Positions 1-64,000 of a stretch of 64,000 bases of DNA are shown here, piece after piece. The notes beneath the pieces are model-generated. The model had not been told where the DNA came from, did no database searches, and saw only the letters and a program-made list of their open reading frames with translations. Within the stretch, counting starts at the first letter, position 1, and each line of letters starts with the position of its first letter. This DNA is from Deuterostichococcus epilithicus. Lineage: Eukaryota; Chlorophyta; Trebouxiophyceae; Prasiolales; Stichococcaceae. The stretch covers positions 2,294,082 through 2,358,081 of the forward strand of contig JAVTLE010000011.1 of assembly GCA_033439295.1 (NCBI GenBank). The letters are read 5' to 3'. A program made the translations under genes and the position numbers.

Positions 1-377
1 GGTCGCCCTCAACTGGCTGGTTGCAAAAGGTGTGCAATTGCATTCCCAGTACATGCCGTCCCACGTTGTAGGCGAGGCTTTAGCTCGCCGCCAGCCGGTG
101 GGGTGCCGTCCGCCTGGCTTACAGCCTTGACCCGGGTGTCTGCACTGGCATCATGACAGTCTGAGGCACAGCACGAATCGAATGAGCAGTCACTGAAAGT
201 AGTAAAGTGCCTCACAAAGGGCCTTACCTCCACTGTGCCGATGCGGCAGGCGCAATCCCCATCCCCGGCGCAAAGACGGCGGCGCAGGTGAAGGAGCTGG
301 TCGGCGGCATGGGCTGGATGCTGGACGACAACGAGGTGGCCATGATCGAGGAGAAGCTGGAGGCCCTGAAGCTGTGA
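1..377 (+). CDS. Aldo/keto reductase, C-terminal end (partial)
   Basis: The last two exons of an NADPH-dependent aldo/keto reductase are visible: <1..29 (frame starts at base 2) and 250..377, joined by a GT-AG intron in phase 1. The joined tail reads VALNWLVAK, then GAIPIPGAK, and ends EEKLEALKL. The IPIPGAK block is the late beta-strand and cofactor-phosphate loop of plant and cyanobacterial aldo/keto reductases, where the lysine and the residues after it contact NADP. The final helix (GWMLDDNEVAMIEEKL) also matches the family. The rest of the gene lies upstream of the window, so the substrate and any transit peptide cannot be judged. It ends convergently with the ATP synthase epsilon gene. 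Confidence 0.88.
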
Positions 378-1017
378 GCTGCATGGCGACCTGCTGCTGG
401 GATAAAAGCTCGTGCGCATTGCACAAACGTGGGTGTCAATCGTTGGCAGCATCGGCATTGAGTTCCGTCAACAATTTTGGGCGCTGGCAACTACAGGCTC
501 GCGCCCGATGTTTTTGTAAGCCTTTTCTGTGTCGAGGATGCCGCCCGGCACGACATTTGCGCAAGCAGCCGAGCTATGCTGACACCTAGACACTGATGAA
601 CCTGCTGGTTCTTGGGGTCAGCACTTCCCAGGGGGGTTTTCCCCATCGAACAGGTACAAGATGTCTGGCCAGTCAGCGTGTGCAGAAGGGTTCATGGGCG
701 ATAGGTTTTCTGTCAAGTCTTGGATTGTGGGCACCATTTCCTCCGTCCTCCAGATGATTAGAGGATGTGGCAGAAAGTTGTGCGGACGCCCAGCGCCTCA
801 AGTTCAAACACGAGGTACCCATGAGTCACAGCACAGGCCATACGGCGAAGCTTTCCAGTGCTGCCGCAGAACTTCAATACGGCTGCAACGTTGGCAGTCC
901 TGGCAACACAGCTGCGGAGTAGCAGCCTTTGCCACACTGGAGTCCACCCCCCGGCTGCCCCTTCCCGATGTGAGACGTCGACAGCCACGACTGGCTGCTG
1001 CTGCCTCGGCAGCCACC
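378..1017. other. Convergent intergenic region, no gene seen
   Basis: These 640 bases hold the 3' flanks of two convergent genes. The open frames in them are short, poor at third positions and match no family. Confidence 0.6.
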
Positions 1018-2022
1018 TCACTTCTTCAGCGCTTCTTGTGCCTCTTCAGGCACAATGTCCACGATGGCTGCGGCAACAGTAGACGAGAGGGTATCAGCTG
1101 TGCGGCTACTGCATGAACGCCACAGCATGCACACGCACCCTAGTCTCAATGCCGGGTGAGCCACCCTTTGGGGTAATATCAGCATCAAGATGCGGGTGGG
1201 AGCTGTTGCGAGTAGGGGCGACTGCAAGACTAGGGACTGCAGGAGAGTGGCGCACTCTGCTTCTCGGGTTTGCCCTCCTTCCAGATGGCCTCCCTGTAGT
1301 AGACGACCTCACGCGTTCGCGCCTTGGCCCGCAGCTCCGGCACCAGCGCAGCGCGCACCATGTCACTGCACAGCCCCGAGTACTTCAGGTAGCTCATGCC
1401 CGCCACCTGGGTGGGGAAGCACAAGCCTGTCAGGCAACGATGTCTGATCTGGCAGATTCGTTTCTGGGTTGCGCAGCAATCAGATAAAACCATTTGCGCG
1501 GCAAATGATACAGTCCCGCCGGGCGCTGCTGCCTCGTGCTTCAACGGTCGCAGAACCCCTCGTGTGTTCGGACCAGCTCGTGCCACCCAGTACAGCGCTG
1601 GCTGCCAGTGCTGCGTCTCGGCGTGCGTTGAGGCAACTGGTCGAGCACTGCATGCGGCCAGGCGCGCATCTGTGCCGCTTGCAGGTCAGTCGAACTGCTG
1701 ACATCCGGCAGGCGGCCCATCGAGGCAGTCTTGCAGACTTTAGCACAACGCATGCGGCGCAAAACAACGCCAACATGATGGATGTTGAAACCCAAGTAGC
1801 CCACTGGCGCAAGACGCGCAACAGCAAACACTTGATCTGAGGCTCTGCATGGTAACTTCTCCATCGAGATGGCAGCCGTGCATGCTCTGTCGGTGTCTTG
1901 GTGTGACGCAGAGCAGCGGCGAGCACCCCCACGTCCGAAGCACGGTTGGCAAAACACAATTTGCCAAACGTAAGGACGCCCCTCACCCTCCAGTAGGCGC
2001 TGGCAGCCGCTGAGGACGACAT
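1018..2022 (-). CDS. Mitochondrial ATP synthase F1 subunit epsilon
   Basis: Three exons, complement(1987..2022, 1256..1406, 1018..1067), give a 78-residue protein. Exon 1 encodes MSSSAAASAYWR, and exon 2 continues VAGMSYLKYSG through EGKPEKQ. The YWR-AGMSYLKYS start and the W-x-x-GKPxK motif are signatures of the eukaryotic F1 epsilon subunit, a small central-stalk protein of the mitochondrial ATP synthase. It is not the bacterial or plastid epsilon. The length matches the family (about 70). Introns are in phases 0 and 1 with canonical GT-AG ends. The last exon adds a 15-residue tail (IVDIVPEEAQEALKK), supported by the phase-1 junction. There is no cleavable presequence, as in plants. The gene is divergent from the CHCHD gene, another mitochondrial protein. 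Confidence 0.9.
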
Positions 2023-2437
2023 CCTGCTGCTGCTGGTGCGGTAGCGGCCGGCAGGTGGTGACTGCTGGTCCCAACCGGGCACCAGACCCTTGCAAGGTAG
2101 GGTGATGTCCGACCGGTCGTGATGAGTGAAGTGGGGAACCACAGCCTCGAGCCCTTCCGAAACAACTATGAAATCTGACAGCCGCTTCTTGCGCAGGACG
2201 GGCCGGCAAACTGTCCAGGCTGGGTTTGGCAGTCGCAGTTTGCAGGTCGGGAACCTATTTCTACAGAGCACAGTTCTTATATGCATAGATTCCTTCGAAT
2301 ATCCATGCGCCCTCGAGCTGTGCCCCACACCGCACACCGTCTGCACTCTCATCCCGAACATTCAGGAGCCACTCAAGCGCCCTCAGAAAGCGCCCGCAGC
2401 GGTCTCGCTTGCCTTCTCCGGACAGCAGCCCGCAACC
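2023..2437. promoter_or_regulatory. Divergent promoter region between two mitochondrial-protein genes
   Basis: These 415 bases separate the start codons of the ATP synthase epsilon gene (-) and the CHCHD gene (+). A TATA-like stretch (TTATATGCAT) near 2277-2286 lies about 155 bases before the CHCHD start. Shared control is an inference from the layout only. Confidence 0.45.
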
Positions 2438-4098
2438 ATGCCTCGTAGGGGTGAGTGCAATACTATCCTTCATATAAGGCTACCAATGCCGTGTCGATGT
2501 GCAATGGTGTTGCACTTGATTCAGCATGACAAAGTGAAGCCGTGAAATTGCCCACCAGCTCCGGGTCGCGTCACTCGCAGTCCTCTCTGCGAAGCTCTAG
2601 AAGATGACGTGCTGTGACAGCAGTGCCAATCATTCGATGCCGGCATCACTTCACATGCCTCAAGAGCAGCGCAGCCTGGTTTGTCGCGGACCTGAGCTCG
2701 GGTGTCGGGGTTCGTGCGGGCCAGCACCTCATGCGGCACCGCTGCCCGCGCGCCTGGCACATGGCAGCAACTGGCAGACGCAACTGCATGGCAGCCGGGG
2801 CCTTCAGCTGTCGCACGAACGCAGCTGCACCTGGGCTGATGCTGTGCGGCCATATGGGCGCAGCAATCGTGATGCCAGCAACCGTGATGCCGGGCGGTGT
2901 TGCCCGTGGGCTGAGTCAGCCTCTCCGCGGGTTGCACCATGCCACATGCTGGCAGAGTCATCACCCGCCTGACGGGTGATATGCCGCCGTGACAGGAGGC
3001 GGAGGCGGACGCGCCTCGGCGCCGCGCAGCCGCTCGCCGCCGCCGCCGTCGCGCAGCTATACCACGACCAGGGCCCCGCCCCCGGCGCCGCACGCACGTG
3101 GGTGCCCTCTTGATCGTGTCCACCTCACACCTTTGAGTGCCTGCCTGCCGAGCTGAGGTGCACTCCTGTCTGGAACAAGATTTCGTCGCAAGGATCACTC
3201 GCTTTGCTGCAAGCACCTTTGATGCACAATTGTTGCTGAGGCTTCTGTCTGGTGCACACGCAGCGGCGCCCCCGCCAGCACAGAGTGGCGGCGGCGGCAT
3301 GCTCAGCGGCCTTGGCGGCATGATGGCCCAGGGTGAGTTCGTGTGGATGCCTGCTGATGCACGCGTCCGGACCGGATGCCGGCCATGGTCCGGCCTTTGT
3401 GCCTTTGAAGTCGGTTGCCTGTCAAGTGTCATCGTTCAACCTTTGCGCCGGTCTCGTCTCTCAGGCATGGCGATCGGCACGGGCAGCGGGCTGGCTCACG
3501 CGGCCATCGACCGCGTGTTCTCGTCCAAGCACCCGGAGCCCGCTGAGGCTGCGCAGGCGGCGCAGCAGATTGCCGCAGCTCCCCAGGTGACCCAAATTTG
3601 GGGAAGCAGGACGGCCCTGTGCAGCGGGGTCCGCACCCACCACCCAACTTGCATGTCGGCGCATCTGCAACCCTGGCAGCGCGCTCTGCGGCTGCCGCAC
3701 AACTTTCGAAGCGCGCGCAGTGTGGCTTCGAGGGAGTCGTCATGGAGATGACTGTTTTTCCGTGTGCTGCCGCAGGAGCCGTGCTCGACGCAGGCCAAGA
3801 CCTTTATGGACTGCATGGACGCCAACAACGGTGAGATTGCAGCACGGGAAGCCGCTGGGTCCCTTGATGGTGCTTGTCGGACCCGCAGCAATGTCATGTC
3901 AGCCACCTTTTGGTGCGCTTGACGTTGCGCTTCCACGTCAGTTTGACGCAGGGTCGCACTCAGCCTTCTGCATTGCTGCACGGCCTTGTGAGCAAAGCTG
4001 TGTGTTCGCACCCTGCAGGCGACATGGACCAGTGTCGCTACTACTTTGACACGCTGCAATCGTGCAAGCTGGACAGCAAGCCCTCCATGGGCTACTGA
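2438..4098 (+). CDS. Twin CX9C protein of the CHCHD2/CHCHD10 (Mix17) type
   Basis: Six exons (2438..2450, 2996..3097, 3264..3332, 3465..3586, 3776..3830, 4019..4098) encode 146 residues. The start MPRR followed by a Gly/Arg/Ser/Pro-rich stretch is the typical CHCHD2/10 mitochondrial targeting region. A central hydrophobic Gly/Ala segment (GGMLSGLGGMMAQGMAIGTGSGLAHAAID) follows. The C-terminal CHCH domain has two exact CX9C pairs (C-STQAKTFMD-C and C-RYYFDTLQS-C), which form the helix hairpin oxidised by Mia40 in the intermembrane space. The family acts in cristae organisation and respiratory-complex stability. Five introns for 146 codons, including a 13-base first coding exon, is extreme. All phases agree (1,1,1,0,1). 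Confidence 0.9.
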
Positions 4099-4616
4099 TA
4101 TCGTCATGGAGCCCATTTCGGCTCTTCCGCTGGAACAGCACCAATTTCAGTCAAGCCTGGCTATCTAGGTTGGTAGCACACGAAGGAAAGGAGCAACGAC
4201 CGCTCGTACCCCATGCAGCATGTTGGACTGTGCGCTGTATCGTGCGACACAATTGACTTGTAACTGTGTGGCGCCACACCTTACAAATCAGCTGTACCGC
4301 ACAGTTTGGGCCTTGGGCCTGGAACAGTAGGTTTGCAACGACTGGCTCAAAAGCCGAGAGATTCCGTTCACGTCAGCATTGCTTACACTGTGTGTTGGAC
4401 GCCATCTGGACGTCTGTCTTTGGCAAGGCGCATCTGCCCAGCGATTAGGTGACGATAGCCACGGGCCTTCACATTGCTGATAGAATGTCTTGCCGGTCAC
4501 CCATGAGTCACATGCCGTGATTGTGGCACCAAGGTCGTCACTCATGACGTCTGGCGATCCAATATAGTCTTCCGGTTCCGAAATGATACAGCACTGCTCC
4601 ATCGAGTTGACGGTCA
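4099..4616. other. Convergent intergenic region, no gene seen
   Basis: These 518 bases are the 3' flanks of the CHCHD gene (+) and the plastid L11 gene (-). No supported coding or RNA feature is seen. Confidence 0.6.
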
Positions 4617-6618
4617 TCAGGCGGCGGGCTCTGGCACCTTGACCTTGATGCCCATGTTCTTCGCTGTGCCCTCCACAATGCGCATCGCTGCCTCGATGGT
4701 GGTCGCGTTCAGGTCGGGCAGCTTGATCTCTGCGATCTCCTGCAGCACAAGGAAACAGAGGGATTGGCCAGGTGAAACATACCTGCTGGTGTCAGCTTGC
4801 GCACATGGAGCACAGCTGCCATCCAGCCCTCCTTCCTTGGCGAACCACGGAGGTGTACAAGTTGCTCCCAGCACACGATCAGCAATCGACTCGGGGCAAA
4901 CCGACGTGGCGCTCTCCACAGCAGACGCGTGCCGCCCGTGCCACAGGCTTGGCCTGCTCGTTGCATATCCGGGCAAATGAGCATTGCAGCAGCTTCAGCG
5001 TGGCAGCACACTCAGGGTTGCAGCGCAGTAGCACGGCGCGCCTTGAGCTGCTCCTGGGTGATGCTGCCGACGGAAACCTTGTTGGGCTCGCCGCTGCCGG
5101 ACTTGATGTTGGCCGCCTTCTTCAGCAGGTCACTCGCCGGCGGTGTCTTCAAAATGAAGGTGAAGCTCCGATCCTGAGAGTCCCCAGGCGACAGAAGACA
5201 TCAGTGACGGGTCGACCTGGAGGCAGTGGCGTCTGGCGCATGCGGCGGGGGCAGCCTCCGCCTCCCGGGGGCCGGCGGCAATGCTGAGCCAGCAACCTAG
5301 CGGCCACAGCCACACAGGGGCGGTGTCCTCTGGGAAGGGTGCACGAGCGGCGTGCTGGCTGGGCCACCACGCCGCCACAGCCGCGCCGGAGGTGCTCGCA
5401 GCTCCCGCACCGCAGGTCCTCGAGTGCAGGCTGTGTCTCCCTCTGCGCAGGGGACCGCACGAAGAGGAACCGCAAGCCGCGGCGCGCAGCACACCCCCAG
5501 CGTGCAGCGTCCTGCCAGACCTCAGAGCGTTGCCAAGTTCGCGCACCTCGAAAACAGTGATCTCCACAGGGATGATCTGGCCCGGCTTGTCCTGCGTCCG
5601 TGCGTTGTACTCCTTGCAGAACTGCATGATGTTGACGCCCTGCGCGCCGGCGCATCCACGACTCAAAGGGTCTGCATGTACAGGCTGTCTGTGCCACTGT
5701 GCATATGCTGCGCAGAGGTTCTGCACTGCTCCAGGCACTGGCGGCATGCCCGTCTGAGTTGCGGCACGCCCCGGCGGTCGCATGGCTGCTGCGGCAGGGT
5801 TGCCACATGTCCGACGGCCGCTGCCGTGCCGCCCTGCAGCTGCGTCACCGCAGAGCACCCCCTCCTCCCTCCGGACTGGCACGGCTGCTCCTGCAACCGG
5901 CAAGGTTGAAGGGCGCTCTGGGGGCAGCAAAGCCTCTCACCTTGGCACCGAGGGCTGGACCGACCGGCGGCGCCGGGTTGGCCTTGCCGGCGTCAAGCGC
6001 CAGCTTGATGTACCCCTTCACTGCAGCACAGGAAAGTACGACGGCGTTTCGCCATATGCTCAGGCCAGCCTGCCGGACTTGCAGTTGCCACCTCTTTTCC
6101 TGGTAAGCCACCATGGCGGCAGTCCCTGCCAGCTTGGCCTCAAACATGCACGGATGAAGCTCCCAGAGAGAGAGCACGAAGCTGCTAGAGCTTCCCAGGA
6201 TTGTCACGATCGGCGGCACCGGCAGCATGGCACCGCAATGGGCGCTCATGGCTCTGAGCCGAGGTGCTGACCTCAGGTCATGGATCGAAGCCATGCAGGA
6301 GCGAGACCTGACCCGTTGAGCACGGAACTGTCTTGACCGACCTGACAGCAGGGCCAAACATCCACGAGCACAGGGTGATGCCTCACCTTTCGAGGCCATC
6401 ATCGTGACGTTTCGCCGGCTGCCGCTGCCATGCTGCGTCTGCCAGTTGCTGCGTCTGAGAGGAGCGCCGTTGAAGGCTGTTCGCTGCAGGGGTGCGCCGC
6501 TGAAGCCGCTGCACAGGCGGCCGCTGCATGGGGCGCTGCTGCCCGGGCGGCTGGCCTCTTGCCGCGACGCCCCGCAGGCTGGCTGACGCATCATCATAGA
6601 GGCGCCCGCTGCAGCCAT
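4617..6618 (-). CDS. rpl11: Plastid 50S ribosomal protein L11 (bL11c), nuclear-encoded
   Basis: Five exons, complement(6387..6618, 5941..6020, 5547..5639, 5042..5173, 4617..4739), give 219 residues. Residues 1 to about 77 are Ser/Ala/Arg-rich and acid-poor, like a chloroplast transit peptide (start [16 protein letters not shown]). The mature part is textbook bL11: [51 protein letters not shown] and [20 protein letters not shown]11 binds 23S rRNA at the GTPase-associated centre, and its flexible N-domain contacts elongation factors. The bacterial-type sequence and transit peptide place it in the plastid ribosome. Intron 4 starts with GC (AAG|GCGCGC at 5041) instead of GT; the conserved LK-EIAEIK junction fixes this site. 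Confidence 0.93.
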
Positions 6619-7318
6619 GGCGGTGATATGTTGGTCGCAGCTCAAGAGGGAGGTCACGAAAAGCACCGGCGCTGTCGCCACATCGCCCGAGTGTGCCCAA
6701 TATTACCCTTGCACGGGCTGCTGGAAGTAGCCGATACCTTGGACTAGCCTGGGCGGCTGTGCTGTGACACCTGGTGGTGCTATGGACATTTGATGTTCTT
6801 GATGTTCTTGAGGTGTAACAATTCATGGGCACATTGATAGCATTACAATCAGCAATGTTTGCTGCCCACAGAGCAACGCAGTGCCTCGAAACCCGAACCT
6901 GCAGTAGTGGGCACTCCCAAAAACTGCTCCAGGCCGCAACCTGGCTTCTGCCCCACGCCACAGGTACACAATGATGCAGACGGGGGCAGGCAGACAAAAA
7001 CCAACAGTGGGCCACCCGAACGCCTTCACTTCAGTGCGGCTGATCAGTCTGGTTGCTGAGCTGGGCTGAGCCACAGGCCATGATGCATACAAGTCACAGA
7101 CAAGTGGTCAATGGCTCGCAATGGACCTACATGTAACATATGGAACGACGTCTTCTCATCAGCGCCTTCCACCCAGGCGAAAAGGCGCGTCTGGCATTGC
7201 CGCGAGTGATTCCCCATGGAACCCATGGAACCTGGTGCGGCATCTGTGGACCGGCAAGGACGGGGCCGCACCGCCTCGCAGTGCTGCAAGCGGGCCCTTG
7301 CAGTTGAGAGCTAGGCTG
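6619..7318. other. Intergenic region upstream of plastid L11, no gene seen
   Basis: This 700-base stretch holds the promoter side of L11 (-) and the end of the PP2C locus. No open frame here looks coding. Confidence 0.5.
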
Positions 7319-7692
7319 CTAGTCTTGATTCTTCTCGGACGAGCTCTCTCCTTCCTCTGTCTCTGCCCAGGCTGCGGACCCATGCCTGCGGCCTGGCTTG
7401 CCAACTGGCCGCATACCGGCTGTCTCCCCATTGGCTGCGCTATTTGTTTGAACTGCAGGCGCAGCGCCAGGTGCTGCCGTACAATGCAGCCAGGCACCAG
7501 CGCCGAGCACAGCGCTGATGCGCCGCTGGGCCAAAAATTCAGAACACAATGGGGAAGGGGGGATTCTAGGCCACCGCTGCTGCTGCGGAGGCGTCCAAGA
7601 CTTGAGAGTCCGCTGTGCCGCCGCCGCCGGATGAGAGCCGCCAGTCCTGCAGCTGTGGGCTGGAGGCCACCGGCTGGAAGCGCGCCCGCCCG
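7319..7692 (-). other. Possible extra C-terminal exons of the PP2C gene
   Basis: Beyond the PP2C stop chosen at 7693 the minus strand still has coding-like blocks. One is PVASSPQLQDWRLSSGGGG to LDASAAAAVA, ending in TAG near 7567; it begins just upstream of this segment, inside 7693-7720. The other ends AETEEGESSSEKNQD at a TAG at 7319-7321, an acidic tail typical of a true C-terminus. Joining them needs introns of only about 24-50 bases or a base slip, so they are given apart from the main model. Confidence 0.35.
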
Positions 7693-10600
7693 TCAGAGGC
7701 CCGACACTGCCGCCGGCTGCGCGATGTGCTGCTCCGGTATGTGTGGCAGACAGCTGCCGGGCGGCATCGCGTCCGTCAGCAGGGATAGCCCCTCCTTCGA
7801 CAAGGTGCGTGCCATGCCCGACGCTGGCCGGCCCTGCAGCGAAGGTACCAGTCAGGGTGTCAGCAGGTGCTGGTGCTGTTTCGGGCCACAGATGCACGGC
7901 CCAGTATGACACAACGACACCGGCTTACAGGCGCGGCCAGGTGGCGCCAAGTCAAGCAGCGCAATCGGGCCAAAGACACTGCAGGGAGGGCGCCATGTGG
8001 TGCAGGTATCGGCGACAGCGACAATCGCCTACGACGATCGCCTACACAGCACGCAGGGAAGGAACTGCACCTCCCGCGGGGCGCGGCGAGGGGGCGGCGT
8101 GTCCCGGAAGCACACGGTGATGACCGAAACATTGTCCGTCGTGTGCAGCTGCAGAGCGTGGTCCACCTGCGACGGCGGCGTGTGGGTTTCTGAGCGGAAA
8201 TCTTCTAGTTTGGGGATTGTCTGCCGTCTCTGGGCGGCTCCGCTTGCGGTCCTGGCTCAGGTACACTCCGGCAGCAAGGACGGCAGGCAGAGGAGCCTTC
8301 TCAAGTTAGCGCCATGTGCCAGCTCTGCGGTCCTGCCGTGTGTCGCAGCCCGGGTGCCTGGGTGAAGCAACGGTCGCCACGCACACTGCGCTCTCGTGCG
8401 CCGCGATCCTTGCGCATCAGCAGCGCCAGCCAGCCGATCAAAGAGCAGAAGCGGGATTCTCCGCTTCCAAGCCATAAACGGCCCCAACGCAAGGAAGCGC
8501 ACCAGCTCGCGGCTGCAGGCGGCGGGGTCGTTGTGCATGCGCAGCCGCGCCCTCGCGATGTCCACCGCCCGCTGGCTGCTCAGCACGTCCCACAGCCCAT
8601 CGCAGCCCAGCAGCAGGAACTCGTCCTCCGGCGCGAGCGTGTGCGTGACCACCTCCGGCTCGGCTGTGAGGGGGCCGTCCAGGCCGCCGCCGGCCGCGAC
8701 CTTCAGCGTGTCCAGGTGGAAGTCGCCTGCAGGATTCGCACGAAATCGTTCGGTTGGTCGTGCCATGGTCGAATTAGTCATGTGTCCGAGTCAGGAAGGG
8801 TGCTGCCGGCCGCAGCATCCAGAGGGTCTCCTGGCGAGCGCCGCCCGTGCTTCCAAGGGACGCCGGTCAACCAGCACTGGACCGTGACCCCAGGTCAGCC
8901 ACTCGACATGCCATCGGCTGATACATGCAGGTGCCAACCGCCCATTGCAGGGACGCTGATCCAACAATCCTCGAGCAAGCCAGTGGAGAACTCGAGCCCT
9001 TCCCCCCTCGCGGCTCGCACATCTGCAGCCCGCACACTGGTGCTGCGGCGCATGCCACACCGCGCATGCGCCCATCCTGAGATGCGCTCGGGCACACCAG
9101 CAGCGCCAGGGCACAGGTGCCCCAGGATGCTCACCTATCGACCGCGCAACGGTGAGCTCGCCGTTGAGGCGGCCGTCGCGGCACACCGCGCCGCCGGCGT
9201 CCAGGATGCGCGCCATCTCCGACGGCAGCCCCGGCTTGTGGTCCGTGCTGAGCGTCATGGCCTTGCCGCCGCGGCACAGCACCGCCCTGGAGTCCCCGGC
9301 ATTCGCCACGAGCTGCGCCAGCGGCCGGAAACGAAGGGTGGACGACCGTGCGTTCGGATAAGCCTTCAAGTGGAGCTGAGGCAGCAGTGACCACAAACAG
9401 GCCAGGCAGCCTCTGCACCTCCCAGCGGACCCAGACCACAGTCATGTGAATCTTCGGCCCAAGGACAGCAACTTGCTCTGGCAAGCCTTTGCTACAGCGC
9501 GGCCGATGCTCAAATGCCTGGCAGTTGTTGGACACCCAGCTCGCGGCGACGGCACCCTGAGCAGGTAGACGAGCCACGCTCGGCTGAGGGCTGGTGTGAT
9601 GTCGAGGCTTCAACCAGCTGCGCACCAGCTGGTTTCCCCAAACGAGAGCGGCGAGCGCTGTCGAGCCAGCGGACGCCGCCCGGCCGGCCGTCACCTCTGC
9701 ATAGTACTCCTGGTCCAGCCGCAGGAAGGACGACTTCTGCAGCGCGCCAGGCAGCACGGCGGTTTCCCCAATGCTTGCACAGCTGCAGTGGTTGAGGCTT
9801 GGTACCGCGTAGAGTGGCAGATCACATTGCAGCCATGCGCTGCAAAGACCATGCGGGTGGTTCAACGGTCAGCGGTTCCCGATGCCGAAAGATGCAGAGG
9901 GATGTCTTGCCAGCGCGTCTGAGAGGTGCGTCGGGAAGGCCGTCTCCTGAATGGTGTACTCCAGCAGGTGCTGGCTCGCAAACTCTGCTGCTGTCACGCC
10001 GCCATGCCCGTCAAAAACCTGAGACGGCACATAGCGGCACAGTCGAAAAGCTGCCCAAATAAGGCTCAGAGTTGGGTTTTAATGTTTCGTGTTAGTGTCC
10101 CTGCAGTCCCCAACACTGGCCAGAGGCAGATGGGCGAGCCTGTTTACCCCGTAAAAGGCGTGGGTCAGCGGCAGCGACGCTAGGACCGCTGCAGACGCTG
10201 CTACGGGCAGCACGAACTCGTCTGAGCCGACGTGACAGTCCTCCATGGAGGACCTGCTGCCTCGCGCCGCCGCCGTGCCATGCCGCAGGCGTGGCGAGAA
10301 GACCTCTGCCGCCGCTGCCTCCTGCGCACGTTCGGTTCGAAGGTCACCACCTCGCTCGGGTGCACAACGACTTATGACATGTGCTCAAGTAGTGGCGCTG
10401 CGCTGTCCGGGCGCCAGCGACTTCGAGGACACCCATCGGGTGCTGACTTGGATGCCCAAGCGTCAACGCGGGTGCATGACTGAGTGGCGATCCGGAGACG
10501 GCCGACACACCTCATACATGGATACTGCCAGCACCTAGGCCCGACCAGATGCTCCGCGCGAGGCGTTGCTGCTGGTATGCCAGGATTCGAAAAGAGCTCC

Positions 10601-11019
10601 AAACGCTCAACAACCGCAGCAGCAGCCGGAGTGCACCTTTCCAAGGTACAGATGTGTTACAGAACATAGCGCATGTACTGTTCCCGAGGCCGACGGGCTC
10701 ACAACTCCAGGAACCGTGCAAGGCTGCTGCTGCGTCGTGTCCCGTCCGAAGGCCTGGGACCGTAGCTTAGAGGACACAACAGCCACGAGAAGACACCGGT
10801 GGATGGTGCAGCAAGGACAGGCATGTCTAGCGCCACGCGCAGAGCGCGGCAAACGCTGCAGGCAGGGGGGAACGTCATAGGAAGTCGTCGGGCGGCTGGC
10901 CCACTTACCGCGTCGTCCGAGTCTGTGGATGACAAGTCCACAGCATTGCCGGCTGTTCGGTCGTCCCTGCTGTCCGGCGGCAGCTCACCCGGGCCGTTCG
11001 ACCGCCTCCGAAACACCAT
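7693..11019 (-). CDS. PP2C-type protein phosphatase (PPM family)
   Basis: Eight exons, complement(10909..11019, 10148..10321, 9911..10018, 9626..9736, 9135..9312, 8503..8726, 8071..8166, 7693..7833), give about 380 residues. All main PPM motifs are in order: SSMED (about 61-65), VFDGHGG (96-102), GSTA (155), [15 protein letters not shown] (270-274) and TTDNVSVI. The aspartates bind the Mn/Mg pair for Ser/Thr dephosphorylation. The tail [11 protein letters not shown] resembles the C-terminal motif of plant clade PP2Cs, which is why exon 7 is spliced at 8071 and not read to a nearby stop. There is no transit or signal peptide, so it is probably cytosolic or nuclear. Intron 3 has a GC donor (CTG|GCAAGA at 9910). 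The C-terminus may extend to 7319. Confidence 0.9.
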
Positions 11020-11503
11020 CACAGCCTGAGCAAGGCTGTTTGTGCGAATGTTCTGCGATTGTCCCTACCCCTTTGCGCACCAGCCAATGTGGACGTGCTC
11101 TGGAGCCCGCTGCTGCGGTCTGCAGTGTGAGGAGGCCAGCTGATACCAGGTGCAGCAGAACTGCAAAGGTATCGGCGTCAGCCAGATGTCCAACCATGAC
11201 CTGAGCACGTGGATCGATGTCAAGCTTGTCGTCACTTGACTGAGGACAGAGGCACCTAAAGGTGCAGACGCATTTTCTTCCGAGTCATAAGCAAATCGAG
11301 GCCAGTCGAGGTCAGAAGCGGTACCAATCTGGCAGCTGCAGTTCGCGGAAAAGCACGCAACAATCCCCGAGAAGCAGACCAGCTTCAATAGACAGGCGTT
11401 TCCAGGGGGTGAGGGCTGTGCAGGCCCTCACCGGCCCTGCACCCAGTGAGCCGGCGTGTTGGTGCCCTTGACAACACGCTGTGGCCTGGAAAGTGCGGCA
11501 GGC
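11020..11503. promoter_or_regulatory. Divergent promoter region, PP2C / KH-like membrane protein 1
   Basis: These 484 bases separate the PP2C start (-) from the first exon of the KH-like membrane protein (+). No clear TATA box or coding frame was found. Confidence 0.4.
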
Positions 11504-14500
11504 ATGGCGACAATCGGGCGCTATACGCTGCTGCTTGCGGTTATGTGCGGTGTTCAGCTGATGGGACTCTCGCAGGCGCGCCTCGTTTCGCCACTTGGCT
11601 CGCTTTCTGCCCGAAGCGATTGCTGCCCGCCACAGCCGCTGCGACCGGGCCAGATTCTTTGACATAGGGCATCAAGCGTTGACAAGCTTGCGAAGGCCCA
11701 CACACAGAGCAGTGCGCGGTGCTCAGGTTGCTGTACGACAGTTCCAGGTCGCGAACAGCCGCGTTGGCAGGCGCTGCTGTGAGCGAATAACCACAGCGGT
11801 CCACCCAGCTGCTCAGCGCAGTGTGGTCGCTCAGCGTGCAGCGCAGTGGCTTCACGATGCCCCTCACTCCTGTCATCCCTCACTCGGTTGGTTGTACGTA
11901 TGGTCTGCAGGCATCGAGGCCCGGCCCCATGCTCCGCGGCGGCATGGTCATCATCATGTTGCGCCAGTCCCAGCGTGCAGACGCGCTCTTCAGCGGCTTC
12001 GGCGAGGCAGCTGCGAACCGGGCGTCCGGCGGGGATATGAATGCTGCGCAACTCTGGTGCGTCACCTTGCACGCCGTGATGTATGTGCCATGATTTAGGC
12101 AGCACGTGCCGGCTCATTCTCCGTACGATTTCACAACGTCCTTGCTCAAAGAGACATGCAGCAAGACATGCAGCAGATGCAGCGAGTATCACCGCCAGGC
12201 TCCACCGCCACACAGGCGGAGCATCAGCATGCACTGTGTTGCAAACATGCGTACCTTACCTGCACATGCATCCTCGCCAGGCTGCACCGGCAGACGCCGC
12301 TGGTGGACTTGCTGGTGCCGCGCCGGCCGTGCCGGTTTGCCAATGAGCGCCGCCTTCCAGAGCCGGACGCTATGGCACAACAAATGGCTGTGGCGCGCTT
12401 CGGGCAGAGCATGCTGTTCGACCTGCTGTCGGCGTCAGAGGTGGGGTATTGAGCTGAACACGACCGCGTGTTGATGTGTGAGGCAAATTGCATGCTTTGG
12501 CTAGCAGCGCGCTGTTCAGACGCATGCGCTACATCATGGATCTGCTAGGCGATGCTGGTAGCATCGTACTCGCATGCGTGACCATGTGCGCCCCATGGCC
12601 TGACGGTATCTGTGTTGAATACTTTAGGCGCTGCCCCGCCAGCATGGTCTTGAAGCAGCCGAAGCGATTGAGCGGCAGGAGGAGCCGGGGCGGCTGGCCG
12701 CAGAGCCGGCAAATGCTGCTGGTGCCACATCGCGGCAGCTCATCCGCGAAGTTGCAACGCAAAATCTGTCAACCGACCCTCAGCCAGCGCGTCAAGCAGC
12801 ATCAGTGGCGGCTCGAGGGCTCCCCGGGGGCGCTCTGGCGACCCGCGGCTCCTGGCCGGCTGCAGCTGCCATGCGCCTGCCCGCTGCCGGAGCAGAGGGG
12901 CCCACCCCCGATAGCAGCGGCGTCAGCGCGGCCGAGTACGCCGCGTACTGCTCCCGACCCGGCGGTGACATGTTTGTAAAGCGCTTTGCGCTGTCAGAGC
13001 GCGAGGCGATGCTCTTCGCACGCGGCAGCAGGCTGTACCAGTCGCTGGACAATTCCTGCGACATCCGGATCCAGGTGGGCATGCCTAGAAGAGGCTTGGG
13101 CGCATCGACCTGCATGCACCAACCTGCGGCGGCAGCGTCAGCTCCACCTCAAATGGGTCATCTAGTGCTCCTCGTGCAATTACGGCTCAGGCATCGCAGA
13201 GATTGCACTTGAGCTGGAAGCGCTGAGCGAGTTTGGGCAATGCTTGGCCCTGTCTACTGTCCAGCGCATGCGCCACACGAGAGAGTGGCAGTGGCTGTGA
13301 GACATGACTCTCGACACTTGACTCTGGCCGCATCTGATGCCGCTTGGCAGGGCACGCATCGAGGCTTCGAGTTGGTCGTCAGCAGGGATGCTGCATCTGA
13401 TGGCATGGGACTCTGAAGCGGGACCCTGTCGCTGGCAGGTCGACGTGGACCGCTCCTGGCCGGTCATGGCCCTGGCGGGCGACACCGCAGCGGTCGCCGC
13501 TGCCGCCGCTGCCTGGGTGCGCACCCAGCTGGCCGACGGCCATGCGGCGTGGCGCGCGGCGCAGCTGTGGGCCGGCCTGCCGCTGCCGGCCTCGGGCGGG
13601 CGCGACCGGCGCTTCGTGGACCTACCGCCGGATGCCGCGGCGCGGCTGTCCAGCGGACGCGGCGCCTCCAAGCTCGCCGCGCTGCAGGCCGCGTATGGCG
13701 TGCACATCGCTGTCCTGCNCCCGGNTCGGCTCCTGGCCCCGACTCCGCGCCCCCGGGACCCCCGCCGCCCGCAGCCCGCCGTGATGGCCATCTCCGGCGC
13801 CGGCAGCTCGGTGGACGCCGCCGAGGCAGCCCTGCGCGAGGCGCTCGCCAACGATGACGCNGCCGCCGCGGCGGCTGCTGCCGCGGAGGCCGCGGCGTCG
13901 TATGCCGCCTCGCCGCGCATTGCCGCGCGCCACGCAGCCCACCGGCTGTTGCGCGCCGTAGAAACTGGTCCCAACTGGCTGCGGCGCATGCTGAGTCCCC
14001 CCTGGCGCAAGCAGAGCAGCTTCGAGCTGGACGCGGCCGCCGTCGCCAGCCTGGCGGTCCACGGCGCTGACGGCGTGAAGGCGCTGCAGAAATCCTACGA
14101 CGCCGTCATCCAGGCGAGCACATCGATGGAGCCTGCCCCCCGAAACAACGGCCGTTCGCACCAAGCAACTTACGCATATCCCTAGCACTCCTACAGCATG
14201 GCGCCTCAACACCGAACTACGTGCATCTGCAATAGAGCGAATGCGCCAATCTGCTGCTGTGCTGTGCGCAGATGAAGCTGGCCGAGCAGCCGCCAAAGGT
14301 GTACATCCTGGCAAGCGAGGCGGAGGCTGACATGATCGCCGCCTCTGTCAAGGCCATGCTCAACATGCGCGGCCACGCGCTAGCGGCCGGCCACTCTGCC
14401 GTTGCCACCAACATGGCCAGCGATAATTCAGAGGTGTGGTTCTTGCAGGGCCCCATGTCTGTGTGCCGCCGCTCAGACTAACGGTCACTGGGAAGCGGCA

Positions 14501-15898
14501 ACAGAGGTTCTGCAGCGTGCATGTGACACGCAGACACTCGCAACGGGCCGAGCTGTCTGCACGGCCGCTGCAGCGCCCAGGCGGCTGCGTGACTGGCCGG
14601 CTCTTGAAAGGCTTGCATGTTTCGCCTTGCCCTACTGCTGTTGGACACGTCTTCTCATGTGCCTTCGACACATCCACGTGCGTGCCTGCGCAGCAGCCCC
14701 GGCGCCTCGAGCGGCAGGATGGCGCCCGCTTCTATGACGCCAGCGCTGCCGGCAAGGGCGACATTGACACTGGCATGGACCATGCATCCAGCTTTCAGGC
14801 TCTTTACCACAACCGGTGAGGCCTACTGAGCGAGACCCATTTGGTGTTCCTTCTCAAATGCAGTGCATAAGGCCACTGGCAAATGTGGGCATAGGCATGT
14901 TGGATGCAGCGCCGTGAAGCGGTGCATTGCACAAATGTGTAAACTGTGGCTTTGCTGCCATGACAGTGGATTCCACCTTGTCATTACCAGCAGAGCCTTG
15001 GACAACGCGTTCACAGCCTCACAATGCCTCCGTTGGCTCATGCCCTCGTCCCTCTGCTACCCTGACGCCGACGCCGGTCTGCCGCAGGCCGGCTGCGTCG
15101 GCCGCCGTGTCGACAAAAGGCGAGGCTAGGCTCCCTTGGCGGAGGAGGAAGCCGGTCCTGATCGGGCCGTTCTTCACATATTCCGGCACGGTGCGCGCCA
15201 TTGCTGCCGGATTTGATCGCCTCCTGTTGTTTATCGAAGCCCACACCACACTGTCCCGGAGTTGGCAGCGCAGCGCCCGCCTCCGCTCAGCAGTCCCCTG
15301 ACAGTGCGCCTGGCTCAAGCTTCGAAGTGTGCCTCCATATTGCTGCTTCATCGTGCATCCACTGGCAGGCGGTGCCAGCTGCTGGCCCCTGGTGCCACAC
15401 CGCCAGTTTCAGACCAGCGATTCCATGCCTGGCCACGCGCAGCTGTGCTCCACCGTGCGCTGTTGCCTCCGACCCCCCACAGTGCTGCTTGCTTTGGCCG
15501 CATCCGCTCCCCTGCGCCAAACTCACGGAGCTGCCCTGGTGCGCGCACAGTTGAATGCCAACGCCGCCACCCTCCTGCTATGCGTCGTTGGGTGGGCAGC
15601 CCTGCTGGTGCAGTGGTGCGCATCCCGCCGCGCCGCACACCGTGGGCGGCGCGGTCGCCGTGCCGCCGCCGCTGCCGTCGCTGCTTCGAGCCCCCAATGT
15701 ACCCAAGCTCAAGCAGCACCCAAGCACGGCCTCGAGGAGCTGCTGCTCAGCCCCCTGCAGCATGAGGGACTCGCTTCCGGCGTCCACTACGGAGTGGAGT
15801 CTGCTGCCGCGTACGTGGCGCACATGCCAGCGGCACAGGCTGGGTTTGTCACGCTGCAGTACTTGCCGCTGGGCAGCGAGCAGTGTGCGCAGCCGTGA
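11504..15898 (+). CDS. Secretory-pathway membrane protein with three KH-like domains (paralogue 1)
   Basis: Nine exons (11504..11575, 11911..12056, 12281..12440, 12628..13074, 13439..14113, 14272..14433, 14694..14815, 15088..15190, 15551..15898) give 744 residues. Order: signal peptide (1-24, core YTLLLAVMCGVQLMGL); an unrecognised N-domain starting RPGPMLRGG; three KH-like units (about 241-306, 334-412 and 468-532) with beta-alpha-alpha-beta-beta-alpha layout, the third keeping a GADG loop like the KH GXXG; one membrane span (about 633-652) followed by an Arg cluster; and a tail ending FVTLQYLPLGSE. The predicted topology is type I, with KH units on the luminal or outer side. Introns 1 and 5 have GC donors. 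Ambiguous bases at 13719, 13725 and 13861 leave two or three residues unknown. No known protein was recognised; the KH assignment is by pattern, not by search. Confidence 0.75.
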
Positions 15899-16472
15899 GT
15901 GGCGGCGGCTAATAGCTGGCCAGCGTGCGGCTGCGCCGGCCCCTCCTCGGCTGCATCTATCTGCGCCGCTGTCATGCCACCGCCCATGTACAATAGTAGC
16001 TGGATGCATTGAAGCTGTGCATTCATCCCTGGGCCACCGCATTCAAGGTATTGCATGCTGGGCCTGGACTCTGCGTGCCTCCAGTTGGCAACAGCTTCTC
16101 GTGGCCTTCATGCTGCAGGACGACCTGGAACTCCACCACTGAAACTCTTTGGTATTTTCGTCGAGACAGTCTGTCTCTACATCTTTCAAACAATTATATG
16201 CAAACTCTGTCTCCAGGCAGCCTGGCCACAGCATACATTGTTATATAGACCCTTGTCAGCCCCGTCACCATCGCGTTGGTCAAGTGTGCCCATTTCGGTG
16301 CACGCGTAAAACGTGAACACACCACGCAGCGAGGCTCTCAATCTGTCTCGACTGTCGACACATCTCGATTGCAGCTGGTGGGCCCCGCAGCACCAGCTAA
16401 GGGGCCTGCCGAGTGGCCAGAGCTTACGTGGGGGACGGTTGGTGAGCTGCAAGAATCACGGCAGCAGCCGGC
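15899..16472 (+). promoter_or_regulatory. Intergenic and promoter region of paralogue 2
   Basis: These 574 bases lie between the tandem paralogues. A TATA-like element (TTATATAG, 16241-16248) lies about 225 bases before the start codon of the second gene. No other coding exon was found. Confidence 0.4.
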
Positions 16473-19400
16473 ATGGCGATATCCCGCGGCTGCAGCCTGA
16501 TGCTACTGGTCGTCTGCATCGCGCAGCTGGCGCCCATCCATGTACAGGTGCGTCACTGCCGGCTCGGCTCCCTCGAAGCTTCGTTTAGGACGGCCTCGAG
16601 GCGAGGTGCACCGGAGGGCAGGGTGCCTCGGCTGCAACGCAACTGCTTCTTTGAGCTCCACAGGTTCTGGGCCTTCTGCGATTCGCGTCGCTTGGTGCGG
16701 CCTCCAGTCGCCTTTTTTGTCTGTCAAGTTTGTCATGCTCACGCGAGAGACGGGATGGTCTATGCGTGCAGCGCGACGAGAAGATGCCAGCCAAGTTGAT
16801 CAACATGTTAGGAATGCCAATCTGGACCGGCCTTGTCGCGCTCCCAGAGGTGGCTGAGAGGGGTGACGCCGACATGCACCTCGAACTTGCTGGTGCAGCA
16901 GCGTTCTAAACATGCTGCGTCATGTGCGCGCACGTCAGCAAACAACCGCACGTAACGACCTCGAACTGTGGGCGCGCTGCTCGCAGCCGGCGGAGTCGCA
17001 TCAACTCTTTTCAGTTGCAGACTCTGCGCGACGGTCTGCACCATCACTGTCGAGCAATTTGGTAGATCAAGGTGCTTGGCACACCTGCCCCGCTCGCCTC
17101 GCACTGAGTTCGTCTTCGCTTTTCAACCATCGCAGGCGACGCGGCCAGGGCCCATGCTGCACGGCGGCACAATCATCCTGCTGCAGCGGCCCCGCCAATA
17201 CATGAAGCACCCCTCGCAGCTTGGCCTGGGCGGCAGCTTCGACGTGGCTACCCTGGATCGCATCTTTGATGGCTCCTCCATCTTCGGTCCCTCCATGCGC
17301 ATGTGAGTGTTTCGTTAGAAGGTGTCTCCCATTGCATGATGCACGGGTTTGGTTGTGTCTTGACATCTGCAGGCGTGCAAACTGCACCTACATGCATTCG
17401 CAGAGCTCGTGTCGGCGCAGGCACGATCTTGAGCTCGTGACGGGGCATCGTCATTCCCTCCATGTGTGCCTGTTCTGCAAGTGCACGAGACTCTGGTGCC
17501 AAGCACCGAAGATTACGCTCACGCTGAAGGTGCGCGAACCTCTGCAGATTCGAGCAGCAGTCGCCGCTGGCGGGCATGTTCGGTGAGCCACGCCGGCCGT
17601 GCTCCCTCGGCAAGGCCCGGACCCAGGATCAGGAGGCCATGATGAGGCACATGGCTGCCGCACGCTTTGGTCCGAGCCTGCTCTCGTCTTTGCTGGCGGC
17701 CGCAGAGGTGCGGCGTTGAAATAAAGCAGCAAAAGAGGTGTAGCTAAAGACATCGACTTCGCCGACTCGTCCTGGCTGCACACGTTGTAGCGCTGCAGCG
17801 CTTGTACCGCATCGTGGCCTGATGAGACATTGCCTGTGGCCGCTGATGTGGAACATGAGCTCGCAGATTGCACCTGCTGCCGGCTTCGACAGAATGATGT
17901 GGTCATCGATGGGATGTCCTGCTCCAGCTTGTGGAGCTTCCGCATGAGCTCTTCATACGTTCGTGTCGGCCTGTGGCCACATGAAGTCGTCTCAGTCGTG
18001 AGCCTTTTTTGGCCGCAGGCCGACCGCCACAGCATTGCAGAGCCCGTGTATGCCGCACACCCGGGCCACAAGGTGTGTGTGTGTGTGTGGGTTTTTTAAT
18101 CTGTGTGCCTGGACGAGCGGTGCATTGGGCAAGCAGTCGTGTTCGACTGCTACACTTGCAGATGCGAAAGCTCTCTCTGAGGGCTGAGTGGGTCCACGAT
18201 GCGACTGGCTCGAGCAGCACACCCTGGTAACCTGCAGGCGGCAGCCCAGCAGCCGCGGCGACTGGGCGGTGTCGACGGCGCAAGGCAGTCGCGGCGGCAG
18301 CCCGGCTCCGCCGCCGTCGCCTGGGAGCGGTTCAGCCTTCCTGAACCCGCTGCGCGCACGTTCGCCAACCCGGGCGGCCCGGAGACCATCGAGGGGATGC
18401 AGCGACGGCACGGCGTGAGCATCACCATTGATGACGGACGCTCAATGATGACCATCTCGGGCGAACCGCAGGCCGTTGATGCGGCTGCGGCTACTCTGGG
18501 GCCGATGATCCACACTCTGGCTACGCAGGTGCCGTTCTTTCTCACCGAAAAGTCTGTGGCTTCCGATTGCTGGTCAGCTGCTTGCGAGCCATCAGAGCCT
18601 CGCTTTGGGGTGTGCGCGGCACGGCGGCACCGGTCCCGACGCCGTCAGCTGCAGAGGCAGCAAGCGACAGATGGAGGCCTGCAGCCAGCGATGCTTCACG
18701 CTAGCCTCCCCTATCATGGCCCTGTGCTGTTATCGTCGCCTTGCCCGGACCATTGCATGTCAGCTCATTGGCTGTCACAGTCCCGTGTCAGATGTAGGGA
18801 TTAGGGTTAGGGTGACCATGATGCACCTTCGCGCCACAGCTGCTGCCAGCTTCGTTGATACATGCCTGGCCTTCAAAACCGCTTGCCTCGCTGTTGCAGG
18901 TCCAGCCCCTGCCGGCAACGGCCGCGGCTGGCTCACAGCCTGCGGCCGCCGGCGCCAGCTGGCGGTTCAGGGACTTCGTGTCGCGCGTCGGCGATGGCGC
19001 GTCGGCGGACGACAGCACGCAGCGGGCGCAGTTCGAGGGCGTCCCAGCACGGGCGCAGCCTGTCAGGTGGGTCGCGTCTGCTGTCGCATCTGCAGGTCGC
19101 TCGGAACTTGAGGCGTGATTGGAGGGCCGCCCCAGTGGCTGGCTGACCTGAGCGCACCGACGAGGCCTGGAGATTGTGTGCTGTTGGTACCGAGGTTGCG
19201 CCAGCCTGGAGGTAGAAAGGGATGCGGACGCTTTGGGCCCTGCCTGCGGACTGCAGCGGGTCCAGCCAGCCTCGTCCCCCATGCCCCCACTGCACAGTCG
19301 TGTGGCCTTGCCCCCGTCCTCGCTTGCCAGCGTTTCGCATGGCAGCAGGCCCCGTGTCGGGACGGCTGTGCTGAGGTGCCTCTGCGCCGTGCAGGCTGCC

Positions 19401-20383
19401 GCACGTGTGGTCCAGCGGCTACGGCGACGGCGCCCCTCGCACCGCGCGCCCCCACCTGGCGCAGCTGCCGGCGCTGACCTGGGACGTCTTTGAGACCGAC
19501 GGCCAGGTGGCGGGCAGCCTTTTTCGCTTCCACGCATGTGTCCTGCATGTGTCCTGCATGCATTCTGTGCGCGGGCCGCAGGCGCCTGCTGCGCCGACGG
19601 TCACGCTCGGCGCCCACCCAACACAGCCCAAGCTCTGGCCACCTGATGTGGCGGGCTGTGGATGTTCTTGCCTGCAAGCAGGGCCACTGCCGGCAGCTCT
19701 GCGATCTGTGCTGCTGGCCTGCAATTATCTCGCCATGGTGGCACGCCGCTTCTTCGCACCCGCTTGCGCCAGGCATCCCTTCCACTTCGTCCGTCTCCAG
19801 AGCCTTGGCTGAGCCACATCGTTTGCCCCTGCGCGCAGCTGAACGGCGGCGTGCTGACTTTCCTGTTGCTGTGCATCGCAACGGCCGCGGTGTGGTCGCG
19901 CCTGCTGGTGCTGTGGTGCACCTTCCGTGCCGTCTCCCGCGCCGGCGGCGCATTTGGCTGCCGCCGCCGCCTCTGCCTCCGCTCCAGGCCGGCTTTCGAC
20001 GGCGTCGCCATCAAGGACGGGCTCGAGGCACCTCTGCTCAACCCACTGCACCACGAGGCTCCCATCAAAGGTGTGCCTCAGGCTGCATGGACCTGACAAA
20101 CACTCAGCTCGGAGCACTGCTGCAACTCAGAACGGAGCCGCGTGCGGGTGGTGCTGTGCAGCTCGCTCCACTCTAAATTTGCCTGCTCACTGAGATGAAT
20201 GGGAAAGGTATGAATCAGCTCACTGCATTCCCGCACCGGATCTGAACATCCTGGTCCTGTTTCCAACTGCCTGTTGCATTTCGTGCAGGCGAGCCCTACA
20301 GGGTGGAGGTTGCGACGACGTATGCGGCGCCTGCCGACAGCTTCGTCACGCTGCAGTATGTGCCCCTCAAGGGCGAGCACTAG
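16473..20383 (+). CDS. Secretory-pathway membrane protein with one KH-like domain (paralogue 2)
   Basis: Nine exons (16473..16547, 17136..17302, 17548..17707, 18019..18072, 18238..18528, 18900..19066, 19395..19506, 19839..20070, 20289..20383) give 450 residues. It matches paralogue 1 in plan and in detail: signal peptide (MAISRGCSLMLLVVCIAQ), RPGPMLHGG, then SPLAGMFGEPRRPC against TPLVDLLVPRRPC, then ARFGPSLLSSLLAAAE against ARFGQSMLFDLLSASE. Exon 3 is 160 bases in both genes. Only one KH-like unit is present (about 181-247, FSLPEPAAR to TISGEPQAVDAA). A membrane span (about 345-371) and a tail ending FVTLQYVPLKGE follow. This is an old tandem duplication with gain or loss of KH units. Function unknown. 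Confidence 0.75.
18073..18088 (+). repeat. (GT)8 microsatellite forming a splice donor
   Basis: Intron 4 of paralogue 2 begins with eight GT dinucleotides directly after CACAAG, so the donor lies within a slippage-prone repeat. Confidence 0.85.
18795..18812 (+). repeat. Short telomere-like repeat inside an intron
   Basis: TAGGGATTAGGGTTAGGG lies in intron 5 of paralogue 2. It is two to three TTAGGG-like units and does not reach the splice sites. Confidence 0.6.
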
Positions 20384-21922
20384 GCGGGCAGCTCTAGATG
20401 GCAAGCAAAGCAGCAGCGAGTGGGGCACACCACAGCGCTGCGGGTACCAGACTTCCTCTGTGGTTTTGGGTGGCGGCTGCCGAGGCCGCAGCGCATCAGG
20501 CGGCATTTGGGGTCATCAGATGGGCGACGGTCCCGTGGATTCGCAAATCGCTTGCAAGGCAACATCTGCATACCTCGCCGCCTGTAACCTCGCTGGCGGC
20601 GAGGCGGAGTCGGAACAGACTCGGAACACGCTGTGGGTTGAATGAGCGATGCGGCATATGCGAGTTGTTCAGATATCAGGGCTGTATCACATGTACTTTT
20701 GGTCAGGCTGCCTGCCCGGGGTTACGTCTGATCCGTTGCTGGACCGTTTCGATCTGTGGACAACTGACGGTTGCCAGCTGAATTGCTTGCTGATTTGTGT
20801 GCTTGTTCAGCAGCACGAGGACGGCGGCTGCAAGTATGCGTGTAGCGGACACATCCGCGGCATGCAGGTCATCGACGTCTAGGCATGCTGATTTTTCAAC
20901 TATTGTAAAATACTGACTGGACTGTACATCTGCTCGTCTGCGCGCGCCAAACCGATGCCTGTTGTATTCCCAGTTGTCTACTTACAGGATTTGTCATGGC
21001 TTGGCATCGTTCAAAATCGACAATCAATGGAAAAGCAATATGCAGCGAGTTACCAGTGGCAGTCCCGCTGGTTAGAAGATGGTGGGCGCAGAAGCATGGC
21101 ATCAGGGCGGGCCAGGGCCACAATGAATCTCAGATGCAAGCATGGCGCTGTTGCACGCCCAGTTAGCCGCCATTTGAGGCGAAAAACTGAATAGGTGTTG
21201 CCACAAAGTTGGTTGAAAGAATATCTGGCGTCGAGCAGAAAGTCCAGCTGGTATGCAGGCATCACTGATTGTTGCCGACGTCGACGACTTGGCCGCAGGA
21301 AGGGGTACTAGTTGCAGGACGGGACATTGCAGAGGCCGCCGCAAGACACATAGTAGTCGGAGATGTCTGCGTTGGCAACAGGCAAGATGTTTAGTGGTGA
21401 AGAAAGCGATTGGACACATAGCACGAGGTTTTTGCTGGGCCAAACACGAGACTGCAAGGCCAGTCAGCATTGGGCAGGGGGACACTCACATCCCTTGCGC
21501 GGCGACGAAATGACGAGCCACCTGTCATGGAAAAGGACGGCATTGACATCGTGTGTGTGCAAATGGAGCTGGTCAGACTAGAATGAGATTGACTGACCAT
21601 ACAGGAACACTTGTATATGCCTTGATCGAAGTGATAACTGAAGCAAGCTGCGGACCCACCTGCGGTCACCATTGATCGATTGACCTGCATGATGCAGATA
21701 CACCACGACGTTAGTGTCAGTATTGCGACTTGTTCCCCGCAGCACCTCATTGACGGCTACGTGATCTCCCTCGCAGCTCATCATCTCATCAGCATGCGCA
21801 TGAGCACCAGTTTCTGCATGAGCTAGGCGGGAAGCCGTCCATCACCGTGCAAGGTACACACAGGTGCGCATAAGTTGTTGCAGGGTGATGCAGGGAAGGA
21901 AGTTAATTGCATCAGCGCATCA
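20384..21922 (+). other. Intergenic region with one orphan coding-like exon (20811..20882)
   Basis: Most of these 1539 bases are AT-richer and show no gene. A 72-base block after a good acceptor (20809-20810) reads QHEDGGCKYACSGHIRGMQVIDV and then TAG, with strongly GC-biased third positions. It looks like a terminal exon of a plus-strand gene, but no convincing upstream exon was found. It could be a decayed remnant or an exon of a small secreted cysteine protein. Confidence 0.3.
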
Positions 21923-22427
21923 TTAATGCACGGAATTACGTTCACAGGTAGCATCGGGGACCAGGCGCTCAAGCCCACCGTTCACGTAGCAGATCGCGGT
22001 GACGCGGGTGCCCTTGGAAAGCGTAGCTGCAACCTTGCAGCACGAGTTCGCTCCCACAGGGTTGCACTGGTTGTCTGCGGACGCAGCGCGAGAGGGTGGG
22101 CACCTTCCGAAAAGACACTCCTCGTGGCGCACGTGGGGTGCTGTCGTACGCTGGCATGCCAGGTGCAGCGCGTCGACATGCGTCCAGCGTGGCGGTATAT
22201 CAGCGAAGGCGGTTTTGGGTGTCAGTGCCTCGTCCTGCGGCCGATAGTTTGGTCATTGCGTGCTGTCACTCACCGGTGTCCACGCAGTTGCCGGGCGAGG
22301 TGCCGCAGCACCGCACGTTCGTGTTGGCGTTCAGTGGCGCCGTGATGATAGCTTCGGAGACGGCAAACATCGCGACAAGCGCGATAACAGCCAGTCCGCA
22401 GTCTGCCTTGCTGCGAAAGAACGCCAT
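21923..22427 (-). CDS. Small secreted cysteine-rich protein
   Basis: Two exons, complement(22274..22427, 21923..22074), joined by a GT-AG intron in phase 1, give 101 residues. The N-terminus MAFFRSKADCGLAVIALVAMFAVSEA is a clear signal peptide. The mature part has eight cysteines in the order CC-C-C-CC-C-C (VRCC, GNC, NQC, NSCC, AIC, ATC). A longer start at 22481 is possible, but the Met at 22427 gives the better signal peptide. The QCNP-x5-CC segment recalls fungal hydrophobins, though the full eight-cysteine hydrophobin order is not matched. An extracellular or wall role is an inference from the signal peptide. Function unknown. Confidence 0.65.
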
Positions 22428-23266
22428 CTCGCCGCCTGCCACTAACACAAGGACCGCGATCAGCTCTGCAAGCCAGACCATTAGGCGGAAACCCTCGACA
22501 AATTCGCCTAACCGTCAAGCTTCTTCACCCATCTCAAAACCTGGTCCCTTGCACAGCGGATTGATGATGGTACGACACCTGCGGCGATGCCAGCGCTACC
22601 TGCTGAACATTGAATACTACTTGGATATGGCGCGCACCTGTATGCTGAAAGAGGAAGGATTGCGTCCGCTGGCGACGATGAGAATGTGACGGAGGCGACT
22701 TGCACAGCCGAATGAGTGGGATCGGATCAGCCTCGTACAACTTTCGAAAGATTCCAATGATTCCGAGAATAATGCCAACATCAGCTTCATGGTCCACTTC
22801 AACGGTGACACAGTAGGCCTCAAGATCCACAGGAAAACGTAATGGGTTTCCTTGTGCTTGCTTGATGGTTGATGCATTGGCTAAATCCAAAGTACATCGG
22901 CTAGACAGGCAATTTGCCACTTTCTAGTCCATCCAATCACTTGTATTGTGTCTCCTCTGTCATCATAGCGCAAACTTCCTTTACTCGTACATCTTAGGCT
23001 TGGCTGCCGAACACACACCGGAGGAAGTCGCAGCTGCTTCCTGTATCCTTGTCGTTGAAAACATGCAGAGTTTCGCATCAGCAGAAGAGCGATCATCATC
23101 AAACGCCTTGCAAACTCTCAAGCAATGACGGACCATTACTGAAGTAAAAGCCACGAAGCCGCGGCCTGCCCGCGCCGTCAGATCAGCGTTGCAATTCCGC
23201 GTGCCATACGCTGGATAGTCGAGCTCAGACGCTCGATTCAGCTCGGCCTGAGGGCCTTGGGCCCGT
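22428..23266. promoter_or_regulatory. Divergent region, secreted Cys-rich protein / SEN1-like helicase
   Basis: These 839 bases hold both promoters. A minus-strand open frame at 22534-22920 has ordinary base use and no recognisable feature, so it is not called. Confidence 0.4.
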
Positions 23267-26200
23267 ATGGACGATGCAGCGGTGGCATTGCTGCAGCGGC
23301 GCGTCCTATCATGGGACTACTGGGAGATGTATGACGCCAACGGCTTAGCGGGTGACGCGGCCGAGCGACTGACGCGGCCGCCGCAGACCTTTTCCAACGC
23401 AGAGGTTGTCTCCAGGCCCTCTTATCTCGCCTAGAAACTGTGAAAGGAGCTGGCCATGCCCTCGGCATGGCTCATGACGACTGTCCGGTGGCGGGCCGCT
23501 GTCAGTGGTCATCATGCACCACCATGCGCGGTGCTGCACACCCTCTGTGCTCGCGGAGTACATGGGTCGACGATGACGTTTGCGCAGCAGGAGTACGTGT
23601 CGGCGTTCCGTCCGCTGCTGCTGGACGAATGTGCGGCGTTGCTGCTGCGCGATGGCGGGCTGGAGGAGGCGCCTGGCCCAGTGCCCGCTGTGCCCAATGA
23701 CATCGACGAGGTAGGATCTTGTGACTCGCTGCCCGCCGGCTCCCTGCATGTGTGCCGCCTCTTGTGTGGGCTGGTATGGGACCGAGCATGGCCGGATCTG
23801 CAGCGCCTAGCGCAGCGGTTGCGTAGCTCGAAGTGGAACGGCTGTGCGGTGGGTGGCGCAAAAGCACCCTCCCCTCGCGGTCGTACACCCGACGACATTG
23901 AGCACATGGAAACGGCTGTGCCAGCGTCTCATCGAGGAGTTACAGCCTCGGATGGACCTGGCTGCTCGAGCATTTGGCGGGGGTGAAGCCTGCGGGCAGT
24001 CACTGCCCCGCCTGCAGAGTCCTGCGTCGCAGGCGAGCGGATGCCGCAGCTGCCGCCACAGCTGCATCAGTGCACTGGGTGCCACATAAACTGACTGACG
24101 CGCTGATTGGCGCTGCTGGACCGCAGGTGGACGGCTTCACGGATGTGCACTTCACCCTGGATGAGGGCGCCCCGCGCGGATTCACAGACAACGACTGCGT
24201 GCAGCTGTCGCTGAAGCACCCTGACGTGAGCACCGCGCCGCTGGCCGGAGAAGGCCATGCATGCCTTCTGCTGCAGCACATATGCGGGGTGCCGTTGAGG
24301 GCAGTGCAAGATGTGCCGCCGCGCGTTGGACTCGGCGGGCGACCACCGCGCAGCACAGCACGTGCACAGCTTGCACGCTGCCAGGAGCACGTGCGATGTA
24401 TCATCGTTGCGCATCCCAATGACGCCGTCCTGCACTACAGGAGGAGGATGCGGCACGGCATCCGCACGCGCTGGGGTGGGTGCGGCATCGGGAAGGCACG
24501 CACGGCCTGCTGCTGCGCTTGCACCTGGCGGCCGCGGTCGCGCTCAAAGGCAGCCAAGACAGGCGATTGATGCTGTTCTGTGACCCCAGAGGCCGCAACT
24601 CATGTCAAGCGCCGAGCGTCTGAGGTTCCACTTTGGGGATGCGGTTGCTCAATGCTGCTGCTGACGAGGCTGCGTGCCAGCTGGCATTAGAGGCCGCAGC
24701 GCCCTCACTGCAACTTCGATGAAGTTTCCTGCGGCGGCTCAGCCCACTCGTCCAGCAGCACCAAGCGCAGGCAAACCTGACAACTGGCAAAGCTGAATCT
24801 GTGCACTGGCGCGGCCTGCCAGGCTGGCGAGGGTGCGCTCGATGCTGGCGGTGGCCGGCACAGTGTGGCACGCGCAGCCGGTCGCCAGCATGTCCACCAT
24901 CGCGCGAGAGTGGGCGGCGATGCACCGCACGGAGCGGATCCCCGTGCTGCGCACCATCCTCAGCGGCCAGGTCCGTGCGACGCCGCGCTGCGCCCCAGCC
25001 TTCTGCTTCAGATTGCCGACAGGACCGTCTCGCACGGCTCTGCCGCTCGCCGCAGCACTCGAAGCCTTTGTGTGTGCTGCAAACAGGTGGAGCGGTGCCG
25101 CGTGCCCCTGCTGCCGCGGTGTGCTCATGCGTGGCTCCTGGAGTAGGACACCCTCAGCCGAAGTCCTGAGGCCGACTGCATGCCTCAGTCGTTGTGACTC
25201 CGTCGTTGTGACCTGTTCCACCGCAGGCGCCCACGGCTGCGGTGCGCAAGAAGCTCGCCGTGCCGCCGGCGCTGCAGGGTGTCTTGGAGGCGGAGTTCAA
25301 CGACAGCCAGCGCGCCGCCATCACCGCCAGCATGGAGACCAATGCACGGCTGGTGCTGGTGCAGGGGCCGCCGGGTGCGGGGGGTAAAACATGAATGAAA
25401 TTTCAATCTATACTTTAATCGTTGCTGAGAGGGGTGTTCAGAGGGTCCTCCCCCTCTCTTTTTCCTTTGCATACTCGTCGGCATTGTCGTCGGCATGCAC
25501 GGCTGCCGCAGAGGGCATGCTGGCAGCGGACGGCCGCACAGGGCCAGTTGTTTGGCAACACCTGACACGTGCCTGCAGCTGGTAGTAGCCTAAACTCGAA
25601 GGGTGGAGAAACACTGCCTCTTGCTGCTGCCGGGCACACGCATCACAGCCGGATCGTGGTCCTGCCTGACGGGCCTTGAACAGAGATGCGCCAGCATGTG
25701 GCTCTGCGTTGTCCGAGGCAGGCACGGGCAAAACGAAGACCATCCTGGGGCTGCTCAGCGTGCTGGCGCATGCCGTGCCCGGGGACAGCCCGCAGCTGCT
25801 GCGCGCAGCATCGCCGGCGGCCGGCGGCGGCCCTGCGCCGTCGCCGCGGGCGCTGTTTGCCCGGGCGTCGCCGTGGATGGTGCGACACGGCGACGGCTTG
25901 AGGTGCTAATGTGCTGTTTTGGCGCCGATGTGATGTGTGCAGCCGTTCTGTCTGGCGTTGTCGTATACGTCGAACAGCTTGATCGGGCGCCAACCCTGTG
26001 AAGCATGGCAGCATGGCGACATCCTGAACGGTGTTGTGCTCGGTGACAGCGCTCAGTTTCAGCTGGACTGCATGCTCTTCAGTACGCTTCGCGAGCAAGG
26101 TGCCTCGGACCAGGCATGTCAGCCACGGCGGCAGGCATTCCACTTGCCTCACGACCTGTGTGACGATCTCTGAGTGAATGGAGCAAGTGGAGCCACCTGT

Positions 26201-29200
26201 CGCAGTTGCCGTGCTCGCAGGAGCCTGAAGATCGCAGCCGCGGTCCAGAGCAGCGACGGCGTGCTGGAGGACCCGCTGTTTGGCCTGCGGCCCGCCGCCG
26301 CGCCGCAGCGCATCGGCTCGGGAGTCCAGGCGCGCAGCCGTCATTCACAGCCAGGCGCAGCACAAAGCGGCGTGTTCTGCTGCATCCCAGAGCCAGCTGC
26401 CGTGCCCGCGTCTCTACTCGGTGGCCTGCGGCGAACGGCGGCGCAGCGCCTCACGAGGTTGCACACCATGAGAGCGCAAAGTGGTGGAATGTGCCGCACA
26501 AGCCGCAACCTGCTTATGTGTGCGCCAGGCGATGGCGCTCTGGACAGGTGTCAGTGGGAAGACAGTATGCGCAAACGTGGAGGTGTTCATCATCAAGTCC
26601 TTGCTGCAGCGCAAGCCGCATCCGCGCCCAGCAGCGGTGCGCTGGACGATGCGAGGCACAGACTGGACAGCATGGCACGGAGTGTTTCTGAGACCCTTCG
26701 CCGGTTCCTCCACGCCAGGGCAAGCCGCACCTGCTGGTGTGCGCGCCCAGCAACGGCGCCCTGGACGAGATCACCATCCGGCTGCTGCGCACGGGGCTGC
26801 TGGACGGCCGCGGCCGCCCCTGGAAGCCCATGATCGTGCGTGTGGGCGTCAGCGTCCACCACTCCGTGGAGCGGGTGTCCCTCAACTCCTGGGTTGGCCG
26901 CCGCACGAAGAAGGCGCAGGTGCGAGGGGCGCAGCCGTCGGCGGTCCTGCAACCCTGTCGTCACACCGCTGGGGCGCTGCCACAGCCTTGCACGGCGCGG
27001 CAGCGCGGGACGTGGAGCCGCGGGCGTGGCAGGGCGCGCATGCGGAGGGGCACCCCTCCCGTGCGCTGACGCAGGCCGGCCGGATGCGCGCCGTCGCCAG
27101 GTTGCAGGCGTGCAGGATGCGGAGCCACGAGCGGCGCGGGAGCCGACTCTACAGACAGCGTCGGCAACATTACTGCTCGCCCCAAATGCGTAGGGTTCAT
27201 GGTTGACGGCGCAAACCCTGCATGCACAGGACGCGGAGCCGAAGGCGGAGAAGGCGGAGCGGGAGCGCGTGCAGACGCAAGTCCTGGACGAGGCGGACAT
27301 CATCTGCTCCACGCTCAGCTTTGCGGGCAGCGGCATCTTCTCGCGAATGGCTCGCCCGCTGGACGCGCTCGTCGTCGACGAGGCCGCGCAGGCAGTGGAG
27401 CCTTCGGTGCTGATCCCGCTCACGCTCGGCATCAAACAGGTGTGCGCCGCTGCGGAGCTGCCCTCGTTTGTGTGAACCCCTATCTTGACTGGCGCCGCTG
27501 GGCTTTGTCAGGCAGGTGTGCGGTGCGAGCGAGCCCCAAGCAGCATCCGCTGCGTGATTATTCCATGGTCAAGCGCCAGCCTCGATGGTATTCGGCCCGC
27601 CGCTCGGTGTGAAGCTTGGCCACACCACGCAGCCAGGGTGTGTCACTGGCAGATTTCGCCAGGCGCATGGGCGGCGACACGAGGTGCACTCCGGATGTTC
27701 AGTGCAGGGCAGGTGACCCTGTGTGTGGAGTAGCTCCTGTCCCGGAGGATCCGCAAGCAGCGGTAGCGCAACATCCTGCGACTCCATCCCCCCTAGGTGT
27801 TCCTCGGGGGCGGACCCAGCCAGCTACCGCCAAAGGTCGCCTTGGCAGCGCTCCCGGACCAATGTCATCGTCTGCTCACAAAGGACACACTGCAGTCGCC
27901 ATGATTCCGCCACAAACGTCATGCATGCCCCTTGTGCAGGTGTTCCTGGTGGGCGACCCGAACCAGCTGCCGGCGACGGTCATCTCCAAGGACGCGCTCG
28001 CCTACGGCTACGACGTGTCGCTCTTCCAGCGGCTCCAGGCCGCCGGCCATCCGGTGCAGGTGACTGCAGCTTCAGTTGGTGTTTCTTTTTGCGCATCAGG
28101 GACGATCGCTGTAAGGGGCAATGGCGTCATGCTCATCACGGACAGTCGGACCCTCAGTGCATTGCACAAGTCTTTGAGCTTGTACGCAGTCTCGAAACCC
28201 AACACCAAGAACCTCGCGATGGTGCAACTGCAGAATTGTAGTGGGGCTGGCGCCGCCGCAGATGCTGGATACCCTGTAGAACGTGCGCAAGCACATCAAC
28301 ACGGCAACAAGCTAAATATGCCTCTATGCCGCAGATGCTGGACACCCAGTACCGCATGCACCCGCTCATCTGCGGCTTCATCTCGCGTGCCTTTTACAGC
28401 GGCAAGCTGGCCGATGCGCCCGGCATGGCGGAGGCTACGGCGGCGCCCTGGCATGCCGCCTCGTGCCTCGGCCCCTTTGCATTCTACGACGTCAAGGGTG
28501 CGCGCGTGGGCTGGCAGAACATGCAAACTTTCCCCGGCGGCCTGAGAGAGGTCCGAGACCAGCACCATGGCCAATGCCGGTGGGCGGCTCAGCAGAGACA
28601 GCTCCAAGGCCGCTCACAGAGCGCATTTGGGGATGGAGCTGGCCGAGTGGAGTTGGGCGAGGGGGCACAAGCCTGGTCCTATACCTGTGGTGGGGCAGCA
28701 TTGCTGCCTGATGCAAGAAGGCACAGGTGGATACATCACTGACCGACCGCGTGGACGCGCAGATGCTGCTGTGCCTGTCCAGGGCGCGTCTCAGGCAGCG
28801 GTAGTACTGCAGCAGTGGAAACGCAGTTACAGTGAGGGTTGTAACTCCCTCATATCGGAGTGAGTTGGTTGCAGGTCGGCACGGCACAGGTGGATCGGGT
28901 GGCGGCAGAGACGGTGCTGCGCCTGCCCAAGGTCATTCCGCTTGGCGTCGGCCTGCATGTGAGGATACCGCTTGGCAACTTACATCGCATCTCCTTCGCT
29001 TCCAGGCAAGGAGGTGCAGGTCGGGACGTCGTTGGTGAATCGGGTGGAGGCGGAAATGGTGCTGTGCCTGTTCAAGGAGCTGACCACTGCGGACCCGGAG
29101 CTGCGGTCCCGCCCCGCCATTGCCGTCATATCCCCCTATAAGGCTCAGGCACGCCCTGGAGTACTCACCTTGGCATCGCACGAAGCTCCAGCCCTGAACT

Positions 29201-31181
29201 GCACCGGTGGATGCTGCGTTCTACCAGCGCAAACACCTCCCCCTGTATGGCTCAGGCACGCGCCTGCCCGCTGCCTGCACATCGAACGAGGGGCTTGGCG
29301 GCCGCCGCTCTTGGGGCAGAGAGGCGTCCCCGTGTGATTGCTTGGCTGTCGCGCACATGTTGGGTCGCCCTCTGATGTGGGCTGGCCTGTCGCTGTTCAA
29401 GGATCGGACTGGCTGGAAGAATGTGCTTGCAAACCAAGCCACGTCATAAAGGGCGCTGAGCAGCACGACTGAGACACAGCTGTCCACAGCCCGCTGCCCT
29501 GACTAATGTCATCTGCCGGGGGGATTCCGTGCAACGCGCCGCAGGTGGCCCTGCTGCGCGCAAGATCCACGAGGTGCCCGCACGACAACCTCCAAAGGAT
29601 CGCTGCCGTTTGGCTGTCGCCTCGACAGCTTTCGGAACACTACGGATGGCGCTCTCAAGTCGCAGGCTGGCCTGCTGCCGGCAAAGTGCAAGGCGGCGCT
29701 GGGAATGGGGCCCAGCCGAAGACGGGCACCACCGCCCTGGCTTTTTATCAAGCCCATGGAAGTTGTCAGGTGGAAGACGCGCCCTGTGCCGCAGGTGGAC
29801 CTGCTGCGGACGAAATTCGACGAGGCGCTGGGTGAGGGCGCGCGCCACGTGGACATCAACACCATCGACGGCTTCCAGGTCTGCTAGCCCTCTCTTATGA
29901 AAATAGTTTAGGTTTTTCCTGCGTCTTCGACCCCCTCAGATCGAAAGTGGACAGCCTGCCGTCACCCCGCGCGCCCACCCAAAGCCGGTTTCCGTGTGCA
30001 CCTCGCGGACCATGCTGTCTTGGCAGGGTGTGCACCACTGCAGGTGTCAGCATCGGCAGCGCCCGCGCCCAGGCAGCCTCGCCCCTCGAGGTCTTCTTAT
30101 TCCGGGCCGCCTGAAACTGCGTCATCACAACAATGCGCAGGGGCGGGAGAAGGAGATCTGCATTTTCACCACAGTGCGCAGCAAGCAGCGCGGCGGCATC
30201 GGCTTTGTGGCGGACCCGCGCCGCATCAACGTCGGCCTCTCGCGCGCCCGCAGCAGCCTGCTGGTCGTCGGCAACGCCGCGGCGCTGCGCAAGGACGCCC
30301 GCTGGGCCGGCGTCGTGAGCTACGCCGACTCCATCAAGTGAGCGCCGCTGGAAGTTGGCTCGTCGCGTCAGTCGTTCTGTCTGTTGCGTGGCTGGCCAAT
30401 GTTGCGCATGCGCCGAATGCACGACATGCAGACAGGGGCCTGCAGCAGCTGCGAGTTGAGGACAGAATGATGCAAAGGTGCCTAAGCAGACGGGGTTGGC
30501 TGCCGTGCGGAGGGAAGGCAAGTCCAGGGATGCCCCTACTTGATCGCAACGTGCCAATCTGGCGCAGTGCATACCCAACAAGCCCGGTAACTCCTGGCCG
30601 AGTGTGAAAATGGCGTTTCTGCCAGGTGCCTGTACAAGGCGGAGAAGCCATTTCTGCCGTTTCTGGCCGGCCTGGCGGCGGGCGCCGACTTCACAGCGAC
30701 GCCGCTGGTCGCCTCGCACGGCAGCGACTTTGACGGCGCCGCCGAGTCGGGCGAATACGATGACGAAGACTGCTACAGGTGAACAGAGCCTGATTTATAT
30801 TTGCGTTCACCTTCCACTGCGCTGCATTGCACTGCCAGCATTATAGGCAGCAGAAGCAAGCTGCAGTCAACGGTCAGCGCCCAGCCAGCTGCTCTGCTGC
30901 CGCCAGGCAGCACGTACGGAAGCGGCATGGGTGTCTGCCTTTGTCGTTAGTCAGCTAGCATGACACCAAGCCCCTCATGCTGCCCCGACCCAGACGTTCA
31001 AGAGCCCTGAGCCTGGTGATTTGTGCGCTGCAGCGACTATGAGGCGATGCCGGCGACGCTGGAGGCGCCGGTCCTGGCAGCGGCGCCCGTGGCACAGTCG
31101 ACCCTGAAGGCCGCGGCGGCGCCCGCCACAAAGGGCGGCAAGGCGCGTGGCGGGGGCAAGCGGAAGGCCGCCGGCACGTGA
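23267..31181 (+). CDS. SEN1/senataxin-type superfamily 1 RNA/DNA helicase (MAA3-like)
   Basis: Seventeen exons (23267..23404, 23588..23710, 24127..24225, 24441..24562, 24823..24970, 25227..25374, 25722..25902, 26221..26329, 26719..26919, 27230..27439, 27940..28059, 28335..28497, 29006..29148, 29795..29878, 30141..30337, 30626..30778, 31034..31181) give 828 residues. SF1B (Upf1/Sen1) motifs are in order: QGPPGTGKT (256-264), CAPSNGALDE, VDEAAQ (about 472-477), GDPNQLPAT, QYRMHP, ISPYKAQ, INTIDGFQG and RRINVGLSRAR. The N-terminal ALGWVRHREG and STIAREW blocks and the RASPW segment match plant MAA3. The family unwinds RNA and RNA-DNA hybrids and acts in transcription termination. The basic tail (KGGKARGGGKRKAAG) may be a nuclear signal. 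Introns 4, 8 and 13 have GC donors. Several introns carry decayed exon copies. Confidence 0.93.
26499..26547 (+). repeat. Decayed copy of helicase exon 9 (first)
   Basis: Upstream of exon 9 this stretch repeats its start: CAAGCCGCAACCTGC then TGCGCC and GGCGCTCTGGAC, against CAAGCCGCACCTGC, TGCGCGCCC and GGCGCCCTGGAC in the exon. It translates as RNLLMCAPGDGALD next to the real KPHLLVCAPSNGALD. Confidence 0.7.
26609..26652 (+). repeat. Decayed copy of helicase exon 9 (second)
   Basis: A second copy of the exon 9 start (GCAAGCCGCA, then CCGCGCCCAGCA, then GTGCGCTGGACGA) lacks an internal block of about 11 bases and so cannot keep the frame. Confidence 0.65.
27797..27850 (+). repeat. Decayed copy of helicase exon 11
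   Basis: After an AG, the sequence GTGTTCCTCGGGGGCGGACC and then AGCCAGCTACCGCC mirrors exon 11 (GTGTTCCTGGTGGGCGACCC, AACCAGCTGCCGGC). The translation VFLGGGPSQLPP has lost the GDPxQLP aspartate. Confidence 0.75.
28262..28310 (+). repeat. Decayed copy of helicase exon 12
   Basis: GCCGCAG followed by ATGCTGGATACCCTGTAG mirrors the acceptor and start of exon 12 (ATGCTGGACACCCAGTAC) and carries an in-frame TAG. Confidence 0.7.
28715..28783 (+). repeat. Copy of helicase exon 13 (first), frame still open
   Basis: The stretch reads QVDTSLTDRVDAQMLLCLSR next to the real QVGTSLVNRVEAEMVLCLFK in exon 13. The frame is open and its third positions are GC-rich. It may be a spare exon and not a dead one. 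Confidence 0.7.
28869..28931 (+). repeat. Copy of helicase exon 13 (second), frame still open
   Basis: This copy reads QVGTAQVDRVAAETVLRLPK after a good acceptor (TTGCAG) and ends before a GT. It has an open frame and GC-rich third positions. Confidence 0.7.
29545..29580 (+). repeat. Decayed copy of helicase exon 14
   Basis: CGCAG then GTGGCCCTGCTGCGCGCAAG mirrors the acceptor and start of exon 14 (GTGGACCTGCTGCGGACGAA). The similarity fades after about 35 bases. Confidence 0.65.
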
Positions 31182-32033
31182 GCGTCCAAGTGGACCGCGC
31201 ACTGGGGGAAACACGTGGAGGAAGGCCTGCGCGCGCAGCTCGATGCGCGCAGCCTGAGCCACACATTGCTGGCGGCCGAGCTCAGTCCACGACACAGCTC
31301 GGGGACCAAACGCCAGCTTCAGTGAAGTGCTTTGTCGTGTACGTATCTGCATTTGGGTACTCGGTAATTTGCAAGTACCTGATGATCTATCAGCGCCGGG
31401 GCGGCAGCGCTCATGCCCCGTTTTTGCGGTGCGTGCACAAGCAAGCTTGAAAGGCAGCTTTTCTACACTCCGACAGTGTATGGTACCTAGATTTGAAGTC
31501 GGCCGCCATGGAGTTAGTTGTTGAGCGCATGGAGGGTCGACTGGCACCATGATCAGCGACGCCGGCAGGGCAGCCGCGGGCAACAGGGCAGTGGAGAACG
31601 GCCGGCAGCAGCTGGTTGCTGACATTGCTTCAAATCTTCAGCTATCCTGAATGGCAGTGCAGATAAGGCCGGTTTGGGTAGGTGCTCTACAAACGATGGT
31701 GAGCAATGCGGCTGCCATGTGTCCAGGTGGCTAAAAGTTCGACAGGTCCATTTCCGGGATGTTGCCTCTTCCAGCGCACTGAACCAGCCACGTGCTTTCA
31801 CACATGGCGGGCTTTGTCTCACACATGGCAGCTTTCCAGAGCCATGGCATCTCGTACTTTGACGCATGTCCTGTCAGTAGTGCTGCTCACGCACCCTGGC
31901 ATCTACGTATCTACAAAATCAGGGCTTATATACAGGCGCCGAAACCTCTAACAAGCCATTTCCGCCTGCTCTTCCGTCACACACGCTTCTCCGCTTCCAC
32001 TCTCACCCTCTGAAAGCAAGTCAGTGCACCACA
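31182..32033 (+). other. Intergenic region with TATA box (31927..31932)
   Basis: These 852 bases lie between the helicase and the next secreted protein. A clean TATATA at 31927-31932 lies about 100 bases before the next start codon and suits a core promoter. Nothing else is recognised. Confidence 0.5.
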
Positions 32034-32757
32034 ATGGCGAAGCCGGCATCATCCATCGCCATCGCAGTACTGCTGCTGCTGGCCCTTTTCTTTACGATGC
32101 TGGCAACGATTTCTGCGCAAGGCGACGTGCGAGTTTGACCCTCCGCATTCCGCCGAACATTCCGTTGTTCTGTCTTGGATTGCACATGCGTTCTTCGCAA
32201 CGATGGAGAGCAGTTCCAAACCAAAGTCCTATTGCACTTCAGGTGTGCATGATTGATGAATGCTGCTTCCACACGTCAATCTGGCGTTGTTACCTCAGGT
32301 TCTTCTGTTCTGCAGATCAACTCCTCATGCGGCAACGACTTCGACTGCGCTGGTACGGTTGACTGGCGAACCATACCCCTGCACTACCCTGACGGTTACC
32401 TGTCTGCACGCCCAGCTTCTTTTTCAGGGTCGAGCTTGGCCAGCAAAAGGCATTCCGTCTTAGATTTCCCGATTCTGCATTCACACAGGTGACGAGCTCT
32501 GCGACTCCGTCCTCGGATGCACCTTCCCGGCGGGCGACTCCTGCACCTTCAGCGATGGTGCGCAGTCTGCCAAGCGAGCCACATGGAGGACGTAATTACT
32601 GCGTCTGCATATCTCGTCGCGTAGCACATCTCCTCTTGTCCTCGTGCCTGATTTGTGTAGACGGATGAATAATGATACACGGCTGGCCTAACATATCTCT
32701 CTCTCCCACGCAGACTGTTTTGGCGCCCTGCTCTGCACCAACGGCGTCTGTCAATGA
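32034..32757 (+). CDS. Small secreted cysteine-rich protein (EB/dickkopf-like spacing)
   Basis: Four exons (32034..32126, 32316..32352, 32489..32557, 32714..32757) give 80 residues. Residues 1 to about 29 form a strong signal peptide (SIAIAVLLLLALFFTMLATISA). The mature part of about 50 residues has eight cysteines: C-x5-C, C-x5-C-x7-C, then DC-x5-C-x4-C (DCFGALLCTNGVC). This last motif is common in small disulfide modules of the dickkopf or EB type, but no family is assigned. Three introns, with phases 0, 1 and 1, agree throughout. A TATA box lies about 100 bases upstream. A role at the cell surface is inferred from the signal peptide only. Confidence 0.75.
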
Positions 32758-33554
32758 TAAACTGAAACATGGCGTCGCCGCAAAATCTGCACCGCCTGCG
32801 TGCGGGCTTCCGAGTGCGTGGGGACGAGCTGAAGCATCTGCATCGACCGCGCTGGCTGAGCAGCACGACTGAACAGTGGGATACATAGACAATTCCACAA
32901 TGCGTGGATTCCTACAATGGTATGAGGCTGGATGGTTGAGATGAACGTACCCTCGTCAATGAGATCAGCGTCTACGGCTTGCTGGCAGCATCCAATATTT
33001 GCTTTGCCGCAGATGCAAGGCTGTAATCAAGCAAAGCAACGAGACGAACCACAGCTCCGTAGTGAGAGCAGCCCACGCATGCCATTTCCTGCACCCGCCG
33101 CAGCACGTGCAGCTATCGCGCGGAAGCTTCCCATCGACAATAGGCGCAGGGAAAACCTGCCTCCATAGCGAGCGAACTGCAGCTGGCACCAGGATACCAG
33201 CAACCCCGCTTGCTCGCGGCCTGCGGCGCGTTTGCAGATCAAGAGGATAGCCAGGCAGAATCTGCTGCTGCTGCGGAGGCTCGATTCCATGCATCCGCAA
33301 ATGAGCACGGCTAGACAGCTGTTCGCAGCAGTCTGGTTTATCCCCCTCCAAGCCCAAGTTCCGCTGGCGCCAGCCCGAATATTGCAGAGCTGCTGCACGC
33401 GCCACTGCGGACGAGCGAGGGCAAAATGTGCAATGGTCGAAGGTGCATGAGTGGCGCAGCGCGTGATTGCAGCAGCTGCTATGACCCGAATTCAAGTCGT
33501 TGGGAAGCGGCTGGCGCTATCTTGCTGGCATACGTACCCTGACAATCCACCCCC
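32758..33554. other. Intergenic region, no gene seen
   Basis: These 797 bases contain no supported exon. Open frames on both strands lack coding bias. Confidence 0.5.
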
Positions 33555-33755
33555 ACAATGCTGCCCGCCCCGGCCTAGACGCAAGTGCCCTGAGACTGGT
33601 CTTCCGTGCGCTGCAGCGACTCTGAGGCGACGCCGGCGACGCTGGAGGCGTCGGTCCTGGCTGCGGCGCCCGTGGCATGGTAGTCGGTTCCTACCCGAAG
33701 GCTGCCGCGACAGCGCCCGCCACAAGGGCAGCAAGGCGCGTGGCGGGGGCACCGG
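33555..33755 (+). pseudogene. Displaced decayed copy of the last helicase exon and its acceptor
   Basis: About 200 bases match 30974-31175, the end of intron 16 plus most of exon 17 of the SEN1-like helicase. They start in the intron and cross the acceptor (TGCGCTGCAG then CGACTCTGAGGCGA against CGACTATGAGGCGA). The conceptual frame (SDSEATPATLEASVLAAAPVAW) hits a TAG, and later bases are gapped. It lies 2.5 kb downstream of the source. Confidence 0.8.
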
Positions 33756-33997
33756 TTGGGCGCCGGCGCAACGGTAGACCAGATGGAGGACCATGAAGTT
33801 TCGGAGCAATGTCCCAGGACTGTGCAAACCACAGGTCTGCACGCAGTACTTAGGAGCAGCTCACGTAACAGTGGGCTGCTCAGCAACTGATTTGGCGGTT
33901 TCGCACGCTCCTCACCGCTCAGCTGCCACACACTGAGCTACAGTACCGACCTGCGTCGACTCTCCATGTGCGCAGGCGCTCATATGGAGGCTGCACG

Positions 33998-34195
33998 ATG
34001 CAATGGACAATCTGGGACCGGTGCGTGGCCGTCACAGTGCTGGTCTCGCTGGCAGTGTGCAAGCTGTTTGGGCTAGCAGCGGTGCAGCAGCGGCCCGAGG
34101 CAGGAACAACCATGGCGGACCCAGCGAGCTTAGTGCGCCATGACCAGTGTCTACGTCAGGTGCATCAAGCTACTCCTGCTGAAGCCACCGATTGA
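33998..34195 (+). CDS. Hypothetical small membrane or secreted protein
   Basis: A single open frame of 65 codons starts MQWTIWDRCVAVTVLVSLAV and continues CKLFGLAAVQQRPEAG. The N-terminus looks like a signal peptide or a single membrane anchor. The rest is polar and unrecognised. It could be the first exon of a longer gene, since CGTCAG followed by GTGCAT at 34157-34162 would serve as a donor. Support is only the hydrophobic start and fair codon bias. Confidence 0.3.
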   Translation: MQWTIWDRCVAVTVLVSLAVCKLFGLAAVQQRPEAGTTMADPASLVRHDQCLRQVHQATPAEATD

Positions 34196-34513
34196 CGCTC
34201 AGCACTGCCATCCACAACCAGAACTAACTCTTGAGCTGACCTAGCACTGGCTGCTGCCCTTCACGAAAGGGCAACAACTACAGAGCACAGCTGTAGACAT
34301 GCTCTGCAATGCTCCGCAGGATCGCTTTGTACATGATGCATGACGACAGCGGCGCGCGCGCCGGAAATCAGATTCAAAGCGTTGCATGCTGAAGATACCG
34401 GTCACGAGGTCAACGTGGATCAATCATTTGATTCGAGGGCCAGAGGTGGCTGGTCCCCTTAGTGTGATGCTTGAAGCAACATCGCTACTTGCCGCCAGCT
34501 GCTCTGCGCTGCA

Positions 34514-37500
34514 TCACACCAGCGAAGCCACCACGACGCAGTCCACGGCGTCACCTTCATCTGTGCCGCCCCTCTGCCCCTCCTGCGCCTCCCACCCGCC
34601 GCCCGCCAGCCAGCCGCCGCCAATGCAACCGGCCGGCGGCTGCAGCCACGGCGCGCGGGCGGCGCCGCCGTGGGTCTCCAGGGCCGTCGTGACCATCGGC
34701 GGCAGCGTGGACAGGCAGAACAGCTGCGCCTCGGGCCCGCCTCGCACCGCCGTCACCGGCAGGCTGGTGTCGCAGGGCAGCGCGCCCAGCGGCGCCGGCC
34801 AGGCGGCCGCGCCCCGGCTCCCCTGCGGCGTGTCATGCAGCCGATCAGCACTGCTCTCGACTCGGGCAGAGGCTGGTGCCGCTGTCTCAGCGGCTGCCCC
34901 CGCGCTGTGTGACGACTCGGATCCGCCACGCAGCCACGGCTGGGGCATCGAAGGCTGGTGTCTCAGGGGGAGGCGCCCTGTGGCGGCGCAGGCCACACCG
35001 CCGCTGGTCGCCGCTACGGTGCAGCCTGTTTGCAGAGCTGTCAAGCTGGGGGGTCAAGCAGACTGCAAAAGAAGGTCCCGGTCTCTCTCTGGCCAAGCAG
35101 CGCAATGCTTGGCAGGCCAATCTGTGCCGGGGACACTGCCGAATGCCACTGTGTGTCCAGAAAAGTTGTACAGGTAAGCATGCTGGCGCAGCAGAGTCTT
35201 TCAGTGGCAACAGTCAAAGCGCACGACTGCAGCACACACTAGCCAGCTCAGTTCAGTGCACAAGCTCGCGATGGCGTGCACCGCAGGCCGCCTCCGACGG
35301 CCCTCACCTCCCCAGCGCCGCTCCCAGACGAGAGCCAGCAGCCTGTGCCCTCCCCTGGCAGTGCCCAAGCCGCCTTGGAAACACCGCCGCAGCCGCCCTG
35401 CCAGCCCAGGGTGCGGCTCAGGTCCCAGGTCCACAGCATGCCGTTCTCTGCGCGGCCCACCAGCCGCTCGCTGTCGCAGTCCAGGAACAGGCCCTGCAGC
35501 ACACACGCGCACGCTGTCGATCGGAGACACATGCTGCACAAAGCTGCTCGAGCTGGGACGAGCCAGCGTTTTCGAAGTATTTAGAAAGTTGGTCGCAATT
35601 ACGACAGAGGCGCTGCCTGCCAGGGTTGCCAGCGACGGCGGCAGCGCGGCCCACGCCATGCCCGGCCAGGTCCGAGCATGGAAAGCCCTAGACGCCTCCC
35701 GTCGTCACATGGGCCACAGCCTAGAGCGGAATTGGGTTCGACAAATGATGATCAGACTGAAATAAGGTGCAAACAAACCTGATGCTCCGCGGGGCGCGTG
35801 GGCGGCGGGAAGGGCAGCCTGGCGCTGTGGCGCGCCGACGGGAAGTGGCCCAGGTACGCCTCCTCGTACACGGGGCAGCTCATGCGCCTGCGCTGAGTCA
35901 CAAGGGTTTATGGGGTGGAAGCAGGCGCCGATCGTCAGGTCCCCGACTTGCAACCAGCAATTTTCGGCAGCGGCATGCTTATTCAGACAGCTGCCGGGAA
36001 AGCTGGCGCGCGATGTTGTGATCGTTGAGCCGCTTGCGAGCCGCAGGCAGGCGGCAGGCTGTGCAGCTAGCCGGCGAGAGCTTCAACACATTTTGAGCAT
36101 GCTCCAAGGCCTGGCAGCCTTCACGCCAGCCCGTGCGGGCGACGACACGTGTGCAAGACGGGAGCTGGGGGTTCCAGAACGGGCCTGCGGTCCCAGACAG
36201 CCAGCGGCGCGCCGGCGTGGCTGGTGAACACGTAGTGGCGGCGGGCCACCCGGATGTTGGGGTACAGGCTGCAAAGAAAGGACACGGACTGGCAGGGGAT
36301 GAGTGTTGCAGCCAAGGCTGGGCGGTGATTGTCCCCTGGCGGCACTTGCCGGCTCAAGGACACAGAACAGGAGTGCTGCTGAGGCACGGCACGCTGGGCG
36401 GAGCCTCGCCTGCCTCACAGCGCACAGTTGCTGAGGCAAAAAGGGCTGCCGCATCAGGCGACACGGGCAGGAGTGCATCATGGCTAGCTTGCCTTCTGTG
36501 GTGGGTGCCAAAGCGGGCGACGGCGGCCGGCGCGGCACGAACGTCAAACATGCACAGCGTCGCCGAGTGTGCAGTCGACTTGTGGTGGCAGAGGCTGGGG
36601 ACGCCGCTGCGGAAGCACCGCCCACAGAAGCCTGCACACAGAAGGCCGCAGGGCTTGCTCTGCCTGCACAACATCACACCAAGCAGGAAACCCCATATCC
36701 AGGCGAAGCAAAGTCTGCCAATGCCTCGCACTGGCAGGTGAGTCAAATTACCAGTACCTAGCTAGGTGCAAGCCCATGCGCAGCTGCAGGAAGGTCGGAC
36801 TCAGGTCGGTTCGGGGAAGGACTCAGTTGCGACCCACCCCCGTGCACGGCGCCAGCCACCACTTCGTTGTCCCCAGTGCCCACATCCGCCACATCGAATG
36901 CCACCAGCTCGTAGGACTCCATGAAGTCCGCCACCGTGCCGATTTCCGCCTGCGGTGCATCAGGGTATTGCATGTCCGGTCACCAGCGGCCCAGTCCGGT
37001 CAGTAGTCACCAGCGACGCCAGCTGGATACTTTGCCCTGCATGTGCCCTTGACGTCCGAGGGTCCACATCGCCGGCGCAGCACTCGCAACTCAGCAACAG
37101 GGGCAGCAGCCGGCATGCATGGGTTCAGCACCCAGGCATGGCTGATCTGAGAAGCGAGGAAAGTCAGACATGCCGACTCTGTCTTTCTGTGTCACTTGAG
37201 TCTCCAAGTCGACGGATCGCAGCACGTTGCGCTGCGGCAGAAGCGGCGCGCCGTCCATGGAAAAGGTCGCGTCGTGCAGCGCCAGCAGCCGGCCGCCAGA
37301 GCAAGCCCGCAAGTCCACGACCGGGCTCCTGAAGCATGTGGCATTGAGATCTGACCAGCAGCCCGGCGGTGATGCTCTTTCCTCCTGTAAAGCAGCTGAG
37401 GCATGCATTTGAGTCAATCGGCTGCCAGAATATCTGGCACATATCCGGCGTCCGCCCGCATATCTGCAGGTCGGGCTCATGCGTGCAACAGCACAGCTGG

Positions 37501-39883
37501 GAGTGATCCCAGCTCAAGGCTGCTGGTGATTGGCTCGAGCCGGCTGGCGGTATGTCATAGGGTTCATCACCGAAACCCTTTGGACGTGAGGCACAACCAG
37601 GTGGCAATCGATCGCAAATGCAAATCGTGCCAAGCACTTGGCTCATCAGCGCCGAATGAGATTTAGTCACTCCTCACCATATATCTGGCGCACGCATGGG
37701 GCGGCTGCGGTCAGCCTGTGAGTCGGGTTTGGCAGCCCCTGACGCCAGCGGTGTGGCAGGCGTGAAGACCTGCGGAAAAGCATACAGTGTCTTGATGATG
37801 CTCCCTTCTCACAGCCCCTCGTTGCCCATCCGTGTGTACAAGCCGGCAGCATCCGGACGCATACGAGTTGAGCTGCGCGCGAGTCGCGCAGACGCAACCT
37901 GCCATGCACCAGCACGAGCGCCAATGTCCTCAGTATCCATCCACTTTCCGAGCCGAAGGCCTGACCTGTATGGCGCCGTCGGAGCGGCCAGCAGCGACGC
38001 GGCCGCCGCCGACGGCCGCCAGGCTGTACACGATGTCTCGGCTGCCGAGGCTGCTGGCCCGCAGCCGGCGGCGCGGCTCGCTGCCGGTCGTGCCTGCAGT
38101 GTCCGCCAAAGCCTCGTCGTTGACAGAGTCTGACCATTGCGGAGTTGACGCTGTCCAATTATGATGCCATGAGCGTGAGTTGAGCCGCCGCACGGCGCTG
38201 GATCCTCAGGGCCAGGCAGAGGGGAGCCATCATTGCGGTCTGACAAAGCCGCGCGGTGGCTGCGATTGCACGAGCACCTGCGCCAAAGACGTCCAGGCTG
38301 CCGGAGGTGGCAAGCAGCACGACATCCTCCGTCGCCGCGTTGGCAAAGCCTGCAGCGGCGGCAGGCGCCACCGCCAGGGCCGACACGAACTCATTGTCCT
38401 CCTGCCGCAACACCCAATCCACGAAGAGCCTTCACATTTCACAGCGTCTGGATGCAGTGCGCCTGAATGCGGTGCGTGAATGCCACATCCAGCCCACACA
38501 TGATGCTTCAGGCGTCAACACCCCCCGACGGCATCCTCACAGCGTGGGCACAGGTGCTCCATTGCAGCATGGCTGAATGAGGGTCGTAGTGAGCTGTGAT
38601 GCGATTGCAAGTGCGCAATCACACCTCGTGCGGGGACGGCAGGCGGTGGCAACGAAACGTCGGGTCCTTCCAACCATTGTCAGACGCATACAGGCGCCAC
38701 CAGTTCCGTTTTATGGGACCGCGGTCGGCAGTGGGTGGCGGAACCCGCCGCAGCAGCTTTGTCGGCCGCTCCTCAGCGGCTGGCGAGTCCTGGAGCAGCA
38801 GCTGCAGTGCCGCCTCTTCTGCGCCGATTTCCTCCGATATCGGCATATCAGCTCCCGGCAGGCCATTGGCGTCATCACCGTCCGACCGCCGCCGCTTGCG
38901 GCTGTGGGCTAGCGACTGGCTCCCATGCCCTGGCCCTGCACAGTCTTCAGCGTGCTGCTGCTGCTGCTGCTGCTGTGCCAGCGGCGGCGGCAGCATGCTG
39001 ACGCCTGCTGGCACGGGGTCCGGAGCCAGCAGCTCATCGATCGCACGCTGTGCCGCATCCCCGGCTGGCGCGGCCTGTGCCGGCTGGCATTGGACCCTCC
39101 CTGGTGGCGTCTTCTTGGAAACCGTTGTGCTCACGTACTCATTCGTCTGCCCCACATAGGACCGCTGCGGCTGTAATGCCCGCAGAATGAGCTCCACTCG
39201 CGTGCGGTCGCACGAAGACAGGGGTTTGTCATGCCGCAGGGCATCATAACCACTTGCATCAGCCCCTGTCGCCGCTGCGTGACGGTCACGAGCAGCAGTG
39301 CGAGCTTGCCGCTGCTCCGGCAGGTGCAAGCCCACCACCGGTCCAAGGCGCCGGGCCGCTCCGGTACATCCTGGATGCGCATTGAACTGACAATCGTGCT
39401 GATGATAGTGCAAAAAACTCACAAACTTCTGCATGGTCCATTACATGCGCATGGCTGCCTCTCATGCTACAACTCAGCAGGAGCAGTATCGGCTGACTCA
39501 CCGTCTGCCGTGGCCAGGTGCAGCAGCGGACGGCGCCAGCGGGCTGTGCAGAAGTCGTGCCACAGGTGCGGCGCTGCTGTGACTGCGCTTAGCCTGCGGC
39601 TGGTGCTGCCGAGCGCTGCCACGGAGGTGGGGTTCAGGTGCGCGCACACCGCCAGCAGCGTGTCCTCCGGCAGCTGCAGCAGCAGTTCGGGCTCCAATGC
39701 TGGCTCTGCCTTTGGCGCCGGCGGCGCCCCCTCAACAGCGGCTGCTGGCCGCGGAGAATTGGGAGGCGGCGACCCTGGAGGCGGTGGAGGCGCCTCGCAC
39801 GGTTCCTCGTTCGCCAGAAACACTGCCATCTTCTTCGCTGAGAACAGCGCGGGTACGTTCTGCGGCGGAGCGACAGGACCCAT
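34514..39883 (-). CDS. F-box and WD40-repeat protein
   Basis: Twelve exons, complement(39502..39883, 38625..39265, 38278..38401, 37966..38093, 37840..37898, 37196..37328, 36838..36949, 36493..36631, 36185..36268, 35779..35887, 35282..35493, 34514..35045), give 884 residues. A Pro-rich start leads to an F-box (about 68-115, LLLQLPEDTLLAVCAHL to HLWHDFC), the Skp1-binding domain of SCF ubiquitin ligases. A low-complexity region with Q7 and RKRRRS follows, then RNWWRLYASDNGW. WD40-like blades come next (FVSALAVAP, RVAAGRSDGAIQ, CMFDVRAAP, PLAVWDRR, LWTWDLSRTL) and would bind the substrate. Introns 8 and 9 use GC donors. Exon 5 and the join before exon 12 are the weakest. The start could instead be the Met at 39829. 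It is divergent from the GCP6-like gene. Confidence 0.78.
38955..38975 (-). repeat. (CAG)7 run encoding polyglutamine
   Basis: Seven CTG units on the plus strand read as seven glutamine codons in the F-box/WD40 protein, in a low-complexity linker. Confidence 0.9.
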
Positions 39884-40710
39884 TAATTTCCAAGCGATGT
39901 TGGCTGCTAGTCAGCTGAGGTTCACTCTGACACCAAGCTTTAGGCACAGTCGGGCCCACTTCTCACTAGAAATCAGTGCTGCTTATGTTCGGTTCGATAA
40001 CAGGAAGCTTGGCTCAGCATCCGAAAATGGTGTCAAGATTCCACCTGCATGTCAACAGGGCAAAGACTGTACAATGGAGCGGCACCATCCTGCAGCCATT
40101 CAGGGCAGTTTGAAGCTGATGTTGTGATGCTGCACCTTGCTCGTACTGCTGCAGAAGCTGCCAATTTGCAGGGATTGCTCCCAGGGATGGCTTGATCTGA
40201 TTTCGCGACGATGACCAAAAGACCTCAGACGCTGGCTGCTGGAAAACACAAGAGAACTTTCTCGCAGGCAGGTAGATGCTGCAGCGGAGCTTGCGGCGAG
40301 CGCAAAAGCATTACTCATCCGAATTTGAGTATTCGAAAGGTCAGGCGCTTCGCCAGTTTGCCTCGAAATATTGCCGCAAGCAAAGCCTACATCGCGCGGG
40401 GAAGCTCGGCGTAGCATTCGAGATCTGCGGATCAGACCTTGACCAGTGTAGTGGAAATGGTGTAGATGATTCGAGCCACTTTGACAGCTGCGAATCGAGC
40501 ATTTTTTGGATTGTTCGTCCGTTTGCTGCAGTCTTGGTGGTCACCAGAACACTGAGTGAACTTCTGTTGCACTTCGTGTAAGGCCGGATCCGGTGGCACC
40601 GTCTGACCTAGCTGACGCAGCACGAGCATGCAGCGCGGCCTGCTGGCGGCCTGCGACTGGAGCGAGCCGCCGATGCAGAGCAGCCACCTGCAGAATCCCC
40701 GCAGCACCTG
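39884..40710. promoter_or_regulatory. Divergent promoter region, F-box/WD40 and GCP6-like genes
   Basis: These 827 bases separate the two starts. No coding exon or clear TATA box was found, and the sequence is AT-richer than the flanking exons. Confidence 0.4.
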
Positions 40711-43700
40711 ATGGCAGCCACGGCTGACAGGACTGGCGCGCCGCCCGCCGCCGCCGCAAGCGCACTTCCGCCAGATGCAGATTTCACTCTCGTTCCGCGT
40801 GCCAGTCCCCTGCCTGCGACTCCGGCACCTCATGCGGCGGGGCTGCCAGAAGCACGCTCCTCAGTGTCCACCACCGATGTGCCAACGCTCGTACGGCGCC
40901 TGGCGCGCACGATCTCGGGTGCAGGTCCGTCCAGACTTTGTTTGCAGCTGGCGCACTGCCAGCTGGTGCACTGCCAATGTGTGAGCTGAATGCATCACCG
41001 GTAACCTCGCCACGTCGGCAGCGCAACGGGACTATGCAGATTGTCCTGCCTCCTGCCTGATTGCAATACGAGAGTGACTTGCCGTGGCCGGTCCATAAGC
41101 GCCGTGCCGCCACGCCGCCATGATGCCATGCAGGAGGGGCGCACAGCGGCGCGGGCGGCGCAACAGGGTCGCAGCCCGCGAGCCGGTCGCCACAGCCTGG
41201 GGGCACTGCACGAGCGTTGACCGCTGACGCCTTTGAGATGCTGTTGGATATGGCGCCGGTGAGTCCACGCTCCTGTTGGGTTTACGCAGTATCAGAACGA
41301 GAACTCATGTCGGAATCCGACTCTCGAGAGGTTCGGATCACAACAGGAAGCATTCGTCCTATGGAATGGCCATCAGCGGATCAAGCGCAGGAGGTACCGT
41401 CTGTAGCTTCGGTGCTGAGCTTGGCGCCTGGAGCACACAAGGTTGAGCCGGCTGCCTCTGAGAACAGCTGCAAACGTGCTGTTCCATGCCTGCAGGAGCC
41501 GTTTGCTGAGGTGGATGACAGCGAGCGGGCTGCCAAGAACGACCGCGCTGCTGCAGAGGTGCTGGACACCCTTGCTGCCAATGGCCGCAGCAGCGATGCG
41601 GGCCGGCTGCAGACGCTGCTGCAGCAGCTCAGCGGCGGCATTCGGCCTGAGGACGCAGCATATGGCAGAGGCAGCTGCGCTGGCGAGGCTGCGACCAGCT
41701 TGACAGAACTGCCAGCACTGGTGTCCCTGCTGCTTCAGCTGCAGGTCCGTAACATTTATCAGACGCGGCAATGTGGCAGAGTCAGGCGGTTGTGGGTCCT
41801 CGAATGGTCGTGCTACTCTGCTGGCTTACCACACTTACAGCGTCCACCTTCCATCCATTCGATGCATGCAGGGCACCATACGGCCGCCGTCAGATGTGAT
41901 GGCGCAATATCAACTGACGGCTGCCGCAGCGGTGGCAGGCGCACTGAACCCGGCTGACGTTGGCGCAGGCGGTGATAGGTCAGATTCACACGAAATTTTG
42001 TTTTGTATTGAGCTGCTTGTCAACAAGGACGCAGTCTAGCCTGTATGTTTAAGTGCCGGTGTGTTGTCTGACTCAGCTACTGTGAACGCATATACATTCA
42101 GCATCATTGCTGTGCGGCAGCACTGTACGGATGCCACGAAACCCATTGCGTGGTGTGCCTGAGTCCACCGCATATGAATGCGTTTTACCTGGCCGTGCAT
42201 GCAGCCTGGCGGCTGCCCTGGTGCGGGCATGCGGCGAGCAGCCCGACATTTTCCTTCTGTCGAAAGCGCCTCTCACCGCCCAGCGCCTGCAGCAGCCAAT
42301 GGCGGGACGCCGATGCCGGCGACCTGCACCGGCGGCTGCCACGCAGCGAGGTGGCGGGCCAGCAGCAGCGACAGCAGAAGCAGCAGCGGCAGCAGCACTG
42401 CGTGATGCAGGGGCCGGGGCTGAGGCGCATGCACGCGCCTTTCCCTGGGAAGCAGCCGCCACTCCGGACCCATTCGCTGATCAAGACGCGCCAGGGCGTG
42501 CTTTCCAGCTGTCGGCGGCACCGGAGAACGTCCTCGGCCTCTTGCCTGCCAGCGGCTTGCCACAGGACTCGCAGCACAGCGGCTGCGGAGCCGCTGCCGC
42601 AGCCGGCGGCGGCAGCTGGCCGGCAAGGAGTGCTGCCGCCGGCGCAGCACTTGACATCCGGCTGGTTGCAGCGAGCTTCCAACCATGCTGGCCGCCGGGC
42701 AATGATGATGCCACCACAGCCACAAGCGACACCCATGGCATGCAGCATGCGTCAGAGGCCGGTGGCGGGGACGCCCCTGCGCTGTCCTCACCCTGGCAGG
42801 ACGCGGCGTCAGCGCTGCCGCAGCCGGCGCGGCAGGCGTTCTCGGCCATGGCAGCGGCGCCGGGCGCCGGCACGAGCTTCTGGCCGGACGACCTGGCGGG
42901 CGACGCCTCCCCGGGCGCGTTGCCNCCCGGCCGGGACCACAACGCTGCGGAAGCGGCGCTGGCGGCGCCCGGCACGCCGCAGCGCCGCGGCGAGCAGCCG
43001 TCGGGCCTCAGGCGCCGCCGCGGCAGCGGGCCGGACAGCTCGGAGAAGGTGCGGCGGCAGCCACAGCTGCAGCCGCCGACGCCAGCGCCGCTGGTGCAGC
43101 GCGGCAGCAGCCCATGCGGCAGCTCCTTGCGGCATGAGCAGGAAGGAGGGAGGGGTGGCGAGGCTGCGGAGGCTGCGCCGCTGACGATGCGAGTTGAGGA
43201 GGCGCGCCTGGCGCAGATGGCGCTGCTTGCCCTCCAGGTGGGCGATACGTGGTTTGCATGGTTAGAGATGTACCCAGACGCAGAAGGGAGGGGTGACATG
43301 CCCCCCTGAAACAGCCATGCACAGGCACACGAAGTGTAGTGGGCAGGGCGCAGAACACAGTGAGTGGCGTCATGCAAAACATTCTGCCGCTGGGGCAGTA
43401 GCATGGGTGGCTGTTGCGGGCTGGGACCAGTGACTCGTACATTAGCCGTGTGCGGCGTCGTGCCAGGGGCTGCATGCGGCGGTGGCGCAGCTGTCGGGCG
43501 GCGGCGGCGGGCCGCGGCCGCTGCCGGCGGCGCGCGCCGCGATGCTGCGGCGAATGGCAGAAGCGGGCCGCCTGCGCATTGCGCTGGACGGCTTTGTGGC
43601 TGCTTGCGCCGCCGGCGGCACGCGAGAGCAGTCGGACGCCATCCTTCAGGCGCGCAGCGCAGGGTCTTGCCCGTCCTGATGCACCGGGACTCGCGCAGAC

Positions 43701-46700
43701 TCCTGCGGCCTGCGCCGGGCCTGGCAAGTTTTCGGGGGCCTGCGCCAGGCCTGCGGCGGACGTGCATGCGCAGCCTTCCCCGCTTTTGCATGAAGCAGCC
43801 TCGAAAGGACGTGTATGTGCTTGAGAGGACATGCATGTGCTCATGCAGGGCTTTGGAGCGGCTCTGGCAGAGGTGCTGCGGAGGCACGACGCCGCTTTGC
43901 AGGCGCTACCGGCGTCGGCGGCCGCCGCACGAGACGCAGTCGTCGGTGCAGGCGCTGCAGCGGCGTGCGCTGCCGTGCATGGCAAGGCCCTCACGGTGCT
44001 GGAGGTGAGGTCTGCAGTCGACTGAGCGACTCATCGTGTGTTGCTGTAGAAATTTTGCCTGACCTTACATTGGCTGCAGAGCCCACAGCCTGTGGCTCTG
44101 TGAGGACCCGACACCACTGTTGTCAACAACAAGCAAAGAGAATTGCGCAACCCGACCATTCAGATCGACACTCGCAGAGGGAGTCACCTTGGGAAGGGAA
44201 GAGGGAATCATCTTGGGAGGGAAGAAGCACCTTCATATACGACCTTGATTGATAAGCGTCGAATACACTGCGGGAAACTCTCAACAGCTGTGGAGGGTCA
44301 TGGCGTGGCTGCCTCCAGGTCGCGGTGCACAGCGCGCCGGTGCGGGCAGAGCTGCAGACGCTCGCCAGTCTGTGCGGCAGCGGCAATGCCTCGGGTGCGC
44401 GCCACTGACGTACACTCGCTCCTCCCCTGCCCTGCCTTGAAACATGAACCGTGCGCCACTGCCTGCACCGAGCAGGGAACAGCGCTGGTGGGTGAGCCGA
44501 TCCTGTGACGTGGCACGCCAAGCCAAATCCGCCTTTGGCGTCCTGTGTCGCTCCTGTCTTTGCAGCGGCGGCAAGGCGGCAACCGGCGCGGCAATCTGAG
44601 GTCTGCACCCGAGCCGTTGATGTCTGTGGCCTGCAGAGTGTGGCATGCAGCTGCTGCAGCGGCTGTGGTGTGCCCTGGAGGCGGCGCCTGCCGCCGATGC
44701 ACCGCTGGCGCGCTGGCTGTTCCTGGGGGCGCTGCGGCCGTGGCTGGCGGCGGCGCGCACCTGGGCGTTCACGGCGGCGCCGGCGGCGCCGCAGGTGCGG
44801 CTCCAGGCCCTGCAAGTTCCTGATGGTCCCACCACAGCTGGGTCATCGGCAGAGCGCCCCCGCAGCCGGGGACGGCACTGCTGGCTACTGCTTGGGCTGC
44901 AAGGGGCGGGTCTGCGGCATGGCGACGATGTCACGAGCCGCGGAGCAGTGGACCGGTCAAATCCTGATTTAGGGTATATTGAGCAGAATGGTTCCTGGGC
45001 AGCCTGGCATTGATTGGCGCTGGTTGGCGGCCTGCAGGTGGAAGCCCCGGCATTCCTCCAACACATCGCCAGGCCGCTGGAGCGTGCCGGCCTGCAGCTG
45101 CGCCTGCTGGTGGCGCTTCCGCGCGAGCTGTGCGGCAACCTGGCGCCCCGGCTGGCGGCCTCAGCCGCTGAAGAATGTGTTGCCGCTGCCGCCGCCTCCG
45201 CTGCCGACTTGTGGGCGGGTGCGCTGTCGTTTTGGCGTCGATGCTCACGTTGCAGACCCTGAGACTTCCCCTGTGTGAATGCAGAGCGGCCTCTCATGGG
45301 TCTGCCTTCCGCTGTGAGTACAGCAGTTCTAGCCACAGTCAGTCACCTGGAGTGTGTGCGGTGTTCCAGGTGTGTCGGGCAGCAGTGGTGGCGGCGGCGG
45401 GTCGCTGCAGTGGGCATGTGCTCTCGCCGGCGCCGAAGCGGCGTACTCCACTCCATTCACGCAGCACGCTCTTCAACAGGTCAGTGACCTGCTGGAGCAG
45501 GTCACTGACCTGCTGTCTCCTTGGCCCGCGCCGGCAGCTGAAAAAAACAGTCGCCCTGCTTCCCGGTCAAGCCTCCAAGCTGCTGCTTGACGATGGCAAG
45601 TAGCTTGTGGGCCAACATAGCTTCTCCAACCTTTCAACCCCTCCGCCACTGCCACCCCAGGTGCGAGATGTTCATGATGCTGCTGCAACGGCACGGGAGG
45701 CAGCAGTCTCTGACGCGCTGGCAGAGCTGCGGGAGCGGCGGGACTCCGCGAGGACGGCGGCAGCCAATGCCGCGGCGCTCAGACACGCCGCCTCTCTGGC
45801 CGTGAGGTAATTAACAGGAACCCATGCCGATGCAAGAACCTCAGCTCTGTCCAGCTCGCTGACGGCGCCTTTTGTTCAGCACATATTTGGTCTACTCACT
45901 GGCAGCCACAAGTTAGAACTTCCGAGTCAACGTCAGGTGGACGGCTGGTCGCTGCAACAGAACACCTCCAGCAGGAGCAGTGGCGCAAGTCGAACGCACT
46001 GATGTCAGAAGCTGGCTGCCAAACTGCGAGCAGTGCTGGTGCAGCAAATCAAACTTCTCATGCCGCAGGCGGGCTCAGGATGAGGAGGTTGTTGCTGCGG
46101 CCGCGGCGCTGCGGCGCCAGAAGAGCGACCTGCTGCAGTCGCAGGCCGCCGCAGTTGCGGAGGGCCGCGCCAGGGACCTTGCGCAGCAGCTTTTTGAGCA
46201 CAGGTTGGGCGCACCTCTGCGAGCTGATTGCCGATGGGGCTCAGCTGTCTCTGACAGCGCGCCATGGTACTGCATCCAGTTCGCACTGAATTGTATGCAT
46301 GCCACAATTCGACGTTCTGATGAGCCCGGCGGCAGCGGCCGCACCTGGTAGCAGTGCTGCGCAAGGGACATCACACTGGGACGGCGCAGTATCCCCAACT
46401 ATCTGCACAGCCTTACCCTGGATGCAGCTTGTCGCCTGTATGTTTCCAAGCAACACCGGACACTGGAGCAGAGCGGCTTTGCATTCGCACCTTGCTTACA
46501 TACTGGGCACTCCTCTTGAGCGGCTGTGCATCCGCGCGCAGGGAGGAAGAGGCAGCGGTGCTGGCGGCGGCGCGGGCTGAGCGTGCCGAGGCGGTCACAG
46601 CACTGGCTGCCACCGCCTCGTCGGCCGCGGCCGAACTGCAGGCCCTGCTAGTGGCCGAGCGGCAGGGGTCCGGCGGCGACGGCGGAGGAGATGACGTCGG

Positions 46701-49700
46701 CGGCGCTGTTGCAGAGCAGGCAAGCACCTGCTGAAGCAGCTGCTTCAGTTCCCTGCCATTGTGTGCTGTGCCAACAAGCAGCTGTGTCAGGAAGCAGCCT
46801 GAGCTCGCTTGGTCACTATGCAGTGTCTCCAAGGGCATGCTTGCTGCACGGCTTAGAACGGCGTCTATCAACCTTGTGCATGTATGGATATGACTCGTGT
46901 GTGCGACCTGCACAGGCTGCGGCGGCCGGGCTGCCAGCGCTGCTGCAGCAGGCATCGGTGGTGGCAGACGCACACGCGGATGCCCTGGAGCATGCCTTCA
47001 ACGCGGCAGGTGTGCCAGTGTGGGAGGCGACCCTTTGCGTGCTGGACACAGATTAAAGCTGCCTCTGCACACTTGTGGACGGGACCCGCATCAGCTAATT
47101 GTTTCAAAAGATATTTTCATGGCATCGGGGTTGCTGCATTGCTTTGCATTCTAGGGACGAGCTCCAACTGTGGTCCATGCTCCTGTTTCACAGGCGGGCT
47201 CTTTGCACCGCCAGGCCAGCTTGCAGCACAGCTCTCTGACCTGTCATCAGCGCTGGGCGGCGGCGGCGGCGGCATGGCCTCAGCAGATGAACCCGGCGGC
47301 ATGCAGGCTCCTGGCCTCGCAGTGGCGGCTGCAGCTGTCAATGTGCCTTGCAACAGTGAGCCCGGTCCTAACGGTAGCAGCGCTCCCACCGGCACTACAC
47401 CGGCGCCAGTCCCGGCGCTGCAGGTTTCAGCGCCGCCGCCGGCAGCGGCACCGCTCTTGCCGCCAGCTGTGAAGCGGCAGCTGAGCTTTGCCGACGGCGC
47501 CGAAGCCATTGGCAACGCCGCGGGTGGCACCAGCGACAGGAGCGGCACCCTGGACGCCAGCGACAGCATCAACGGGGCACGCAGCAGCAGCTGTGCACCA
47601 GCAGCGGCAGGCGTTGACAAGCTCAGCGCCACAGCCAGCGGTGGGCCTGCCTGTGGGGTGCCGCCGCGGCCTCGGCCGCATGCCGCAGCGCCGGAGCTGG
47701 CGTCTGTCGAGGAGGCAGCGCTGGCGCCAGCCGCGGCGGTGGTGCACGCCGTCATCGCGGCGCCGATCGCGGCGCAGCACGCCTGTGTCAGCCGCGCATG
47801 CCTGGGGTGCGGGCGCTGTGCATCTGCTGCATCGGCACAGAGTGAGGTTACACAGAGCGCGGCGCCATGATGCACAGTCACCTGGGGGACGGATGCTGAG
47901 CAGGGAGAGCACGGGCGCGAGTGCAGGCGGTCTCCACCATGCATAGACCTGTCACTGGTTGGCATAACGATGCGAGGCGTCCAGACTTCCGTCATGTGAT
48001 GCGCACAGGATCCTTTTCGAGGAGCTTCGACTGGCGGAGCACCTTGAGCTTGCGCGGCGGCTGTTCCTGGGCGGCGCCGGCGACTTTCTGGACTTGCTTG
48101 CCTCACGGCTGGAGGCTGCCCTGGCGGAAGCTGTCCACCGGGGCCATGCACGGCTTGCCGCGGCTGCCGTCGACGAGGCCGTCGAGGACGCGTTGAAGGT
48201 ACGACGGCAGCTGTCGTCCCTGGCTCTGCTGCAGCACTCGAATTTGCACGCCAGGCCGCCTGCGGCCGCTGCACTGCTCGCTGTCGTTGCAGTGCGGCAG
48301 GCATCGGAACTGAAGGCCACAGTGAGTGCGCTAGTCCTGCAGCGATGCGGCTGTGCCGCTTGCTTGTGGACAGGAGTCGTCTCTGGCAGCAGAGCCGCTG
48401 CTGGCGGGCCTGCGCGGCGACACCTCGGAAGTCACCTCTGCTTGCGACCCGCGCAATGGCGACAGCTCTGCCGCTGGCGCTGAGGCCCTGGAAGCGCTCG
48501 ACTGCGTGCGGCTGCGCTGGCCGCTGGCGTGGCCGCTTACCGAGATCATCACGGAGGTGCTGCCACTGTGCTTTCAGGCCCTCACTCCATTGGGTTGCAA
48601 ACTGCGCTTGGAGTGGTAACGGGCATGACGATGCCACGACATCTGAAACCGCTCCTGCTGCCGCACACCTGCCAACTGACACTCAGCCTGCAGTCTGCCT
48701 GCAAGTTCCAGCCCGATCATTACCTTGGAGCACGTCAGGTTGAGCGAGATCCTTGTCGCAGGAGGACTTTGCGGCGTACAACGCCGCGCTGCGGGTGCTG
48801 CTGCGGCCGCGGCGGGTTGCTGTTGCGGCAACACGGCTGTGGCTGGACCTGCCACAGTCGCTGCCTACAAATGCAGGTGGGCATTCTGTTGACCGAACCC
48901 TCAACATGCACTCGCCAGTGCCAGCACTCGTGAAGTTGCCCTCCTGTTTGCCAGCTACCTGCCGAGAATATCGATGAGATGTGGAATGTGAGAAGCATGC
49001 GGAATTGCTGAAGCAGTCAAGGCTTAGCGATGCAATCTTCATGACAAACCTCGCCAGTGCCATGTCTTCTACGATCAGATGAGGTCTGCAATGGCAGGCG
49101 GCGCAGCGGTGGCACGGCTGGCGGCGCTGCATGCCGCAAGGGCGCTGGCGGCGCGGGTGGCGGCGGCGGCGCAGGCCGCAGCAGCGGAGCAGCTGCACGG
49201 GCCACTGTGGCACGCCTTCCTGACGCGGCTGCAGGTGAGCAGGTCTGCACTCAAAGGGTTTAGGGCTCTGGACATCTTGAATGCCCTGCAGCATTGCCGC
49301 CAAGCCCCGGCAAGGCCGCATGCCCTCAGGCTGGCTGGACCTGCGTGTGTCATGCCAGCGACAGCAGCTACCACAGCTGCTCAACGACGTGCACCAGCCT
49401 CCATGGCTCGTTGAGCAGTCCGGAGGAGCGGCCACAGCACTGGCTGAAGCCCACAAGCCAGACCCAACCCTGATGCCATCCGCAGGGCGCCGCAGACATG
49501 CAGGACCTGGCGGAAGCTCACCGCGCCTTCCTGGCTTGCGGGGCGGCGGCAGCACAGGCGCCGCCAGCCGCCGATGCCGCGCTGCGGGCGGCACTGGCGC
49601 TCTTTGGCCGCCTCCAGCGCCTCAGGTGGGGCGCCGCCTTCTGACACAACATGTGATGCTGCCTCAAGCAAGGGGAACGTAGCATGCAACCAACGCTGGA

Positions 49701-49999
49701 GTAGGAGATGGGCAGTGGGGACTGGCACCACTATAGGAGAAGAATACTGGCTCTCTCGCTGTGCGTGTGTCTCGGAGCAGCAACCGGCCTTCTCAAGGCC
49801 TTCTCACGTCAGCATCGCGGTCTGCAACCCTCAATGCAGGTCGGCGGCAGCAGCCGAAATGCGGCGGGAGGGCGCGGATGTCAGGAAGGAGGGAGCCATT
49901 CTTACAGCGGCAATTGCATCTGGCGATGGCTGGGCTGCCATAGACGCAGCCGCTGGAGAGCTCGTGGCGGCAGCAGCGGCTGCTGAGTCTGCCTTCTAA
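40711..49999 (+). CDS. Gamma-tubulin complex protein, GCP6-like
   Basis: Twenty-one exons (40711..40918, 41167..41258, 41391..41744, 41872..41971, 42102..43237, 43467..43649, 43849..44004, 44651..44794, 45038..45218, 45370..45479, 45661..45806, 46069..46203, 46542..46719, 46916..47009, 47194..47806, 48009..48198, 48374..48556, 48762..48876, 49098..49234, 49486..49625, 49840..49999) give about 1584 residues. GRIP1 is visible (about 631-888: GFGAALAEVLRRHDAAL, APAFLQHIARPLERAG). An Ala-rich coiled coil and low-complexity insert (889-1276) follows, then GRIP2 (1277-1584: ELARRLFLGGAGDFLDLL, WPLAWPLTEIITEEDFAAYN, LHGPLWHAFLTRL, DLAEAHRAFL). GRIP2 binds gamma-tubulin in ring complexes. Large size plus a central insert points to GCP6. 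Exons 1-5 are poorly conserved and tentative. Introns 6 and 13 have GC donors. An ambiguous base sits at 42925. Confidence 0.8.
45477..45512 (+). repeat. Perfect 15-base inverted repeat holding two in-frame splice donors
   Basis: The arms CAGGTCAGTGACCTG (45477-45491) and CAGGTCACTGACCTG (45498-45512) are exact reverse complements with a 6-base spacer. Each begins CAG|GT, so the exon could end at 45479 or 45500, a 21-base in-frame difference (VSDLLEQ). Confidence 0.85.
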
Positions 50000-50490
50000 G
50001 AGCAGCAGCGAGTGTTCATGGTGATGTCTCTGAGCATTGTGAACTCTGTTGCGCGATATGTTGCCGCCGCGTGTCAGCAGAGCTTGTGCTCGAGCTTCAA
50101 GCTGCATGCATGCTCGTAACTGCCTAGGAACGAGGTGAGACGCCGAGTTGGGGGGATCTCTAGTGCCATATTTGACGAGTTTTGCGACTGAAACCCTGAC
50201 GATGGCGGAGCGAAGGAACACAGCACGGAGACTCTTGGAGTTCCGGAAACTCCAGCCGACAGGTGTAGGCGGGTGCCACGCATTCAGGTTGCTAAGAGCA
50301 CGGTGATCGTTGATCGCCAAAGCCACTGAATCTATTCGCAAAGGTTTGCCTCTCCTCGCGATCTGGAATGCTTTACTGAGATGAGTCACCAGCGATGAGT
50401 CGGTTGTGAGCTGCATCACCAGCGTCTGCGCTGCTGCCATCGAGCCACGCCATGACTCAGGGGCTGCCCTGGCTTTGCACCGCCACCGGC
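50000..50490. other. Intergenic region after the GCP6-like gene
   Basis: These 491 bases show no supported exon and contain the likely promoter of the small secreted protein that follows. Confidence 0.45.
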
Positions 50491-51092
50491 ATGAACCCTT
50501 ACCGACTGTACAGGAGTTTGGTGGTCGTTTTCTTGTGGCTGGCCCTTGCGACCATGGCTACATCTGGGCGTCCACTCGCGCACACATTCCACACACCGGC
50601 GATCCCCCTTCATGCGGTCGGCAAGCCCTCCCCCGAGATGATGCCGTCACAATCCGCAGCTGCGAGGCACGAGCAACAACCTCCTCGCTATCCGCCGCGG
50701 CCGCGGCCACAGCCATCAACAATGCGTCGCAGCAGCACGTCTGCGCTGCCTCCGCCTGCGGCCGACTCCATTGCAAGTAAGGCATCTCTCCGTTTCAAGA
50801 TGTCTGCTGCCGTCTATGGTGATCTGCTGCCAAGAAGTGCCGCATCTTGCTTTGTCCTGACGACACGCCACTCATCATAGCAGAAGAAAGACGCAGCGGC
50901 GGCATGCGCATCGCTTGGTGTGGTGTGGTGTCATGAGGGCGTGACCACATGTGCAGTGCCTGCCGCCAGCGCCTGATGGTCAGCACCTCGCTTGAGCGTG
51001 CCATCTGCCTCCCCGTTGCAGAAGAGTACATCGCAGCCGCTCACCAGTGCGGTGACAAACAGGAGGGCATCCAGCCCTGGGAGTCTTCATGA
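50491..51092 (+). CDS. Small secreted proline-rich protein
   Basis: Two exons (50491..50776, 51022..51092) with a phase-1 GT-AG intron give 118 residues. The start MNPYRLYRSLVVVFLWLALATMATS is a good signal peptide or anchor. A Pro/Ser/Arg-rich stretch (RYPPRPRPQPS) follows, ending KEYIAAAHQCGDKQEGIQPWESS. A longer start at 50452 is possible. The second exon has clear coding bias, and its phase fits only this frame of exon 1. No family was recognised. By the signal peptide and proline content it may be a wall or surface protein. An unassigned coding-like block lies just downstream (51118-51271). Confidence 0.5.
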
Positions 51093-51117
51093 TCATTGGA
51101 ATGTGTTGTTTCGTCGC

Positions 51118-51271
51118 GGCGGAGGTCCTGAAATGCTGGAAGCAGTGCTTCTTCTTGGACGAGAAGCTGCGCCGCCTGCGAATGGCAGAGCCGCTGCTTC
51201 GCGCCGTCCAGAGCCAGGCCCCTGCAGCAGTACCGCACCCGCCGCCTGAGGCTGCTGTGGCGGGGGCGTAA
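51118..51271 (+). other. Orphan coding-like block, unassigned
   Basis: The frame from GTCCTG reads VLKCWKQCFFLDEKLRRLRM and so on to PEAAVAGA and then TAA, with strongly GC-biased third positions, so it looks like a terminal exon. The only acceptor nearby is weak (CGGAG). It may belong to the secreted-protein gene by alternative splicing, or to a gene not resolved here. Confidence 0.3.
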
Positions 51272-51566
51272 GGCCCGAGTGCTGATGCCAGCGCTGCAGC
51301 AACGGCAGACGTCGGCGTGCAGGCCGCTTTGGCGCGTCAGCAGCAGCCGCGGTAGGCCCGGCCGCGGAAGGCCCGTCTGCCATCGGCTTGCCGGCAGCGA
51401 TGCACGTCTGCCACGGCTGGCGTGGGAGCACCAGCAGAGCCTTGCCCGCACAATATACAGGAATGCTGGTTGAGACGGCGGCCGCCAAGGCATGGTCCAA
51501 GGCCGCGCTGGAGGGTGAGCCCTAAAACCCTGAATGTGCCACATTTGTGCGGGCTGCTGGTTCGTG

Positions 51567-51573
51567 TATATAA
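51567..51573 (+). promoter_or_regulatory. TATA box candidate for the PARP gene
   Basis: TATATAA lies about 240 bases upstream of the chosen PARP start codon. The gap could hold a 5' leader with an intron ending at 51806. Confidence 0.45.
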
Positions 51574-51811
51574 TGTGGTGCAGACGGATACAGCAAAGGA
51601 ACACTCATATGCAGATGTGCATGCAGATATACAGTCTGCATGACACTTTTTCAGTCACAGGATAGTGCTGAGGCGGTGCTGGCGACCCGCAGCAAACACT
51701 GCAGCTAGCTTGTGAACTCACTTGAACAACATTGCGATGGCATTTGGAAATGGTGCATGCCCAGTGCATTCATGGCATTGCCCGACTGTGTAGGTGCCTC
51801 CTGCAGGTGCC

Positions 51812-53942
51812 ATGGCATCTGCAGCAACCACCATGCACGTGCTGCTCCGCACGAACGCGGATGAGTCCGGGCCACGGACAGCAGCGCCGCCAGCGACGCA
51901 GCCGCCGGCTGGTGTGCGACCGCCCTACTGGTCCGGGAGAGGGCGGGGCGGAGGCGTCAGCTTTCAGTTCCTTCCGTGGCCAGATCCGGTGCAGCTCGAG
52001 CGGCTGACTCGGGCAGGGGTTCCGGGGTGAGACTGGCTGCACGTTCAGCAGCTGTTGCGCTAGTTGTGTGGCGGCAGAGCAGACCGACACCTTTCTAGGG
52101 GTTTCGCCGCCGCTCAGGGAGGCTGCGGCTTGCCGAGCTTGACGGCGCTGTGCGACACTGACCATATAACCTTGTGCCGAGAAATACCATACGTAGGCCA
52201 CCTTGAGGATCTTTGGCGTTGAGAGGCCAGTCGACTTGGCAGCTGCTTGGCAGTGAGCACTATTGGGTCTGATGAGCACCATCGGGTCCATCACCATTGA
52301 GATGGCATGGCACACGCCATCTGTGATGCCTGCAATCCTCGTTGAGCGCAGACCGAAGGCGGCGGCGGCGCTTCTGCAACTGCAGAACGACAGCGTGAGG
52401 GTCACTGCATGGGCCGCAACCCGCCACGCAGCGCCCAGTGGAGCGCAGGTGCCTGATGACAGGTGCATGGCTTTTGGTTGTGTGTCCATGCCCAACTTCG
52501 TCACAAGCATCGAACCGCTTTGATACCTGCGGAAGCTGCCTGAACAGTCGGAACCAAGCTTGCGCGCTATGCCAGAGTCTCTCTTTTGCTGTGCAGGAGA
52601 GGCTAAACCTGCCAAATGCTGGCCACCTGTCTGTTTTCTGTGTTCGTCTGTCAGCTGCCTGGAAACCCACCTGGAACCCCGCCCTTGCATGCAGCGGCGG
52701 AGCCGCTGCTGCCCATACGAGTTATCGCCGCTGGACCAGCTTGGCGAGGTGGCCATGGTCCTCAGCCGCACCTGCTGCGGCGGCTGCGACAATCACGCCA
52801 ACGAGATCCTGAAGCCGCACCAGATCCGCGCCACCTACCGGATCCAGAACACGGGGCTGTTTGCGCAGTACGCTCTGCGATGGCAGGCCATCGCCACGGA
52901 TGAGGGTACGTTGCGATGCTGCAGTGCACAATGTTCACAGGTCGGCTGGCTGCATGTCATGATCGTCCTGCAGGCATCTTGCCGACTGCTGCTCGTTGCA
53001 AAGAGCGCCCCAGCTTATGTCTCACACCTGCAGGAGATCAGATGCTCAACACGACTTACACAGCACTGAACTGCTTGCAGGTCTGATCGGATACATGAGA
53101 AGCAGCACTGAATGGACACACGCCATACGAATACGCCTTTCAGATTCAGCCACTATGCATCCACCTACTCGCAGGAAGCAACTGCGGCGTCGAGGCGGTG
53201 AACGAGCAGCTCCTGTGGCATGGCACCTCCAAGGCGGCCGCCGCGGCGATTGCCGCATGCGGCTTTGACGCCCGCCTGCCGCGGTGGTCGTCATGCATGT
53301 ATGGGGCTGGCTGCTACTTTGCTTACCGGGCGGGCAAGGCTGCGTTGTACTGCACCCAAAAGTGTCAGCGGGACCGCTCTGGCTCGCTGAGCAGCGCAGC
53401 GGACGCCGCTGCGGTTTGCGGGCTGCCGAGTGTCCGGGGCGGCGGCGGTTGCTTCGCCCTGCTGCTCTGCCACGCACGGTGCCCTTGGCAAGGTGTGGGC
53501 TTGCGTTGTTTCGTCAGGTCCTCAGAAATGTTCACAGCTGTGCCGCCGGCCTGAACCCTAAAGACACTATATCGTATGATGAGCTGCATGATGGCGGCGG
53601 CCAGATTCCGAAATGCAGGTGGCACCTGAAGAACAGCGCCTGTCACATGTGCACATGTCACAACACGTGTGTGTGCCTGTGCTGGTGGTGTCGGCAGATG
53701 ATGATCGAAACTCTGCTGGTTTGGTCTTACGATTGGAGAATTGGCGCACTCAGGTCGGCACCGGCTGGCCGGAGCTGCTGCGGCCGACGCGCGGCTTCCA
53801 TTCGGCATGCTGCGATGAGCGCGTCGTCAAGCCGGCGAGCTGCGCAGGTGGCAACTACGGCGAGTCGGTTGTCTTCCTGGGCGATCAGGCGTATCCAGAA
53901 TGCCTCGGGATGGCGGACAAGAAGCCGCACCAGGGGGCATGA
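51812..53942 (+). CDS. PARP-type ADP-ribosyltransferase, catalytic domain only
   Basis: Six exons (51812..52026, 52277..52448, 52695..52905, 53175..53492, 53526..53539, 53754..53942) give about 372 residues. The catalytic half is diagnostic: IRATYRIQNTGLFAQY, NEQLLWHGTS, GFDARLP, MYGAGCYFAYRAGKAALYC, CFALLLC and NYGESVVF-GDQAYPEC. The H-Y-E triad is kept (His in LWHGT, Tyr in GCYFA, Glu in YGESVVF), so NAD-dependent transfer, perhaps even chain growth, is possible. It is closest in layout to tankyrase-like domains, but there are no ankyrin, WWE or zinc-finger domains. A 14-base microexon (E-MFTA) repairs the phase between exons 4 and 6. Exons 1 and 2 and the start are tentative. The C-terminus ends shortly after the QAYPE block. 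Confidence 0.82.
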
Positions 53943-54405
53943 TACTGCTGGCATTGGAGTCGGATTATTGCTGAAAGGCCCGGCAGGGCTCCAAGTTGAA
54001 TTTAGGAGATCTCCTGGGCCCTATGTCCGTGCGTCCGAGGATAACTCAAGGGAGGATTCTGCTCACTAAGTTTTGTGCGCAACATGCTTTCCTGTATGGC
54101 CGCTTCCTCTGATCTTACAGTACTGCAACTTGTCTCAACATCCATGTATGAGCGTAGTGTGACATCGGCTGGTTCACACCCGCCGCTTGCTCTATGGTCG
54201 AAAGCGTCGCCAATGCGCCAAAACCTGTCATGCGCGAACCAGAAAGCCACGGCAAGTCTGTTGGCAGTGATGTCTTCTTGTCTTGCCCTGCACAGCGTAT
54301 GCAAATACGTGCAGTTGAGCACTGCACAGCCGTCTCATCCCCCAGAACCCTACTCCCCACCGCACCCTCCTACCACCCGTCCTGCACCTGTCCCTCCTCC
54401 CAGCC
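53943..54405. other. Convergent intergenic region, no gene seen
   Basis: These 463 bases lie between the ends of the PARP gene (+) and the LRR gene (-). No coding or structured element is supported. Confidence 0.55.
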
Positions 54406-57400
54406 CTAAGCATCTCCGTCAGAGTCCGAATCCTCCCCATCCGACGACTCCGGGTGATAGTGCCACACGATCTCGACGTCATGGCGGCGTGCTGCAGCAG
54501 CGCGGCCCTTCAGCCAGCCGACGCTGCTCTCCTCGATGAGGCGGCAGTCCATGATTTCAACCTCCCGCAACCGTGGCGCGGCAAGCAGCGGCTCCAGACC
54601 TGAATGGTCGATTGCGGGGCACCTGATGACTGCAACGCGCCAGAGCTGCGCGCAGCGGCGTGCGGCAGCCAGCCCAGAAGGCAGGGGCCTGCGCTGACGG
54701 GCCGCTGCTGCGTCAGAGAGGGTACATAGCGCGAGGCATGGACTGGGAAGGCAGCCTGCGACCTGAAAACCATGCGATGCTGTGTGCTGACGCATGCAAC
54801 CTGTGCACACGTATGGGATGACAATGACTGGGCGCCCCAAGTGGGTTATTTATGCAGCGATCGTACATTGCGCATCTAGGTGAATGATGCTGGGAGATCC
54901 AGGGGCTCCATCAGTTCAGAGAGTCGCCGACACCATAGGCCGATCGCATAAGAGAAACCGCTGGAGGCGCACCAGCTGCAGTCGGTCAGCGTGAGCTCGC
55001 GCAGGCGTGGCAGCGCCCCCAGCGCCGTCCACAGCGACCAGTCCGTCACGTCTGGTCCCTCCAGCCAGAGCTCCCGAAGCGACGGGTGGCCCGGACCGGC
55101 GCTGCTGCTTTTGCCGTCGCCGCAGCTGAGGTCACTGGCCGCCCCGCCCAGCAGGTCCAGGTCGTAGTAGCCGTGCGGTACTGCTCCTGGAGCAGCGTAC
55201 GCCAGCTGCAGCTTGAGCTGCGTCAGCGCCGTCAGCGCCGCGAGCGCTGCCAGCCCTGCAGCAGCAACGGCCACACGGGTCCCGGGCATCGTCAACACCT
55301 TGTGCCGTGCGTCGCCCTCCGTCACATGCGCAGGCGGCAGCAACTGCGCAAACCCTGCCGCAAGGTCAAAAAGGCTTGCGTCAGGGGCGCCGCACCCAGC
55401 TGAGACCAGCAGCTCCAGAGGCAGCACACGGCGTTCAATTCGGAAGCACTCGAGACTGGCGGCGGCAGCCCGTGCCTGTGCTGGTGATGCCCGGCGACCT
55501 GATGTCCAGCCGCAGCAGCGAGGTGCGGGCGTGCTGCAGCGCTGTGAGTGCCGAGCCCGAGACCCCGGGAGCGGCCCAGTGCGCGGCGGCAAGGCACGTC
55601 AGGTGTCGCAGCGGCGCCAGCGCCGCCAGCCCGGCATCGGTGGCCAGCGAGTTGTACATCACCTGTGGCCAGGAATTCAGGGCGACGTGATCCATCAGAG
55701 CGTAGCCGCTGCACCTCCTTGCCGTGGCTGCTTGCTGTGACTGCGCCATTTTGAAAAGGGCTCTTGAGGCAATGCTGACAACATGGCGCAAGCTGCTCGC
55801 ATCTCTATGGCAAGCAGCAGGCATCCTCTGCACCCTTCCTATGCGGCAGGACAGCGGATACCTGGCGCAGGATGGCTTGCCGAGATGCACAGAGCCTCCT
55901 GTAGGGCGTATAAACACTAAGGTGCGTACCTGCAGCTCTTTCAAAGTGGGCAGGCGCGCAAAGGTGTCCTGGAATGCGGCATTGCTCAGCTTCACCACTC
56001 CGGAGGCCTGCGGTCATGCGTGTTGGCGAATAAACACCCCGTCTAACCTCCTGTTCTCGTGCTCAGACGTGAAAGTGCAGGATGAGGCAGTGTGTGTGCC
56101 TCCGCCCCTTGGAAGGCATCACATGCGGGCGATGCGGCAGTTGGTAAGTAGCCACGACAGGAAGTCGGACGGGCGGAGATCGACCTCATGCTTGCGTGTG
56201 GTGGAGGGGTCAATGATGATCCGGGTCAAGGTCGTGAGCGATGACAGGTGTGCCACGTCTGCATCCACAGTCTGCATGCCAGACCAGCGCCCCTCAGTAT
56301 GAGCAGGATGCAGCGCGGCCGCCTCCAGCCGCGGACTGCTGGTTGTACCAGAAGAGCTTATGCACAGATGCGCATTCAACTGCGTGCATGTCATGCTGGC
56401 CGATGGCTTGAGTCAGACCGTGCACGGAAGTGTGCACACATGAGACCGAGCATGAAAGATGCACACACACGGGACTGGGTGACTGCAGCGACTTCCATCC
56501 CTCAAGAGCAGGTGCGAGTGTCCTCACCTCCCCCATCTCTGCCCACACCAGGCTCCGCAGGCTGCTCATGCCGCTTGCACCGCTCAGCGCACGTCCCTGC
56601 AAGATGTCATGGCCTAGCATCACTACATGCTGTCCGTATGTGGCCTGCTGAGTGGTCGAGTGCAGCCTCGTAAATCAGACATGTGGCAGGACGCGCTACC
56701 TGCTGCATGTGACAGCTGCACCAGCAAAAAGGATTTCTGCCCAGCTAGTCTCTGCCCAGTCGGCGGAAGTGCACTCCTCGATACATGCGGCTGTTCCCTG
56801 CGATTAGGGTGCTGCGCTGGGGCGGTAAAGCAAGCAGTATTGATCGATGATGTCGACTGGTTTTAGACTGTGCTGCAGTCACACCTGCATCCGTGTTGCA
56901 GGCTCTCCAGATGTGAGCCGACGCAGCTCTAAGTTGCGGCAGGCGCACGCTTTGCTCAACAGCCCAGCCACCAGCGCCTCGGGCGAGGCGTTGCCTGGGG
57001 GCGGCTTAAAATGCACATCGAGGATGCTCAGGCATGTGATACCCGCGAACAGGGCGTCTGCAGGCACCACATACATGATAATGGAATGGCGCTGGAGTGC
57101 ACTGAGGAATTGCTTGATCGGGTCCCATAGGAGCCAGCTCTCATGTGTTGCAGTCCTGCGCCACCCAAACATCAGCACACTTGCTTGGTGGCGCGAGAGT
57201 CCCCTTCCTTCTGCGTCCAGCATTTGCCGGAAGCTGTAAGACCGGCTGCAAGGTGGCAGGATTCGACTCGAATGGCATTGATCGCGGTCTGAGGGACGCA
57301 CTCATGCCTGGATGCAGCCCGTATGACATCACAAACCCGCGCAGATGCAGTGCCGTCAGCACGCCAGGACGCAGGTACCGCATCCCCAGCGTGTGCACAG

Positions 57401-59349
57401 GAATCGGGCTTTCCAACACCGGCAGCGCTCCGCTGTAGCTGGTCAAGCCCCGAAGGTGCCGGAAGCACACGTTCTGCACGACAGGACAGGGTTCCCAGAT
57501 CAGAGCTTCGAGACTTGCATTGACATCACAATCCCTGCAAATTTTTTTGCGGTTCTTTGGCGTCCGCCGAGTTGTGTCATGATGGTGCGACGCAGTGCAC
57601 AAGAATGCTGCCAAGGAAGTGCAGGGGACTCGCTGCAGCATGTTGAAATGTGTGTCAATCAGAGCAGCGTCAGGTGGCATATGAGTCCGCATCGATGACT
57701 GGGGCCGCCGGCAGCAGCCGTGCGCAGCTTGCCTGCAAGCCTGCATTCAACATCCTTGCTGCGGGAGCCGTTGGCTGGACTGAGGAATTCACCTGCGTGA
57801 CTGGGTTGACGCACACTCCTGCACCATTCTCGAGGCTGCAGCGCTGCACGTGAAGAAGCGCAATTAGTCGTGCACCTTCTGGCACACGAAACGAGCAGCG
57901 CAAGGCTGACACAACACGCTCTCGACCGGCAGACATGGGGACTGTCAATGCCAAAACTATGCCCACCTGCAGCGACGATGGCAGGAACCTGGCTATCTCG
58001 CACATGGTCAAGCTGCCTGTGTTCATTTTCAGCGCGGTGAGAGCGGTGCGGCTGGTCAAAGGGCGGAATATCTCGACCTGCTGTCGTTGCTGCAACGACA
58101 ACTGAAGACGCATGAACACGACACGATGAGTCAGGATATGCATCAGGCTATGACAGTGACAGTGTCTGCTGTGCACAACGTTGTGAAAAACATATAAGGA
58201 ATTTTTCAATTGCACCAGTACTGCAGTTCCAGCTCACGAAAGACAGGATCAGCATACCTGCAACTTTCGGTTTCGAACTAGATCTAGAGTCAATTCTGCA
58301 AGGCGGGGCATATTGCCCAGTGCTGAGACGACTTCGAAGGGGTGCTGGATGGTCGCCCAGTACAGTCTTGTAAGCGCAGTGAGGTTGCGGAGACCTCCGA
58401 TTTCTGCACGGCATGATATGCAGCAAGTCTACAATCAGGTTGTGACTGGCAAGGCATGCAATATGCGACGGCATGCACAAGGGCTGCGCAGACTGTGCCA
58501 TCCATGCTCATGTCGGCTGGATTGCCCGCATCCTGCATTGCCTCACCTTCCACAGTGTCGAACGGACCTTGAAAGTAGTGAGACAGCTCGCCATCCTTGA
58601 GCAGTTCGAGGCAGGGCATGCAGTCTGAGGCTCGGAGCTCGGCCGACACGCTCAGCATTTGTAGCAGCGTCAGCGGTGTGAGCTCCACTCGTGACACATC
58701 TTGTGTGCAGCGGTACTGACGCACTAGCACCAGAGCGGTCAATTGTGTCAGTCTGCTGAGGACCGTCAATTGCAGTCCAGGCGCGGCCCTGCAAAGCATC
58801 ACATCTTGGAATGCATTCACCGTCTCAGGTGGAGACAATGGCTGCTCAAGAGGCGCGAACAATTAGGGTTTTGCTCTGTGCATTTTCTCGTATTGAGCGG
58901 CGACTCACGTCAGAGAGAGGTTCTGCAACGCTGTGCAGGCGACCAGGTTGTCCAAGAAGTCCAGCCGTGCGCCGCAGCCCGGCCCTAGCGTCAGGCCAGA
59001 GATACCTGTCGCACATGAGGCACATCTGAGGAGCACTTGAGCAAGTAGGGGTTCATCCAGCAAATGTAGGGCAGGCCTGGCCTCGCGCAAGCATGCGACA
59101 GCATGGGTACGCACCGCCGGCACAGGTGCGCAGAATGGTTGCGATTTCATTGGGATCAAGGCAGCCATGGCGCAGCCGGCCTCCATGAGATGCCAGCGTG
59201 TTTGAGACCGCGGCTTTCGCTTTTCTCGAGCACGCTGCCAGGTTGGTGACCGCTGCAAGCCCGGATCCCTGCTCAATATCGCTAGAAAGGGCGCGTTCAA
59301 CCACCCGCAGCAGCATCTCGGGCGGCAGCTGCAGCAGGCTGAAGTTCAT
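54406..59349 (-). CDS. F-box-like leucine-rich-repeat protein
   Basis: Thirteen exons, complement(59115..59349, 58909..59005, 58547..58788, 58258..58403, 57815..58077, 57337..57534, 56885..57155, 56528..56596, 56185..56271, 55930..56007, 55499..55662, 54959..55455, 54406..54755), give 898 residues. The start MNFSLLQLPPEMLLRVVERAL to CSRKAKAAV resembles an F-box (about 4-50). Irregular leucine-rich repeats fill the rest (LVACTALQNLSL, LSRLTQLTALVL, LRNLTALTRLYW, MPRLAELTLDL, LPTLKELQ, LRHLTCLAAAHW, HPSLRELWLEG, LPRLRELTLTDC, APRLREVEIMDC). The tail is acidic (ESSDGEDSDSDGDA). A substrate receptor of an SCF ligase would fit, but is inferred. Intron 11 would be only 43 bases; otherwise a base slip lies near 55480. 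Joins 5-6, 6-7 and 12-13 were chosen by phase. Confidence 0.72.
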
Positions 59350-59936
59350 TTTGAAGTATAGCGAGCCAATGCATGTAATTTGGGGCGTCAGGCTTCGATC
59401 AATGTCTGCGAACCGGTGCCTCGATGGCTCATGCGTTGCTTGAATTCGCAGTGCAGCAGCCAACCACAATGCGCGCGGTTGAATGCGCCAATTGCAGCAA
59501 GCGGCTTATTGTAAACGTGCTTCGATGGAAACAACGCTTTCCGACACCCAGGGCTCCGTGTGATCGTGGCCGCCACCTCGTTCTGCGGCGGGAAGGGCAG
59601 GTATTAGCACCTGAGTGGCTGTACTTACACCGCCATCAAGCATCCACAAATTGTCGGCAGAACATAGAATGATCGTGACAAGCTGCTAGAGATGGCAAGT
59701 TCTTTCTTCTTGCAGCGACAGCTTCAATGCTAGCGCATCATCTTGGCTTGTGCCACACACAAAGTCACAAACTATGCACAAGGCAGCGCAGCTCCTGGCT
59801 GGAGCTCTTACAAAGGTTGTTTGATATATCCGGAGACACAAAAGGACAAATTTGAGCCCGCCATCGATACACTAGCAATACAAGCATTACAAGATCTGGA
59901 GGCTCGTCACGCCACAGCGGTTGGAAGATGCTGAGG
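59350..59936. other. Intergenic region upstream of the LRR gene
   Basis: No gene is called in these 587 bases. A short plus-strand block at 59469-59510 (MRAVECANCSKRLI before GTAAAC) could be a first exon with a CxxC, but no partner exon was found. Confidence 0.35.
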
Positions 59937-60188
59937 CTACACTACATGCGTCTTCAACTTGTGCTGCGTGGCCTGCAGCAGAAGGGTGTGCAGGTTCAAG
60001 TCGTGGTTGCGAACAGGCACGCCAGTGGTCGGCGAAGTGCCACATGCCGCAACCCGCAAGTCGCGCTGTGATCTCAGCTCGCTCGTAGCACACGCCAGGT
60101 CTACGTTGCATGAGACCTGCAAGAACCAGTTCTGCCGCGTGTCTGCCGCCTCGCCGAAGGAGCGCGCATTGTGATCAGGAATTGCCAT
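59937..60188 (-). CDS. Hypothetical 83-residue protein
   Basis: A single open frame runs from MAIPDHNARSFGEAADTRQN to a TAG at 59937-59939. Third positions are GC-rich along its length and the composition is balanced. No signal peptide, membrane span or known domain was seen. It may be the end of a longer gene, and the opposite strand also has a short coding-like frame (HETCKNQFCRVSAASPKERAL), so the call is weak. Confidence 0.3.
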   Translation of the reverse strand: MAIPDHNARSFGEAADTRQNWFLQVSCNVDLACATSELRSQRDLRVAACGTSPTTGVPVRNHDLNLHTLLLQATQHKLKTHVV

Positions 60189-60440
60189 CTGGTTCTACAG
60201 CGGCGGCAGGAGGCGTGCATGCGCGGCGGCCAGCAGTGGCACTACTGGTGATCGGAGGGCCCCAGAAGCTTGTGAGAGTCATGTGAGAACCCATCTGTAC
60301 AGCAAAACAGCACTTTTGAAGTCCAGTCGCAGTGGCTCCCGCCGTTCAAGCCGCGGCGAGCCGCGGACTGGTCTGGAAGACTCTGGCGCTTTCGGAGCAG
60401 GATTCCAGCGCCTTCCGATGATCTCGCACAAGATGCACAG

Positions 60441-60599
60441 GTGCAGCACCAAGAGACACAGAGTTTGCACGGTCAAGAGCTGTTGTATCTGCTGAAACTT
60501 GAGTACCGAACGACAAAGCGAAGAGCGCTCGCTGCGGAATCACGAGAACGTCAGTTGAGGACTGAAATTGGCCTCGTCAGACAGCAACAAGCACACGAG
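60441..60599 (+). other. Isolated coiled-coil exon candidate
   Basis: After ATGCACAG, 53 codons read VQHQETQSLHGQELLYLLKL to RQQQAHE and end at a clean GTGAGC donor. The block is charged and helical like a coiled coil. It has no linked exons in this window and may be part of a gene between 59.4 and 61 kb. Confidence 0.3.
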
Positions 60600-61058
60600 G
60601 TGAGCAACGAGGCGCAGACTTGCATTCGAAGGAGTAGCTGATCCATCCACAAAGCTGCATCGCGTGTGGCGTGCTCGACATCGTCTCCTCAACGGTGCTT
60701 GTGTGCACGCACGCACGGACAGGTGCACCGTGTCGGAATCTCTGTGCTGTCCTCCTGCGGAGGTGCAAACGATCTCAATGCCCAATACGGCATGCTTGAA
60801 CGCAGTTCAAGCGTCCTTGGCGACTTACGCGCCCCGTGCCTTCGTGCCAGCTGCACCATGCATGTTCTTGTGCATCAGGCAAACGATGGTGTTGCACGTC
60901 CTTCTCACCACATCAAATTTCGCTCATACACACCAAATCTGCAGAATCATCTGCCCCAGAGCGCAAAAATAGCAAGGATCCGAGTATGGCATGCCATGCG
61001 CACTGTGCAGCTGACGCTCTGTGTGTTGCTGTGCTGCAGAGGCTACTGGCATAACACT
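60600..61058 (+). promoter_or_regulatory. Upstream region of the Hsp101/ClpB gene
   Basis: This 459-base stretch has an acceptor-like GTGCTGCAG at 61031-61039 just before the start codon, suggesting a 5' leader intron. A short inverted repeat (CTTGAAC-GCA-GTTCAAG, 60795-60811) lies about 250 bases upstream of the start. No perfect nGAAnnTTCn heat-shock element array was found. Confidence 0.35.
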
Positions 61059-63442
61059 ATGGATCCCAACAAGCTTACGGCCAAGGCGTCAGAGGCGATC
61101 AACTCCGCGGCGGAGCTGGCAGCGGAGGCCGGCAACCCGCAGCTGACGCCCATCCACCTGGCAATTGCGCTATTTGAGGACCCCAACGGCCTCGGCAAGC
61201 AGGTAAGCATCGCGCAGAGGTGTTGCCAAAACAAACTGGATTCTGTAGGATGGCGAGAGCGATGAGAGACTCTGAAGCTCACAGACCTGCCAAACTGGGT
61301 CAGCTCTGCATGTACCGTAGCATACGCCGCCTGTGCGATTGTGCAGCGCACTCCGGTTCTTACCACTCAACGTGATTTATGTGCACAGGCATGCCTGAAG
61401 GTGGGCGATGAGGATACATACCGCGCAGTGCTGCGGGTGCTGCGCAAGCGGCTGGTGCGCCTGCCAACGGTGGACCCGGCGCCAGACCAGGTGAGTGCTG
61501 TCAACAGCTCAGTGCAAACTTGGCAGAGGTACATGCAGCTTGCAGCATGATAGGCCCATGACACCTGTAATGACGGTTTCCGGGACGTTCTGTCGTTGAG
61601 CTGGTACCAAGGCAATGCCTGTGGCACAAGCATTGAGAGCGCCCCTGCTTGTCGGTGCGCTGTGTTTGCTGGTTTGACGGCCCCTTGGTGCTCGACTGCC
61701 GAGTTGGCCATATGGCAATGCACTGCAGGTGGAGCCGTCATCAGAGATGAAGAAGGTGCTGCAGGCGGCCAGCAAGCTGCAAAAGAAGAGGGGCGACAGT
61801 TTTCTGGGTATGTCGACCCTTGCCATGTGTTGACCGCCCGCCTCCTGGCAACTTGCTGTGGTATTAGTTTGCCACACATTGCACAGAGCCATACCACGCA
61901 TACCAATGTCTTGATGCGTAAAGTATTCGGCATTGCAGAAGACCAATGATGATGTATGCCATGCTGAGCGTATTGACGGTCAAAGATTCCTAACAACGTG
62001 TGGTTGCTGTCTGGCAGGAGTGGACACACTTCTGGCAGCGGTGCTCAACTCGTCAGAGGTGGCTACGGCGCTGGAGGAGGCTGGTATATCTGGGCGGCAG
62101 CTGGCTAGTGCGGTCGAGGAGCTGCGCGGAAGCTCCGCAAAGGTACTGCCCAATCTGTGTGCCAGTTGGAACATTCCAACCGAGAATCAACTTGACTACT
62201 GTCAGATCTGCATCGCGATAGCTTGCTTTGTGTGCATGATTCACACCAGCAGCATTAGGCGCGTCGGCTCGGATTGCTGCAGTGCACTTGTGCTTCGAGT
62301 TTTGGGGAGAACAGGGCCTGATGCGAGGCAACATATGCTGCTTTGCAGGTCGACTCGCAGACGGGTGACGAGCAGTTCCAAGCGCTGTCCAAGTATGCCG
62401 TCGACCTCACGGCAAAGGCGGCCACTCTGGACCCGGTGATCGGGCGGGACGAGGAAATTCGGCGGTGCATCCGCGTGCTGTGCCGGCGCACGAAGAACAA
62501 TCCGGTGCTCATCGGCGAGCCGGGCGTCGGCAAGACTGCGATTGTGGAGGGCCTCGCGCAGCGTGTGGTGAGATATAGGGCCATCCTCCTGGCCTGTTAT
62601 TCGACTTGGCTTTCTTAGCCGCCGCTTAGCTGGGCAACTTCCCTTCTCATACCACCTGGCTGCAAGGACTCCTGACACGGGTACATGAGTTGCGCGTGTC
62701 CAGACCGTCCCCCCTCGTACACCCTGTAACTAAACCACAACACTTTGGTGCTAAACTGCAGGCTTTCGGCTGGCGGAGCACCATTGTGGCTCTGTAGAGC
62801 AAGCGTCTGGCAGGCTTGCTCGCCCTCGCTGTCGTTTCAACTTCCACCCACCCACTGACTGGTCCTCATGTCCCGAAACAGGTGAAGGGTGACGTGCCGG
62901 AGCACCTCAAACAGACGAAAGTCTTCGCGCTGGACATGGGCTCGCTCGTGGCCGGGGCCAAGTACCGTGGCGAGTTCGAGGAGCGCCTCAAGGCGGTGCT
63001 GAAGGAGGTCACCGATGCGACGGGCGAGATCATCCTGTTCATCGATGAAGTCCACCTTGTGCTAGGTGAGGCCGACCGAGCCTTGCCTCAGGAAGCATTT
63101 TGATGGCACTTGAGGCCGTCCAAGGTTTGTCCTCAGGAGCATTTGATGGCATCTGGGTTGCGGCGTGACTTGCTGCAAGCTACCAGCGATGGTACTGGTG
63201 CTGCCAGGGGGCAGCAGACCATGCCAGCAGCATCAAATGCTGGCAGCAGGTGTCAGATCCCTCCGATGCGCAGCGAGGCAAAATGCATGCTGCTTGTCGG
63301 CTGAAGTCGGCGCCGGCCTTGGTGCAGTGCAATCCGCCAAGCCTGGCACTCACTCCCAAATCCGTCAATGCTCCTCATTGCAGGTGCGGGCAAGGCCGAA
63401 GGCGCCATGGATGCCGCCAACCTGCTGAAGCCGGCGCTGGCG

Positions 63443-63477
<35 letters not shown>

Positions 63478-63956
63478 GGCGGAGTACCGCCAACACATCG
63501 AGAAGGACGCCGCCTTCGAGCGCCGCTTCCAGCAGGTGCGATGTCGTCCCTACCCGACTAGTCTGTGGACAGTGCACGCATACAACCAGCCTCAATGTGG
63601 ACTGCACGAGTACGGACTCAAATGTCATCTGCAGTGCATGCCCTGCGAGTGGTGCAGCCGTCATGCGGAGCTTGGTCTGACAAGCTCAAGGCAGCGCTCG
63701 AGGGTGCACGAGCTGTGTCAGAGCTTGGTTCTTCCCACTCGCCCAGTTGCGTCACATCCTTTCATGCTTGTCCGCAAGCAAGCTTCCAGCTTAATTTCTT
63801 CTCCGCACGAGTGCGGAAAGGGAACAGCAGCGACCCGTCCCCATCTGCACTGCTGCAGGTGATGGTGGCAGAGCCGAGCGTGAGCGACACCATCAACATC
63901 CTGCGGGGACTGTCGGAGCGCTACAGCGGCTTCCACGGCGTCCGCATCGCCGACCG
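61059..63956 (+). CDS. Hsp101/ClpB AAA+ disaggregase, cytosolic type (5' part)
   Basis: Eight exons are in the window (61059..61202, 61389..61490, 61729..61807, 62018..62142, 62349..62567, 62882..63065, 63384..63535, 63859..63956); the gene continues beyond 64000. The start [20 protein letters not shown] matches plant cytosolic Hsp101 (MNPEKFTHK...) and has no transit peptide. The N-domain covers about 1-150. AAA-1 shows [19 protein letters not shown] Walker A (206-213), the pore loop with Tyr in [13 protein letters not shown], Walker B LFIDEVH (Asp about 278), [11 protein letters not shown] and AFERRFQQV. The ATP-driven hexamer pulls proteins out of aggregates together with Hsp70 and gives heat tolerance. 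All introns are GT-AG and the phases agree (0,0,1,0,0,1,0,2). Confidence 0.95.
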
Positions 63957-64000
63957 GTGCGCCCGCATCTTTTGTTGCGCAGGGTTTTAGTACATGTCCT

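Follow-up and report, generated by a model that had tools for sequence, protein, structure and literature searches.

Two neighboring genes, P1 and P2, arranged in tandem on the same strand with 574 bases between them, are supported as a real two-gene family. With moderate confidence, we read their products as a pair of type I membrane receptors with a degenerate KH-like ectodomain, most likely protein-binding, whose tails would be sorted by clathrin adaptors. The window analyzed here is a stretch of 64,000 bases (2294082 to 2358081 of contig 10) from a genome of 46.8 Mb in 21 contigs, probably that of a green alga, and the positions below are those of the window. The two gene models are as follows.

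11504 to 15898, forward strand: gene P1, 9 exons, 744 amino acids (predicted signal peptide, N-domain, three KH-like units, stalk, transmembrane span [TM], tail)
11504 to 11575, 11911 to 12056, 12281 to 12440, 12628 to 13074 and 13439 to 14113, forward strand: P1 exons 1 to 5
14272 to 14433, 14694 to 14815, 15088 to 15190 and 15551 to 15898, forward strand: P1 exons 6 to 9
16473 to 20383, forward strand: gene P2, 8 exons, 432 amino acids (predicted signal peptide, N-domain, one KH-like unit, stalk, TM, tail)
16473 to 16547, 17136 to 17302, 17548 to 17707 and 18238 to 18528, forward strand: P2 exons 1 to 4
18900 to 19066, 19395 to 19506, 19839 to 20070 and 20289 to 20383, forward strand: P2 exons 5 to 8

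Splicing gives a single open frame in each model. All 15 introns of the two genes end in AG and 13 start with GT, the other two (P1 introns 1 and 5) starting with GC. The models reproduce the exon 3 of 160 bases that the initial annotation had reported for both genes, and phase is the same at the six borders taken as corresponding (0, 2, 0, 0, 2, 0), although this agreement is not fully independent evidence, because some exon ends, that of P1 exon 8 above all, were set by comparison with the paralogue. P1 has two extra introns, both of phase 0 and in the KH region, and P2 has one in the tail. GC content at codon positions 1, 2 and 3 was 0.74/0.57/0.79 and 0.70/0.55/0.84 in the two genes and 0.60 in their introns. 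The common parts that had been proposed at the outset (signal-peptide-like exon, N-domain, KH-like units, membrane span and FVTLQYxPL tail) were found in both models, together with all of the named motifs, RPGPMLxGG, PRRPC, ARFGxSxLxxLLxAxE and FVTLQYxPL.

The segments outside the KH region and the tail motifs are these.

11504 to 11575, forward strand: P1 exon 1, signal-peptide-like by hydrophobicity, MATIGRYTLLLAVMCGVQLMGLSQ
16473 to 16547, forward strand: P2 exon 1, signal-peptide-like by hydrophobicity, MAISRGCSLMLLVVCIAQLAPIHVQ
11911 to 12440, forward strand: P1 N-domain, exons 2 and 3, 40% identical to that of P2
17136 to 17707, forward strand: P2 N-domain, exons 2 and 3, 40% identical to that of P1
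14694 to 15190, forward strand: P1 stalk, exons 7 and 8, aligning poorly with the P2 stalk
18900 to 19506, forward strand: P2 stalk, exons 5 and 6, aligning poorly with the P1 stalk
15563 to 15619, forward strand: P1 membrane span, approximate, KD19 peak of 1.97 at residue 635
19857 to 19913, forward strand: P2 membrane span, approximate, KD19 peak of 2.04 at residue 331

The topology of both proteins was read from hydropathy only, which bore out the expectation that each would start like a signal peptide and contain a single strong membrane segment. Among 1250 open ATG starts on both strands of the window, 1.36% reached at least the hydrophobicity of the P1 start and 0.64% that of the P2 start. 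The join of exons 1 and 2 gives what we read as a small-residue cleavage context (SQA/SR and VQA/TR). The hydropathy of the P1 span was reached by 16 of 724 open stretches, P1 and P2 being themselves among the 16, and an arginine-rich stretch follows the span in both proteins. P1 has a second, alanine-rich peak (1.62, residues 284 to 302) inside its first KH-like unit, which could disturb the topology. N-glycosylation sequons number one in P1 and none in P2. The N-domain matched no Pfam family at E values up to 10.

Four elements of the putative cytosolic tails may bear on sorting.

15728 to 15766, forward strand: P1 tail element GLEELLLSPLQHE, ExxLL-like, conserved in the P1/P2 tail alignment
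20019 to 20057, forward strand: P2 tail element GLEAPLLNPLHHE, ExxLL-like, conserved in the P1/P2 tail alignment
15845 to 15880, forward strand: P1 tail motif FVTLQYLPLGSE, with YLPL as YxxPhi
20342 to 20377, forward strand: P2 tail motif FVTLQYVPLKGE, with YVPL as YxxPhi

The tails are 91 (P1) and 83 (P2) residues long and match no Pfam family above its cut-off. Few stretches of the tail are as well conserved as the motif FVTLQYxPLxxE, in which nine residues are identical between the paralogues, four of them with a different codon. The initial annotation had named this motif without pointing to the YxxPhi signal inside it. A YxxPhi sequence is short and common by chance, so that its candidate role here has its one support in conservation across the two paralogues. 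The YMPL of plant vacuolar sorting receptors (VSRs) resembles YxxPhi signals, these receptors are recognized by AP complexes and become mislocalized when the YMPL tyrosine is changed, and a review gives (D/E)xxLL as the other main sorting signal (PMC5264500, PMC4844349). Matches to adaptor mu domains are present in the genome studied here.

VSRs share the predicted layout of P1 and P2 (a luminal N-terminal part, one TM and a cytosolic tail with Y-x-P-L), and hydropathy and motif alone suggest a VSR-type signal peptide, single TM and tail YxxPhi in both proteins. The luminal part of VSRs carries PA-type and EGF-like domains. Neither domain type was matched in Pfam by full-length P1 or P2 at E values up to 10, and the VSR tails described in the same sources are about 30 residues long, in contrast to 91 and 83. 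The likeness to VSRs is therefore one of layout and motif and not of membership. The absence of any known cargo-receptor domain by Pfam, with no family match above cut-off for the N-domain or the tail, would also suit structural, adhesion or signaling proteins of the surface or wall that have the same topology, sort no cargo and use YxxPhi for turnover only. The well-conserved tail motif points to trafficking instead, and we consider a surface protein of this non-sorting kind unlikely, though it deserves to be weighed.

The paralogues are 40% identical in the N-domain and 44% identical in the TM plus tail. Over the signal peptide plus N-domain (125 codons) dN was 0.53 and dS 1.02, and over the TM plus tail (99 codons) they were 0.47 and 1.18. 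Of the 49 identical residues in the first block, 22 use a different codon, as do 20 of the 44 in the second; the poorly aligned stalk gave 0.67 and 0.93 over 37 codons. The earlier claim that the tandem pair is a real gene family thus stands on open spliced frames, the 160-base exon 3, the phases and dN below dS. A mis-modeled gene, really coding for a KH protein of the usual nuclear or cytosolic kind and given a first or membrane exon from another transcript, would agree with the two GC donors in P1 and with exon ends partly set by comparison, but is very unlikely given the same exon order and phases in both paralogues and the protein-level constraint on N-domain and tail.

Between the N-domain and the stalk lie the KH-like units, three in P1 (a, b and c) and one in P2.

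12967 to 13074 plus 13439 to 13549, forward strand: P1 KH-like unit a, residues 240 to 312, loop A-R-G-S
13604 to 13858, forward strand: P1 KH-like unit b, residues 331 to 415, loop G-R-G-A (PF00013, 13.6 bits, E value of 0.058)
14009 to 14113 plus 14272 to 14382, forward strand: P1 KH-like unit c, residues 466 to 537, loop V-H-G-A
18313 to 18528, forward strand: P2 KH-like unit, residues 160 to 231, loop N-P-G-G (PF00013, 24.5 bits)

The models move the P2 unit to residues 160 to 231 from residues 181 to 247, where it had been placed, and N bases leave two residues of unit b undetermined in the sequence. Searched alone, the P2 unit matched Pfam KH_1 (PF00013) at 24.4 to 24.5 bits, above the cut-off of 21.5, while full-length P2 reached 20.4 bits, just under it. 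Translated in six frames, the genome contained 18 matches to KH_1, and the P2 unit (24.1 bits) was among the 14 above cut-off. P1 stayed below 21.5 bits: unit b had only the match listed above, units a and c alone had no Pfam match and full-length P1 had no KH match in Pfam. The second family matched by the P2 unit was KH_PARP14_8 (19.2 bits, below its cut-off of 27), and KH families were the only Pfam families matched among the four units.

Profile comparison extended the similarity to P1. With unit boundaries picked by eye, a profile of the three P1 units alone aligned to nine KH fragments in hhalign at an E value of 3e-6 (score 32.6, probability 88%) and one of the P1 units plus P2 at 2.9e-9 (score 46.4), whereas an N-domain control profile gave 0.46 (score 9.1) and the best scores in 200 column shuffles, which make no correction for that choice of boundaries, were 12.2 for the P1-only profile and 16.2 with P2. 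An HMM built from the nine fragments found P2 at an E value of 1e-6 and P1 at 0.04 in a four-sequence set, the two weak stretches of P1 falling in units a and c. The four units keep their hydrophobic pattern and register in one alignment. Compared directly, the units of P1 and P2 appear barely alike: the P1 KH region and P2 did not retrieve each other's KH units in the genome at E values up to 10, and the P2 unit compared with P1 exon 5 by BLASTP gave 0.037. No alignment of half domains was obtained with MAFFT. A fourth, decayed unit where P1 exon 4 begins was considered but is not claimed, because its sole support was an E value of 0.25.

Against PDB sequences, P2 exon 4 had no phmmer match at E values up to 10. 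A P2/P1b profile matched 25 sequences, the best being a TALE protein (E value of 0.33); 21 were TALE proteins, three were FUBP1 KH domains (0.69 to 1) and one was a nuclease. The four-unit profile gave seven matches. Two unrelated enzymes ranked ahead of the two KH proteins among them (0.24 and 0.61). These weak and mixed lists, in which KH is not the best match, together with the missing Pfam matches of units a and c, the E value of 0.058 for b and the weak direct likeness between P1 and P2 units, are what would be expected if the KH similarity were superficial and the units belonged to an unrelated small alpha/beta domain. We hold this to be very unlikely, since the P2 unit passes the KH_1 cut-off, the P1-only profile reaches 3e-6 and the Pfam matches of the four units are to KH families only.

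KH domains are classic nucleic-acid modules of the nucleus and cytosol, and the initial annotation had noted that the fold normally binds RNA or single-stranded DNA (ssDNA). Its KH similarity held, above the Pfam cut-off for P2 and by profile comparison for P1; binding of RNA or ssDNA by these units was not supported by their loops. In an alignment of nine sequences, from which the loop register was taken and in which the canonical loop is G-K-G-G, none of the four units has an in-register GxxG (N-P-G-G in P2, A-R-G-S in a, G-R-G-A in b and V-H-G-A in c). One inserted residue directly follows the P2 loop. Unit c contains GADG two residues on, out of register, which another alignment might treat as a GxxG whose second x is acidic, and G-x-x-G occurs nowhere in the P2 unit, a or b. 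RNA binding is therefore not the default reading. From their similarity and the loss of the in-register GxxG, we read the units, at the level of sequence, as degenerate KH domains of type I.

Some features would nevertheless suit a luminal or surface nucleic-acid receptor, whose units would capture RNA or ssDNA from outside the cell or in the vacuole and whose tail would carry this cargo to an endosomal or vacuolar compartment. In addition to the KH_1 similarity, the ectodomain is basic overall (pI of 9.8 and 9.9 in the two proteins), a charge that might favor RNA or another polyanion. The three P1 units have R, R or H as the first x of their loops, c has its out-of-register GADG and the units of P1 are in tandem. 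However, the in-register GxxG is missing in all four units, three of the four carry a net negative charge (-3 in P2, -1 in a and -1 in c; b has +2) and we found no precedent for a luminal KH domain in the open-access literature. We therefore regard this reading as very unlikely, and there is equally little chance that the proteins are dedicated extracellular-RNA receptors of a green alga, with RNA, ssDNA or RNA-protein complexes caught by KH modules and delivered by clathrin.

Known parallels include KH-like domains that have also lost the motif. The P2 unit resembles type I KH domains of the FUBP/PCBP/NOVA kind in passing the KH_1 cut-off, but the four units differ from them in having no in-register GxxG and in their position, which is after a signal-peptide-like exon and before a membrane span. 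Like protein-binding KH-like (KHL) domains, the units show similarity to KH but no GxxG in register. Certain KHL domains of PARP14, PARP9 and DTX3L have no GxxG, as in our four units, and are involved in protein-protein contacts (PMC11080071), and in the ex-diKH of KHNYN, KH1 has no GxxG, KH2 keeps it and RNA binding was not observed (PMC11997328), so that the loss shared with the four units is that of KH1. PARP14 is a further point of likeness through KH_PARP14_8, the under-cut-off second match of the P2 unit. Two differences are that, in these sources, neither the PARP14, PARP9 and DTX3L domains nor KHNYN are described as secretory receptors, and that the KHL domains of PARP9 and PARP14 are reported there as acidic, in contrast to the basic ectodomain of P1 and P2. 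A KH protein linked to the secretory pathway is HDLBP/vigilin. It binds ER-localized mRNAs and is not known to have a signal peptide or TM. In the open-access literature we found no description of a KH domain in a secretory or luminal position, in agreement with the original statement that no family with this domain order had been described.

Under the reading that we prefer, a protein-binding sorted receptor, the signal peptide would send the chain into the ER, leaving the N-domain and KH-like units on the luminal or outer side with one helix as anchor. The tail QYxPL, judging from the motif, could be read by the mu subunits of clathrin adaptors, in which case P1 and P2 would cycle between the Golgi and the endosome or vacuole, perhaps also reaching the plasma membrane. 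By analogy with the KH-like domains of PARP14, PARP9, DTX3L and KHNYN, the likeliest partner of the units is a protein ligand or another such unit, rather than RNA. Their number, three in P1 versus one in P2, suggests different ligands or reach. If the conserved pair holds, the KH fold would have been re-used as an ectodomain of the secretory pathway, with or without RNA, and two genes with one expressible ectodomain offer a testable case for luminal or surface RNA-binding proteins, which are an open question.

To look for further members, the genome was searched at the protein level with the P2 tail, whole P2, the P1 KH region, the P1 N-domain and the P1 tail. The P1 N-domain retrieved P2 exon 3 (E value of 1.1e-5) and the P2 tail retrieved the P1 tail (8.6e-11). 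The family has at least two members, P1 and P2 being the only ones at E values below 1e-3, a count that is a lower bound with scoring of the best candidates. Written as a DNA pattern with leucine as CTN only, the tail motif occurred twice in the genome, in P1 and P2, and its reversed control did not occur. A weak match of whole P2 at C18:1001986 (E value of 0.018) covers only P2 residues 114 to 162, with 46% over 52 columns and an E value of 6e-6 within that 3-kb locus, and no KH, TM or tail was found alongside it. The weak matches at C1:94047 and C13:2439698 had no convincing second stretch. No relatives came up among viral contigs, for which the queries were P2, the P1/P2 tail alignment and exon 5 of P1, and phages, queried with the P2 unit only, gave one match (E value of 0.4) that we take as chance. 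Other weak matches in the genome were two with the P1 KH region, two with the P1 N-domain and ten with the P1 tail. Three contigs read in this genome start with AAACCCT-type repeats, which are those of plants and many green algae.

The C-terminal half of the single KH-like unit in P2, the downstream member of the tandem pair of modelled receptor-like genes, resembles the start of exon 4 of its upstream paralogue P1 (window positions 12628-12760), although the tblastn match was not significant (E value of 0.25). This stretch may represent a decayed fourth KH-like unit of P1. Exon 5 of the same gene contains three unresolved N bases (positions 13719, 13725, and 13861; range, 13719-13861), which make two residues in KH-like unit b unreadable. 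In the gene model, two of the eight P1 introns apparently have GC rather than GT donors (positions 11576 and 14114). Short interstitial TTAGGG-like repeats were found in intron 4 of P2 (18795-18812), and differ from the AAACCCT/TTTAGGG repeats of the contig ends.

Other open frames in the window gave the following profile matches:

5133-6702, - strand, ribosomal protein L11 N-terminal domain (PF03946), adjoining parts on two open frames
27613-28542, + strand, AAA_11, one open frame matching weakly (21.2 bits versus a cut-off of 27)

The two PF03946 frames scored 46 bits (above the cut-off) and 26.3 bits (below it). The frame at 27613-28542 is perhaps part of a putative UPF1/SEN1-type helicase gene.
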